Shown here piece after piece: positions 1-64,000 of a DNA stretch of 64,000 nt. Within the stretch, counting starts at the first letter, position 1; each line of letters starts with the position of its first letter. The DNA comes from Porphyra umbilicalis (taxonomy: Eukaryota; Rhodophyta; Bangiophyceae; Bangiales; Bangiaceae). The stretch lies in NCBI GenBank assembly GCA_002049455.2, contig KV918985.1, forward strand, positions 1 to 64,000. Direction: 5' to 3'. Both the position numbers and the translations under genes were made by a program. The notes beneath the pieces were generated by a model that was not told where the DNA came from, did no database searches, and was given only the letters and a program-made list of their open reading frames with translations.

Positions 1-3000
1 ACACAAGGGAGGTAATATACGGTGAGGGGAAAGGGGCGGAGCGGGACGAAGGCTGGCCTGTGGCGTCAACCACCCTCTGTTTTAGGGCCACTCAATCCAC
101 CACTGGTCGAGGTGCTGCCAGTTCCTGTAGTGTTCAGAGTATCAGCAGGGTGTACCAACAGCCGTCCAAGCCCGCGGTGGCCATTATCCACTGCAGGGAG
201 CGAGAGCAAAGGGTCACCGGCGAGGTCGACACGGCTCGGTGCACTGGCATTTGCAAGATGACATCGCCGTTTTCTCGCCATCTGGTGGGGTGGGGGGAGC
301 GGAGGGTCGACGTCGGACCCATCAAAATAGGTTTTCCTGGTGCGTTCAAGACTGTTTCTTTCTGTAGACATCGGGCTGAGGAGGTTGCCCTTCCGTGGAG
401 CTGGAGCCGGTGGTTTGGCACCCCCTAGTTTTCTCTGGAAGCGCATCGACGTCAGTTCGTAGGCACCAAATCGGCCATTCTCATATGTAGGAACGCTGGG
501 ATCGACGATTTCTGTTGAGACTCAAATGAGTCAAAGGGATGGCTCAATTGAATCGCACTCATGGTAGAATAGACACCAGAGGCATTCAACGGTCGAGGCC
601 TCCAGGGCCGCTTTGTTCAGAAGTAGCCTACCAATCCATGCGGACTGCCCCTGAGAGAGCGATTTCGTGCAAGGCTCTTTGTCCAGGTCGAACGTACCTG
701 ACATTTGTTCTTGGACAGGTACAAGCGCTACGTGACAAGGAGAGAAGCATGAAGATCGCAGGGAGCACCATCAGAAAGAGCACGTCAAAGAGCATGAGGC
801 GTTTGTCTCAACTTGCAAACTCGTCAAGCCTCATAAGATGAGAATTCTAAAATAAAGCGCCACAGATGTACTCGTTATTGCTGTCTTCCCGATTTCGGCC
901 GATCCAAGCCCTGTCAGGCAGGTGATTAGCAGAGCAAAGCTATGTCTCAGCTATCCAATCAGCCAGATAAAGTGGATCATCATATGGGCATAGCCACCAC
1001 GACGGACGGGACGAAGAAGCCAGTGTCGCAATTTATTCTCAGATGAGCTCATAAGTTCGCCGGCTGTCAAGGAACAGCCCAGCGAGAAGAGAAATTACGC
1101 TCTCCGGGCGACCGCGAGGTCGCCATACGGAGCCGATGCAATGCAAAAGGAGAGAAGAGGAGGACGGCGACGAGGACCGTCAGAGAGAAAGCAGAGCGGG
1201 CGGGTGGGCGGCCGCGGAGAAGAGGCGGACGTGCAGGACTGGTCCCACGGGCGATCCATCGCTCCGCGCCCGCAATATGGCAGCAGCGCGCGCCGTTCCC
1301 GCCTGTGACGGCTGCCCACGGGTGTTGGGCGGGGCGCGAGCCCCGTGCGGGACCAGTGGCCCAGTGGTGCCGCAGCGCTGCGGGGTCGCGCCGCCGCAAA
1401 TCTTGCTCGTGCAGCCTGCCACGTGTCGTGGTTGACACGGGCGGGGCGCGGGCGCCAGCAGCCGACCGCAGATACCCACATGCTGCACCCAATATTAGGT
1501 GTATCCACCATGACGGATGGGACGAAGGGAGTCAGTCCAGTCGGAGATGTATCGGCTACAGCGGGAGACAACGCGATGATGAGAGGCGTGATTGCGGTGG
1601 CACACGGCGATGATCCCTCCATAATTGGGCAAGAAAAAACAGCCACTTACCAGCGCAAAGAACAATCGACGTCTGCTGGGGGAATCGTGGCGCAGGAGCA
1701 GGCGTGCAGGTGCATCGAAAGCTGGGGGGCGACAGGGGGGAGGGGGGGGGGGGGCTGCCGGCGAGGATGAGGGGTTGGTCGATGGTAGGCTAGAGGGAGG
1801 TCGCAAGCTCCCATGCAGCATGCAACACCTTTACCTTTTCCGTGCTCTCTTGCTTTCTCTCCGCTCTTGTGTACGCATCGTGTCAGCTGCCTTTGCATGC
1901 ACGTCATCCGCCCACTTCTCACGGTATCTCTTAGCCATGTCTTCTTTGGCTGCATTAAGAGCATTGTCAACAACTCAGGCTATCTCTATCGGCCATTCCA
2001 TTCTAGAACCAAGTCCGCGTCTTTAGACAGCCACATGTACGTCAGCGGTTGGCTGCTTTGCTGTCATGGGCCTAAGTACCTGCAGGATCCCTTACACCAC
2101 GTCCTTTCTTGGCCCGATCAAGACGATATTCTCCGCCAGGACTTGATTCACTGCAGCGGCAGTTGACAACTGTGGTGAGCAGCCGTATCATCCATATCGA
2201 AGGCGCAGAGAACGCTCGTCGGCAGAGGGACCAAGAAACAGGTCAAAATGTGCAGCGCTTGATGACGTCCACGCGTAGAAGGGCGTCGCTGTAGGACCAT
2301 TGCCATGCACGACAGCTCTTGCGGACGTTCCGGAACAGCGACCATCTCTGCACAGAAGGAACTGACAGTCAATCTTGCAGACGTGGCGCACACGTTTCAG
2401 CCACGTGCTACTTTTTGCTGTGAAACGGGTCGTTGATCCATTACATGGACCAATCAGAGGCTCCCTTGAGATAGCCCCGGCTATCCTAAAAGCTATTCCG
2501 ACTCGAAATAGAAAAGCGATAGCTGCACAGCTATTCTTGGTCAACGGAAGACAGAATCAAGTAGGTAGTTCTATTTCCATGGCCCGAATAACAAAAGGGC
2601 TTCTTCGTCTAAAAAGTGGTGTTACATCGGACTTCTCGTGCTTAATAGGACACGTTGTTCAACGTGGCGTGAATATGGCGATAGCATCTCATTGTTAACA
2701 ATGCTCTAACCGGTACTAGTTCCCGGTTCTCCCGCCTCCGGTTGTCGCCCGTGCTGATATCATTGCGCGCTGCACGCGCCGCCGACTTGCGCGTCGGCCC
2801 TTGCCGCACCCACGCGTAGTTAAGCTGGCTTTTTTGGATCTGAAAACCACAATCGCACTACACACATTGGACGACAGCACCACGAATCTTGTGTGGGCGA
2901 GAGAGGCCGTCACGGGCTCGACATGGAAGAGGCAAATTGGCGCCGCGTCTTGCTCGCCAGCAGGTCGACCTTCTGCAAGATTGCCTTCGGCGGGGCCCTT

Positions 3001-3309
3001 CTTCCCTTGTGCCACCACTCGCCCACCCTCCCCCCTGCCCCACTCCACTCTTCACACTGAGTGGCCGAGCCCCCGGGTCAGACAAGACTCTGCCGGAGCA
3101 GCAGCCCTGTACAGCCATGCTGCGCCGTGGCACAGGCTCACCAGCGTCCCCGATGTTGTCACTGTACGTTCTCAATTTTCCGTGGGGCGTTTGACGGGAG
3201 CTGGTGTCACCCATCCATTGCGCACACGGCTGTGATCTCCGCTCGGAGCTGGCTCTGAAAGTGTCAAGAGTCCCCATGCAACCAATACTCATTTCGTCTG
3301 CAGGCGGCA
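1..3309. other. Intergenic, no supported gene
   Basis: Short overlapping open frames on both strands show no recognisable domain, and none combines an ATG start with plausible coding sequence. Two stretches near 985-1025 and 1498-1545 resemble each other (a shared CCACCAYGACGG core followed by GGGACGAAG), suggesting an old direct duplication. The block 1300-1490 is GC-rich and the rest is less so. I see no RNA gene. Confidence 0.5.
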
Positions 3310-6240
3310 TTGAAGCTAACACCCCCCCGCCGCTCATTTCTGGTTGTTCCGTGCCACAGTGTGCTCTCTTCTGCCCAGCTGGCAGCTGCTTTTCCAGACA
3401 AAGTGCTTGCTTTTTTCTGTCCGACTTGTGCTGGATGTTTTCTCAACCGTACACAGAAAGCGCGGGTCTGGCGCGACGCCGCACTGCTGACCCAGGACGG
3501 CGCCGATTCGGCTACAGCGGTTGGAGCAGCAGCACGTCTTCCGTTTCGGCGGGGGAAGGTGGGGTCTTACACCGACCCCCACGGGGTCCCGCACCACCTG
3601 TGCGACCCGTGCTATGCGCGGCAGCGGCGAAACCGCTCGGTGCCGGCATCCATGACGGCTGACAAAAGTGGCTCTGTCAGCGGAGCCGATGCGCCGCCCG
3701 CGCCCTGTTTTGGGGCGGGCTTGGCGGCCGCCGCCGCTGCTGGTTCCTGTCAGCCTAACCCTTCACAGCCGGTCAGGCTTCAGGGTGGCGGCGGTGCCGG
3801 GGTGTCCGGCCAGTCAGGCGGCGTGGAGTTGGTTCCTGCGGGGGCAGCGCCACGGGCCATGCCAGCCACCGAGACGTGTGATGCGCCCTCCCCCCCCCAC
3901 CGTCGCGGCCACTTGCTGTCGTCACAGGCGACGGATGACCGGACTGGCTCTGTCGGCGCCGCCCATGCGCCGCTTGTGCCTTGTTCTGGGGAGGGCTTAG
4001 TGGAGAGCGCATCGTTACCTGCTTTTCAATCCCGCTCGCTACCCTCTCACAACTGCGACCGGCCACCGACCGCCCAGACAGGCGACAAAGCGAAGTTGGG
4101 CGGTTCAGTTTGTGCCTCGCCGGTTGACGGTACCTACGCCTCGGCAGCTAGCCCGGCTGTGCCGTCGCCATCCGGCGCGGCGTCCATCTCCCCTGAATCT
4201 CCTCGCCTCTCTGCGGCTGATTTGGTGCAGCAGTTTCTGAAGAGGCTGGGGGTGGCACGGACGCTGGCGGAGGTTGGGTCTCTGGCCCCTCAACGGGTTG
4301 TGGCAGCAATCCTTAGCAGGACGCGCGCACCCAGCGTGTCGGTGTCACACCCTAATGGGCGTGTCAGAGTTTACACTCGCCGTCCCACTGTGCTCAAACA
4401 GCAAGTGGGCAGAAGCCAAACCAATAAGCGCTTGGCGGCAGGTGCGCGTTCCCATAGTGGCGCCGCAGGGCAGCGGGGCACAAAAAGACTCCCACCGCGC
4501 CCTACTGCCGCTGAGCAAGACGGGCTGCTGGCTTCAATTGGACTCAGCGACATCAAGTTCAACCGAATACGGTTGTTCTTTTGTGGGGTGCATAGCCCAA
4601 TGGCTAGTCTTCCTGTCTTGCGGGCGGCGCGAGCCGCCTTGACGGCACTGCCCGCTAATGAGGTTTCCTTACTGGACACTCGCGACCATCTGGCCCACCT
4701 CTCGCGGGCAGTGGAAGGCCGGCTAGCCCAGCTGTGGTCCGCCGGCTTGTTCATTGAACGGCCGTCGTTTGATCCGCCAGGCGTGCCCGTCCCCCAGACT
4801 CGTGAGTACGAGGCTCCCTTAGATGGGATACCTACGTACCACAATTTCTGCCCTCCCGCCGACATGCGAGATTTTCATATCTCTGTTGGCCTGGACCGAG
4901 GAGGTGACCCAACTTCTGTGAAGGTTGTCATGGGGTTTTTGAACCAAGACAGATCAAACAGACTGGGGAATACCCTTCTCATGGCAGTATGCCCTGAGTC
5001 TAAGGACAAGTACCCCGAGGTGGCGGCTATACTAGCCCCACATGAGGCGCAGTTACGTCGACTGGCTCTGGCTGGGGTGGTGGTTGGGCCCCATTGGCGG
5101 GCAGTGCGCGTGTTTGTGAACAGTGACTACCCCGCTGTTTGTAACACGCCAGGCCACAAGGGGCATAGTTCATCGCTACCATGCCCCTTTTGCTTGGGCA
5201 CTAAGTGCTCCAGTGACCGCCGATCCGTGCTGGTGGCTGCTTTTGGGACCATCCAAGACTTGACTGCAGCGCACCCACCCAGGACGGCCGCCCATCTAAG
5301 GGAAATGCGTACTGCGTACCAGTCGTCTGGGCAGACTCCGGCAGGAAGTGGGCTGGACACTCATTTGTCCATCGAGCGGACGCCGGTTATTTTTGTGCCA
5401 CCCTCCCAAGTCGTGCCCCTTACACTCCACTTGCTGATTGGGCTGACGCTGCGGATGCTACGACTAGCTATTGAGGCTGTCACGCAAGCGCAAGGCGTGG
5501 CAGCAGGACGGCAGTTTTCGCACAAACTGGCGGCTGTGTTGAGCGTGGAGATTGGCGTGGAGCCAGTGCCATATCATGGAGGCAACTTCATTGGTCGGCA
5601 CTGCCACGCCATTGCGTCAAGGAGCGACGCAGTCGTGCGAGCTCTGCGGCCTCTCCTGCCAGCTACGTGGCTCGCCGCTTACGAGCGGGCGTGGACGCTA
5701 TTCCGGGGGCTCATGTCCACGCTCAATCGAGCAGCGATTATCCCCCCGGCTGAGCAGAGGCAGTTCAAGATTGACGCCCGGGCGTTTGTAAGACTCCTCC
5801 AAGGAACATTTCCTTGGGTGAGCATTTCGCCCAAGCTCAACGTGCTCTTTTCTCATACGTGGGAGTTCACGGGGCTGTGGGGCAGCACTGGTATGTATGG
5901 AGAACAGGCCATCGAGTCCTGGTATGGGTTTTACAACCAAAACGCGGCGCGGTTTACGGCGGTGACGCCTTTACTTTGCTGTCGCAAGCTGGTGCAGACC
6001 ATGGCTTTGAGCGGTTTAGCCTCGGATGCTCTAAGGCGGGCGAAGGCGCCGATTCGCAAGCGGTGCCATGGGCCCCGCAAAGCCGTTGGGCCAGGGGACC
6101 GGCGGCTGCGACGCAATAAGCCCTGGCGGCGAGAGTGTCTGGCGACTTTGGAGAAGAATGCCGCGGACCGGGCCAAGTGGGCGACCGACCAGTTTGATGA
6201 GGCCAACCAGGTGATTGTAGCTTTCTCTAAGACATCGTGA
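3310..6240 (+). CDS. Transposase-like protein of an unassigned DDE-type family (5' end uncertain)
   Basis: A single uninterrupted frame of 976 codons. It opens at a TTG; the first ATG is at 3652, but the part before it already encodes two Cys pairs (CPTC and CDPC) that look like a zinc-binding region, so an upstream exon or start is likely. A Pro/Ala/Gly-rich, low-conservation segment follows. The C-terminal half is globular, with FLNQDRSN, VNSDYPAVCNTPGHKG, a further LPCPFC zinc pair, PVPYHGGNFIG and GEQAIESWYGFYNQNAA. The spaced acidic residues (D of NQD, D of SDY, E of QAIES) could form a DDE triad, which is inference. A homologous but broken copy lies just downstream in inverted orientation, so this is a repeated mobile sequence rather than a host gene. 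I could not find terminal inverted repeats. The exact superfamily is not recognised. Confidence 0.7.
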   Translation: MKLTPPRRSFLVVPCHSVLSSAQLAAAFPDKVLAFFCPTCAGCFLNRTQKARVWRDAALLTQDGADSATAVGAAARLPFRRGKVGSYTDPHGVPHHLCDPCYARQRRNRSVPASMTADKSGSVSGADAPPAPCFGAGLAAAAAAGSCQPNPSQPVRLQGGGGAGVSGQSGGVELVPAGAAPRAMPATETCDAPSPPHRRGHLLSSQATDDRTGSVGAAHAPLVPCSGEGLVESASLPAFQSRSLPSHNCDRPPTAQTGDKAKLGGSVCASPVDGTYASAASPAVPSPSGAASISPESPRLSAADLVQQFLKRLGVARTLAEVGSLAPQRVVAAILSRTRAPSVSVSHPNGRVRVYTRRPTVLKQQVGRSQTNKRLAAGARSHSGAAGQRGTKRLPPRPTAAEQDGLLASIGLSDIKFNRIRLFFCGVHSPMASLPVLRAARAALTALPANEVSLLDTRDHLAHLSRAVEGRLAQLWSAGLFIERPSFDPPGVPVPQTREYEAPLDGIPTYHNFCPPADMRDFHISVGLDRGGDPTSVKVVMGFLNQDRSNRLGNTLLMAVCPESKDKYPEVAAILAPHEAQLRRLALAGVVVGPHWRAVRVFVNSDYPAVCNTPGHKGHSSSLPCPFCLGTKCSSDRRSVLVAAFGTIQDLTAAHPPRTAAHLREMRTAYQSSGQTPAGSGLDTHLSIERTPVIFVPPSQVVPLTLHLLIGLTLRMLRLAIEAVTQAQGVAAGRQFSHKLAAVLSVEIGVEPVPYHGGNFIGRHCHAIASRSDAVVRALRPLLPATWLAAYERAWTLFRGLMSTLNRAAIIPPAEQRQFKIDARAFVRLLQGTFPWVSISPKLNVLFSHTWEFTGLWGSTGMYGEQAIESWYGFYNQNAARFTAVTPLLCCRKLVQTMALSGLASDALRRAKAPIRKRCHGPRKAVGPGDRRLRRNKPWRRECLATLEKNAADRAKWATDQFDEANQVIVAFSKTS

Positions 6241-6594
6241 TTTTCCGCCCATGGCGGTCTGTTTGCAGTTTGGCTGTTCGGGGGCTGTGAGCATCGGGCA
6301 CTTCCACGCGTTTGGCTGTATGGAGCAGAGCTCGGCCCTGAGATCAAGACAACGCTGAAATGGAATCCATCCTGTGAAAGTGCTGCGAGCTCGTATCGCG
6401 CGCTCATTGGTCCTGAGGACCTTTAGGCGCAGGAGAAGTGCATCTTCACGAAAGAAAGTGCACTGCAGCTGACATCAGCCGACAAAGATGACATCAGCCA
6501 ATGGAAAGCCCTAATTGTGTGGGAGACCCAATGAGGATGTCCAAAATCCAAAAGAGCCGCTCAGGGGGGTCTTAACTAGGCGTGCACCATTTCC
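6241..6594. other. Gap between the two transposase-related copies
   Basis: This is a short non-coding spacer between the intact frame and the decayed convergent copy. It contains the direct repeat GACATCAGCC twice near 6469-6505, in an AT-richer context. It may hold the 3' end of the upstream element, but no terminus could be defined. Confidence 0.4.
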
Positions 6595-7530
6595 GACTCA
6601 CTGGCGTCCTACGCCAGCGCCATTGCGCGCATAAAGGCCGACGCCGACGCCAGCTGAGAGCTAAGGCAATACTTACGCGCGCTCTCACCGTAGCGCCCGT
6701 TCCATGCTTCGATTGCCTACTCCCCATACAAGCCGATGCTCCCATAGCGCTGCATGAATTCGGCAGATTGGCAAAGCAGCAGGTGAAGCTTCGGTGAAAC
6801 GCGCAGCCACGGGAACGCCCGCCTCAGGTGCGTGACAAAAGCCGTGGTGTCTGCTCGGAGCTGGCGGACCGCCTCAGAGGTCACAATGGCAGCCCGGTTC
6901 AGTGGCTTTCGCACCCGGCTCCAGAGCAGCCACGCGAGCTTGTAAGCTGCGTAGTATTCTTTCGTCAGAACGGGCAACAGCAGCTGGGAGATCGCATCGC
7001 TCCTGTCACTAATGCGGTGGCAGGCGCGGCCGATGAACCCCCCCCCGTGATAGGGAACTGGCTTTACGCCCACGTTGTTGCGCAGCAACGCAGCCAAGCG
7101 GTGCGCGAAGCGCAGCCCGGCCTCGTGTCCGTTGCACTCAATTACGAATTCGGTGGCGAGTACGAGTAATCGTCCGGTTACACCGAGGGTAATGTAGAAT
7201 GGGATTACGACACTCTGCCGCGGATCAGAAGGCAGGAGAGGTCGCAGCTCGACGGACAGATGAGCCTATTGGCGTTCAGGGGCAGTGTCGCCGTCGGTAC
7301 AACGGTCTCCGCTGCCTTTCCCCGGCCCTTCCAGGTTGCAGTACTGCATCGCCAACCGCAGGGTCCTCTCGCCGACGACGTCTTGGAGCTTCAGGTACTG
7401 GGCGTCCAATGTGGCGTGCTCGACGCTGGGTGCTCCAGTGCTCAGGCATTGGAGACACAGCATGATAGCGCTCGCACCCTTGTGCCCAAGCACGGTACAC
7501 CGGGCAGCATAGTGCGTGTTGGCTCTGTGT
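6595..7530 (-). pseudogene. Decayed second copy of the 3.3-6.2 kb transposase
   Basis: Read on the minus strand, this region aligns collinearly with the C-terminal third of the 3310-6240 protein. The GHKG-type zinc-pair region (about 7300-7530) is followed by FYITLGVTGRLL, then PVPYHGGGFIGRACHRI, RVSPKLHLLL, GSIGLYGE and AIEAWNGRYGESARKY. Immediately after GLYGE there is an in-frame TAG where the intact copy has CAG (Gln), consistent with a C-to-T change. A second stop follows about 40 codons on. The 5' two thirds are missing; the similarity fades into the T20 run at 7532. Orientation is convergent with the intact gene. This is a truncated, inactivated relative, not a recent duplicate, since the proteins are well diverged. 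Confidence 0.85.
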
Positions 7531-7531
7531 A

Positions 7532-7551
7532 TTTTTTTTTTTTTTTTTTTT
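7532..7551. repeat. T20 homopolymer
   Basis: Twenty consecutive T residues sit at the boundary where transposase similarity ends and a very GC-rich stretch begins. Confidence 0.95.
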
Positions 7552-7878
7552 GTCTGCCCGTCGGACAAGGCGCGTCCGACGGGGTCGGTCGGCGTCACCC
7601 GCCGCACGGACAGGGGGAAGCGCCGGAGTGCGCCTCCCACCAAGACCCCGCCGGGTGCAAATCGCCGCCCCCCGCATCGTCGCCGCCCCCGCAGTGTCGG
7701 TTGCTGCTGCGCCAATGAGCGAGCTCCGTGGCTCCCCAGCGTCACGCCGCCTCCACGTCTGCGCAGTTGGCGTGCCACTGCCGCCGCCGCGGCTCCCCCC
7801 CCCTTTCCTGCACGCGCTCGGCCACCGTTGTTGACCCGCCCGCCGTCGGCGCGTCCCCCCCCCCCCCCCCCCAGCGCC

Positions 7879-8966
7879 ATGGCGCCCGCCACGGGCGCCT
7901 TTGTCCCGCCCGCCGCCGGCCTGCCCGCCGCCCGCCACCAGCCGGCCACGCGCCGCTGCCGCGAGGGCCCGCCGACCCCCGCACGCGCCGGCGGCGGCCG
8001 CCGCCCCTGGCGCCCGCCCATCGCCGCAGCCTCCTCCCCCCCCCCCCCCCCAACGACGAGCCGTCGGCCCCCCCCCGTCGGTCGCCGCCGCTGATGGCAC
8101 GCCGCGCCGCGCCCCTCCCCCCTCCCCCCAAACCCCGCCGCCGCTACCACCGCCCACCACCGCCGACCTCGTCACCCCCCCCCCCGCCGCCGTTGCCGCG
8201 TCGCCCCTCTTCCCCCTCCGCCGCGCCCTGCAGTCGCCCCTACCGCGCCTGCTTGGTGCGCCAGAGCCACCCCCGGGTCTGCCGCCGCTCGTCGCCAACG
8301 ACGTGCTGCCGGCCGCCGTCACGGTCGCCGCGGGCGCGCCGGGCCTCGCCGCCACCTACACCTTTTTTGCGAGCCTCGGCGGCTGGGTCTGCGCGCCCGC
8401 GCCGCTGGCCGGCGGCGCCGCGGGATTGGCCTATGCGGTTGTGGCCGCCGCGGCGGGCGGGGGGGACGGCGGCGCGGGCGGCGTCGGTGGTGGCGTCGTG
8501 ACGGGGCTGGCGGCCTACGCTGTCGCGCTGGTGGGGGTCGCTGCGCGTGGTGTAGGCGGGCCGGGGGGGGAGGGGGGGTGGGTGAGGCGGCGACCGCGGC
8601 CGACGCGGCGGCGGCGGTGGCCGACCGCCAAGCCGCCGCGGCCAACGCGGATCGGGTGCGGGCGGGGATCGGGCTCGACCGCGCGTGGGTGGAGGAGGTC
8701 GGTGCTGCCAAGCTGCAACGGGAGCTCCGGGGGGGGCTCGACGAGTTTGACGAGCGGTTGGGGGGGAAGGGGGGGCGCCGGGGGGGGGGGGGGGGGGGTG
8801 GGGGGTGAGGCGGGTCATGGTGGGCGCGGCGGGTGCCGTCGCTGGGGTGGGCGGTGCGGGCGCGTGGGCGCCGACGGCGGCCGCCGTCGAGGGTGCGTGC
8901 TGCCCCCAAACAGCGTTCGCCACGCCCACCGCGCGGGTGTCTGCGGTAACGCACGGGAGTACATAG
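7879..8966 (+). CDS. Probable plastid-targeted membrane protein, frame broken at G/C runs
   Basis: No single frame covers this gene; pieces join at homopolymers. An ATG at 7879 gives MAPATGAFVPPAAGLPAAR followed by an Arg/Pro/Ser-rich, acid-poor leader. A Phe near the N-terminus with such a leader is the known style of red-algal plastid transit peptides. After the C run near 8036-8052, the frame of 8160-8560 encodes hydrophobic segments (LAATYTFFASLGGW with following Ala/Gly-rich helices, then VVTGLAAYAVALVGV). After the G runs near 8561-8577 a third frame gives an amphipathic, coiled-coil-like stretch (AAVADRQAAAANADRVRAG, LDEFDERLGG). After the G run near 8781-8798 a last frame gives VMVGAAGAVAGVGGAGAW and ends in TAG at 8964. 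The family is unknown. It is either misassembled homopolymers or a pseudogene. I am moderately sure it is one gene. Confidence 0.45.
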
Positions 8967-9180
8967 ATACAGTGTTTGTTGTTGTTTGTGGGCGTGTGTA
9001 CCCCACGCCCGTCGCCGTTTGCACTCGCTCCTATCCCTGCTACCCGGGCCGTCTGGGTGCGTGCCGCGCCTGCTTCGAAAAAAGCGCGTCCCGCGGGCGC
9101 CGCGCCGCCGCTCACCCCGTCCGCAACCGCCAGCTGCGCGTCTCGACTTCCCCGCCCTTGCCCGTCACGACCGCCTCGAG

Positions 9181-9623
9181 GTTACCGAAGTGTTACTGGG
9201 GTGGTACCGGGGTGTTACCGGTGTGTTACCGAGGCGTTACTGGTGTGTTACCGAGGTGTTACTGGTGTGCTACCGAGGCGTTACTGGTCTGTTACCGAGG
9301 TGTTACTGGCGTGCTACCGAGGCGTTACTGTTGTGTTACCGAGGTGTTACTGAGCTGTGACTGGGGTGTTACCGAGGTGTTACCGAGATGTTACTGAGGT
9401 GCTACCGCGGTGTTACCGAGGTGTTACCGGGGTGCTACCGGGATGTTACTGGGGTGTTACCGAGGTGTTACCGGGGTGTTACTGGGGTGTTACTAGGGTG
9501 TTACTGGGTTGTTACTGAGGTGTTACCGGGATGTTACTGAGGTGTTACCGAGGTGTTACCGGGGTGCTACTAGGGTGTTACCGGGTCGTTACTGGGGTGT
9601 CACTGGGGTGTTACTGGGGTGTT
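9181..9623 (+). repeat. Minisatellite, 11-bp unit TGTTACYGRGG
   Basis: About 40 imperfect tandem copies of an 11-bp unit (TGTTACCGAGG, TGTTACTGGGG and variants) run almost without interruption. Because three units equal 33 bp, all three plus-strand frames stay open with an 11-residue periodicity, which explains the long spurious frames here. Confidence 0.95.
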
Positions 9624-12595
9624 CTCTGTCCACCATTACGGTGCGCCCCTAGGACTGGCTTGGTGGTCCTGATTGCTTACATGTGCCCATACAGCCTGGA
9701 AATCAACATCAGCTCCTTCAAGGAGACAGTAGAAAATCTCAAGATCTCACGTGGGCAGCTCGCTCCGTCCCCAGAACAGCGGATTAAACGGCAACAAACA
9801 GTGAGTTCTGCTGAATGCCAGGTCCTTGCACCAAATGCGGGCTTTCTATTGGCTTCGATTCCTTCTTACTGTCGTTTTAGACCAATAGAGTGCGTTTATC
9901 CACAGTCAGTCTCTGTCTCTGTCCCCCTGGACAAAATTTGGGGATCAGCAATGAGCGTGAATAAACACACCAAACCCCGACAGGCGATTCCAGCCTGGAA
10001 ACCGACCCCGACACTTTGCCGAACACCCCCCGTCATATGCCTGTGAGGTGGGTGTGAGGGTCGACAGACGTTCGCTGGCACGTGCCAGCCCGTGCCTCTC
10101 TCGTGATCGAACCCTCTCAGCTCAGTGGCTAGAATGCCAGTTCGGACTTCTCCGTTGTGTTTGTAAATACGCTTTATAATTCGCTCGTCTGGCTCGTACA
10201 CTCTCTCTCTGTCCCACCCTGACTGGCGGTCCTACAGGAACACATACGAAAGACTGCCTACAGAAAAGGAAAACTAGGAGGAGAGGCGTAGGCTGGTGCT
10301 GGACACAAGGCGCCCAAACATAAAGGAGGAGCAGAGGAAACAGAAAAAGCGACGCCGAAATCGAGAGGAGTCCACGAATGTAACACAAGAGACAGCGGTA
10401 GCAGAGCGGGAGGAGTTGCGCAAAAGGAAACGAACATGAGGGTGTGGGATGTCGTGCGCGGCACGCAACAGCGAGATGTAACACCGTGCATGACGAGGGG
10501 GGAGCGCGGACGGTTGCCAGCCGCGTCAAAAAGGTCTTGGCAGTCCACAGCGGAAACTTCCCTGGCCTTTACGACAGGGTGCTCTCAAAGTGTAGTGATT
10601 CACACATATACTTAGATCAAGGAACTTACTCTCCGTTTCAGAGGTGGCAGTCTGCATTCGTGTCCTCAGGGATCTGAACGCGTGTCAGTGTTGCAAGGGT
10701 GGCGATGACGCTAAAAGCGAATGGAGATACGTGGCTGATAAGGACTGTCATGCCACAGGGGTCACAGGGCCCAGACGGCGCCTGCCGCCCTGCCCCCCTT
10801 CACCGCCTTGAGTTGCGCGCGGCGACCGCGCGCAGCCACTTCCGAGGATCGAAGCGCCCAGATGCCTCGCGGGTGATCGTGCCTGCGCGCCGGCTTCTGT
10901 TTCGGCGACGGGTCGGCGGTTGCTGACGCCATCTACTGGTGCGGTTACACGCGCCCCGTCGCGCGGCAGTCGATCCCACCTGCCCGCCCATGAGCCGTGT
11001 CGGCCGCCCTGCCCGCCGCGCACAGGTGCGCTGCGTGGCGGGGTGACGGCCCCGCCCGTGGGCGTTGCGCCAAGCCAGCGGGCCGCCGCCGCTGCGGTGG
11101 CGGCGCCGCCGCCCCTTTCCTCGCCCCATGCCCACCTCGCTACGGCAACGTGGAGGCACGTGCCCCCATGCGTGCTCGTGGTCATGGAGCCGGCCGGCGT
11201 GCCCGGTATGGATGTGTCGCCGAGCGTGCCACAGCCCTGACGGCCAGGGTATTCCACGCACGTGCCTGGAATCTGGAGCGGGAGCCAAGCGGTCGAGCGC
11301 GCGCGGGCTGCCCGTTTGGCTGAAACAGAATATGTAGCCCGCGAACTTGTAGTGGAAATCGAGCTTCTGGCCAATCACGGAGCTTTAAAGATTCATAATT
11401 GGACAAACATGATGGGCCACTGATTTCCTGGCGCACTCTCCTGATCCCCTTCCACAATGCGCGCGTGCTCCTTGGTACCAGCCCGTCATTTTCCAAGTCT
11501 GGCCAGACCGCGCGAGCCCGCCCCGTCCCCACGTGCTTGCCTATGACTTGTGGGTGTCGCTCCTCGTGCCTACACTGGGCCACTCACCTCCCCGCCCCAT
11601 CCCTCCCCCTGCCACTTATCGTATCCTATGTCCTCGGTGCACTACAACCTGCTGTCTTCTATTTTCCCCCCTTCCTTGTGTATGAGTCCTTGTGCGTTCT
11701 TCTTGCCGAACCGTGCGATGTGACCCTTTTTCATCCTCGCTCCCCACCTCCCCTCTTCCCCCCCCCAATCAGTTCCCCTTCTTTACTTTGGTGTTGCTGT
11801 TGCCCTGTTTCCTGGGCGTTGAGAAGGCTGACCGTACAGTCAATCCCCGACCTTGTCACAACCGCTAAAGGTCCAGGTGGGCCTTTTATCGAGTCGACCG
11901 ACGATCGCCCCCAGAGAGGCGATCAAGGCACATTCTCCCGTCGCGCAAGGCTCTGAGCTCCATTTCAGAGACCGACCTGCATTGATCGCATCAGGAGGGC
12001 AGCTTCTGGTCAAGATTGTTGATGAAGTAGCCTTCAGCACTGGCTGTGGCAATAGCGCTGGCAGGTGTAATTCGTGCCGCAGAGGTGCGCCAACATCGAG
12101 GATTGACTGTATTGTCCCTGACGCGTGTTTGGATCACTTTTCTCGCTATGGAGCATAGTGTCGTGGGATGTTGTCAGAAAAGAGATCTGAAGGCAGATCT
12201 GAGAAGGCCGTGAGGAGAGCGTCCTTTTGCCTATGGCATGTGCCGCCTTTTTCTTTGTTCTTCTTGCCCTTTCTGTCGGCCGAAGTTGTGTTTCACTGAC
12301 GTCGTTATGTTACTCCAGCGACGCGAAGATGGATCACTCAAAATTGGACTGATTACATGGGCTACTTGATAACTGATGGCGATCATGATTCTGGGCAGTC
12401 CGATCGAGTCCTCTGCATCGATGGTCGACGACGCGGAAGCCGCGCGCTTCTCACCGAGTTGCTGCTGTTCCTCGCCAAGCGCCATCGCCCGCCCACACCC
12501 CCTCCCCTTCCTTCCGCCCCTTCCTCCCGCGCGGCTCTCCTCCGCCTTCTTCCCCCCCGCCCCCCCCTAGACATCCTTCGACACTTTCGACGGGG

Positions 12596-12890
12596 CGGCG
12601 AGGCGGTGGCGACGGGGGGGTGAGGCGGTGGCGACGGGCGGGTGCGGCCGCGGCGACAGGAGGCAAGTGGGTGGCGACGGGCGGCAAGTGGGCGGCGACG
12701 TGCGGCAAGTGGGCAGCGACGGGCGGCAAGTGGGCGGCGACGGGCGCGCGAGGCCGCGGCGACGGGCGGCAATTGGGCGGCGACGGGTGGCAAGTGGGGG
12801 GCGACGGGCGGCAAGTGGGCGGCGACGGGCGGCAAGTGGGTGGCGACGGGCGGCAAGTGGGCGGCGACTGGCGGGCGAGGCCGCGGCAAC
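12596..12890 (+). repeat. Minisatellite, about 21-bp unit GGCGACGGGCGGCAAGTGG
   Basis: About a dozen imperfect copies of a GC-rich unit (core GGCGACGGGCGGCAAGTGGGC, with GC-rich interruptions) keep frames open on both strands and produce seven-residue repeats such as KWAATGG. I find no evidence that it is translated. Confidence 0.9.
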
Positions 12891-14115
12891 GGGGGGGCGT
12901 CAGTTGCGGAATGCCGGTGCTGGTCATGACGAGTGGCACCATAATTGCCGCCATGTGGAATGCGACCGCTCCGCTGGTGGCGGCGAGCACGGCGCTGTAC
13001 TGTCGGCTGCCCCGTGCTGAGTCGCGGGTAGGTACGAGGTGGGAGGTATGAGGTGGGACCTGGGGCGGAGTTTGGGGCGGGGGGTATCGGGCGACGAGGC
13101 GGCATGCTGGTTTTGACCGCCGTCGAGCCATCATGTGCAGACTGAGAGAATGCAGGCAGTGTGGCGGGCGGTGAGGGCGAGGGAAGCAGCGGCGGCGGCG
13201 AGGGAGACAGTGGTGGCGGGGGCGGGAGATTCATTCTCGGCAGGATAGGCCGCGGTTTTTCGTATACACGCTTCATGTTGAGCCGCCGCTTGGCAAGTGA
13301 TGAGGCTGGGCAAGTGGGGAGGACCGAGCGGGAGCGAAGGTTAAAGCGGAAGGGTGCAGCTGGCGGGACTGTCGTTTTGCCTGTCGGCTGAGAGACAATG
13401 GCCAGTGCCGCACAATGTGCCGACGCTGCCGCGAGAAAGCGCGCGCGCTCGCACACTGCCACCACCTGGTGCGAGCTTGATCCCGATCGATCGACTTGGT
13501 TCGTAATGTTTCGGGCACTTCGACGCTGAGAAGCGCTTTGTGCGCTCACCCCTTCGATCACTGCCCTTTTTCGAGCCTACGAGCGCAACTGGCACCAAAG
13601 GAAGCGTCTTCCCTAGAGCTTCCTGCATGTATGTTTATTCCCTGTTCGGCTGTTAATCGAGGTAACGGCGTTCGTGGGGAGAAAAAGCAATGGGCAAACA
13701 AGCTGGAATCGACGATTCTGGTGATCCACTTTGGGCGTCGTTGATCCAGAATCGCGTCAGGGACCATACCCCGTTGTCGTCATCCGACCGAGTGGTGGTG
13801 ACGACGATGGCGACCGAAATACTTAAATCAACGCTCCGTACAATTGCAAAGCCCTCAGGCCTCAAGTATCCGTCGAGCCAGTTCCGAGCATCATCTTCGT
13901 TGCGGGCGCAAAGAACCAAGATCGAGTGATTGGACAGCAGCAATTCACGTCACAGACGCGAGATAAGCCATCTCAGTCGCCCAGGGCATGCAAAAGTGTC
14001 GGGGTCTCGTGACCCCGACAGGCTCCGGAATGGTCATCTGGGAGGGGGGCCCAAAGTGTCGAGGTGCCTCCAGGCATTGGAAACAGCGTCGGGCTTTGGA
14101 ATGTTTCACCGTGTA

Positions 14116-14246
14116 CAGTGCGTTCTCGTTATAAGAGAATCGTTTACAAAAGAATATGGGTCGCGAGTCTTCCATTCCAGTCCGTGTGGGCCACTTTTTG
14201 TTCATATTGAGCCGAATCAGCAGTCTCTTATAACGAGAACGCACTG
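14116..14246. mobile_element. 131-bp pogo/Tigger-like MITE with TA target-site duplication
   Basis: Perfect 23-bp terminal inverted repeats occupy 14116-14138 and 14224-14246. They begin CAGTGCGTTCTCG and read outward to a flanking TA on each side (14114-14115 and 14247-14248). TIRs starting CAGT, a TA duplication and no coding capacity are the established hallmarks of non-autonomous Tc1/mariner, particularly pogo-type, elements. The internal about 85 bp encode nothing. Identical arms suggest recent insertion. Confidence 0.9.
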
Positions 14247-15360
14247 TATCAGCAACAGTCGGATGGGACTGCATTAAGTGCCTGTCGGAACCATGACTCT
14301 CGAGCTGGCGAGGACCGGCTTCGGAGCGAACCCCCTGAACGGGTGTGACCGGCGATCTCGCCCACACGTTGCAATGAGTGACTGTTCCGGCTGTTGCCGT
14401 CCTTAACGGCTAAGAGGCAGAGCAGCTGACGCGCCATCGACTAGTTTTGTCTCTGCACTCAAGTCTCGGCCTTACGGCTCCTCGTACGTCGCCATCCGCC
14501 ACTAAAATCATTCGCGCGACGAATACGCACACACAGACGAGTGAGACAAAACTTGGTCATCATGCAAGGATGCGGATACCAGATCAGAGGCCGGCACGGT
14601 CTGAACGCGCCGCACAAGGTCCTTCTGCCATCTGTTGTCGGGAAGTGGCCTCCAAGAGTGGCGGCTTCAATAATTCTGGCACGCGTGCAGTTCGCGTCTC
14701 AGGGGCGCTCGATCATCGGGGAATAACTGTGTCACGAAATTTTCAGGCGAGATGCCGATGTGCGCACAACAAATTGGGCCAGGTCCGCTTGCCGTCTTGT
14801 GCGAGTGGAGCAGGAGCCCTTCGAGCAACCGACACGGAGGATGGCAATCGTGACCGTCTCTCGAGAGAATTCGACGTGCCAGGATCCAAGGTGCGGATCA
14901 GTCTAACATACTAACATGGTGCAGAGTCTAGCTCTTCTGGGACTTAATATATTGTGGCGCCATTTCATCAATCCGCGGAGGCGAACTATAAATGTTTTCT
15001 GCATCTGTGCGCCAGCTCGCCATCTTCGTTTCCATTGCGGTGTCACCTTCGCCAAATCTGCGCAGGTAGCCGCGATACAAAGCGAAGTATGAACTGTCCG
15101 CTCTTTACGGGCATCAATCGAACGATGCGATGAAAGATGTCTCGTGGCCATACGGAGCGGATTTGGGAACCCCTCCATCCCCTGGCATTGTTGCGCAATG
15201 GCGATAGCGGCCTGGCGCCAGGCTTCAATTGCCGTTACGAATGAACTCCGCACCCTTTCGGTAGTCGCGGGGCGCCTAGTCAGATGAGTAGTGTATTTTT
15301 CTAACCAGAGCATGGTGAACATCCGGGACGCGCAGGCCCCCGCTAGTGCTCTCAGGCCCT

Positions 15361-18109
15361 GTCTTGACTAGAGCTGTCATATTTCTAAAGGAAAGATTGC
15401 AGTGCAAGGAATTTTCTGGAAGCCTGTCCAGGCCATTCACTGTCAACAATTCTCTGTCCCGACAGGAGCGTCACTGTCAGGCGCGGGCAGCACATCAGTG
15501 CCAGCAGCGACTCGGTCGCACATCATACTCGCCTGGCCTCCGCTCCCGGCCTCCTCTCCTTCTTCAAGGTGTGTATGTCCAAAAAAAAAAGTGCGTCGAG
15601 GCTGCTTTCGTATGCCATGACAATAGCTCTGCCACAATAGCATCGACATCGGCTGCCTCAATGTCGGGAGGGCGCTCCTCCTCCTCCGCCCAGCCATACA
15701 CCCCACCCCCACCCCCACCTCCACCCCCACCCCCACCGCGACCAAAGTCAGCGTCGACACTGGCCCCGCCTTCTGCGACGATCCTCCCAGCAAGAGCCGC
15801 TACGCCCAAACCCCCAGTGTCAGCCCCACCCGCCACGCCGCCCACCCCCGCCTCAACATCCTCGCCAGCGAAAACTCTGCGGAGGTTCATCTCAGTCGAG
15901 GAACGCGAAAAGGCAGTAACGGGGTCAGGGCGGCGCAACTGTGCAGAGTTGAAAGCAATGCGAGTTAGCTGGTCAACCAGGAGCGGGGACATGCGGTTCC
16001 GCCGAGCGGTGAGCACCTGGCCCAGGCGTTTGAAGGCACGCTCCCCGCCTGCAGCCGACGCTGGGTACGAGAACAAACACATACAAATGGGGTGCAGCAG
16101 CTCGAAGCACTCGCCATGCAGGCACCACCAGGTCCGTGGGTGCAGGCGCTTCCAAAACTCCTCGTACCGCGGCTGCGCAGCATGGGCGAGGAACTCGCTG
16201 AGCTCTGCCTGCAGCCAAGCGGCCAAAGGGGCGTCTCCATGCGCTAGCGATGCGATAGCCGCGTCGCGCAGCTCAGGCAGAGTCACCGCCCCCACGCCCT
16301 CCCGCACCGCTCACGGCAAGCCGGCCATTGCCCTCGTGCGGGGCCCCAAAAACCGTCCAGGTAAAACGCCATCGCAATCATCGGATTTGAGAATGCAGCG
16401 TAGCGTGCCGACTGGCTAAGTTGTAGCGCCGCCCGAGTCCCGGCCGGCAAATCAAGAAAATGGGTACCCGGTGAAGACCGTAGGGTGGCAAAAAGCCCAG
16501 CATAGGAAGACAACGGTGCTGCGTCCGCCTCGAGCAAGGCCACCACTGCCGCCAGCGTCTTGAGGTATGGAGTTGATCGGCCAATGGCGTCTCGGCTCGG
16601 GGCCTCCAACGCCTGCACCACACTGCTGGGGATGTCAAACGGGGGCGTCAAGAGGGTATTGGAAAACAGTGTGCGGCGCATGGCGATGAGGTTGGCCTGT
16701 ATAGCAACCACTGTAGCGGCCTCCCCCGCCCACCGCGTGTGACTGTCAGGCTGCATGGAAGGAATAGGCGGCTGCCCAGGAACCGCCATAGTGGCCACCG
16801 TGCGCTCGTGCTCCGTGCGTGCGCGCACGCAGCGCATAAAAAACACGGTAGCATTCAGCGAGTGCCGCAGCGCGGACGCAAACGGCTCAAGCTTGGCTGC
16901 ATTCTGGGCAACCAGGTTACTGGCGTGGGCGGCGCACCCATACCCGAACAGATACGTGCCGTAACTTACACCATCGTTGCGCATGCGCATCATCGAACTA
17001 GGCGAGCCCGTAATGACAGCTGCCACACGCTCCTCCAACAGGCGGCGCCACCGCGGTCGTTGTGCCACCGGGCCGCCACCAGCGCTGCTCCCAAGACGAG
17101 CGACAGCCATAATGGGCTCTTGCAACGAGTCCTTCATGGCCTCTAGCAAGTTGGCCCCGGTGGCTGACGTCGAGCCCAATCGTGCCGGCCCGTACAGGAG
17201 CACAAGTGGTGAGTAGGACACGAAGTTGTAAACGCCTCGACGGTTGACTGTGGCGCCGTCCATCGAAACAGCCGTAGATTTTTCCTCGCGAATGCGGGCA
17301 GCCGTCAGCGCATTCGTCTTTGCCGCCACAAGCGGAACGCAGGTCGTGGCTAGCGTGCGGCGGTCGCCGGGGCCCGTAAACCGGCCAGTGGTAACAGCTC
17401 CCAAGGCTGCTCGCCACGCCGCCGTCTCAAAACATCCGAGCGGCAGGCACGACTCGCACATTGCCTCCGTCCACAGCATCCTCCACTCGTGTAACTGCGC
17501 GGCAGTAGCAGGGGGGAGAGCACCAGGGGCGGGGGCTTGCCACATTAGTACACCCATCATCTCCGGAAACGACCGGCTTGCCTCTGCGCAGCCAACCAAG
17601 TGGTCTCTGGCGCGGGTCTTGTTAGGGGTAGTACCCCACCGGCAACCCTCATCACGACAGTTCGTCCGACCTGGGACTGTATCCCTTTTCACGTACAGCC
17701 ATGCCCCCGTGCGCTTCTCCGGCGGGGGCACCACGGCGCCGCCGGGCGCCATGGGAGGAGCAGGGGTCGGCGGGAGTTGGAGAAAGGGCACTGCTGATAG
17801 GGAAAAAGAAACGATAGGGGATGAAATGAACGGGTAACATGCGAGGGTGGGGAGGGGGATGGTGGTCGATCCACTGTCAGAACGCCAAGTCTGGCGCTGG
17901 CTGCAGCAGGGCCGAAGAAGCGTCGACGTGAAGAGCCGGAGATACACCAATAGGAGAACGCCATCGACAGCACGTGTCGGGTCTCGAGACGAATGGGAAA
18001 GGAAATTTCTCTTTCAAGAAAGCGGCCCTGACGGCCCCTGTGCCTGCAAGACGGAAATTTCGTGCATTTTTCCATACATGGTCGTAATATTGACAGCTCT
18101 AGTCTTGAC
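15361..18109 (-). mobile_element. hAT-superfamily DNA transposon
   Basis: Matching inverted ends enclose a minus-strand hAT transposase. The left end at 15361-15383 and the right end at about 18086-18109 share the core GACTAGAGCTGTCA with one indel just inside it. The outermost bases and the expected 8-bp target duplication could not be fixed, so the borders are approximate. The transposase frame is broken (see its own entry), so the copy is probably non-autonomous. Confidence 0.75.
15564..17752 (-). pseudogene. hAT transposase, frameshifted
   Basis: The start is taken at the ATG of MAPGGAVVPPPEKR (17752); the frame is open further upstream but without an equally plausible start. Domains in order: a BED-like zinc finger (CRDEGCRW...RARDHLVGC), a DUF659-like catalytic start (STAVSMDGATVNRRGVYNF), the CAAHASNLVAQ segment and a long helical region in the first frame. 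A second frame carries the hAT C-terminal dimerisation region (SAAGGERAFKRLGQVL, then RRNRMSPLLVDQLTR). The two frames overlap at 16283-16310 and are offset by one base, so a single indel there splits the protein. The tail contains a Gly tract from a CCACCC repeat near 15701-15737. Without the shift the protein would be about 720 aa, normal for the family. An intron at the junction is less likely because no splice pair bridges it convincingly. Confidence 0.8.
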
Positions 18110-18785
18110 GGAGGCGCTCGACCCTTGTCTTGACACGTATGTCGGCCTGCTATTTGTCAGACACGTGGGCGAAGGAGTGTCTGGCCAATCAGCACGCTGT
18201 ATTCTCGTTTGAGACTGTGCCGTCGAGACAGTTCCTCAGACTCAGACGCGATGCTGGTCGACCCTGAAAGCCTCCCTCGCAGCCGCTATCGCATGCCTGC
18301 TTGCCGTTAACGAGACAAAACTCGCCATTCATACCAACTACAGCGAATTTCCAGAAGCTTGACGAGCCCGGTGCCAGCGGTCACGCCTCCGCCCGCGGGA
18401 CCAGTGCCTTGACGCCACACCCCATGAAACACTTCTCCCTCGTCCATTCGACTCTTGCGCCCGTCCAATGATAATCCCTGCTGTCCATCAGAGTATAACG
18501 CCAACGGCACAGGAGGACATCTTGCGATCGGCGGCCATTAAAAGCGATGCGGGCGCCATGAGGCGCCGGTACTGTGACACTGTCTGTGTTGATGAGGTAG
18601 GCTTGGTCTTGGAAATACAAGCAGAGTGTTCCAGAGCGGTCTTCGATTACCACTGGCACCTGCAGTTGAGTCTTGATGAGAAGATAAACTCTGGGAGCTC
18701 CTTCCTATAGCTTGTTCATTGGAGATTGTACCTCGGGCAGCCATTGAGGAGAGCTGCAGCGAATATAATGCCGACGCGCGTGGGG
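18110..18785. other. Spacer between hAT element and LINE remnant
   Basis: Nothing coding is recognised. The motif GTCTTGAC from the hAT end recurs once just outside the element, near 18127-18135. Confidence 0.4.
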
Positions 18786-20130
18786 AATGGGCTGGTTCCG
18801 AATTTCGCCCGCCGACCTCACTACCCCGGAGACGTTTACGTACTTTGGCATCCCGATCGGGCGGGCAGAGTTTGGCACTGTGTTCGACGACAAGATGGCG
18901 GCGTCGAACGCCTAGGTCGTGCGAGCCGTCGCCTCCAACCCGCCTGACGTCGCGCATGTGCAGCTGCTGCTGCTGCGTATGGGCGCGGCGCTGTTAGAGA
19001 CGTCAGTGCTGTGGTGCCTGCCACCGGCGGCGGCGACGGCGCTGATGACGGAGGTGAACGCGACGATGCGGCGGTCGCCGCTGCGTCTGCTTTGCGCTGC
19101 GAACTATTTGTGGAAGACGCGGATAAGTGGCTTCATCCACGCCACCCACCTCGTCCGCATGGCGGGGCTTGGGCTTGCGGACCGCTCTGTCGCCACGTCG
19201 GCCGCCCACGCGGCGTCGTGGCTGGCAACGCCGCGGGCGGCGGAGCTGACCGTGTCGGCGCAGCGGGAGCTCGCTCTGGCGGTCTCGGTGTCACCGGTGG
19301 TCGCCAAGGCGGGCGTGTTTGTGGCAGGGGCAGATCTCCTCACTGTCTCGGGGGGGGCGGGGGTGGCGCCTTCCACGACTTCCGGGGGCACCACTACGTG
19401 GCCGTGGCCTGATGTTGGGGCAGATACTGACACGCCGCCGCCTCTGTCGCCTCCAGCGTCCGAGGTCCTGGTGAGCGCGGCCACTTCCACGTCTCTTGCA
19501 GCCTGCTCTGTCACAGAAACTTTGCGGGTCCCATTGCTTCCGAACGCTCAGATGTGTTTGACAGCGTTCGTTGCTGAGGCGACTCTCGCGGTGGTGGGGT
19601 CGCTCGGCGGCTCCCCCTTTCAGTGTGTTCCGCTGCAGATCACCGACCTGCTCCAGTCCCTGACGCCTCCAGTGGGAACGGCCGACCTACCAACCACTTG
19701 CCTACCCCACTCCCTTGGGGTAGTCGCGGACAGCTGGGCTGCGATGCTCGCGGCGCCGAGGGGATTTACTCAGCGACACTTCGCGCACACGGCACACCTG
19801 ACAGGGCCCCGGCCGTGTGGGCATCGCTGCCGCAGGCGGCGCGCGCTGGCTGATCCGCCCGCTGCGTTCACGGCTCTCGGTTGTGGCTGAACAGGCTGCA
19901 ATGCGTTGGCCGAATGGGCGGCGCCATGACGGGCGTGGAAATGACGGCGACACCACGGCTGCCGTCGACGGCCTTCCCAATGCCGCAGGCGTCCACCCGA
20001 GAGCGCCGCTGAGGCGATCTAGCGGGCCTTTCCGGCTCCCTCAGCCTCTTCAGCTGCCCGGGAAGTCACAATGCGCACCTGTCGTCGCACGGAGGTGCTG
20101 GAGCGGGTGACCACGATGCTGCGGGCCTAC
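18786..20130 (+). pseudogene. LINE-type reverse transcriptase remnant
   Basis: The frame beginning near 18790 reads TYFGIPIGRAEFGTVFDDKM, the pattern of the palm/thumb transition in non-LTR retrotransposon reverse transcriptases, and ends at a TAG at about 18913. The same frame then continues for over 300 codons with the typical C-terminal extension (RSPLRLLCAANYLWKTR, ATHLVRMAGLGLADR, AHAASWLATPRA). No catalytic YxDD box, endonuclease or zinc knuckle remains, and the 3' part degenerates after 19890. It is a 5'-truncated, mutated copy, as is usual for LINEs. Confidence 0.65.
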
Positions 20131-23100
20131 CCGTGATTCACAGCGGCGGTTGTGGAGCCGCCGCTCCCTGTCGGGACACAGTCTTCGGCGCTGCGCCATG
20201 ACCTGCGGGCGACTCACGTGTCATCTGTAGCGCAGCTGTGGCGGGACAAGCCGGTGGTTTCCTGACGGCACCCGCGCACATCTCCCGCCTGGTCAGCTGC
20301 CCCCGCTTACCTCGGACCATTCGGGTGCGAAAGTATGCGCCGCAATTTTCCGCTGGTTACCCGCCCCACACCTTCACGCCGCTGGTGTGAGAGGCGTGCC
20401 GGCGGGACGGGCCAGACACGGGGTCTTACTTCTCCTCGGGTCTGGGGGAGAAGAACCACCGTGACGCACTGACCGGGCTGGTGGTGGACGGGTCGCTGCG
20501 TTTGTGCCGGTGGAATGCGGGGCTTTGCTGGCCGGGGTTGCAATAACTTTTATGATGGAAGGGGTTCCCCTGGCGGCTCCCGCGCTGATGACTCACCTTT
20601 CGCAGTAAGGGGCTGACCCCTGAAGCGCATTCGGCGTGCTTTCTGTCCGGGACCGAATGAAAGGAGCACCGGCCGAAGTCGACAAGGTATAGGATCCCGC
20701 CGGGGATCATTTCACCGGCGGCACCAGAGGATCCATGCCCCAGCGCGCTCTGTAGCCACACAGATGCGCCGTGCACGTGTATCCTCAGCACCCTTAAAGA
20801 GCCGCAGCCCAGGGCTCCCTCCTGCTCCTCTGGCTCCCCACATCCGCTATTTTTCTGATATCCTCTGTCCCACCTGGAAGCCCGCACTCCGTGTCCAACC
20901 ACTGCTGTTGTCATTTTCGAAAGGGCCTCTGCCTGAGTGGGTCAACTTCTCTTGCTTATCGTTCCGGTTCTTGTTTTCGTCTGCAGCTCAACTAATACAT
21001 AGAGAACGTTACATGGCACACGAGGTCTTTCTCTCTCTTAGAAACCCCTCTGAGACGAGGGAGCCTCAGAAACCATGCAATATATAGGGAATCTGTGGAC
21101 TTGGGGCAGGATTCGGAACAGGGATGGCATTGAAGGGATGGGTGAAGGCGACGTTGCGGAATACTGGGCGTGCCCGGTAGAGCCGGCACGCTTGTGGATA
21201 GGCTTAGTTTAGCGTGTGTGTCGGCATCTGGGGCATTGTCAGTCGTTTTCTGCGTCGGAAACTCCTCCGAGCTGTACCTCCCGCCTCCCATGAAGAACAG
21301 CTCCTCCTATAAGATCTGTCTGCTGTATGTAGCTCTGTGACACTAGCGAATATCCAACCATCCCTATAGTGGCAACCGCCACCGTCGGGGGGGTCCTGAC
21401 GATGAAGGTTCGGGCTGGGTCCCAAGTCTCGCGTAGAGACAGCCACACCTCGCGCCTACTCAGCGACTTTGGAGATACGAACTCCTCCATCGGCAGTACC
21501 TGTGACATCGAAAGACCCAGAGGCCAGCGGAAGGCATCTCTGGAATGCACATCAGCTACACGTACGATCACTGCTCATCGGTCGTAGCACAGTCCAGTGC
21601 GCACGCTGCTGAAATAAAAGGCACCTCCGTAGGACGCTGCGTCTGTTCGCAAGTCAATAGCGGTGATGTTGTGTCGTCCAATACGCGGAGCCCCATCCAG
21701 AACCGCTCCGACACGCATTGCGCGACCAACGCGTTTATGGCTCACCAGGCGCGGGTCGGGCCGAGTGGGAAAACCCACTGTTTGACACTACAGCGCTTGT
21801 GACATCTATAGGCCAAAGCACCGAAGGCGCCGGTACCTTTCGCAACTCCGCGTGCTCTATGGCAATGGATGCACCTGTAAGCAAGAGCGCGTTCGTGGCC
21901 GAGCTGGAGTTGGGGACAGCCGCGTCTTCATCACAGTCCGACAGTGAATAGTGTCATGCACCAGCAACCCACGTACCGGCGCTTTCCAACACCAGAGGGA
22001 GCGAAAGATGCTCATAGAAGCCAACTCTGACAGATTCGGAAGCACTTGACACTCACTCCGGCCGGTTCTCTGTTCTGCTGCAGTCCGATAACATAGGCTC
22101 GTTCCGCGCCCCCCAACCTTGACTCCGGGGAGAAAAGATGCCATCAATCAAGTAAAGAACAAAGACGCCTGCTACCCAGCGGCCTGAAAGCAAGAGGGCG
22201 GCCGTGAGCACCGGCCTGCGCTGCGTCCACATTTATGTCTCCAAGCTCGAGCGTGATGTCTCACTTCCTTGCTCACCCGGCATGAGGTCCACCCGGAACT
22301 GCCACAGAAACATATTCTCCTCTTTCTTTGACGTAGTCTCTTTGACTTCCCAGCGCGTACGCAGAAGCGGCCTGCTCAAGCACCTGTCTCCTCAGCGGCT
22401 CACATAGCAGTCCTCATCCCTGGTGACATACAAACAACGGGCCGCGGGTGCGCGCTGCCTGTACGGGGCTTGTGCTTGAGTCTAGTACTCGGAGCGGGAA
22501 CGCAGCTGCTCGCCCCCTACTCTAAGTCGCATACTCAAGGCTGGTGTACATAAAATGCATGTCTGGCTGCCACTATAACATAGCAGGGAGCTGAGGGCGG
22601 AGCGCACCAGCTTCATCTTGTGACCTTCGGTGTCATGTGTGCGGCCTCACCATCCCTTTTCGAGCAGTCATGGCACCGTCTGGTGGACAAGGGTCTCAGC
22701 GCTCCACGTCTGGCAGAACTGCGCGACCGATACCATCCACAAGCGGAGATGCGACATATGCATGGCCGAGAGTAAGCTGAAGCTCATCAGCGTGACGCAG
22801 AGGCCCGTTGGCGATGGCATCCAAAGCGGCGTCGCCAGACGCTTGAATTTTTCAATGGTGCAGCTTCTGTGACAAAGAATGCAATTGACAGGCTATAATG
22901 AAGCACACTTCCCGTTTCATACATCACCAGACCTCTGGTGGCTCGTCTTCGTCTGCGGAGCCGTGGATCGTCAATAACGACGACGCCCCAACCTTTCAGC
23001 CATGCCTCCACCAACACACGTTATTGTGCTTCTCACAAAAACTGGATCCGCAACATCGGCTTCAGCATCATGAACCGCCCTCTGAACCAACGAAACAGTG

Positions 23101-24845
23101 ATTTTGCAACGGAAGCTGATGTACCGAGGTCCAGTTTTTTGTGAGAAGCACAACATGCGTGTGTAATGAAGGAGAACAGGCATCGGTTTGATCGAAAGGC
23201 AAGACCTACACTCGAGTGCACCTCGCAATCCAGTCAAGGGCCGCCACTCGAGCGGCCGCTACAGACCCGCGGCCCACCTCGGCGGGTCCGCTGATCAAGG
23301 TAGAGCGAGCATCGCTCTCCATCATGAATCTCCACGACCACTCGTTGCAGGATGGCTCAGTGAGAAATGCCGAGGTGATCACACGCGACGGGTGACCCGT
23401 CGCGCGCACGTCACTCGCATGACACTTTTGCCGTCACTCACGCAGTCGCAACGTGGCGTGGCAGGGGCCAAAGCCATGCTCTTACGACAGGACATGATTC
23501 GTCAGCCGATGCAAGGCTGATGGTGCGCAAAGCTTCGGGACGTGCCGACGACAAGGCTGTTGTCAGACCAGTGTCCTTGCTTGTGTTGTACAGTAATGTT
23601 TGAAATGGCTGGCGGTCACCGATTCGCAGATTTATTGTTAAACTCTCCAAATCAAGCCGCTTGTGAGGCACAAATGGAATACATGAAATTATCTGTCAAT
23701 GGCCTATCGGAGCCTTGCACTTTGCATGACACAATTGGTTGCCGGTCAAAACGAATTGGTAGCAAAGCTTGCGGGACAGCATTGACGTCCATCTGTAAAT
23801 AGTATTGGTTTCATCAGACGCACCCCTGGGCGAGCAGTATTGGAGTTGGATCGGAAACAGTCCGAAATGGTCCCGCGGAAAGACAGAAGGGCGACAACAT
23901 AAGCAAGAGTAAACAGCGAACACACCACAGCAAGCGAGACTCGGCTCCCACAGAACCAAAAACAGGTCTGTGCGACCATGTGTGAGGAGGTGCAACCTCT
24001 TGTTCTACCCGTGTGTCCCTCTCAAGCAAGTTGCTTGTCATGCACGGCCGTTCATCGGACCGTCCGGTCCGAAAACGTAGAGATTCGTTCTGCTCGGGCC
24101 TTGGAATGGTTTCATGAGTATGTCGATCTAATGGTCGATATGTAAGTAGGATACAAAATGTCAATTGCTATTTGACCTTGTCTGAAGTACCGACTTGTCT
24201 CGAGCTATCGAAGCACATTGGACGCCACGTCCTCTGTTCCTACAGCTTTGATCTGAACTGAATTGATATCTTCACTATGATTCTTTCGGTCTCATATTCG
24301 GTGTTCTGACACGAACTCCGATGGCGGGCCTCTTACTGACGAGTGTGACGGTGCACGAACGGCGCCGGGGCGGCGCCAACGATGAGGGCGGCCATCCCCG
24401 CGTCGTGACCGGAAGCGCTTCGCCGTGGGCGGAACCGCGCTACCTCTTTCCAGCGTCGCCGCCACCATGCCGTTTCCAAATGACCGCTGCTTTCGCGCCG
24501 TCGCCGTGCAAGGGCGGTCCCCGTTGGCGGCCCGCCTGCACTCCACCGAGAGGGAGGCGAGCACGCAGGACCACCAAATCAGTGGGGCGCTGATGCCTTG
24601 CAGCGGCCGTCACAAACAGCCTGGGCCGAAGCGACGGTGGCGGGTCTGGACGCTTTGGCTGCGGTTAGCACGGCGGAGAAACTGAGACGACGGTGGGCCG
24701 CCTGGAGTAGCTCCGTCCAAGTCCATAAAGGAGGGCACACCAGCAGATGGCAGCTGGTTGTCTCAGCCGCGGCATGTACTGCTGCTATTGAATCGCGCTG
24801 CAGACACGGGCGACAGCGGCACACCGAGTCAGCAAGACGGGCACG
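20131..24845. other. Intergenic, AT-richer, no supported gene
   Basis: The composition is more balanced than in the gene-bearing parts of the window. Chance frames are short and none carries a recognisable domain. The only structured element I see is the foldback at 23013-23166. A GC-rich block at 24310-24840 immediately precedes the next gene and may include its promoter and 5' leader. Confidence 0.5.
23013..23166. repeat. Foldback (inverted repeat) element
   Basis: The left arm (about 23013-23071) and right arm (about 23097-23166) are imperfect inverted copies. The core TTGTGCTTCTCACAAAAA is identical in both arms, and flanking similarity runs through ACACACG on the outside and CTGGA...ACATC.GCTTC on the inside. 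The loop is about 25 bp. It looks like a foldback or MITE-type sequence; no target-site duplication was identified. Confidence 0.75.
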
Positions 24846-26133
24846 ATGAGCAACAGTGAGACGCACCCACCGATGGAGCGCCGGTTTCTGTGGCGGTGGC
24901 TGGCGGCGGTGGCGGTCGTGGCGGCGATGGTTGGCCTTCGAGCTCACTCGGGGGTGGCTGCCCACAGCACCGTGCGCGTGCCCCTGCCAATGGTGGATTT
25001 TGAGTGCACGTCGGGCCAAGGCCCACGACCGTGTAAGTAGAGTGGGGTGCATCTGCCTGCCGCTGACGCGCACGGGGCGCGCGGCGCGTCGGGGTGATTG
25101 GGACGCCACCCACCACGTGGACAGGGTGTGACGACCTCTTGGCATGGACGGTAGTCTGACGCTAGTGTCGCTCCCCCACTGTTGGCTTGTTCCCTTTTTC
25201 CGTGCCGTCACTGCCTGTTCCTCCCCGACCGCCGCACTTCACCCCCCCGCAGGCGACGGGCTGGGCGACCACGCGTGCCCGATCGTGCCCCAGCGCCCCT
25301 TCCCCCGCCTCGGCGAGGCGCCGTCGCGGCCGTCGGCCACGTGGCGCCGCGGCGAAACCGTCCAGGTGACATGGAGCCGCAACAACCACCCGCCCGTTGG
25401 CTTTGTGCGGCTGGCGCTCGTGCCGACGCCCGTCGGCCTGTCGGTGGCCGCCCACGCGCGGTACTCATTTTGGTGGGGCTGCTGGGGCAGCGGCCAGGTC
25501 GGGTGTGGCGACAACAAGCGCCTGTGCGACGACGACCGGAGCAGCAAGGTGTTTCGCCGCTCCGTGCGTGTGCCGACGAGCATCCCAGACGGGGTGTACG
25601 TGTTGGGCTTTGGTGCGTTTTTGGGTTTGCCGCCCTGCCGGCGGGCGCGTGCGCGCGGCCCACCCTTGACGGTGAGCGTGGTTGTCATTGTCATGTTTGG
25701 CTTCTGCAGTGGTGCTGACGGCCCCGACTCACGTCCCTCATCCACCCGTGCCGTGCCATTGGTGCTCCCCCCCCCCCCCCCCCCCCGCTTCATCCCTGGC
25801 CTACCGGCAGTGTGGTATGGCGGCGCACTGCGCAACAGCGAGTACCTGTCCATCCGCCCCTACTGGTCCTGCGCGTACGTGCGAGTGCGGGGCGGTCCCG
25901 GCCCGACGGCCACCTTTCCCCGCCGCTTCGTGCCCGGCGTACCCGGTCCGGGGCTGCCCCTGCCGAGCACGCCCGACCAGCGCCGCCGCATGTGCGTGTC
26001 GGGTATCGACCGCCTCGGGCCGTGCGACCGGTTCCAGGGGAACTGCTCGTCGCGGCGCTTGATGTGGCTTCGCCCGACCGAATGGGTTGGGACGCGCACG
26101 CCGCCCCCGCTGACCCGACGCATGTACATGTGA
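24846..26133 (+). CDS. Secreted protein with N-terminal His, possible LPMO-like copper enzyme
   Basis: Three exons join cleanly: 24846-25032 (donor GTAAGT), 25253-25612 and 25811-26133, giving 289 aa. Residues 13-39 form a signal peptide ending GVAA, so predicted cleavage leaves His40 as the mature N-terminus (HSTVRVPLP). An N-terminal His plus a second His is the copper-brace arrangement of lytic polysaccharide monooxygenases. Candidate partners are His108 in WSRNNHPPVGFVR and His130. A Cys-rich, aromatic segment (FWWGCWGSGQVGCG) and the exon-2/3 junction VYVLGFVWYGG follow, then a Cys-containing tail (MCVSG, CSSRRLMW). Multiple cysteines suggest disulphides. The splice joints are supported by continuous, sensible protein across both introns. 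The enzyme class is inference; I cannot assign a CAZy AA family. It could instead be another secreted metal- or carbohydrate-binding protein. Confidence 0.65.
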
Positions 26134-27194
26134 GGCGGACACGAGGGCTGGGCGGGAGGGCGGAGGGAGGAGATTGGAAGAAAAAGAGCGAGAGAGGCCG
26201 CCCGCCGCGCCCCCAAAATGCATGTGTGGTGAACCGATGCAAGGGCGGCCGGGCGCAGCATCAAAACAGTTGGCTCAGCGCCCCGACGCGGGACCCCGCC
26301 CGCGCGGCCACCGCCGCTGGCGCCGGCGGCACGTTGCCGTTCGGCGGCCATGGCAATGGCTGCCGACCACCGGCGGTCGGGTGCGTGTCGCCACCGTCAT
26401 CACCGCCGCCAATGCCGGCGCCGCCGCCGCGGGCGTCGACCCCGAGTGGAGCTCCGAGGCGGCCACGGGGCGGCCGCCCGCGTCGGCCGGCCGCACCAGC
26501 TCCAGATGACGACCAGGGGGTGGGGTCTTGGGGGCTCCCCGCGCCCTGCGGCAGCGTCGAGCGGCCTGCAACTGACGCGGCCGACGCTGGTCCGCCAGTC
26601 CGCCGGTCCACCGCCGCCGCCGCAGCGGCGGTGGCCCCCTGTTTGGGTGGCCGCCGCGGATGCCCGTGGCGGGCAACGTCCAGGGGCGGTGGGGAGGGGG
26701 GGGTGGGGGGGGGGGGGAACACCCAATGCGGCGGCCGCGGCCGCGGCGGCCGACCGTCGGCCCCGCGACGCGGCGCGCGCGGCGTGCCTGCAGGCACGCC
26801 GCCCAGGTGGGGGCTCCCCTCGCCCGCCATCGGTGGGGGGGGGGGGGGGACCGATGGCGGCGGACTGACGCCGCCGTCTTCCCCCCCACTGGCGTTCCCA
26901 AACTGTTCGCCGCGGGCCCATTGGCCTAGTGGGGTGGGAGCGGCGGCGGTTGGCCACGCGACCGCGTTTGCGCAGGGACGGGTCGGGCGCGCGTTGGAAA
27001 CTCGAGTTTTCTCTTGGATCGGCCTTGCACGGTGTGGTCTGCACACTGCACGCGGACGCGTGAGCGGGCGAGCCAGAACGGGCGTCGCCCTGACACAGCC
27101 CGCCGCGCCGCCCCTCGGCCACCGCCGCGCGTGGCGCACCCCCCCCCAGCACGACGTGCTCACACGTCGTGTGCACGCGCCACCCCCCCCCCCC
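26134..27194. other. Intergenic, extremely GC-rich
   Basis: Several long frames are open on both strands only because stop codons are rare at this composition. G and C runs of 9-14 bp are frequent. No frame shows a start, domain or splice structure that I can defend. Confidence 0.4.
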
Positions 27195-28430
27195 TCACAG
27201 CACGTCGCGGCCCGACGGCAGTGCCGCCGCGGCGGACCGCCCCCAAGCGGTGACGGCTTCGACCCAGTCGCCCGCGCGCGGGCCGAGCGCGGCCGTCGCC
27301 CACCGCGCCGGCGCGAGCAGCGCCGCCGCCACCGCCGGCTCCACCGCCGTCGTGTAGCAGCTGGTGCGGATGCCGTCGACGAGGAGGCCCCCGTCGACGG
27401 TGTGGGGGTTGTACAAGCCGACCCCTGTCGACGCCGACACGGCCGTGACCGCCGCGGGGCCCGCCGCCGAGACGAGGACGTCGCCCACGGCGACCGTGCG
27501 GGCGGCGGCGAGGCGCCCATTGACGGGCAGGTAGTGGCCGGGGGAGAGGCGCAGCGGCCGGACGGACGTGGCCGTCGACAGCTCGACAAACGGCGTCACG
27601 GCGTCGACGTCGGCGTGGCTAAACGCATACACGCGCGACGTGCGGCCGGCGGCTACGGCGACCACGTCCCCGATGTGGAGGTCGGCCATGGCCACCCGCC
27701 CGCGCCCGACGACCTCGACGGTCGCGTCGGCCGGGAAGCACACGTCCTCATCAGCGCCCGCCGGGGTGGCCGTCGAGGTGGGGGTGGGGCTGACGCTCCC
27801 GGGGCTCGCCCCGACGTTGGGTTGACCAAACCGGATCACCCCCGCCTGCCGCGCGGTGTGTCGCTGCAGCGCCGGCGCCCCCGTCGCGAGGGGCCCCTGC
27901 GCCCACAGGACGTTGACCGCGTCGCCGCCAATGACCGGCTCGGCGCTCACGTTGCGGGTGAAGGTGACGACCAAGCCCGCGGGGGAGCGGAAGGCGGCTA
28001 CGTTGGAGTAGCCCACATTTTCGGCCACGGCGACGGGCAGCCGCTGCACGCCCATGGAGTTCCGAGCCAGCAGCCGGTAGACCGAGGCGCTGGCCTCTCG
28101 CGGCGCCGCCACCGTCGATAGGCCAATGACCGCGAGGACCGGGGGCGGATTGGGGGCGACCATGGCCTGGCCCGGGCCGGAAAAGGCGAGCCCCGCCCAG
28201 CCGGTGCTGATGCTCATAAAGGCCGCCGTCAGCGTCGTGTCGGTGAGATTCCAGTACACTTTCATGCTGACCGTGCCGGTCAAGAGAGTGCAGCGGTTGT
28301 ACTTGGCGCGCGAGCCATTGACGGAGATTGTGCAGTTGCTGGCCGCCTGACCGGCCGTGGGGGCCGCCGCGACCGTGACCGCAACGGCGGCAACGAGGGC
28401 GGCGAGGGCCCACCTTCCGACAGGAGTCAT
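27195..28430 (-). CDS. Secreted DOMON-Hint (hedgehog-type autoprocessing) protein
   Basis: A single-exon 411-aa protein with an ATG start. Residues 1-30 are a signal peptide (ALAALVAAVAVTVAAAP). Residues about 33-195 resemble a DOMON domain (VYWNLTDTTLTAAFMSISTG, GWAGLAFSG, QAMV), known to bind haem or sugar and usually extracellular. A Ser/Pro/Thr linker leads to a Hint domain that opens at Cys231 (CFPADATVEVVGRGRVAM). It includes LRLSPGHYLPVNG, with the conserved block His, and closes with YNPHTVDGGLLVDGIRTSC, Cys358. Hint domains cleave the peptide bond before the first Cys via a thioester, so release of the DOMON part is expected (family knowledge plus inference). There is no cholesterol-transfer region of animal Hedgehog type, only a roughly 50-residue tail. 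The extracytoplasmic setting matches the flanking secreted-type genes. Confidence 0.85.
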   Translation of the reverse strand: MTPVGRWALAALVAAVAVTVAAAPTAGQAASNCTISVNGSRAKYNRCTLLTGTVSMKVYWNLTDTTLTAAFMSISTGWAGLAFSGPGQAMVAPNPPPVLAVIGLSTVAAPREASASVYRLLARNSMGVQRLPVAVAENVGYSNVAAFRSPAGLVVTFTRNVSAEPVIGGDAVNVLWAQGPLATGAPALQRHTARQAGVIRFGQPNVGASPGSVSPTPTSTATPAGADEDVCFPADATVEVVGRGRVAMADLHIGDVVAVAAGRTSRVYAFSHADVDAVTPFVELSTATSVRPLRLSPGHYLPVNGRLAAARTVAVGDVLVSAAGPAAVTAVSASTGVGLYNPHTVDGGLLVDGIRTSCYTTAVEPAVAAALLAPARWATAALGPRAGDWVEAVTAWGRSAAAALPSGRDVL

Positions 28431-30701
28431 GGTGAGCGACGGTGGGGGGCTCGACGGCGTGGCCGGCGGCGGGGAAATCTGGTACGGTACCGCGGCACGG
28501 TGGCGACGGCAGGGGCGTTTGTGGGGAAGCGGCCACGTGGTTGCTTGCTCGCCGGTGGGCGGGGGGGTGCGACGCCGCCGTGCACCTCCCCTGCGCCTTT
28601 CTTATGCGCCGCGCCGTTCCCTCCCGTCCACACAGCTTCTGCACGGAGGCAGCAGCTGTCTGGGCCAGTGTAGGAAGGATGCGGCGAACCTTCGCGCCCG
28701 GCCAAGTATCATACTTTACTCACAATGAATGTGTGCAGCCCAACGTGGAGATTGCGACAGAGGGTCCAACTCGCCAATCAATGGCACCTTGCCATGATGG
28801 CCCTGCCGGTCAACGCTCGCGGCGGGCCCCGGGTTTCCCGAGCTGTCACAGGTCCGTCCTCCACGCTGCGGCTGGTTAGCTCCTGACTGACCAGTGGAGG
28901 CTCGCCCTGTGATCCACACCCAGTCGTCCTACGTTGCTGAGCTGACGGGTCGGCGCGTGCCTGCAAGGATGGCATACAAAACCCCGCCCGAGAGACTCTG
29001 AGGCGCTCCACGGTGCTCATGCGGGTCACGTAGAGGCGGTGAAAAGCCTCGCCGAGCAACGGTCGAAAGGGTCTCCTGTGCACACCTCCTTGCAGCAGCA
29101 GTCCCCGCTCGGGGGCGCTCTGGTGACCGCCAAAGTCTCCGCGTTTTAGCTGCCACGCAGCCGCACACGGCACACGGGTGTGTCTTGGACACACCAGCGT
29201 CCCCGCCGCGAATCTCCGCCGCACTACGCGCCGCCGCCGAGCACAGCGCCGCACTCACTCGTCCAGAGTCGTCCTGCCCACACACAAAGTGGATGGAGAA
29301 TCTCGGCATTGTGGGTCAGAAACGTCAATCCGAGATCGCCGGCGCAATACGATCCTTGCGTACGTTCTGTCATGGCAAGCACGATATCCCTCTGTCTTTT
29401 TTTCCTGCCACAACCTCGTGGACAACACCGCGTCGGCAGCGCCATCTTTCTCCAAAGTTCGCGTTCTTCCCGTGTGGGGCCTATTTCCTTCCATCGAAGC
29501 CGTGGTGGGCTCCACATGAGAGCCACCAGTCATTCAAAGGGGATCTGACGAGTGTGGTCGACGCACCGTACGGCGTAAAGGTGTCGTCGGGGTTACGGGC
29601 AGGTTGCTGGGGACATCTGATGTCCCTTGGGTGAGGAGTGGTTGTGCAGGCCCGACCGAAAGCCTCGTTTGTTGCTGGGCGCCGGTGGGGGTATTATCTC
29701 TGTGCGAGGGAGCCGGTCGGTGACAGCCGGAGCGTTGCTTCACCAAGGCGCCCCTTTGCCGTCCCGACTCGCAGCCCCACTCCTGGTGCGCCTCCTCGGA
29801 CGTGCATGTTTTTGTCCCTCGGGGGGAGGCAGATGCTCGTCTGCCCCACTCTGCTTGTGACCATTGACGGTTCGCTCCGTGCCTTGTAGCCGGCTAGGTG
29901 GCTGTCTGCCTCACTTGCTGATGAAACAAAGTCGCACGGCACACCTACCTCGGAGCACCCCAGCGTATGGTCGGGCATCCAGACCGCCGCCACCACAAAG
30001 AGGTACCCGCTGCAAAAGGGCCGCGCCTTGGCCGATGGGAGGCTGTCAGACACGGACGAGCGGGTAGTCGCCTCCCCCCCCGCGTCTTACCACGCCGGCC
30101 ATCGCTCTCGCTCCCGCGGCTGGCGGCGGACAGACCCAAGCGGGGGACCATCCATAAGGGCGGCATTCCCGACGCGGGCCCGTCGCGCAAAGCCGCCCGT
30201 GGCGCCCCGCCTCGACCGCGCCGGGGAGCGGTGGCGGCCCCGCGGGGACCCCGCCGCCACGGCAGGCGTCACGCGGCACTGGGAAGCGCCGCGGCGGCGC
30301 ACGTCGCCGGTCGCTGCTGCGCCGGCCGCCGTCGCCAACGGTGCACAGGCGTTGTGGGCACCAGCCGCCATGGGCAACGCCTTGGCTGTAGGCCGCTCGG
30401 CGGCGCGGAGGGTGACCCGCCGCGCGGCCAGAGTGGGTGGCGACGGGGTCCCCCCCTCGTTCCACCACCGACCCCATCCGGTGCCGCCAGTCACGACGGC
30501 CGTGTGCACAAATCTCCACGTCATCACTCCCGGGGCGGTGTGCTCCCGCCCGAGTACCGCCGACCGAGCTATGAGATTGCGCACGCATTTACAATGTCAC
30601 AAGCCGAGCACACAAACCCCCCTGCCTCCCCGCCCATCCCTCCCCCCCCACCCGCATCCCTCCACCCCCCGCGCGCCCCCCCCCCGCCCCCGCGGCGGCC
30701 C
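28431..30701. other. Intergenic, no supported gene
   Basis: The first few hundred bases lie upstream of the divergent side of the DOMON-Hint gene and probably hold its promoter; no clear TATA element stands out. An ATG at 30370 (MGNALAVGRSAARR) opens a basic, Ala/Arg-rich frame, but it runs into Pro tracts and has no support. Confidence 0.4.
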
Positions 30702-31922
30702 CTACAACTTGTACGCGGGCGCGACCGGCGCGACCTCTGCGCGCAGCTTGTCATGCCACGTGTCCAGGTAGTACAACCCCCCCGCCCCCGTCAGCCCGCC
30801 GACGCCGACCGTAAAGTTGACGCGCCACCCCCCCTTGGGCCACTCCACCTCCCCACACCGCAACACATTCACGGTGACCGTCGCCGACTCGCCCGCGCCC
30901 AGCACCAGCGCCTCGACGTGCGCGCCGTCGGTGCCCGCCGCGACCGCCGCAATGGCGGCCGCCTCCTCCCCTCCCGCCGGCGGCGGCAGGGCGTACACCC
31001 CCCCCTCCGCCACGACCGTCACCGCCGCCGACCAGAGCACGACCCGCGACGGGCGGCGGAGGCGGTGGGGCGTCACCGCCACGGGCACCGCCGGCAGCGC
31101 CACCGCCGCCGCGCCGTCGTTGGTGAGCGTCACCGACCAGGGGCCGTCCCCATCCGGGTTGCGGTACTTGTGGGCGACGGGGGGGGGGACCGCCGCCACG
31201 GCCAGCCGCACCGAGCCGGGGGGTGCGGGGGGACCCGCCGGGCCCCGCCCGCCCGCCCCGCCATCGTCGGTGCGGAGGATGGCGACGGCCGCGGGGCGGC
31301 CCGTCGGCGCACACGCGCGGGCGGCGCCGCCGCCGCCGGGGACGGCGGGGGTGCCACCCGCAAACGGGCACCGCAGCGGCGCCGACACGTCGGCCAAGGA
31401 CGCCAAGTCGGGGCCCCCGCCGCCCGCCGCGGCGGCGGGCACCCACCCGTACGGGATGGTCGCGACGCCCGCCGCGGCGGCGGTCGCTTCGGCCGTCGCG
31501 CGGATGACCGCAATGCCTGTGATGGGCGCCGCGCACACCCCGTCGGCCGCCGCGTCTGCGTCCACGTCGGCGCCGCCGCCCGGCGGCGGCGGCGGCAGCG
31601 GGTGGGCGGTGAGCAGCACCGCGTCGCCCGCCGCCGGCAGGCGCGGCGCCGCGTCTTGGCGCACGGAAAAGAAAAAACGCAAGGGCGGCGCGGCGCTGCC
31701 GCTGCCGTCGCCGTCGGCGGCGGCGGCAGCAGCGGCGGGTGGCGGCAGCCACCCGCGGTAGAGCGCCGTCGGGTTGACGGCGAGCGTGTAGGTGCGGACG
31801 GGGGGGAGGGAGCGGGACGTCATGCCACGCGTGGCGCTGACAATGGTGGCGGCGAGGAGGAGGGGGGCCGCAAGTAGCGCCGCCGCGTCCGAGGCGGGCG
31901 CGGGGGGGGCGCGGCCGCTCAT
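30702..31922 (-). CDS. Unrecognised secreted or membrane-anchored protein, 406 aa
   Basis: The start is placed at the ATG of MSGRAPPAPASD (31922) because it precedes a hydrophobic segment, LLAAPLLLAATIVSA, that reads as a signal peptide or type II anchor. The frame is open further upstream but only through low-complexity Pro/Arg sequence without an ATG. The mature part is rich in Ala, Val, Gly and Pro and alternates polar and hydrophobic residues like a beta-rich extracellular protein (TYTLAVNPTALYRGW, VILRTDD-like strands, WSVTLTNDGAAAVALP). It ends with GGWRVNFTVGVGG and YYLDTWHDKL. Two Cys pairs (VCAAP, LRCPF) could form disulphides. It is a single exon. I do not recognise the family. Third-position GC bias and the composed C-terminus argue that the frame is real. 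Confidence 0.6.
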   Translation of the reverse strand: MSGRAPPAPASDAAALLAAPLLLAATIVSATRGMTSRSLPPVRTYTLAVNPTALYRGWLPPPAAAAAAADGDGSGSAAPPLRFFFSVRQDAAPRLPAAGDAVLLTAHPLPPPPPGGGADVDADAAADGVCAAPITGIAVIRATAEATAAAAGVATIPYGWVPAAAAGGGGPDLASLADVSAPLRCPFAGGTPAVPGGGGAARACAPTGRPAAVAILRTDDGGAGGRGPAGPPAPPGSVRLAVAAVPPPVAHKYRNPDGDGPWSVTLTNDGAAAVALPAVPVAVTPHRLRRPSRVVLWSAAVTVVAEGGVYALPPPAGGEEAAAIAAVAAGTDGAHVEALVLGAGESATVTVNVLRCGEVEWPKGGWRVNFTVGVGGLTGAGGLYYLDTWHDKLRAEVAPVAPAYKL

Positions 31923-32046
31923 GGTGGGGGGGGGGGGGAGGGGGGGGGCGTGCGGCGGATGGAGCGTGACGGGAGGGGCGGGGGGGGTGAACGCCGCCGC
32001 CGCCGCGTCGGGTAGGCGACGGAGGGCAGAGGCGGGGACAACAACC

Positions 32047-32151
32047 GGCAGGATGGGGATCCAAGGTGGGCACGGATGACAACGGGGATGCGGGGGCGAG
32101 AACAGGCAGGGGGATGGGGATCCAAGGCGGGCACGGGCGGCAACGGGGATG
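32047..32151. repeat. Two-copy direct repeat, about 60-bp period
   Basis: The copies at 32047-32090 and 32105-32151 share GATGGGGATCCAAGG, GGGCACGG and CAACGGGGATG in the same order. They lie upstream of the 30702-31922 gene, between it and the start of the large transposon. Confidence 0.8.
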
Positions 32152-32472
32152 TGGCGGCGGCCTGGGGCGTGCCCGTCGAGCATTGCGCGGCTTTGAAAGC
32201 GATCGCGGTGGGGGCCGCTGCGTGCCGACGCGTGCGCCGCGGGGTGTTGCAGCGGGGTCCCCCACACCCATGCATGGGGGGGGGGGGACAGCGGGGATGG
32301 TCCACGTGGCACCGACAGCGTGCGTTGTGCATCGTCACGGATTGTCGCGAGACATGCCACGTGGACTGTCTGTCTCCTACGTCCGGCACCGCCGCGCGCT
32401 GACGCCCGCCGTCTGGGCGCGTCGGCCGTCACGCCGCTGATGCTGACCGTGACGCCCGTGCGCCCGTGACGA

Positions 32473-32499
32473 TCGTCTGGTCATGACTTTTTTCCATCG
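32473..32499 (+). repeat. Left terminal inverted repeat
   Basis: This is the mirror of 44000-44026 with five mismatches. Its inner part, GACTTTTTTCCATCG, leads directly into the subterminal motif cluster. Confidence 0.7.
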
Positions 32500-32640
32500 A
32501 GAGCCCGTTTGCGATGGACTACGTACCCCTCGAGATTTGGTGAACAAGGGGGGGTGTTCGATGGACATTGTTGGGCTTTGCGATGGACATTTTTCGATGG
32601 GCTTCGACCCATCGGCCGATGAGCAGAGATTCTAGATACG
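32493..32640. repeat. Left subterminal CGATGG/CCATCG cluster
   Basis: About seven copies of CGATGG or its complement (sometimes CGATGA) lie within 150 bp in both orientations, including the palindrome CGATGGGCTTCGACCCATCG. Such a motif is expected very rarely in a segment this short. It probably binds element-encoded protein. Confidence 0.7.
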
Positions 32641-33247
32641 GACGCCTGGAATCTGAATCTGTCCGCACCTGTCTGGGGCACGTCTCCCTGCCCGTATCTG
32701 CGACATACCCCAGCGAGGTGATCCCAGCGCGCTGGTTGATGCTCTTATGGGGGTGCTGGTGGGCCTGCTGATGCACACATGCTGGTGTTTTGGGGGCCTG
32801 CTACGGCGACTGTCGTCCTGCTGCCAGGGGGGTGGGGTGGGACGGGGGCGGGGGTCGTATTGCTGCCAGGGGGGGGGGGGGGGGGGGGGAATGCGCGCCG
32901 CAGCATCATGATGACAAGAAAGAAAACAAGGATCCCACTGTCGCACCTAGACCGGTGCAAACCCACTCAAGATGCAGACACATGGGACAGACAGGCAGCA
33001 AACAACCAAAGAAAAACGGTGCACAAGAGCAGCCACAGAAATCAAAGCACCCAACACACAAGAGAACAGGAAGCTCGACGACAACTCAAGTCGATGAGAG
33101 CCGCTGAGCCGACCTCAACAAGAACAAAACGAGCGATGCATCCGTCCAGCACAAAGCAGACCAAACAGAGCAGGAGGCACCAAGAAGACTCACGCAGGGC
33201 AGAGCGGCAGTCCGCCGAGGGGAGACACTCAATCCGTTCAAGGGGGC

Positions 33248-36200
33248 TCAAACAGCGCCGCTGCCGCCCGCCACGCTGCCGCCCGCCGCGCTGCCAGCGG
33301 CCACCGCGCTGCCTTCAGCCGCGCTGGTGCCCCCCACAGCGCTCCCGGCCTCGGATGGGCCGCCATCCCCCGCAGTAGTTCCGGCGTCCACCGTGGTGCC
33401 GAGCCCATCTCCGGTGACGCCCCCGACGGCGCTGCCACCGGCACTCTGCCCCGCGGCGCTCCCACTGCCCGCCGCCACGCCAAGCTCACTGGACTCGCTG
33501 CCATCCGGCGAGGATGCGGCGCCGCCCGCGACATCGGCGTGGCTGCCACCCGCAGTGGCTCCACCAACCGAGCTCGTGCCGCCTGCTGCGCTGCTACCAC
33601 CCGCGGGGCCGCCGCCGTTGGGAGCTGGAGGCAGACGACCACGCATACGCTTCCCAACAATCGGCGCCGCCTCGTCGTCGAACAAGAACCGTCGCGGGTC
33701 CGCAGCGTCCGTAAAAACGAGACCATTCCACGGCGTCGTGTTGTTGGGAAGGAGGGGCTTCAGTCCCTCGAGCTCCGCCCTCCACAGGTCGTACCACCCG
33801 TTGTCCACGCCGGAGCGCCGACGCTGGCCAGATGCGACCTGCGTCAACGCATTGCGCACGAACATGAGCCCCAGGGCGTAATGCCCGGACGTCCCGTACG
33901 CCGCCTCGACGTCGCCGCAGTGCTTAGGCGAGCGAATGCGGTCGCTCACGCCCAAGTGGATGTACATCGCGTGCATTGCAACCGTCATCGCAGGGCGCCC
34001 CCTGGCGGACGCCATGAAGCGCGGCTGAGCCGCCTCGTCCGGCTTCTTCCGGGGGTTGATGTCCTTGAGCCACTCCGTCGCCTCCTCGGATGACATCTTC
34101 AGCTCTCCCTGCTCGACCGCTGCAAACCAGGCGGCGACGACCGGGCGCTTGATCGCCTCATACATGTGCGAGATCGACTGCATCATGGGCTGATATGCGC
34201 GGCGCTTGTCCGTCGCGCTTGACGTGCGCTTCTCCTTGCCGTGCTTGGCCTTGTAGGCCTCCGCCCTCTTCTTCTCCGCAGCCGCCTGCTTGGCCGTCTT
34301 GACGCGCGGCTCTGGGCCCGAGATCCAGCTCCTCAGGTACGTGTACGCGTCTTTCTCGTCCATCTTATGCTCGTCCATAGTCTCCTCCAGGATCATCTGA
34401 AAGTCGACGTCCGGGTGGTGGATGACGTCCTTGGTCACGACGGCCGCGCCAACTTCGGCAAAAGAGCGGCCCTTGACGCGCGCCCGAACGTTCAGCATCA
34501 TGAGGGCACCCTTCTTCATCTCCGACAGCTTGACGCCGGGCTTGGCGGCGTAGGCCGCTGAGTCCGACAAGATAGGGCCGCCGTAGCCAAACATGGAGAA
34601 GAGCTCCTCGTGGTCCGAGTACTCCTCGACGCCAGCGGGGACAAATCGCCTGGTGGGGCGAGGGCGCTTCTTGAACTCGCTGATGGCAACGCCCAGCCGC
34701 TCGATCGAGCCACCCTGCGTCTGTACCTTCTGTACCATGCTCTTGACCTCGGACGAGAGGGCCGACACCAACCCGGTCGCCGCAGTGATCAACTTGGCAA
34801 GGGTGTTCATCTCGGACTGTGTGGCGACGTGGTTGACGACGTGCTCCAACGGCTCGGCCGCTGCCACAGCCACGGTCTCGGCCACAAACGCGACACCATC
34901 GCTGCCGTGCCCATCGACCTCGGCCGGGGGAATCGCCCGAGCATCGGTGGATGGACGCGGCGAGACGCCAACAGCCTCACCCGGTGTCGCCGCGTGCGAA
35001 ACAGGCGCGGCTGGGGGTGAGCCAAGCGGCGCCAGGCGACCAGCAGGTGCCGTTGGAGGCGTACCACCCGCCGACGGGCGCGACAAAGGAGCCACCCGGC
35101 TTGGCGTGTGCTGCTGCACCGAGGCAGGCGCAGGCACAATGCGGGGGCGACGCGGACCGGCGCGACGGCCAGCCCGCCGCAGCGCAGGTGGGGTCGTGGG
35201 ACGCGCCAACACGAAAGTGTCGCCCCGAGCCGGCGTAACGGGCGAGGTCAACTGAGAACCTCGAGCCCCCACGGGGGACGGAATTGTCGACAGCGCAGCC
35301 TCCACGTGAGACGGGGTGGTCGGCGGCGCAGCCGCCACTAGAGACAAAGCAGTCGGCGGCGTGATAGCCGCCACGGATGACGGAGCAGTTGACGGCGTTG
35401 GCGCCATCGTCACCGTCGGCGCTGTCATCGCCGCTGGTGTGACAGCACGAGCCGGAGTCACAGGCAACGATACCGAGGGCGAATTCGGCACCGTCGGCGC
35501 CGTCGGCGACACTTGCGTCACAGCCCGAGCCGTCGTCATGGGTCGCGCGAGCGTGGGCAAGTGCGCCGAAGTGACAACTGTGGGGCGGGGACCCGCCATG
35601 GGGGACCAACCCGTCGGCGCCGTCGGCGGCTGCGAAAAGGCGGCGCGAGCCACTGCCGACGAGGGAACGGACGGCGCCATTGCAGGCGCTTCGACAGCAT
35701 AAGCCGACGGAACGTACGACGGGTTGAACGTGGGCTCGTCGGCCTGCCCGCCGAGTAGCGCCTGCGAGCCGTAGTCGGCATTTGCCTCCATCGCCGTTGC
35801 AAAGAATGAGTTGGCCGCTGGCTGCCCCATCGCTCCCGTCGGCAGCATTGGCATCATCGCCGGGGGCAGCAGCATGTGTGGATGCGGCATGTGCGGCTGC
35901 TGCGAGCCGTACGGGCCAAAGCCGGGAAGGGCCATTCCCGCCATACTGGGAAAGCTCATAGGCGGCGGCGCGCCCGCGGCAGCGGCCATGCTTGGAGAAA
36001 ACGGGAACAGCGGCGCCTCGAACAGCGGCGGAGGCGGCGGCGCGGTGAACTCCACCATAGGCGGCATCTCCACGCCGACCGACCCAAGTGCCCCCCCGTT
36101 GACAGAGGACGCGCCCACCGGAAAGACCGCCGCATCGTTGGCGTTGGAGGCGACCGCGGCTGAAGACGTACCGGCGGGCATCTCGTCGTTAGCACGCTGG

Positions 36201-36322
36201 TCCTCGTCCGACGGTGCAATGGCCGCGCTGCCCGGGACGGCCACTCGAGACACTTTGCGACCGACACCAGCTGCTCCCGACAGCAGCGCGCGCTTGCCAC
36301 CGCGGCCGCCTCGGCCCGTCAT
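33248..36322 (-). CDS. Unknown 1,024-aa transposon-borne protein, possible accessory DNA-binding factor
   Basis: The start is the ATG of MTGRGGRGGKRALL (36322); the frame extends 15 codons further only through a GTG. One exon. Residues about 100-490 are Pro/Ala/Thr/Val-rich with loose repeats (TPARAVTPAAMTAPTV style). At about 500-545 there is a predicted coiled coil (LAKLITAATGLVSALSSEV). A basic nuclear-localisation-like patch KKRPRPTRRF sits near 550. A conserved-looking globular domain spans about 565-890 (ELFSMFGYGGPILSD, HHPDVDFQMILEETMDEH, YTYLRSWISGPEP, a Lys/Ala-rich basic helix, GTSGHYALGLMFVRNAL, NNTTPWNGLVFTDAADPRR). The last 130 residues are Gly/Ser/Ala repeats. No known family is recognised. 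Its position inside the transposon, divergent from the transposase, suggests a role like EnSpm TnpA in binding the subterminal repeats; this is inference. Confidence 0.75.
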   Translation of the reverse strand: MTGRGGRGGKRALLSGAAGVGRKVSRVAVPGSAAIAPSDEDQRANDEMPAGTSSAAVASNANDAAVFPVGASSVNGGALGSVGVEMPPMVEFTAPPPPPLFEAPLFPFSPSMAAAAGAPPPMSFPSMAGMALPGFGPYGSQQPHMPHPHMLLPPAMMPMLPTGAMGQPAANSFFATAMEANADYGSQALLGGQADEPTFNPSYVPSAYAVEAPAMAPSVPSSAVARAAFSQPPTAPTGWSPMAGPRPTVVTSAHLPTLARPMTTARAVTQVSPTAPTVPNSPSVSLPVTPARAVTPAAMTAPTVTMAPTPSTAPSSVAAITPPTALSLVAAAPPTTPSHVEAALSTIPSPVGARGSQLTSPVTPARGDTFVLARPTTPPALRRAGRRAGPRRPRIVPAPASVQQHTPSRVAPLSRPSAGGTPPTAPAGRLAPLGSPPAAPVSHAATPGEAVGVSPRPSTDARAIPPAEVDGHGSDGVAFVAETVAVAAAEPLEHVVNHVATQSEMNTLAKLITAATGLVSALSSEVKSMVQKVQTQGGSIERLGVAISEFKKRPRPTRRFVPAGVEEYSDHEELFSMFGYGGPILSDSAAYAAKPGVKLSEMKKGALMMLNVRARVKGRSFAEVGAAVVTKDVIHHPDVDFQMILEETMDEHKMDEKDAYTYLRSWISGPEPRVKTAKQAAAEKKRAEAYKAKHGKEKRTSSATDKRRAYQPMMQSISHMYEAIKRPVVAAWFAAVEQGELKMSSEEATEWLKDINPRKKPDEAAQPRFMASARGRPAMTVAMHAMYIHLGVSDRIRSPKHCGDVEAAYGTSGHYALGLMFVRNALTQVASGQRRRSGVDNGWYDLWRAELEGLKPLLPNNTTPWNGLVFTDAADPRRFLFDDEAAPIVGKRMRGRLPPAPNGGGPAGGSSAAGGTSSVGGATAGGSHADVAGGAASSPDGSESSELGVAAGSGSAAGQSAGGSAVGGVTGDGLGTTVDAGTTAGDGGPSEAGSAVGGTSAAEGSAVAAGSAAGGSVAGGSGAV

Positions 36323-36459
36323 GGTGGCGAGGCCGGCGACCAGGAAAGCAGCTGCGCGGAGGGGCACACTCGGGGCGCTAGGAGGGGCTGCTCACTGGAG
36401 GGCGTGTGAGTGGGGTGAGCGATGAGACGAGCTGGCGATAGCGGTCGCAGGAGTGCTCT

Positions 36460-36467
36460 ACATATAC
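36460..36467 (-). promoter_or_regulatory. Candidate TATA element for the 1,024-aa gene
   Basis: Minus-strand reading gives AGTATATGTAG about 138 bp before the ATG at 36322, in otherwise GC-rich DNA. Position and sequence suit a TATA box, but there is no independent support. Confidence 0.3.
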
Positions 36468-38527
36468 TGCTGCCTCGGCCTCGCGGCGCAGCAAACGGGG
36501 ACATCCACACACCACGACACAGAGAGACCAGCCCACACATTGCCCCCAGCACACACACGCGCCCGCAGAACACACACACACAAGGGTACCTGGATTGACG
36601 GGCAGCCGCGAGACTTTGGAAAAAAGGGCGGGGAGGGGCGTGTGGCGGTCGGGCGCGACCGAGAAACAGTTGACAGCAGCTCCAAGTGGACAGCATGACG
36701 CCGTGAGAGGCCGGGTGAGGGGGCGCGCGTCCACCGCTAGCAAGCGAGCAAAGGCCCGAATCACCAAGTCATCGTGATGATGGATGGCATCTAACGCTCA
36801 AGCATCGCCTTAAGGGGGAACAGCCGTACCTGTAGAGGCACACGTAGAGCACACAAAAATGATGGGGGAAGGACAAGTCATTCAGTACTCAAGCCAGGCG
36901 CCTCCATGTCGTGCGCACGAACACCGAGATAGCCGACCAGCACTCCCCCATGACCTCCCACTCCCGAGGCCGAAAGCGCGCGAAAATGATCACCGGACAC
37001 CTCAAGCAAGACAGTACCGGAGACAGCGCCCAGCCACTGCGCCAAGCGGCCGAGAGAGAGGGGCGTGCGGGTGGCGGTCTAGTTCATGGGCGAAAGAGGA
37101 GCGGCACGGTACCGCCTGGCCAGAAAGGGGGAACGCGAACAAGTGACGGCAGCGCTCAGCAAACAGTGAAAACGGTCAGGTTGTTGACCTCTAACGGCCT
37201 GAACAACAGAAAAGAAACACGGCGCCCACAAGTGGCACCTTGCACCGCAGCAACACAGACCCATCATGAGATGATCTCAAACGATAACGTTTGACCAAGC
37301 AGCGGCGCCGCATACAGCTACCGTGCCCATGCTCGAGGCTCCGCCCTGACTGTTCGCCAAGTCCTCGCCCACTGCGTTCTAGCGCCAGTTACCTGTGGTG
37401 CTCGGGACAAGCGTCAGGAAAAGGGCGCAGTACTGCTTCACGGCCCGCAGCCTCTCGTCACGCGTCGCCGTCGTCGGTGTGCTGTCCGTCGTCGTCGTGG
37501 TGCTGCGCGCTAGGCTGAGCAAGGCAGGACGCTGTGGCGTCGTGGAGATCAGACATCAGGAGCTCCTGGAGCTGCAATCACAGATTCGTGATCTCGACTC
37601 TCCGGTACTTTCTCACAACTCGGATCCTAACTTCCAACAACTCAGAAATGTAGCACTCCCTACATTTTCGTTCCCTACGCAAGAATCCAGCCTACGATAG
37701 AGCTGAGAGCGCCTTGCCGTTGCATTCGAGCTCATGTAGTGCGGCTACTTCCATGGATTCTGGTGTAATTTGATCATGAAATGACACGCAAAACGACGGC
37801 AATGGGTGTCCTCGAAAGCAAGTCTCCTGACTCGCTCACGTCTGCGCGACACGGGCTCGTTTCCAATCTCGTGCGCCACGCTCTCGCCTGCTGTGGGCCT
37901 TCCTTGCACCTGCTTGCAGTTTCACAACGAGGGTTCCCCCTCTGGTTACGCGCCACGGGGTCCTGTCGGCCGGATGGACGACTGGCCGACGCCGGATTTT
38001 CTCTGTTCGGTCGCGACGGTCTCAAGCCTCTGGCAGCGGGCGACTCCTCGGTCGTTTCTTGTCTGAAATCGCCATGTCGTCGACGTCTGCTCCATGGGGT
38101 GCTTGCACCAGTCTGGTCACCACGGGAGCACGGTACCTGGCACAGTTATGATGCAACGTACGATGTGTAAGTCTGGCAAAGATGACAAGTGTCTCCGAAC
38201 GACGTGACGTGCGTGAGGGGCACCCCGCTCGCGGGGACACGCCTGACCCTGTTGCCGACTAGGGCATCTGCCCAATTCTGTTGCTGACAACGAGACCTGC
38301 CCTGGCCTCCCTGTATGCTTTTCGTTCTTGGATAATCGCTTCTTGACACCTCCCCGCTACCCTGTCGAGGTGCCTCGCCAGGCCAGCCTGGGCCGATTCC
38401 GAGCTTGCGGCGGTCACTCTCCCCTCCGTCGCCCAGGCCGCCGCTCCCTCCCGTCCAACGTCGCCTGGCGTCGGCTTATGTCGTCGGCGCCGGCCGGCAC
38501 CGCACCGCTGTCGCCCGTCCGTATAGC

Positions 38528-38880
38528 GGCCGCCGCCGGCCTTTGGCACCGCGCGGCTCTCCCCCGTCCGAACCGTGCCGCCGCCGGCCGTCGACATCCC
38601 GCGGCTGTCCCTCGTCGGCACCGCGCCGCCGCCCACCGTCGGCGCCGCGCCGCTGCCGGCCGTCCGAACCGCGCCGCCGCCGGCCGTCGACATCCCGCGG
38701 CTGTCCCTCGTCGGCACCGCGCCGCCGCCCACCGTCGGCGCCGCGCCGCCGCCGGCCGTCCGAACCGCGCCGCCGCCGGCCGTCGACATCCCGCGGCTGT
38801 CGCTCGTCGGCACCGCGCCGCCGCCCACCGTCGGCGCCGCGCCGCCGCCGGCCGTCCGAACCGCGCCGCCGCTTTGCGCG
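38528..38880 (+). repeat. 96-bp tandem repeat upstream of the transposase ATG
   Basis: The landmark TCGACATCCCG recurs at 38591, 38687 and 38783, exactly 96 bp apart; about 3.6 copies are present. As 96 is divisible by three, the repeat is open in phase with the transposase and would encode 32-residue Pro/Ala-rich units (VDIPRLSLVGTAPPP), but there is no ATG before it. It may be 5' leader or an N-terminal extension. Confidence 0.9.
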
Positions 38881-38883
38881 CCC

Positions 38884-41800
38884 ATGTCTGAGGTGCCCCC
38901 CGGGGGCGAGGCGATATCTAGGGCTACCGGTGCGGCTCTTCGACCGGCGGCCCGTCGGCCATTCGAATGCGCGCAATGCGGGTTCCCGGCCAAGTCGCGG
39001 CCGGGCCTGGTATGGCACCGTATGAACACTCACCTGCGCAGGTCAAATGCACAAGGGGAGTGTGACGCGGCCGTTGCCGCGCGCGACGGTGCGCGTGCCG
39101 CGCTTGCGTCGATGCATGCCGCCGTGTCTGGCGGGGCGTCAACGGCCGCCGCCTCAGAGCAGACCACGACAGTGGCGACTGCGTTAAGTGGGGGCAGCGC
39201 TGTGGCCTCAGCCGGCGCTGGCGGGGCGGCTGGTGCTACAACCGGCGGTAGCGCGGTAGGGGACTCCTGCTCGACGGGCACGGCTGGTGCAGGCGCCGAG
39301 GGCGCGGTCGGCGTGGCCGCCACCGCTGGCGTGGCCGGCACCGCCGGCGAACCGGGCTTGCCGTGCGACGATGACGGTGACCGCGGCTCTTCCACGGCCA
39401 GCGCGGCGGAGGAGGCGGACGAGGGGAGTGGCGAGCCAAGTTCGACTGTCCGAGGCGCACTCAACCCGGCCAATGACATTGACCACGCGGTGCTACTTGA
39501 CATGCAGGCACTGATGGACGTGTCCCGCCACCAGGTTGAGGCGGGCGGCGGCAGCCCGGCGCGCAAGCGCCGGCGGCTCGCGTCCGGCGGACAGGAGTCC
39601 GGGCCTGCGGTCGAGCCCGAGTACACGTACACGACCGTTGCAACAGCCGTGCGGGCTATGTACGAGGACGAGCGTGACTGGGAGCGGTCACAGCCCCTGG
39701 CAACCCGACGCAAGGGCTGGCGAACCGGATGCTTCAACTCATTTCGGCTGCGCGCCGTTGAGCGGTTTGCCCTCGAGTGCGATGGTGGGGGGTTGTCCCT
39801 GAAGGGCATTGAGAAGCTATGGGAACTGCTCGACACCTGGGACGGAACCAAGCCGGGTATGCCGATGGACGAAGGGCACGACAAGTCCCTGCGCGACTCT
39901 TTCAAATCCGTCAATGCCTTCAAGGACGCGATTCACGATGACGTTGATGACGGCGTGCTTGGAGCGGGGTGGAAGAAGTGTCCCCTCGTCGTGGACGGCC
40001 ACGAGTATGTCGTGCTCTTCCGCCCCGCGCTGCAAGTGATCTTGGCGATGCTCAAGCAGGGCAAGACGGTGCGCCTGTGGAGCGGGCCTAATGGGCCTGC
40101 TCCGCCCTCCGACACTCGAGAGTCCCCAATGGACGGCGACGCCTTCCGTCTCAACGAGGCGGCCTTGATGGAGGACAAAGTCGACGACAACTGCTTCGTT
40201 TTGGGCCTTCATTTGTTTAGCGATGCCAGCCAACTTTCTTGGTCGGGAGGTATGTGCCCTGGTACTGAGCTGCTGCGTACGGTGGGGATTTGGTGCGCTG
40301 ACCGCTGTCGTGTCTTGTGCAGTTTGTGGTACGGTGTGGGGAAGGCGAGTCGGTCGTGCTGGTCACTGACTTGACGCCGCCTCGTTCTTCACGCTCTGGA
40401 CGTCTGCATCCTGTCTTCGAACGCAGCGCACAAGCTCTATCCATTGCGCGTCCGTGTTGTTAACGTCGTGACTGGGGACGTCACGTGGGAGCCCGTCGCC
40501 TACATCCCGGTGATTCGGAAGCTGAAGGAGCCGTCCGCCGACTTGCGGGCCCGCGAGCGCCGCGCAGCCATCTTTCAGCGTGCTCTTTTCCTCGCGTTTC
40601 GCACCACCATCACGGCGAGTCACAAGGGCGTTTTGCACGAGCAGGGGGGCAAGACTTACGTCGCCTTCCCGCGCATCCTGATGTACATGTGCGACCAGCC
40701 GGAGGAGAAATCCGTGCTGTGCTTGAAGGGAGGCAACACAACGTATCCGTGCTCAAGTTGCAGGGTGCGTGTGGAGGAAGCAGGCGCATTCCAAGCGCTG
40801 TCGGCTGAAGACCGAGACGCGGTGCGAACCGTCGAGGCGCAATTGGAGAGTGCGGGTCATCGTCAGCGTCAACGAGAGCTGTTACGACGCACGGAGCTCG
40901 AGGCAGCCCACAGTGCCCATAGCCGCGTGCCTGTCGTGGCCGGCATGGCAGGCCTGTCGACTGCACCCTTTCTACTCTACAAGACGATCGGATTTGATGC
41001 CCTTCACGTGCGTTTCTTTGTTTCGCTCCCCTCGCTCGCGTGGCAGCCGCACGTCCTGTGACCGTGTGAGCGTTTCTTTTGGCTCTCCTGTTTATTGTCA
41101 GCCTGCCGGACCATCCATGCTGACTGCTGATATTCGAGTCTCTTCCAGTGCTCATCAACCCCCTCGTGCCATGCTTGATGCTACAGGTTTTGGATATGGG
41201 GGTCACTAGGATGTTGGTGCACCGCCTGGTGCGTGTCTTCCCCCACATTTGCGAGGGCTACTATCCTCTCTGCGAGACCATTGCCGCAACCCTTCGGGTC
41301 GCTAACAAGCGCATTGAGTTCATGGGTCGTCGCAGCACGGCGAGCAACGTACCTGGACCAGGGTATGTCTGTCCTTTTGCAATTTTGGACCCTCCGTCTG
41401 CTTCCAAGCGTTCTCATTCTCTCTTGTATCACCTGTTGTACGTGTGCGTGCCCTGTGTCTGGGCGCAGCAATCTCTAACGGTCGCTGTGTGATACTACAC
41501 TCAATGTTCGGATCCCCTTGCCATCATTATTCACATCACCTGCGCAGGTACATGGCACATGCCAGAGACAAGCAGGCCACATTCACAGGGGCTGACCAGC
41601 GGGCTGGGGTGTACGTCCTACCGTATGCCGTTGCGGGGATCTTCGGCCGCGGCCGGCCGCGCCCTGCCAAGAGCTCGCAGGCAGCAGCTACCGAAGGTGC
41701 AGCGCCAGCCGGTAGTGGCGCCCCCCCATCGCGGGGTCGCCGTCGAAAAGGCACCTTGGCGCGCGCCCGGGCGGCTCGAAACAAGTCCTCGGGCACTCAG

Positions 41801-43327
41801 GCCGCCAAAGCGGACGCTACGGGCGGGGCCTTGTTCGGTGGCAACGACGTGGATGATGACGAGGAGCTCCCGGCGGGCTTCAAGTTCGATTGGGACGTGT
41901 ACCGAGTCGCCTTCGGCGACACTCCCATTGAGGACGCCGTAACCATTATGTTCGCTGAGTATGCGTCCCTGTACGCCCGGATTTCCGGGTGGACGACGTC
42001 TGCCAAGCCCGCACCCATGACGCTGGAGGAGGGACAGTCCATCCAAGAGCAGGCCTCCAACTTTGTGCTCAACATTATGACACCCATCCTCGGCTACGTG
42101 CACACCAGCAAAGTGCATAAGCTGCTTGCCCACCTCATGGAGTCCATTCGCTACCACGGGAACCTAAGTAACGCCAACACCAGCAACAACGAGGCCGCTC
42201 ACAAGTCCGACAAGAAGTTGTACAGGCGCACCAACATGGAGATTGCAACATTCACTGGGCAGCTGGTACGCCAAGCCCAAGGTGCTCGCGAGGTTGTGCG
42301 CGGACACGACGCCGCGGACGCTCATGCGCTCCTCTGCTGCCCCATCTTGCAGCCACTGTCAAGGACGGGCACCGACACGGTGCCTACGCCGGGCGCCAGT
42401 GGCGAACGCACGGGGAGCGTCGGGTCGGCGCCGACGGGCGACAACCGCGCGACAGCAACGGACGGCGACCGCGCGGCGGCGACGGACGGCGACCGCGCGG
42501 CGGCGACGGAGGGCGACCGCACGGCACCGACGGGCGACAACGGCGGGGCACCGACGGGCGGCGGCGCGGCGTGGACGGGTGGCATAGCGGCGGGCAACAC
42601 GTCGGCCCTGGCGACGGGACGCGCCGTAGGGACCACGGGTGCCGTTACGCCCCCTGCCGCTCCACAGCGGCGGTCAGCTGGCAACCTGAAGCGCGTCTCG
42701 ATCAGCACGCTATCAAAGCGGCCTGGACTCGGTCTCGTTGGGCAGCTTTTCAAGTTGCGGCCCGAGGACACGCTGCCGATCTTGACCACTGTTGAGCTGT
42801 CGGCCGTGTTCGACTGCGGTTATCGCACCAAGCAGCTCGTCAGAGCGTCGCCTCAGTTCCGCACGAGCAAGCCCTGGTATGATTGCGTTATGTACGCGGT
42901 GAAGACGGGCGTGGCGGTCGAGCACGAGGACAAGGACGGCGAGGCCAACACGGTCGACGGCACCAACACGCGATGTGGTGATCAACGCGAGGAGCTGCAC
43001 ATTGGCGAGGTGCGGGCATTGGTCCGGTGCAGGGAGGACGACTACGCCGTGGTGTGCGAGTTTGACCCCATCCCAGCCGAGCCGGGATGCCCTTTTGACG
43101 TCAGAGAGTGCGACCGGCTGAAGTGGGCCGGCTCTGCAGCGACGCAAGGAGGGGTCATTCGCGGCGTGCCTTTGAGCATGGTTCGGCGTCTCGTCCACAT
43201 TGTCCCTGACTTCAAGGACTTGGCAGCAAGAAAGGGGCTACAAGCCGCTCCGGCGGGCTACAACTCTCCACGGGCTGACGTGCTTGCGATGCGCTACTTT
43301 GTCAATGCCTTTCATCCTTGGAGCTGA
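38884..43327 (+). CDS. Plavaka/EnSpm-like DDE transposase, four exons, 1,300 aa
   Basis: Exons 38884-40249, 40427-41007, 41187-41362 and 41548-43327 join in phase (3,903 nt) at GT-AG junctions. Near the N-terminus is a C2H2 finger (CAQCGFPAKSRPGLVWH, then MNTH), followed by an Ala/Gly-rich linker. The catalytic region shows LHLFSDASQLSWSG joined to AHKLYPLRVRVVNVV, and WEPVAYIPVI. It continues with FPRILMYMCDQPEEK, CLKGGNTTYPCSSC, KVHKLLAHLMESIRYHG and NTSNNEAAHKSDKKLYRRT. These match the order seen in Plavaka-type transposases; D of FSDAS, D of CDQPE and E of NNEAAHK are candidate catalytic acids (inference). A short 24-bp repeat then precedes a C-terminal domain like that of plant EnSpm transposases (WYDCVMYAVKTGVAV, GEVRALVRCRED, RGVPLSMVRRLVHIVPD). 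The start is the first ATG in phase; the reading frame is uninterrupted. Confidence 0.85.
42440..42545 (+). repeat. 24-bp coding tandem repeat
   Basis: The unit ACGGACGGCGACCGCGCGGCGGCG occurs about three times plus degenerate flanks, giving ATDGDRAA repeats in the linker of the transposase. It is in phase, so copy number can vary without breaking the protein. Confidence 0.85.
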
Positions 43328-43342
43328 GGCTGGTCAAGAAGA

Positions 43343-43495
43343 GAGGGGGGGGGGGGGGGGGTGTTTTGGGGGCTGTGTGTCGAGGAAGGAGGGAGGTGGG
43401 GGGGGGGGGGGGGGTGTTTTGGGGGCTGTGTGTCGAAGAAGGAGGGAGGTGGGGGGGGGGGGGGGGGTGCCCAAGGAGGGAGGGGGGGGGGGGGG
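43343..43495 (+). repeat. G-rich tandem repeat after the transposase stop
   Basis: About three copies of a roughly 65-bp unit, each with a G run of about 16-18 bp followed by TGTTTTGGGGGCTGTGTGTCG and AGGAGGGAGGTG, begin about 15 bp after the stop codon. The many G tracts could form G-quadruplexes in DNA or in the 3' UTR. Confidence 0.9.
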
Positions 43496-43916
43496 AGGTC
43501 GCCGTCCCGCCGGCATCCGTTGGCTTGGCGCCCTCTACCGCCTCCCGCAAGGGACGTGACGTAAACCGCCTTGCCCTTTAGTACCTCACGTCACCACTGT
43601 AGCCGTCGAGCTACGCCAAACGCATACGACGCGAACCTCACGAAGCTGTGCGTGCACAAGGCGTGCAAGAGGAAGGCTGGCTTTTGTCCGCGACGCCAAG
43701 ACAGACGAGGAGCTCCGTGCCACGCCCAAGACCAAGACGAAGACGCGCGCTCCTTCTTGGGGCCGCACCTGCCTGTACACGCAGCATCATCCAATAGAAT
43801 CTCTTGAACTAAAAAACGCACGTGCACGGCTGCTTGGGAGAGGCAGTGACGTCTGCGCAACAAGAATCAAAGATTTCTCTCGAGCACCCAGATTTGGTAC
43901 CATGTCTGCTCGCTGC
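43496..43916. other. 3' flank of the transposase inside the element
   Basis: Non-coding DNA between the G-rich repeat and the right subterminal cluster. I see no gene here. Confidence 0.4.
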
Positions 43917-44007
43917 GATGGGTTCGATGGGAACTTCGATGACCTCATCGAGGGCCCTTTTTTGCCCATCGAAAGGCAATCGAGCGCTCGATGGGACGCC
44001 GATGGAG
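43917..44007. repeat. Right subterminal CGATGG/CCATCG cluster
   Basis: Seven copies of CGATGG/CCATCG-type motifs (some CGATGA) lie in 90 bp in both orientations, mirroring the left cluster at 32493-32640 and ending in the right terminal repeat. Confidence 0.7.
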
Positions 44008-44026
44008 AAAAGTCCGAAGCAGACGA
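44000..44026 (-). repeat. Right terminal inverted repeat
   Basis: Its reverse complement matches 32473-32499 at 22 of 27 positions. The last base overlaps the A of an ATG that opens the next frame. Confidence 0.7.
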
Positions 44027-45018
44027 TGTGGGACTCCCGTGCGGGACGTCTGCGAGGCGCGGCCCTGGCGGCCGGTGCAAAGGCGGCGGCTGTGGCGCTC
44101 GCGGCGGTCGTCATCAGTGGCGGTGGGCTCTCGGGAGCCCGCGGACGGCGCGCCGGCGACGGACGCGGCGCGTCGTGCCGCCGCCCGTGGCCGCCGCCCG
44201 CGCGGACAGCCGCGGTGAGGCAGCCATCATGCTGCCGCTCCCATGCAGAGTTTCGCGTGGCTCCCCGACCCCCGCCCGCGTCGCCGCGGGGGTCCCCCGC
44301 CGGCGACGCAGCGGGCTGCGCCCCCCCCCCCTCCCCCAAACCCCACTGGCCACCATTGGCGGCGTTGACACCGACCCCCCCGCGGACGCCGTGTCACCCG
44401 GCGGCCGGCCGAGACAGAGTAAGCGCTCCTAGCGGGGTCCCCCCTCCCACCACGGCCGCCGCCGTGTGGCGGGCCGCCGCCCGTTCCGCCGCGCCACAAC
44501 CCCGCTCCTCCGCGACGAGCGGCGCGTCCCACACGCGCCACCCGCCCGCGCGTGACGAGCAGCGACACCCCCCGCCGGTCGACGGCTGCCGCCGCACCCA
44601 CCGCGTCCGTGGCCGCAAGCGCGACGGCTGCCGCGGCCACGGCCGCCCAACCTCGTCCGCCGCCGCCAACACGGGGCGTCGACGAGGAGCAGGCCGCCGC
44701 GGTGGCACGCACGGGGGATTGGCCCCCTTGGCGGACGTGATGGAGCGCCGCTGCGCACCAAACGTGCCGGGCACGGGGCGGGTGGCGACCGCCGCCGCGG
44801 GGCCGACGCACGGCTGGTCGGTGGACCGGAAAGAGGGGTGGGGCGTCGCCGCCGCGGCCGCGGACGAGCGTCAGGGAGCCAATGGGGGGGGGGGGGGGTC
44901 CGCCTCCTCCGGGCGCCCGACGGCAGCAGTGGCAGCGGCGGCGGGGGACGCCCGCGGGTGGACGGGGAGGTGGATGGTGGCGGTACGCCGTTGCACTGCG
45001 GGTCGGGGCTGCCCTTAA
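44026..45018 (+). CDS. Hypothetical protein, N-terminal hydrophobic segment
   Basis: An ATG exactly at the transposon border opens a 330-codon frame. It begins MWDSRAGRLRGAALAAGAKA and continues with AVALAAVVISGGG, which could be a targeting or anchor segment. The remainder is Arg/Pro/Ala-rich and crosses several C and G runs; other frames look equally coding-like in places (for example TSSDTPRRSTAAAAPTASVA at 44555). The true product may therefore be split by homopolymer errors or introns. No domain is recognised. The C-terminal stretch PTHGWSVDRKEGWGVAAAAA is the most protein-like part. Low confidence. Confidence 0.25.
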   Translation: MWDSRAGRLRGAALAAGAKAAAVALAAVVISGGGLSGARGRRAGDGRGASCRRPWPPPARTAAVRQPSCCRSHAEFRVAPRPPPASPRGSPAGDAAGCAPPPSPKPHWPPLAALTPTPPRTPCHPAAGRDRVSAPSGVPPPTTAAAVWRAAARSAAPQPRSSATSGASHTRHPPARDEQRHPPPVDGCRRTHRVRGRKRDGCRGHGRPTSSAAANTGRRRGAGRRGGTHGGLAPLADVMERRCAPNVPGTGRVATAAAGPTHGWSVDRKEGWGVAAAAADERQGANGGGGGSASSGRPTAAVAAAAGDARGWTGRWMVAVRRCTAGRGCP

Positions 45019-45878
45019 CCCGCACACGCGCAGGCTCAAAACCACCCCGTCGGGTCGGTCGGGGATGGACCAGTCGCTGACCATGGCGGCCGCGTCGTCG
45101 GCCTCGTCCTGCGTCGTCGTCAACCGCCTCGGCCTCTTGCCTGCTTGCTGCGTCTCGGTCGCCGCCACGCCCGCTCGAGCCAGTCGTCTGTGCACGGGGC
45201 TACCCCTCCAATACCGCGTGTACGGCTTCCACCAAGCGGCGCGCCCCTCACGGTGCGCTGCCACCCGCTCCCGCTTGCGTCGCGTGGCCGACCACCCCAC
45301 GCACGGGAGCCGGCGCGGCCCGGGTGATCGCTTTTGGCCAGACCGAAAAGCGCCATCCCGTGCAGCTCGGACGCAGTGCCAGCATCAGAAATGGTCGTTG
45401 GGAAGGGTAGACGGCCCCCACCCGCGCCGTCCGTACGGACGCCACGCGTGGTGGCGGACGGCCCCGAGGCAGGGGACCGCGGGGCTGTCATGGCGCAACC
45501 CAAAAAGCTCCGTCGCAGCCAGGACGATGGGGGAAGACCGTTCTCGTCTGGCAACAGGCAGCAAAAAGACAATGAGCAGCGCCGCTGCTTGACGCCCGGT
45601 CGTCGCGCAGCGGGCTCGAACGCCGGATGTATCGATGGGACGCAACGCTTTTGCCGGGTGGTGGTGTAACGGCAGCCATGGCAGAAGAGTGGCCCCCTTT
45701 GTAGGGCTCTTTGGTTGCAGACCCAAGCGCGAGCCACGCAGGCACGCACGTGGCAGACGCCAGCGGATCCGCTTCCGCACCAGACTCCGCGTCCGCGCCG
45801 GCGCCGGCACTGGTGCGGGTGCGCCCGCGGCGCGCCCCGGCCGTGTGCCCCCCTCGCGCCCCCCCCACCCCCCTCCCA
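45019..45878. other. Intergenic, upstream of UBA5
   Basis: No gene supported. The last few hundred bases are the presumed promoter and leader of the UBA5 gene; no clear core element is visible. Confidence 0.4.
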
Positions 45879-46140
45879 ATGGGCTCCACCGTGGCCTCCC
45901 TATTGACCGCCGCGGCGGCGTTGGCCACCGCCGCGGGCGACGGCGGCCTGCCGCCCGCCGCCGCCGCCGCCGTTGCCGCCGCCCGCGCCGCGGTCGCGTC
46001 CGCGCTCAGCGCGGTGGGCTCCCCACCGGCGCTCGCCATCGGCCCTGCCTCTTCCTCCATGGCCAAGGTCGCCGGCAGCAATGGCCCTGGCCATGAGAAC
46101 CATGGCAGTGGCGGCAATGGCGGCGACGGCAGGGGCACCG

Positions 46141-46186
<46 letters not shown>

Positions 46187-47317
46187 GGTGCCCCCGCCCA
46201 TGCCCAACGACGCGGCCGACACCAACCCCTACTCGCGCCTCATGGCCCTCCAACGCATGGGCATCGTCACGGACTATGCGTCCATCCGCTCCCGCTCCGT
46301 CGCCGTCATTGGCGTCGGCGGCGTCGGCGCGGTCGTTGCCGAAATGCTCACGCGCTGCGGCGTCGGCGCGCTGCACCTCTTTGACGCCGACACCGTCTCG
46401 TCCGCCAACATCAACCGCCTCTTTTACACGCCCGCCCAAGTGGGCACGCCCAAAGTCACGGCCGCCGTGGCCACGCTCGCCGCCATCAACCCCGACGTGG
46501 CCCTCACCCCGCACCCCGTCGACGTGACGGTTGCGGCGGCGGGGGGCGGCCACGACGCCCTCGTGGCCACCCTCGCCACCGTCGACGCGGCGGTGTGTTG
46601 CGTCGACAATTACGCGGCGCGGCTCGCCGTCAACGCGGCGGCGCTGGGCGCGACGGCCGGCGGGGTGGCGTGGCTCGAGACGGGCGTGTCGGAGGACGCC
46701 CTGTCGGGCCACGTGCAGCGGCTGCTGCCGGGCGTTACCGCCTGCTACGCGTGCGTGCCGCCGCTGGTGGTGGCGACGGGGGGGGACGAGGTGGCGCTCG
46801 TGCGCCCGGGCGTGTGCGCCGCGTCGTTGCCAACAACGATGGGGGTGGTGGCGGCTTTGGCCGTGCAGGGGCTCCTCAAGGGGCTCCTCGGGTGGGGGGA
46901 AGTCGCCGACTATGTGTCGTACGAGGGGCGCCGTGATTGGGTGGCCGTCCACCGGCGGCTGCGGCCCAACGGGGAGTGCGTCGAGGGCGGGTGCGTCGCC
47001 GCGCAGCGGGTCGTGGCCGGGGGGGGGGGGGGGGGGGGGGGGAGCTCCTGTGGCGCCAAGGCGTAGCGGCTGCCGCGGGCGCGGAGCAAAAGGGGGGGGG
47101 ACCCCCAACGCATGGCGCCAATGAGTGGGGCATCACGGTCACGGGGGCGGGGGACGACGAGGGCGGGGGGGAGGCGACGCCGCCAGTGACGCCGCCCGGG
47201 GCGGCGGCGGCAGCACCGGCCCCGTCGCTGACGGCGGCGGCGGTGGCACCGGCGGCCGACGTGGCCGCCCCATCGGTGCAAGACCTGATGGCGCAGCTGC
47301 GGGCGCTGCAGCCGTGA
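45879..47317 (+). CDS. UBA5: UFM1-activating E1 enzyme UBA5, frame changes at a G24 run
   Basis: The ATG at 45879 starts an Ala-rich leader and a Gly tract from a GGC repeat (about 46143-46186). Then NPYSRLMALQRMGIV begins the ThiF-type adenylation domain. It has the nucleotide loop GVGGVGAVVAEMLTRCG (first Gly at residue 145), zinc ligands Cys289/Cys292 (CYAC) and Cys367/Cys372 (CVEGGC), and the catalytic Cys313 in GVCAASLPTTMGVV. These are the established UBA5 signatures for activating UFM1 and passing it to UFC1. The literal frame stops at 47066 after G24. In the frame reached by one more G or two fewer, the sequence continues with GANEWGITV, matching the UFM1/GABARAP-interacting EWGI motif, and ends SVQDLMAQLRALQP, matching the UFC1-binding tail. 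So the true C-terminus is almost certainly 47317. No intron is needed. Product cytosolic, acting at the ER in UFMylation. Confidence 0.93.
47019..47042 (+). repeat. G24 homopolymer inside UBA5
   Basis: Twenty-four consecutive G residues separate the catalytic part of UBA5 from its C-terminal interaction tail, which lies in a different frame. Confidence 0.95.
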
Positions 47318-48022
47318 GCGGGGGCGCCCGCGTGGCGCCACGACGTGGCCCCCGGCGGCGGCCGCTGACCCTGGGACGACAGGCGCTGCGGCGCCGTCGG
47401 TGTGGGCGGGCGACGGGGGTGGCGGGCGGGCGGGATAGCGTGCGCACGCGGCCGCCCTGGAGGGCACCGCCGTCGACCAGTCTGCGGGGAGAGCTGCCCC
47501 GAGCGCGCCTACGCGGCACGTCCCTCCCGAGGGGGTACTCACAAGGGCGAGTCGCTCCCGAGGAAGCGTCCCCCTCCCCATCACGGAGGGCCAGCAGGCG
47601 GCACGCCACATGCATCCCAAGGCGCCCCGTCAAAGGCGTCCGTGCGCCCGCAGTGACCTTTGAGTTCACGCCGCTTTTCTTCTGTGCTCATCCATCGGCG
47701 CGACGCGGCACGCACGGCTCCCACGCGGCCCTCCCCACGCACGCGGCGCGGCACCCGGCGTGGGTGCAAAGCGGCTCGACAGCCACACGCGGCCGCTGCC
47801 GTGGGCACCACGCCGACGCGTGGCGCGCGCGGGCCAGCGTGCCGCCCGCGGGCAGTACCTATGGCAAGGCCGCCAATCCTAGTACGGCATGGCCGCCACC
47901 CCTGGACCACCCGCCCGCCCCCTCCCCCTCGCCCCACGCATGACACGCAACGCACGCGGTCCGCCGCTGGTGCGACCAGCCGTCCACGCCGCAAAAGGCC
48001 TGACCCCGAGTCGCACGCCGGC
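47318..48022. other. Spacer between convergent UBA5 and Derlin genes
   Basis: About 700 bp between two stop codons; it must hold both 3' UTRs. GC-rich, no gene seen. Confidence 0.5.
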
Positions 48023-48973
48023 CTACTCCCCCGCACCCCCCGTGGCGACAGCGCGTTGCCTCAAGCCCGGAGCGGCGCCTGCGGCGCCGGCTGCCCCCGC
48101 CGCCGGGGCGGGTGGTGGACGCGCAGCGGGCCCATCCCCACCCCCACCACCCCCGCCCCCGTCCCCGTCAGCGGCGCCACCGCCGCCGCCGCCACCGCCA
48201 GCCGGCGGCGCGTCGCCGACCGGCGGCGCGTCACCCCCCGGCGGCGGCGCCGCAGCGGCAGCCACCGCGGCCGCCTCGGCCGCGTCGGCCACCGCCTCAG
48301 CTTCCCGCGCCTCCCTCGCCTCCCGCTCAGCGTCTTCCCCCCCCGCCCCCCCCACCGCCCACACGAGCAGCCGGGGCGTGCGGAGGAGGTGGATGCCGAC
48401 CATCACCGGGTACACGTCGACGAGGAAGTAGTAGACGTGGCCGGCGAGGATGCCCATCAAGTCAATCACCGGCGGGCTGCCGAGGAGCACCGAAAAGCCG
48501 AGGAGCACCCACGGGAGGTACGGCGCCCGGAAGTTGAACAAGCCAAGAAAGTTCATGGCCTGGTGCTCGTTGCGCCGCGCCCACACGTACACCATCATAA
48601 AGGTCAGGGACGGGCCGAGGAAGAGAATGGACGGGGCGGCGGGGGAGATGGCGAGGAGGAAGGCCGCCCCAAAGAACAGCATCATGGCAAAGTCGGCGGT
48701 GCGCCCACGAAACGCGTTCAACTCGAGCAGCTTGCAGTAGCGGTAGAGGAAGAACATGTGGAAGAGGAAGTCGAGGCCAAAGGAGCCAAAGTAGAGAAAG
48801 GCGGTGGCGAGTCGCCAAAACTGGTGCAGCCGCACCACCGAATCCCAGTTGATGTACAACTTGTACGGGGAGATCTGGTCGAGGCCCACCGAGGCGGTTG
48901 TCAACACCGCCAGCGTGATGTACGTGCGGGTGACGGGGGGCATCGACTTGTACCACTCTTCAATGAGCGACAT
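48023..48973 (-). CDS. Derlin (Der1-like, Derlin-2 type)
   Basis: Single-exon, 316 aa, ATG start MSLIEEWYKSMPPVTRTY. The Der1 rhomboid-pseudoprotease fold occupies residues about 1-205. Features are the WR motif in HQFWRLATAFLYFG, YRYCKLLELNAFRGRTADF, the segment MNFLGLFNFRAPYLPWVLLG that is closest to Derlin-2, and the GxxxG-bearing helix GILAGHVYYFLVDVYP. About six hydrophobic helices are visible. Catalytic Ser/His of active rhomboids are absent, as in all Derlins. The protein works in the ER membrane in retrotranslocation of misfolded proteins (ERAD). The C-terminal 110 residues are an Ala/Gly/Pro-rich, partly acidic tail (EDAEREAREAREAEAVAD) with no visible canonical SHP p97-binding box, which is longer than the usual Derlin tail. 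It is convergent with UBA5. Confidence 0.95.
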   Translation of the reverse strand: MSLIEEWYKSMPPVTRTYITLAVLTTASVGLDQISPYKLYINWDSVVRLHQFWRLATAFLYFGSFGLDFLFHMFFLYRYCKLLELNAFRGRTADFAMMLFFGAAFLLAISPAAPSILFLGPSLTFMMVYVWARRNEHQAMNFLGLFNFRAPYLPWVLLGFSVLLGSPPVIDLMGILAGHVYYFLVDVYPVMVGIHLLRTPRLLVWAVGGAGGEDAEREAREAREAEAVADAAEAAAVAAAAAPPPGGDAPPVGDAPPAGGGGGGGGAADGDGGGGGGGGDGPAARPPPAPAAGAAGAAGAAPGLRQRAVATGGAGE

Positions 48974-50532
48974 GGCGACCGCCGAGGGGTTGACTCGGGC
49001 AGAATAGGGGAGAAAGGGGCGGCCGGGAGATCAGGGGAGACGTGATGGAAGCGACGAGTAGAAGAGCAGCACAGTAGGACACACTCCCGCGGCGGAGGGT
49101 CGGCCGGCCACCCACGACCGGGGTGGCCGCCGAGCAACTGGGCCGTCGCAAAGACGAGTAGCCTGTGCAGGTCAATCCAGTACCCACAGCCGGCTGGAAG
49201 TACCCCGAGACCAGCAAGGGAAGGGAGCGCAACGGCCGTCGAGCGACTGCAACTGCGGCGTCAAACAGACCCCCGCCGCCGGCACCGCCAACCGGCGTTG
49301 GCCGGCTGCACCCGCCAGTGCCACCCAGAGAGAATGAGCGACGCGGAGAAAAGAATACCAGCGACAAATGTCGAGGGCACTCTAGTGTCCAGTGGGTCTG
49401 GCAGGGCTCACAGGAGAGAACTCGTCCCCGTCAGCAGAGCGCCCGAGGCGGTCGTGACGGAGACGCGTCCAGGAGCGCGACCGTGGGTGCACAGCGAGCA
49501 AGACAGCCACACCAGTCAACACCCGAGGGAATGTCAGCAGCAACTACACTTTGCTGCGCTGATGTCATCGATTTGTTTCATTACTTCTGACGTCCGACTG
49601 GTCGTGCCATCCACTAGCCAAAGACGGCGATGAGCTCCTTAAACGGGGTAGGACCAGAAACCCAGTTTGTCGTCCACATTGTGGGTTTGGACCACAAAAG
49701 TCTGTTGCAATGCCTGTGGGGGGAGCTACGGCATGAAAGTGAGAGATATCTCCAAAATGGGAACTCCCTGACAGTAGTACACAGGCCAATGGAGGAGCAG
49801 ATGTAGGTGACTAGCAGGCCAATGAAAGCTCTCTTCGAGGTTGAATGGTGCAATCCTCCATGCTGAAGACCTCCTCCTCAAAAGAAAGCGGGGGGCGGCA
49901 CGGGGGGAGGGGGGTACCCAGGCGATACTGCTGACTGGGGGATATTTTCCCCAGGCCCTGGCCGTGTACGCCACAAAAGATTACAGCTCTTGCATCTCTC
50001 GCCGGACCCGCAATGCGGCTATGACGCAACGCTTTGTGAAGCGCACTTGGGGCGCTCGTTGGCATCTAGACACACCGTATCCGTACTCGTGATGTAATGG
50101 CGGTTACAACGGTGTAAAGGGCTCTCACCAACGGCCGCCTAAAACCTCTGCACAAATTATTGCGGGGAAAATCATCATCTGATGGCTCATCAGGAAGGTT
50201 TCGAAAAAATATGCGGAGTCCACAACACCCACAATAGCCATTGTGGTCCTACCCCATTTAAGGAGCACAGCTCGGTGCGTGCCGCGCGTCCAACCAATGG
50301 CCTTGCATGAAACGAGCGCGCCCGCACCAACTCGCCAGCACCTTGGCAATCGCCCTGATCCGCCAGGCCCACGAGCTGCTCTCGACCGAGGCACACACCC
50401 CCCCACGACCGTGACGCAGCCACGCACCCCTCTGAGTGGCGCTCGACCTGCCATTGATGCTGGTCGCGGCCCGTCTCGGTGCACCCCTGCCCGCACCACC
50501 CCCGCGCGTCCCCACACTGCGGACACGCGGCC
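48974..50532. other. Divergent intergenic region between Derlin and PFK
   Basis: About 1.56 kb of mixed composition with no supported gene. It should contain the promoters of both flanking genes. No TATA-type element is obvious next to either start. Confidence 0.5.
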
Positions 50533-53052
50533 ATGTCGGGCGGCATCCCCCCCCGGGACCGGGTGCGCGACGCGCAGAGCAGCCTCGTCAATTTGGCGGC
50601 GGAGGGCGCGGTGCTCGCCCCCAGACCAGCCGCCCCGGTCGTTGCGGCGCCCCAGCAGCGCCCCGAAGGCGACGCGGCGGCAGCGGCGGTGGTGACCGCC
50701 GCCGGCGACAACGCCACGATGCTCCGCTCGGGCACCATTGAGAAAATCGCGGCCATGTCCACCGCCGGCGAGGACGCGGCGTCCCGCGCGGACCAGCCCA
50801 AGATTGTCGCCCTCGTCTCGGCGGCGACGGAGAATGGGGACCCGCGGTACGACCACTTTACCAAGCGCCTCGTCGCGCACCCGTCCAAGCTCGGCCGCCT
50901 CGAGGCGCCGCACTTGTCGTCGTGGACGCGCGTCGGCCGCTTCCCGTCGCCCTTCAAGACCAACCCGCGGTCGCTCAACTTGGGGCTCTCCTTTGTGTCC
51001 AACAATGAGACCATCTTGGTCGACATTATCGGGCACGCGCAGCACGAAACGATCAGCCGCGAGTTCCTCCGCTGCGGGCCGCGGGAGTTCATCGCCTTCC
51101 ACCCGCAGACCGTCAACGCGGCCATTGTCACGTGCGGCGGGCTGGCGCCGGGCCTCAACACCGTGGTCCGCGAGCTCGTGTGCACCTTGTCCCGCCTGTA
51201 CGGGGTGGAAAACATCTATGGCGTGCCCTATGGCTACCGGGGCTTCTACTCACCCAACCACAACTTGCGGCGGCTGACGGAGGATTCCGTGTCGAGCATC
51301 CACCACCAGGGCGGCACCATCCTCGGCTCCTCCCGGGGCGGCTTTGACCTCAAACTCATCTGCGACGCGGTGGAGGACCGGAGCCTCAACCAGATTTTCA
51401 TCATTGGTGGGGACGGCACCCACCGGGGGGCGCTGGCCATCTACGAGGAACTCCGCCGGCGGAAGTGCAAGATTGCCTGCGTCGGCATCCCCAAAACTGT
51501 GGACAATGGTACGTGGAGGGGGTGCTCGTGCTCTGGGTGGCGTGGTCGGCTACGGGGTTTGTGGTGTGCCGTCGAGCTGCTGCCTACTGGTCATGAACTG
51601 ACGACACCTCTGCTCCTCTGTTGTTTTGCTCTGCTCAATGTTTGGCTGGAGCGCCTGGCGGGACAACCTAAACTGTGCTATCCACCCTGTGTGGCCTTGA
51701 TGGCGGTTGACTGCGACAGATTTCCCCCTCATCGACCGCTCCTTTGGGTTTGACACGGCCGTTCAGGAGACGCAGCGGGCCATCAACTGCGCCAAAGTGG
51801 AAGCCGAGGCCGCCATCAACGGCCTGGGGCTGGTCAAGGTTATGGGCCGGGCATCCGGGCAGATTGCAATGGTATGATTGAGGGCCGTCGTCTGCGACTT
51901 GGTTTGGTCTTGCTCCTATCGTGGCGCTTTGTGCTGGCGCTTTGTGCTGGGACGCACCGCCGTCCTGCTCGATAGTGCCTGACCCGCTCTACGTGGCCAC
52001 TGCTACTCGACAGTTCTCTCCCCTTTTTTGTACATATCCTGCTTGACTCTGTACTCTTCCTCGCCTACCGACCTATTTTGCTGCCCCGCAGTTTGCTTGC
52101 CTGGCCTCGCGTGACGTCAACGTGTGCCTCATCCCCGAAATCCCCTTTGAGCTCACCGGCGACCACGGCCTGCTTCGCTGCGTGGCGGACCTGTTTGAGA
52201 CCAAAGGCCACTGCGTCATTGTTGTGGCCGAGGGCGCGGGCATGGACCTGATTTCCGACGATATGCGGTCGTACGGTACGGACGCTTCCGGCAACGTCAA
52301 GCGACCCGACATTGGGCTCTGGCTCCGCGCCCGCATCAATGAACACTTTGCGGCGCAGGGGCAGGAGGTCAACCTGAAGCTCATTGGTATGTTGTCTCTT
52401 GCAGTCTCTCTTGTGTTTGTAGAGGTGGAAGTCTTATTGATAGAGGGGGGCGGCGAGGCGTGCACTGACCTGGGCTGCATGGCATGAGTTCTGGCTGAGA
52501 ACCAGTCATCTGACGCTTTCACCTGGTGCACTTCATTTGGGCTTTCTGCTGCGGTTTCCTTTTCCTCTCCTCATGCTCCTTACTTCAATTCCCTTCTTGG
52601 CTTTGTGCTCTGCCCTCGTTGGCGTTCGTCATTTTGTACTGTGCAACTTCTTGCTGTTGTCTCTTTTGGCCTTGTTTGGTGTGCTTTTTGCTACAGATCC
52701 ATTCTACATGGTCCGGAGCCTGCCTGCGAACGCAACGGACTCGCTGTACTGCTCCCTCCTCGGCCAGTCGGCGGTGCACGGGGCGATGGCGGGCTACTCG
52801 GGCTTTTCCACGGGCATAGTCAATGGGCACCACGTCATGCTGCCAATGACTGAGATTTGTAACCGCAGTCGGACCCGAGTGGACGTGCACAGTCGGATGT
52901 GGCATCGTGTGCTCGCATGCACCAACCAACCGTCGCTGTGTGGGAGCAAGGTCGAGGAGGTGCCGGTCAAGGAGAGCGGCAAGCCGGCCAAGCCCATGGC
53001 GGTAAGTGTGGAGCCGGTGCCTCCGCCGCCCCAACCAGATGCGGCCGAGTAG
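50533..53052 (+). CDS. PFK: ATP-dependent 6-phosphofructokinase, plant-type
   Basis: Four exons, 50533-51508, 51720-51871, 52092-52386 and 52697-53052, splice in phase at GT-AG sites to 592 aa. Signatures: [17 protein letters not shown] (about 200-215), SSRGGFDLK, the nucleotide site [11 protein letters not shown] (GGDG at 292-295, the Gly form typical of ATP users rather than the GGDD of pyrophosphate enzymes), and the catalytic PKTVDND (320-326), which is completed across intron 1. Further along are [45 protein letters not shown] and [16 protein letters not shown]. It phosphorylates fructose 6-phosphate in glycolysis. The first about 90 residues are low-complexity and may be a targeting leader, but no clear transit motif is seen. 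Introns are 211, 220 and 310 bp. The tail [14 protein letters not shown] is short and variable. Confidence 0.93.
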
Positions 53053-53394
53053 GATGCGGGCGGGGCGGGGTGGCGACGATGGCGTTCTCGTTTTCATGTC
53101 CTTTATTTTCCAATCCTTCTCCTGTGACTGGTAGCCCCTATGGATCGCTGACAAGCAAGCGCCTCCTTGTGCGGCACCATCCATGCATGCTCGCGTGCTC
53201 TGCGACCGGCTGCCCCCTGCAGGTCCGTCAACAGACTTAGCGCGTCGTACCGCAGGGGCACGAGAGGGCGCCGTAGCGCGTAGCATGGACCGTATGTGGC
53301 AAGCTTTGGTAGTCGAGCGACTCGCCTTGTAACATAGATTGGATTGCCCACCGCCCCCGCAACGGCGGCCGCCGGCCACCCCGGCGGCGGCCGC
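53053..53394. other. Spacer between convergent PFK and FSH1-like genes
   Basis: Three hundred bases between stop codons, holding the two 3' UTRs. No gene seen. Confidence 0.5.
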
Positions 53395-54461
53395 TCACAA
53401 GTGAGCCGCCCCCCCTCCCCCCCCCCCTCCCCCCGCAAACTGCGCCACGAACGCCACGAGGCGCGCCCGCGCGTCGGCGCCGCTCGGTACGAGGTGCCCC
53501 CCCCGTGCACGTACACCTCCCGCGTTGCCGCGTCAAAGCACTCGGCGAGGGCGCGGCTGGCGGCGACGGGCACGCGCGCGTCCGCCTCCCCCATAATGTG
53601 GAGGGAGGGCACCCGCAGCGGGCGGGCCGCCGACAGGCGGTCGGCGAGGTGGAAGCGCGGCGGGAAGCCGCTGACGAGCACCACGCAGCGCAGGCGGGCG
53701 AGCGCGGCGGCGGCGGCGGGGGAGCGTGGGGGGGGGGGGGGGTGCCCCCGGGGGGGGCCCCAACCCGGCAATGACCGCCGCGACGGTTGCGCCTTGGGAG
53801 AAGCCGAGCAGGCCGTCAATGGGCGCCTGGTCGACGAGCGCGGCGACGATTTGGCGCTCCGCCTCGGGCCACCCCGTGTCCGCGTCGGGGTCCTACCGCG
53901 CGCGTCGAGGGGGGGGACGCGGGCGCCACGGGTGTCGCCGCGCAGCGCGCAGAGAGGGGCAGACGCGGAGCAGGCAGGCGCACACGGACGCGTCAGAGTC
54001 GAGGCAAACGACCTCTGGCGGGGCTACGAGCCCCCGGGCAGCCCCGCCGCCCCCACGCTTGTCACCACGGCTGCCAAGCGGCCGCGGTCGGCGGCCGCGC
54101 ACTCACTCCCCCCCCCACCCCCCACCGACGCGCCCCCACCCCAGGGCGCCCACACACGTGGCGTACCGGCAGCCCCCACGACAGCTGTCGCGCGCGCGGC
54201 GACGCGGGTGCCGGCGCCGCGGGGGCCGGCGCGTCGCCCCCCCCGGCGACGGCGCGTCTGGTGATGGCGCGGGCACTTCATCCCGCTCCACCACAAACGG
54301 GGCGTCGAGGTAGAGGAGCTCCGCGAGCGGCCCGTCGCCGCCGGCGGCGGGCCGCCCGAGCGCCTTGCGCAGCGCCCCCGTGCGCGCGCGAAAGGCCGGC
54401 GCGGACTGGCGGTAGCCGTGGAGGCATAGGAGGCGGAGGGGGCGGGGTGGGGGGGGGTCAT
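53395..54461 (-). CDS. FSH1/OVCA2-family serine hydrolase, frame broken at homopolymers
   Basis: The signature order of the FSH1 alpha/beta-hydrolases is present on the minus strand, in several frames. After an ATG at 54461 and a C9 run, the next frame reads LRLLCLHGYRQSAPAFRAR, TGALRKALG and ELLYLDAPFVV. A probable intron (donor GTGAGT at 54106, acceptor ending 53893) leads to TGWPEAERQIVAALVDQ and the nucleophile elbow IDGLLGFSQGATVAAVIAG. Past the G run at about 53724-53738 comes VVLVSGFPPRF and SLHIMGEADARVPVAAS (catalytic Asp). Past a G8 run near 53495 comes GGGHLVPSGADARARLVAF, with the catalytic His; the stop is at 53395. So Ser, Asp and His are all present, but only by changing frame at three runs. 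Assembly miscounting is likelier than decay, because the residues between runs are so well kept. Substrate unknown. Confidence 0.7.
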
Positions 54462-54909
54462 GGTTGGGGGGGTTGAGGGGGGGGGGGGACAGTGCGGTTC
54501 ACGAGGGAGAGGGCGGAGCGGCGCACCGCCGTAGCGGACGACCGCGGTCGGCCGATGGTCGCTGCACGCGGCGGCACCGACGACACGACCATGACGCACC
54601 GCCACCAGCCACCGTGTCTGGAGCGGATGGGGGGGTTACTGTACGGGCGTGGATGCCGCGTCTCTCGTCGTGCAACCCGACCTTCGCGCCACCGACTTCA
54701 CGGGAGCCGTGGACGCGGCTGGCGAGCAGCGCCCCGTGGGCGTCCCGGTCCCGCCGCCTCCCCCCCCGTGGCGCCGCGAGGCCCCCATGGGTGTGCCGAC
54801 GCCCGTCCCCTTTGCCCCCTACTGTACCTCGCCCTGCCACCTGATGCTGGCTCCCACGCGTCCTCACGCCAGACCACCTCTGGTCCTCGCCCACCGTCCC
54901 CGTGGCGCC
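54462..54909. other. Divergent spacer between FSH1-like and BRCT genes
   Basis: GC-rich non-coding sequence that should contain both promoters; nothing specific is recognised. Confidence 0.35.
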
Positions 54910-55760
54910 ATGCCAGCCCCGCCAGTGGCCGCCGGCCGCATCGCCCGCCGGCGGGAGCGGCCGCCGTCGCGCCACGCCGCGTCCTCGTCGACGGCGAGCA
55001 CGACCACTACGGCCACGACGGCAACGACGGCCACAATGGGAGGGAGCACCCCCTCCTCTGCGGCCGCGTCGACCACCCGCGGCGCACCCGCGGCGCGGCC
55101 GCGGCGGCCGCGGATGCCCGGCCCCCCCCCCTGCCGCCAGTGGCCGACGGGGCCCCCCCCCCCACCCCCCCCCCCCCCCCCCCCCCCACGTTACTCAACG
55201 CACCCTCCCCGTGGCGACGACCGCCGGCGCCCCCCCCCCCCCCCCCCCCCCGGCGGTGCCGGCGGCTACTGGGCGGCGCGGGCGGCCAAGACGGCCGCCC
55301 AAGCCCCCCCCCCACGAGCGCCCTCTTCACCGGCGTCGTTGCCTACTTTACGGGCATCAACGGGGGCGGGCAGTACGCCCTCGGGCGGGCCGTGTGGGCG
55401 GGCGGCGGCCGCGTCGCGCTCGGCCCGTCGGCGGCGGTGACGCACGTCGTTGCCGACGCGATGGCGGCGGGGAAGCGGGCGCGCCTCGACGTGGGGGTGG
55501 GGGGGGGCGCGGCCCGCGGCGGGGGGGGGGGTCGTCGTCACCTCGGCGTGGGTGCGCGCGTGCCTCACGCACGGGCGCCGGGTGGGGGTGAGTGGCTTCC
55601 TCCTCGGGCGGGGGGGGGGGTGGGGGACGTGGCCAAGATGCTCGGCTTGGGGGGGGGGCGAACGCGGGCGGCGGCGAGGGGGGGCGCGCTTGAGTCGCCG
55701 GAGCGGTCGACGCGTTGGGTGGCGACACGGCGGACGGAGGAGAGCCCGCGTACAATTGCA
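54910..55760 (+). CDS. REV1-like BRCT-domain protein, frame broken at C/G runs
   Basis: An ATG at 54910 opens a basic, Ser/Thr-rich N-terminus (MPAPPVAAGRIARRRERPPS). Before a C run near 55303, GGAGGYWAARAAKTAAQ resembles the GGYM-K--K segment that precedes the BRCT of REV1. The next frame gives the first BRCT half, TSALFTGVVAYFTGINGGGQ, ALGRAVWAGGGRVAL and AVTHVVADAMAAGK. After a G run at about 55521-55530 another frame gives the second half, VVVTSAWVRACLTHGRRV, with the conserved Trp. In REV1 this domain binds PCNA and DNA during translesion synthesis. No polymerase domain follows: the next gene starts on the opposite strand at 56147. The product is therefore a BRCT-only protein, a truncated REV1, or the first part of a longer gene disrupted here. 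The 3' end is approximate. Confidence 0.55.
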
Positions 55761-56146
55761 ACAAGTTTGCGAGCGCCTCCCTCTGTGTTGTGTGCCGGGG
55801 CACGGTCTCACGGAGGTACGGCCAGCAGTGGGCAGCGCGTGACGCTGGTCCCGCGGGAGCGACGGCGCCCAGGATGCAGCAGCGCCGCACTGGGCCAATG
55901 CCGCTCCCGATGCCGCTCACCAGCCGTCGTTGGGCGACCGCCCGCAATGCGAGACGTTGCAAGGGCAGCTGCCCGCCCCTACTATGGTGGCGCGTCGTCC
56001 CATCGGCTTGCTTGGCCGCCACCAAACGTCCAACGGCGTCGTGGCGGTGACAAAAGCGCCACATTCCTTCCCCCCGCTCTCACCACGCGCTCGCCATCGC
56101 CATCCCCTCCCCAGACAGACACCCTCCCCCGGGTACCCGCCACGTC
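55761..56146. other. Spacer, no gene seen
   Basis: This stretch lies between the approximate end of the BRCT frame and the stop codon of the next minus-strand gene. Open frames continue but show no domain. Confidence 0.35.
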
Positions 56147-57092
56147 TCAGTCGTCGTGGATGAGCGCGTCGGTCATGGTCTTGAGCTCCTCGTCCAGCTG
56201 CTTCATCTTTTGGCCGGTGGAGCGGCGGAGCTCCCCAGCCGTGTTGGGGTCGCTGGACACGGACGCGAGCAGCGCATTCCACGCCTCGAGGGTGTGGGCG
56301 ACCGCCTCTTGGGCGTCCTTAAAGTCATCCTCTGTGGCCCAAAACCGCGCACAACGACGTCACGGAGGGGGGGGTGGGCGTCGGTGGGAAACAGCCAGAG
56401 CGACTCCAACACCAGGGTGACGACGCTTCCACGTCAGTACCAATGCCAAGAGGTGAAACTGTGACAAGGGCCGTGCACTTTGCGCAGGACAAGGTGGGGC
56501 GTCACAACGGGACGCGCGCACACACACAAGGCAACAGCCGGCAATACCCAACAGCCCATCGCCAAACCAGATGACCCAGCGTCGCGGGCCGCCTGCCGAA
56601 AGCACACCGCCCCCCAAAAGGATACCCCCCTGCGCACGCACCAAAGTAGACGCTGCCGAGGGCGTCGCGCGCCTCGCCCAGCAGCAGCCGCGCCTCGGAA
56701 AACCGTTCATTGATGTCGTTGAGCGCGGCCGTCACTTGCGCCTCGGAGGGTGGACCGCCCGCAGTTCCGTCGGCGTCGGCACCCACCGTCGACGAGGAAG
56801 ACCGCGCGGAGCGGGTCGGTGGCACCACCGTCCCACGCGGCGCGCCCCGGCCACCACCCCGAGGGCCCGGCCGTGGGGCCACGCAAAAGGGAGCAAAAGA
56901 AGGCGCACCCACACGGGCAACGACAGACACCGAGGCAGCGTGCCGCAGATGGGCCGTGGCGGCCGTGGTCGCCGCGCACGGAGCCGGGGTGGGGGGCGGA
57001 GGGGCAGCTGCGGTTGACCACCAGAGGGGGTTGGAGTTTGTGGTTCGCCTAGCCAAACGTACGGCCAGGGCAGCGGATGGACAATATGTCAT
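56147..57092 (-). CDS. Small coiled-coil protein, probably organelle-targeted, family not named
   Basis: Two exons, 57092-56642 and 56331-56147, join in phase (636 nt, 211 aa) across a GT-AG intron of 310 bp. The junction reads GSVYF joined to EDDFKDAQEAV. The N-terminus MTYCPSAALAVRLARRTTN is basic and free of acidic residues, like a mitochondrial or plastid presequence; the following roughly 100 residues are Ala/Pro/Arg-rich. The C-terminal 90 residues are acidic, helical and well composed (ALNDINERFSEARLLLGEAR, VAHTLEAWNALLASV, GQKMKQLDEELKTMTDAL). This helical hairpin pattern with ELRRSTGQKM resembles an uncharacterised family I recall from plants and algae but cannot name. The start is the first ATG giving a plausible leader; a later start close to the helical part is possible. 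Confidence 0.65.
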
Positions 57093-57578
57093 GATAGATG
57101 CAACGTTCAAGGGCGAGGTAGGGATGCTCTGGGGAGCAAAGAAAGGGGGGTGAGCAGCGGGTGCGACACGGCCATGCTTCGCGGTGGAAGGCCCCGAGGA
57201 AGAAGACGCTAGGCGCCAATTGCCACCTCGATCCCTACAGTACGTTGCAATTGCTACTCTTAAATCACATGAAGTCGCTCTGCGGGGTGCCACTATCAAC
57301 GGTGTCCGTGGCCGACAGGTGTCTTCGAATTCTTCTAATTGCATAACCATCGCATTCGAGTTGTACCGTTCTTGCATCAAACAGCGATCTATCCAATCGA
57401 TCCAACCGACTACTGACGGATTCGGGGTGTCCGTCGAGAGCCCCCGCCACCCTCATCCCCACCATTGCACCGCCGACGTCAGTCTCGTTCGCCGCGTCCT
57501 TCCCGCGATCGACATCTCTGTGCCTCCCAGAGCAGGGAGTGCTGCGGGCCTTGTGCGCGTTGCGCGGGCACCCCCATC
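57093..57578. other. Divergent promoter region of the coiled-coil gene and RPS9
   Basis: About 490 bp between divergent start codons, less GC-rich than the neighbouring coding sequence. It probably contains both promoters; no canonical element is identified. Confidence 0.45.
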
Positions 57579-58463
57579 ATGGGTCGCGACTACCGCAACT
57601 GTACGTTTACTCTATTGTGAGGTCGCCGCAGTTGCGTCCATGTTGTCTCTGCCTTCGATGCCGGAGGTGCGATGCGTGACCTTCGTGTTCCGAGCGTCTA
57701 GTTGGTCGCGCCCATACCGGTCGTGGGGTGTACGCTCTTGGGCTAGGCGTATGCGGTGGGTGTGGCACTGAGCGCAAACCCGTGTTGCGGGTGGCCGCGC
57801 TAGATTCTGACTCTCATGTCTCCACCGCCACCTCGTTGCCCGATTGCTCTCGGCGTCGCCGCATCATCTTGATCCTTTTCTTGTCCATTCCCCCGCGTAG
57901 ACTCGAAGACGTCGCGCACGCCGCGGCGCCCCTTCGAGAAGGAGCGGCTGGACTCGGAGCTCGAGACCGTCGGCCAGTATGGCCTCCGGAACAAGCGGGA
58001 GGTCTGGCGTGTGCAGTTGGTGCTCTCGAAGATGCGCACCACCGCCCGTACGCTGCTGACGCTGGATGAGAAGGACCCGCGGCGGATGTTTGAGGGCGCC
58101 GCCCTCCTCCGCCGCCTCACCCGCCTGGGCGTGCTGGACGAGAAGAAGCAGGCGCTTGATTACGTGCTGTCGCTCAACGTCAAGGAGTTTTTGGAGCGCC
58201 GCCTGCAGACGCAGGTGTTCCGCTTGGGCCTGGCCAAGAGCATGCACCACGCCCGTGTCATCATCCACCAGCGCCACATCCGCGTCGGCAAGCAGCTGGT
58301 CAACGTCCCGAGCTTCCTTGTCCGGATGGACAGCCAGAAGCACATTGATTTTGCGCTGCACTCGCCGTATGGCGGTGGCCGCCCAGGCCGCGTGCGCCGC
58401 CGCGCGCTGCGCAACAAAGCGAAGAAAAAGGAGTCGGGCGGGGACGACGAGGACGAGGATTAG
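57579..58463 (+). CDS. RPS9: 40S ribosomal protein S9 (uS4)
   Basis: Exon 1 is only 22 nt (57579-57600, MGRDYRN plus one base, donor GTACGT) and exon 2 is 57901-58463; joined they give 194 aa, the standard length. The join reads [20 protein letters not shown], like the plant N-terminus with its FYRNYGKT pattern. Core motifs follow: [27 protein letters not shown], the S4 RNA-binding domain [20 protein letters not shown] and [15 protein letters not shown]. Near the end are [20 protein letters not shown] and an acidic tail, GGDDEDED. It binds 18S rRNA at the decoding-side body of the small subunit. The intron right after the start codon region, 300 bp long, is typical for ribosomal protein genes. 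Highly confident. Confidence 0.97.
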
Positions 58464-59287
58464 GCCGGTGGCGTCTGGCTGGGCGGGTGGGGTCGCTGTG
58501 CAATCGATGGGGTGGTGGGAGCTTGGTGTATTCATTGGGCGCGCATGGTGTTTGCACGAGGCCATCGTTTGCTGGTGGGACGTCTCTAGATGTGAACAAG
58601 TCGTTCTTTTCTACGCGAGTTGGAGCATGGCGGAGCTGTTGCCTGAACACCTGTGCCGTCGATAGGCGACCACTCGTTCCAAACATCTCGTATGTTTCTT
58701 GAGTGATTGGCTGTGTGCTGCTGGACCGAGGCAATACACCAGCAATACATACGCATTTATGTCCTCATGTGGGCATAGCCGCTTGATACGTCCACGTCGT
58801 GAACGGTCGTAGTCTTTTATTTCAAGCGCGGCAGGACGCTTTGCAGTACGTGACCCGTTCAGTGCGAGGACCGTCACGGTTTCCCATTCAGGACTCCACA
58901 CGGCCGTGGTCTGTAGATTCCGACCCGCATCCTTCCCACGAGTGCCCAGCTTGCTGGATGCGGGCGTGGCGCTGAGCAAGTTGAGCTACGTGTGTTCCCA
59001 CGATGACTACACCAGGCAAGCACATGCACAACCAGGCGCCCCCAGTCCAGGCGTGCAGCGCGGGTACATATCCAGTGTGGCAGCATGCAAAGCAGCAGAC
59101 ATCCAACCCCGGCGCACACCACGGCGGCAGACCACCTGGTTGCAATTGGCGCCTCGCGCCAGACGAACCACGGACGGTGCACAGACAACCTCGTTCACAG
59201 CCCCAGCCACAAAAGCTCGGTCCCAGCGGCCGCGCCAGGGCGCAGCAGGACGCGTAAGCGGGCGGTCCCAAATTCCGCAGCCGCGCC
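58464..59287. other. Spacer between convergent RPS9 and PRPP synthetase genes
   Basis: About 820 bp holding both 3' ends. Frames here are short; no gene seen. Confidence 0.5.
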
Positions 59288-60776
59288 CTAGAGATCATCG
59301 TCAAACAGCGTTGACACCGACTGCTCGCGGTGCACGCGGCGGATGGTCTCGGCATGCAACTTGGCGACAGACAGCACCGTGATGTTCTTCAGCTGCTTCT
59401 CTGGCGACAGGACCAGCGAGTTGGTCACGCACAGCTCCTCAATGCAGCTGTTGCGGATGCGGTCCACCGCCGGCGGCGACAGCAGCGCGTGCACGCAGCA
59501 CGCCATGATGCGGCTGGCGCCGTGGTCCTTTAGCGCCCCCGCCGCCTGCGTCAGCGTACCGGCCGTGTCAACCATGTCGTCGACAATGACGCAGTCGCGC
59601 CCACGCACGTCCCCAATAACGTGCATGACGTGTGCCACGTTGGGAGCGCTCCGGCGCTTGTCAATGATGGCCAGCGCGGCGTTGAGGCGCTTGGCCAGCG
59701 CCCGCGCCCGCTCCATGCCGCCGGCGTCTGGGGAGACGACGACAACGTCGTCTCTCAGGCCCGACTTGCTGAGGTGGTCGGCAAACACGGGGATGGCAAA
59801 GAGGTGGTCCACCGGGATGTTGAAGAAGCCCTGAATCTGCCCCGCGTGCAGCTCAAAGGCCAACACCCGGTGCGCGCCGGCGGTGGAGATCAGGTCAGCG
59901 ACCAGGCGGGCCGAAATGGGCACCCGCGGCGCATTCTTCCGGTCCTGCCGGGAGTACCCATAGTATGGGATGACCGCGGTAATGCGCTTGGCCGACGCGC
60001 GCTTGAGCGTGTCAATGATCAGCAGCAGCTCCATCAGGTGGTCGTTGACCGGCGGCGATGTTGGCTGCACAATAAATACGTCCTTGCCGCGCACGTTCTC
60101 CTTCAGCGAGACGTAGCACTCGCCGTCGGCAAAGCGCTTGATTTCCGCCGCCGTAATCTTCACCTTGAGGTGGCGTGCAATCTCGTTTGCCAGCGGGAGG
60201 TTGGCGTTGCCGGCGACGACGCGAATTTCATAGTTCAGCGCCTGTGGGGGGGGAGGGAGAGCAAGCAACCAGCGCATGATGGAGAGGCAGTCCAACAAGC
60301 GACCAAGAGGCAGTCAGAGCGTGGAGGAAGCAAGACGTGGAGGATGTGAGGCAGGCGCAGTGAACGTTAGTGAGGTCTGCCGCAAGAGTTTGATGAACGC
60401 GCAACTGCTGTTCTGCGCCTGCGTGACGCAGTGAGAAGCCAGACCGTCGAAAGTCAACGGCAAGGCGGATTAGTGCATACACGCGGCGGCCGCAGCCGCA
60501 GCCGCAGCCCAAACCGCCTGCACCACGTACCTTGTCCAAGTGGTCCGTCAGCGTCTGGTCGGGCGTCCCGACGCGCATGTCCCCCCGCTCCCCTCCAGAA
60601 GGGCCTGACCCCATCCCATTCTCAATGCGCAGGTAGCTAATGTTGGAGTGCTCACACTCCGGGTGGCCCGACGTAACGCGACGGCCCGGCATGTCCATTG
60701 GAGGCGACGCCGCACGGCCTGGCAGGGACGTGTGGCCCCCGACGTCGCCAGTTACTTGTTGGTCAATGCCCGACAT
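59288..60776 (-). CDS. Ribose-phosphate pyrophosphokinase (PRPP synthetase), class I
   Basis: Exon 1 is 60776-60531 (ATG MSGIDQQVTGDVGG to DHLDK) and exon 2 is 60241-59288 (ALNYEIRVVAG to the stop); both joints are phase 0, giving 399 aa. The catalytic core matches class I enzymes closely: FADGECYVSLKENVRGKDV, IVQPTSPPVNDHLMELL, IPYYGYSRQDRK, the flexible region, ELHAGQIQGFF, VVSPDAGGMERA, and the PRPP-binding loop VIVDDMVDTAGTL. It makes 5-phosphoribosyl pyrophosphate from ribose 5-phosphate and ATP, for nucleotide, His and Trp synthesis. The core alone is about 317 aa; the extra 82 residues from exon 1 (PECEHSNISYLRIENGMG and a Gly/Asp-rich stretch) are unusual and do not look like a plain transit peptide. 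The intron is 289 bp. Confidence 0.95.
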
Positions 60777-61822
60777 GCTGAACGAGAAAAGGGTAGGGAC
60801 GAGTGGTGGGAGGGGGGGAGGGGGACAACACCAGCCAGTGAGCAACAGTCTCCAATATAGCGAAGCAGCAGGCAGCAGACAGAAGAAGTCGAGACCAGTG
60901 GGATAGAGAATAAGGTAGAGGCACTTCCGAGAGCGGAGGAGAGACGTGAAAACGCCCACCGCCGGCGGTGGGATGGCGGACCGTGTCGAACGGCCTGCAG
61001 CTGCTGATGGTGCGGAAGAGTGCAGAAACGGACGCCGTCCAGCGACATCTCGGGCCCAAACCCTGTCCCGCTCGGCTAGTCATGCGTGATCCCGCCGTGT
61101 TGTGTCGTGATTCGTCGTTGGCGGAATCAAATTTGATTAACTCAACCTGCGGCCAGCGGCACAAGATACCCATTCGACGCCTGCCAAGCCGCTTAATAGC
61201 AAGATTCTAACCGTGACGCACGGCGCGCCGGCGGCGATTCCCCCCGTGGCCCGCAGATGCATGGGCCCCACCCGTGAGGCAAATAGGATAGAGGCAAACC
61301 CGCGTAGCGCCGCCTGGCCTCGGGCACGTGACAGCCTCCAATTTAACTGGCGTCACTCTCGGAGCGCCCTGACGTCCCATTGGCTGGGGCGCGCAATGCA
61401 CGTGGCAGCACCACGGCGCTGTACGTTTCGCATCTTCCACAACGGAGCACCGATGACGGACCAGACAGAGCCGTCTGGAGTACGATCTATTTTTCCAGGG
61501 GGGGGATAGTATGCGCAGAACCCCCCAGAACCCCTCCCATATGATCTGGAAGGATCTCTTTGGGAATGCTCTACGACGGCACTGTGTTCCCGCGCGGTCT
61601 AGCCGGTGGTGGTCCGGACCACCAGCGGCGGCATGGCTTCGACGATCATCCAACCAATGCAAAAAGCTGCACCGCGCTACACAAAACGACACTTGGCTCC
61701 ACACAACGGCCCTCCACCTCTCGCAACAGCCCGCACACTCCTTATGTACAGCGTGTGCCATAGCCCACAGGGCACCCCCACCGCCCCATTCCAGAGGCCG
61801 CTATTGCGCGCGTGGGCGGCCC
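60777..61822. other. Intergenic, upstream of PRPP synthetase
   Basis: About 1 kb between the PRPP synthetase start and the stop codon of the next minus-strand gene. No gene is supported; the part near 60780-61000 is the likely leader and promoter. Confidence 0.5.
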
Positions 61823-63539
61823 CTACACCCGCGCAAGGAAGGAATCGGCCGGCAGAAACCGCTCGCAGTACTGCGTCAGGGCCAGACGCTCCTCACTCAC
61901 CCCGCGGATCATGGTCACCGCAACAAACCCCCACAAAAACATCACCTGGACGACCCAGAAGGATGGCAGGAGCGTCACGCGGCCGGCCTGGTGGGACCGG
62001 ACCTTGGCCACCACCAGCGCCACGAGGACGCAGATGCTGGCAGCCGCGGCGGGCCATCCCAGCAGCGCGTCTGGGTCGGGAAAGAGGATCGGGAGGCAGG
62101 GGCCGGGGATGGACGCCGCAAGCGAGACGGCCGCCGCTTGGGCCGCCCCCCCGCCGAGCTGGGAGCCGACGCCGCTGACAATCGCGCTCAAGAACAGACT
62201 GATCACGAGCACCATCTGCACGCCGTCCAGGAGGGAGAGCACCACCCACCACCCAGACAGCATGCGGGTGGGCGCGGGTGGCCCCTCGCCCGCCGTCGGG
62301 CGGGCGCCGCCGCGCCCCCCCGCCACAGCGGACACGTCCGCACCGGTCGGCCCCGTCGGCGGCGCGGGCACCGCGTCCCCGACCGCCTCGTCCGCCTCGT
62401 CGGTCACGTCCGACTCGTCCGCGGGCGCCGACGTGTCCTCCACGCGCACCACACGGCGCACCGTCGATGCCGCCGCCGCCGCACCCGCCGCCGCCGCCGC
62501 CGTCGCCGCCGCCGCCGCCGCCACGCGCCGCCCGACGGTCGGGCGCACGGTACCCGCCGCCTCACCGCGCGTCGCGCACCCGCCGCGGCCGCCACCGTCT
62601 CGCGCCGCTAAGCCGGGGGTGGGGCCACCCGCCACCCGGCGGGGGCCACTCGTCACCGTGTGGGGGCGGCCGGCGCCGCTGCGGGGGCGGGCGGTGCCGC
62701 CGCCACGACCGATGCGCGGCGGCGGTCCGCGCGGGGGCGGCCGACGGGGGGCGTGCCCCTGCCCGCCGCGCCTTGGAGGACCAGCCGAGATGGCAGCGTG
62801 CGCGGGACGCCCGCGGGCGCCGCGGGAGCCGCCGTCTCTGGCAGGTCGAGCGCGCGCGTCGCGACCGCCCCCGCCGGCAGTCGCACGGCGACGGGCGCGG
62901 CGGCCGCCGGGCACGCCGCCGCGGCGGCGGGCGCCGCCGCCGCCGCCGCGGGCGTGGCCACCGCCCCCGTCGCCGCCGTCGCCGTCGCGGGCGCCGCCAC
63001 AGCCGCCGTCGTGGCCGCCGCGGTGCGCGCCGCCCCCGCCGCACCCCCCCGCCGACGGCCGACGGCGCGCGCGTCACCGCCGACAGGGTCACTGCCGACG
63101 CGGTGCCGCCGCCGCCCGACCGGGGGTGCCCCCCGCCCCCGCCCGTGGGCGCGGCGCGGCGCTTGGCGCCCGCCGGCAACGTCGGCGCCGCCGCCGCCAC
63201 CGCGCCGGGTGGCCGCCCTTCCCCCGCCGCGGCGGGCGTCGGCGCAGTCGCCGCCGCCTCGGCCGCAGGCAGCCCCTCCCCCCCTCCCCCACCCCCGCCC
63301 GTCGCGCCGTCGTTGACCGTGACGGCGTCCGCCGCCGCCGCACCGCCGCGGCGGCCGCCGCGCGTCGGCGCGCGGCGGCCGCCCGTCGCCGCCGCGGGCG
63401 CCCCGGCCGCCCCCGACAGACGGCCAGAGCGGCGGCGGGCACCGCCGGCGCCGGCGCCGCCCGTCGACAGCGTCGACGTGGCGGTCGTCGGCAGCTGCTC
63501 CTCGGCCTCGGGCATCGTAGTCGGGCGGCGGGGCGCCAT
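61823..63539 (-). CDS. Ala-rich multi-pass membrane protein, frames broken in the N-terminal part
   Basis: The C-terminal piece is convincing: from about 62290 to the TAG at 61823 the frame encodes an acidic stretch (DTSAPADESDVTDEADEAVG), MLSGWWVVLSLLDGVQ and then four hydrophobic helices. These include VLVISLFLSAIVSGVG, AASICVLVALVVAKV and SFWVVQVMFLWGFVAV, and the piece ends RFLPADSFLARV. Upstream, an ATG at 63539 gives MAPRRPTTMPEAEEQLPTTA followed by Ala/Gly/Pro-rich sequence, which appears to shift frame at C/G runs near 63050. Another coding-like stretch, VRLPAGAVATRALDLPETA, follows and then runs to a stop at 62653. A small intron or another homopolymer shift must link it to the membrane part. 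Family unknown. If the membrane part is separate, its start would be the ATG of MLSGWW. Confidence 0.45.
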
Positions 63540-64000
63540 GGCCACGTGCCTCGAGGAAGAAGGGAGCGGCGTGCGGGGACGGGGGGGGGTTGTGGGTGGT
63601 GGGTGGGGGGGGGCGGGGGGGGGGGTGGGGGGGCGGGCGGGCGGGCAAGCGACACTGTCGGTCGGGGCGTTTGGGCTGTGGCAACGACCGACGCGGTGCC
63701 GTTGCCCGCCGGCCCCTTTTCTACCCGACGGCAGGCGCGACGCGCGCGGGTGGCGGCGCGCGCGCCGCGCGCGCCGCGCGGCCGGCACACACCCCCCGCC
63801 GCCCGCCCGCGCGCCCGCCGCGCGGCGCGCGGCGCGTGCGCGGCGGCGGGCGGGCGCACCACCCGATCGGGCGCGCGCCGGCGGGGGCGCGGCCGCGCCG
63901 CGCGCGCCGCCGCCCGGCGCGGCAGCGCCTCTGCGGGGTGCCGGGGGGGGTCGGGCCCCCGCGCGCCCGGGCCTTGCGTGGCAGGGGACACGGGTGTGGG
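63540..64000. other. Extremely GC-rich upstream region at the window end
   Basis: Dense CpG/GCGC tracts and G runs lie upstream of the membrane-protein start; no gene seen. It may be a CpG-island-like promoter. Confidence 0.4.

Follow-up and report, generated by a model that had tools for sequence, protein, structure and literature searches.

This locus raises the question of whether two long genes, facing outward from a shared centre between inverted ends, belong to one complete transposon and, if they do, what the gene beside the transposase contributes. The window (the whole stretch of 64,000 nucleotides of Porphyra umbilicalis contig KV918985.1 that was analysed) contains an 11,556-bp element, which is a complete DNA transposon of the cut-and-paste type that has moved recently, with the following features:

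32472..44027, no strand assigned: whole element, 11,556 bp, ATCGTC...GACGAT, borders fixed by relatives
32472..32499, plus strand: left terminal inverted repeat, 23/28 match to the right end
32494..32614, no strand assigned: left subterminal CGATGG/CCATCG array, 6 sites
36322-33248, minus strand: ORF1, single exon, 1,024 aa from ATG
36323..38883, no strand assigned: central region between the divergent genes, containing a 48/96-bp tandem array at 38495-38872
38884..40249, plus strand: transposase exon 1, C2H2 finger and putative first catalytic D (LFSDASQ)
40427..41007, plus strand: transposase exon 2, putative second D (MCDQPEEK), C(2)C (CSSC), GFDALHV; contributes to the Pfam Plavaka match
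41187..41362, plus strand: transposase exon 3, DNA matches at C106, C177, C227, C245, C3, C366, C537 and C232
41548..43327, plus strand: transposase exon 4, H(4)H (HKLLAH), putative catalytic E (SNNEAAH), stop at 43325-43327
43916..44005, no strand assigned: right subterminal CGATGG/CCATCG array, 5 sites
44000..44027, minus strand: right terminal inverted repeat, pairing with the left end

The borders were fixed by relatives (loci designated C followed by a number). The alignment of the C366 and C537 copies starts at exactly the first base of such an element and stops at exactly its last; the two are 98.4–99.1% identical across three long stretches reaching the exact borders and, since they have these borders in common and their flanks differ, recent movement is indicated. 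Matches to the left end of C537 begin at query base 1 in 9/9 cases, matches to the right end finish at base 200 in 12/12, and a facing right end lies on the same contig at seven of the nine left-end places (C537 included). Both ends were found together in six other gene-sized copies and one 17.7-kb copy, as well as in 12 short derivatives of 0.8–1.0 kb. The original prediction of a complete transposon with two long outward-facing genes, whose ends should co-occur in other copies, is thus borne out, the extent being one base wider on each side. The window element's own ends match little: the left end has seven matches besides itself, with only C276 strong (83%), and the right end has two, both weak; its exact subfamily comprises few copies. 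These two weak relatives of the right end are what a fortuitous assemblage of a transposase, a host gene and chance repeats would have in its favour, but the two ends and the two genes are found in combination again and again, with borders that are exact, and such an assemblage is vanishingly improbable.

The inverted ends match at 23 of 28 positions, whereas the best 28-mer in control pairs of 60-bp stretches, sampled from the window at 400 random positions with a spacing of 11.5 kb, matched at 19. The motif CGATGG/CCATCG, originally described at both ends only, is indeed enriched there, with 11 sites in the terminal 2 × 250 bp against a mean of 0.5 and a maximum of 4 in the shuffled terminal 500 bp (n = 300); its restriction to the ends was slightly overstated, since the remaining 11,056 bp carry eight sites, a background rate of 0.36 per 500 bp. 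The sites lie 23, 41, 66, 87/88, 102/103 and 116 from the left end in four relatives and 23, 41, 88, 110, 124 and 138 from that of the window element. Five elements (10 ends) together have 62 CGATGG sites versus 2.9 expected from their interiors, a count that does not represent five independent cases because C366 and C537 are near-identical. AT is present at 38/38 ends read, which is compatible with, and suggests, a 2-bp AT target duplication; counting the flanking AT at either end as this duplication would give an element of 11,552 bp. The flanks read contained no 3-bp duplication. Searches with the flanks of the C366, window and C177 copies, joined in each case, returned only the occupied site (for C177, its own inverted repeat also matched), and comparison of 11 elements, by their 400-bp flanks, with the available loci gave no empty site, so the 2-bp duplication is unproven.

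The right-hand gene, at 38884-43327 on the plus strand, encodes a transposase of 1,300 aa in four exons separated by three GT-AG introns, the predicted splicing being derived from reading frame and homology. A Pfam search matches it to Plavaka above the cut-off (PF18759; 35.2 bits versus a cut-off of 26.3, E 1.1e-8, profile positions 101–280 of 325), in accordance with the expected Plavaka/EnSpm-like affinity. In the spliced protein, D 447, D 545, C(2)C 564–567, H(4)H 898–903 and E 923 follow the order D, D, C(2)C, H(4)H, E that the available text of Kojima 2025 gives for Plavaka, EnSpm and Transib (PMC12730594); it is by this order that the putative catalytic D and E residues were assigned. 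These motifs are retained at most alignable positions in 21 further loci. Transposase hits amounted to 316 candidates, 150 of which were scored. The dN/dS ratio is 0.19–0.23 in 5/6 pairs, and identity to C3 and C177 is 67–73% in the first two exons and 49–67% in the last. A search of prokaryote genomes with the transposase exon gave 538 pattern matches, of which 0 were confirmed, a result that says nothing on eukaryotes. The C2H2 finger pattern is present wherever the stretch is alignable, namely in 11 distinct loci including the window; this conserved finger could itself bind the subterminal repeats, which counts against end recognition by ORF1.

The Pfam match, the D-D-C(2)C-H(4)H-E order and the short inverted ends are all shared with Plavaka, a member of the EnSpm/CACTA-related CMCT clade; the target duplication of Plavaka is 2–3 bp, with which the suggested 2-bp AT duplication would be compatible. 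The element is placed in neither PlavakaA nor PlavakaB because its termini, ATCGTC..GACGAT or CGTC..GACG, differ from the TGT..ACA and CATCA..TGATG reported for these fungal groups (PMC12730594, available text); it also lacks the CAC..GTG termini of EnSpm/CACTA in the narrow sense. The host differs as well, phycobilisome genes and G+C pointing to a red alga, and the second conserved protein and the subterminal arrays go unmentioned for Plavaka in the available text of the same source.

A relative of ORF1 adjoins the transposase, in divergent orientation, in 10 of the 13 loci examined, the paired loci including transposase exons of as low as 55% identity; the call at C14 is a single weak match (E 5e-4). 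None was seen at C227, where that half has been replaced, at C232, which is rearranged and carries stops, and at C234, where about 4.5 kb upstream is covered. Among the seven gene-sized copies with both ends, ORF1 occurs in 6/6 examined (C64 was left out). The dN/dS of the ORF1 core is 0.159 (window/C276), 0.184 (C366/C177) and 0.193 (C537/C177) in moderately diverged pairs, and 0.31–0.58 in distant pairs, which are close to saturation; the two youngest pairs, with few changes, give 1.3 and 0.63. Judging from these coding-sequence comparisons, ORF1 is under purifying selection. Both the constant divergent pairing and this selection speak against a passenger gene, captured once and dispensable for movement. 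Precedents for such cargo do exist, as accessory genes are reported in red-algal EnSpm elements (PMC12477816, in part) and TET/JBP genes in some fungal Plavaka (PMC12730594, in part), and we regard a passenger as quite unlikely here. A second conserved gene of unrecognised kind accompanying a Plavaka-type transposase is a new feature within a known transposon group.

ORF1 has a Pro/Ala-rich N-terminal half, a stretch that looks by eye like a coiled coil, a Lys/Arg-rich stretch and a conserved C-terminal region (aa ~515–917, numbered from the GTG at 36367). Consistent with the earlier description of the partner as unrecognised, Pfam searches returned no family above cut-off and no recognised DNA-binding domain; the PDB profile search gave three matches (E 0.29–1), which were discounted, and thus no convincing solved structure, and a search of viral contigs gave 10 pattern matches and no relative. 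The single-sequence fold (pLDDT 37.7) was unusable. SLT_2 and DUF5654 (E 0.004–0.02, below cut-off, window member only) were judged chance matches, as were the remaining weak Pfam matches of ORF1 members.

The most probable reading, in our estimation, is an autonomous cut-and-paste element that belongs to the Plavaka group, is related to EnSpm/CACTA and has a DDE transposase, with ORF1 in an accessory role. The transposase would pair and cut both element ends and insert the element at AT, creating a 2-bp duplication; the ORF1 protein would be required, most likely for recognising the ends or assembling a complex, in concert with the transposase, at the CGATGG arrays, a role modelled on that of TnpA acting for TnpD in En/Spm; and both proteins might mobilise the short non-autonomous copies in trans. 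Alternatively, the transposase finger alone may recognise the arrays, leaving ORF1 with another task: countering silencing, aiding nuclear import, regulating the promoter region that the two genes share at the centre, or choosing targets. The occurrence of the finger at all alignable loci fits this division of labour, as do the lack of a recognised DNA-binding domain in ORF1 and the retention of the CGATGG core at the ends while ORF1 cores are ~40% identical; however, among families whose transposase is conserved, the known partners of TNPA type are dissimilar too (PMC2613891, in part), and arrays of 5–7 sites with conserved spacing are not explained by one finger itself. We give this alternative appreciable weight, on balance doubting it.

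The proposed accessory role of ORF1 has a close parallel in maize En/Spm (TnpA + TnpD), which likewise combines a transposase with an unrelated partner, arrays at both ends and end-sharing derivatives; unlike the two separate divergent genes here, the En/Spm proteins come from alternative transcripts of one gene, and the CACTA terminus, 3-bp duplication and 12 bp repeat motif (En-1) are lacking in the present element (PMC2613891, in part). The ORF1 core is 75% identical to that of C276 and 39–41% identical to 4/5 homologues, and ORF1 diverges faster than the transposase, the pattern reported for TNPA relative to TNPD/TNP2 (PMC2613891, in part). The sequence comparison of ORF1 with TnpA was at the level of Pfam. 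Nuwa (PIF/Harbinger) also uses two proteins, a transposase and a Myb/SANT DNA-binding protein (PMC12730594, in part), but its transposase belongs to another superfamily and ORF1 has no Myb/SANT family match. It is conceivable, though somewhat against our expectation, that ORF1 founds a new partner-protein family, unrelated to TnpA, Myb/SANT and TET and obligatory for a Bangiales-type Plavaka branch (ATCGTC ends, strict AT targets, CGATGG arrays), in which case two-protein systems would have arisen a second time, independently, within the CACTA-related clade. Such an origin apart from TnpA/TnpD, if true, would show what transposases of the clade need beyond the catalytic subunit.

The suggestion of an undescribed two-gene lineage stands as far as the recurrent pairing is concerned. 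Petroll et al. 2025 reportedly names Plavaka. Red algae are reported to harbour giant EnSpm elements that carry accessory genes (PMC12477816, in part, citing Petroll et al. 2025, Current Biology), and a green alga EnSpm-Plavaka (PMC12633428, in part), so the lineage may already be described to some extent. The giant elements (PMC12477816, in part) share the host phylum, the EnSpm group and extra genes with the present one, which differs in being compact with one recurrent partner. No description of this element was found in the literature covered, most subscription papers and Repbase lying outside that scope. The present data provide a full anatomy for a Plavaka branch in a red alga, comprising borders, both genes, arrays, short derivatives and near-identical recent copies, together with a partner protein that is conserved, an orphan, and directly testable as to its role.

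The C177 homologue of ORF1 matched DUF6532 (PF20149) with E 0.17 (12.2 bits versus a cut-off of 24, positions 39–184 of 194); the match is a lead only for ORF1 because it did not recur in the other members scanned, for which DUF6532 was not reported by a search whose filters drop weak matches. A genome search for DUF6532 gave no match, and 14 controls likewise gave none. This fungal domain looks similar to ORF1. In some Ganoderma species, DUF6532 and Plavaka are named together among the domains listed (PMC8955403, in part).

The element carries two genes facing away from each other, laid out in the window as follows:
32472-44027: whole element, 11,556 bp, with borders placed from its ends and relatives
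36322-33248, minus strand: ORF1, from ATG (36322) to stop (33248), a single exon of 1,024 aa opposite to the transposase
38884-40249, plus strand: transposase exon 1
40427-41007, plus strand: transposase exon 2
41187-41362, plus strand: transposase exon 3
41548-43327, plus strand: transposase exon 4

The first 28 bases of the element match its inverted last 28 at 23 positions (400 randomly chosen places in the window reached no more than 19). The terminal 250 bp at each end together hold 11 sites of the motif CGATGG/CCATCG, versus 8 in the 11 kb that separate them; when these 500 bp were shuffled 300 times, no shuffle had more than 4 sites. Pooled over the 10 ends of five elements, two of them near-identical, there are 62 sites, where the interiors predict 2.9. 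Array positions are almost constant in four of the five (left: 23, 41, 66, 87/88, 102/103, 116; right: 28, 39, 83, 91, 103, 121), and the window element shares left positions 23, 41 and 88 and right positions 28, 39 and 103 with them.

Searches with the 200-base ends of the relative on contig C537 returned sharp borders: all nine left-end matches begin at query base 1 and all 12 right-end matches end at base 200. A right end faces the left one on the same contig at seven of the nine places (C537 itself, C366, C64, C177, C3, C106 and C83); C333, a copy of 784 bp, has both ends as well, and the remaining place, C376, lay outside the inspected set. Beside the 11,556 bp of the window element, gene-sized copies measure 11,601 bp (C3), 11,446 bp (C177), 11,699 bp (C366), 11,991 bp (C537), 10,739 bp (C245, from end coordinates), 12,030 bp (C64, from end matches) and 17.7 kb (G000:C106:117825-135531, from end matches). 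Compared with the 11.6-kb C3 relative, the C106 copy has ~6 kb extra near its right end, both end matches being present; the excess is presumably a nested insertion. The C366 and C537 copies are 98.4-99.1% identical in three long stretches, exactly from first base to last, with ~0.4 kb more in C537, and their flanks differ; this near-identity up to the borders within different flanks indicates that the element family moved recently. The right part and right flank of the C227 copy are those of C537 (99.8% over 11.7 kb, with no match further left), and we take the two as one insertion; the left mismatch may reflect an alternative haplotype, a rearrangement or an assembly join.

Both ends were read in 19 elements (7 gene-sized, 12 short). 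The outer AT is present in 38 of 38 ends, and ATCGTC/GACGAT in all except one (GATGAT, L005), a count biased to this form because the ends were chosen via such patterns; the AT borders are independently backed by the match borders of the end searches and by the C366/C537 alignment. By eye, the printed flanks contain no duplication beyond AT, and target duplications of 2-5 bp are reported for the CMCT clade (PMC12730594). A 2-bp AT target duplication would be the simplest reading. Searches with the joined flanks of the C366, window and C177 copies found no empty site, so AT could instead be part of the ends.

Short derivatives share these ends. In the first two end searches, both ends lie 784-971 bp apart at six of nine non-self loci (L003, L004, L005, L006, L008, L010), the others being the gene-sized C276 copy (L002), a locus with one end (L007) and one with none (L011). 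Nine further short-copy places were sampled just at their ends, and both are present at six (C27, C375, C373, C274, C108, C83); at C271, C87 and C492 the second end was not at the expected place. A search with the end of one short copy gave 20 other matches, 15 of which end exactly at the T of GACGAT. At G000:C23:375070-376973, two copies of one short-element end face outward 1.9 kb apart; they may be two neighbouring elements or a single non-autonomous one that is doubled or of fold-back form.

Splicing out three GT-AG introns (177-185 bp) gives a stop-free transposase of 1,300 aa that matches Pfam Plavaka (E 1.1e-8); the exon joins were placed by reading frame and homology rather than by RNA. 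Its motifs are SDASQ (first D, 447), DQPEEK (second D, 545), CSSC (564), HKLLAH (898) and E (923). The window element was compared with 21 further distinct loci, L020 being a duplicate of C245. Most of them keep D, D, C(2)C, H(4)H and E; L030 is without the first D, at L028 (C64) the second is replaced by E, C232 and L025 are one Cys short in C(2)C, and L021 has a stop inside GFDALHV. C276 covers little, and the first-D cell of the window element is an artefact of an alignment that ran into an intron. A C2H2 finger occurs in 11 distinct loci, window included; elsewhere the alignment failed there. The covered parts (1157-1222 of 1300 residues) are stop-free in C3, C366, C537, C227, C245 and C177; C106 has one stop and C232 four. 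Of six pairs, five have dN/dS values of 0.19-0.23 and the sixth, window/C232, has 0.53, with synonymous sites near saturation in several pairs; the C232 copy is decayed. Scoring covered 150 transposase-exon matches out of 316 candidates, so related transposases are numerous. Right after the transposase stop, at 43345-43469, lies a G-rich 53-bp tandem unit, whose long G runs may influence where transcripts end or be prone to assembly errors.

Pfam and PDB profile searches found no family for ORF1. A divergently oriented relative accompanies the transposase at 10 of 13 loci examined (window, C3, C106, C177, C366, C537, C245, C276, C71 and C14); the profile match is strong at C71 (E 1.4e-42) and weak at C14 (E 5e-4, a single 89-residue stretch). 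None was found at C227 (that half is replaced), C232 (rearranged, with stops) or C234 (only ~4.5 kb upstream covered). Long frames persist in C245, C366, C537, C177 and C3 (944-1118 aa between stops); the frame is shortened to 709 at C106 and split at C276. Core dN/dS is 0.159 for window/C276 (327 codons), 0.184 for C366/C177 and 0.193 for C537/C177; distant pairs, near saturation, give 0.31-0.58, and the two youngest, with few changes, 1.3 and 0.63.

The element would move by DDE cut-and-paste, its ends pairing over the CGATGG arrays and insertion targeting AT, and short copies would be mobilised in trans. We favour ORF1 as a putative accessory acting at the ends, by analogy with maize En/Spm, which needs TNPA and TNPD alike, TNPA being the one that binds subterminal repeats (PMC2613891); the likeness to En/Spm is one of layout only, not of membership. 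Plavaka elements are reported from fungi (PMC12730594), the green alga Auxenochlorella (PMC12633428) and an ichthyosporean (PMC11244446), and giant EnSpm elements carrying accessory genes from red algae (cited in PMC12477816). A literature search of limited reach found no compact element that has two genes, ORF1 being one of them, together with ATCGTC ends and CGATGG arrays; this form is a variant of the known Plavaka group.

The G+C content of the window is 65.5%; 64-68% is reported for Pyropia yezoensis, P. haitanensis, P. umbilicalis and Bangia, and 37-57% for other red algae (PMC7423979). Phycobilisome domain PF00502 has 11 genome matches, ten on C665, taken as the plastid contig, and one on C128 (G000:C128:88079-88342, partial, E 1.9e-15, within a 442-aa frame), which is either a nuclear gene or transferred plastid DNA. 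On the strength of these genes and the G+C content, we place the host among Bangiales red algae; glaucophytes, too, possess phycobilisomes. Elsewhere in the window, a long minus-strand frame (27198-28430) contains a Hint module of the hedgehog/intein type (Pfam E 1.8e-19), and two host-type genes lie beside the element on the plus strand: one for a ThiF-family protein (45879-47063, E 1e-41), the other for a partial phosphofructokinase (50533-51750, E 1.3e-27, profile 2-130 of 277).
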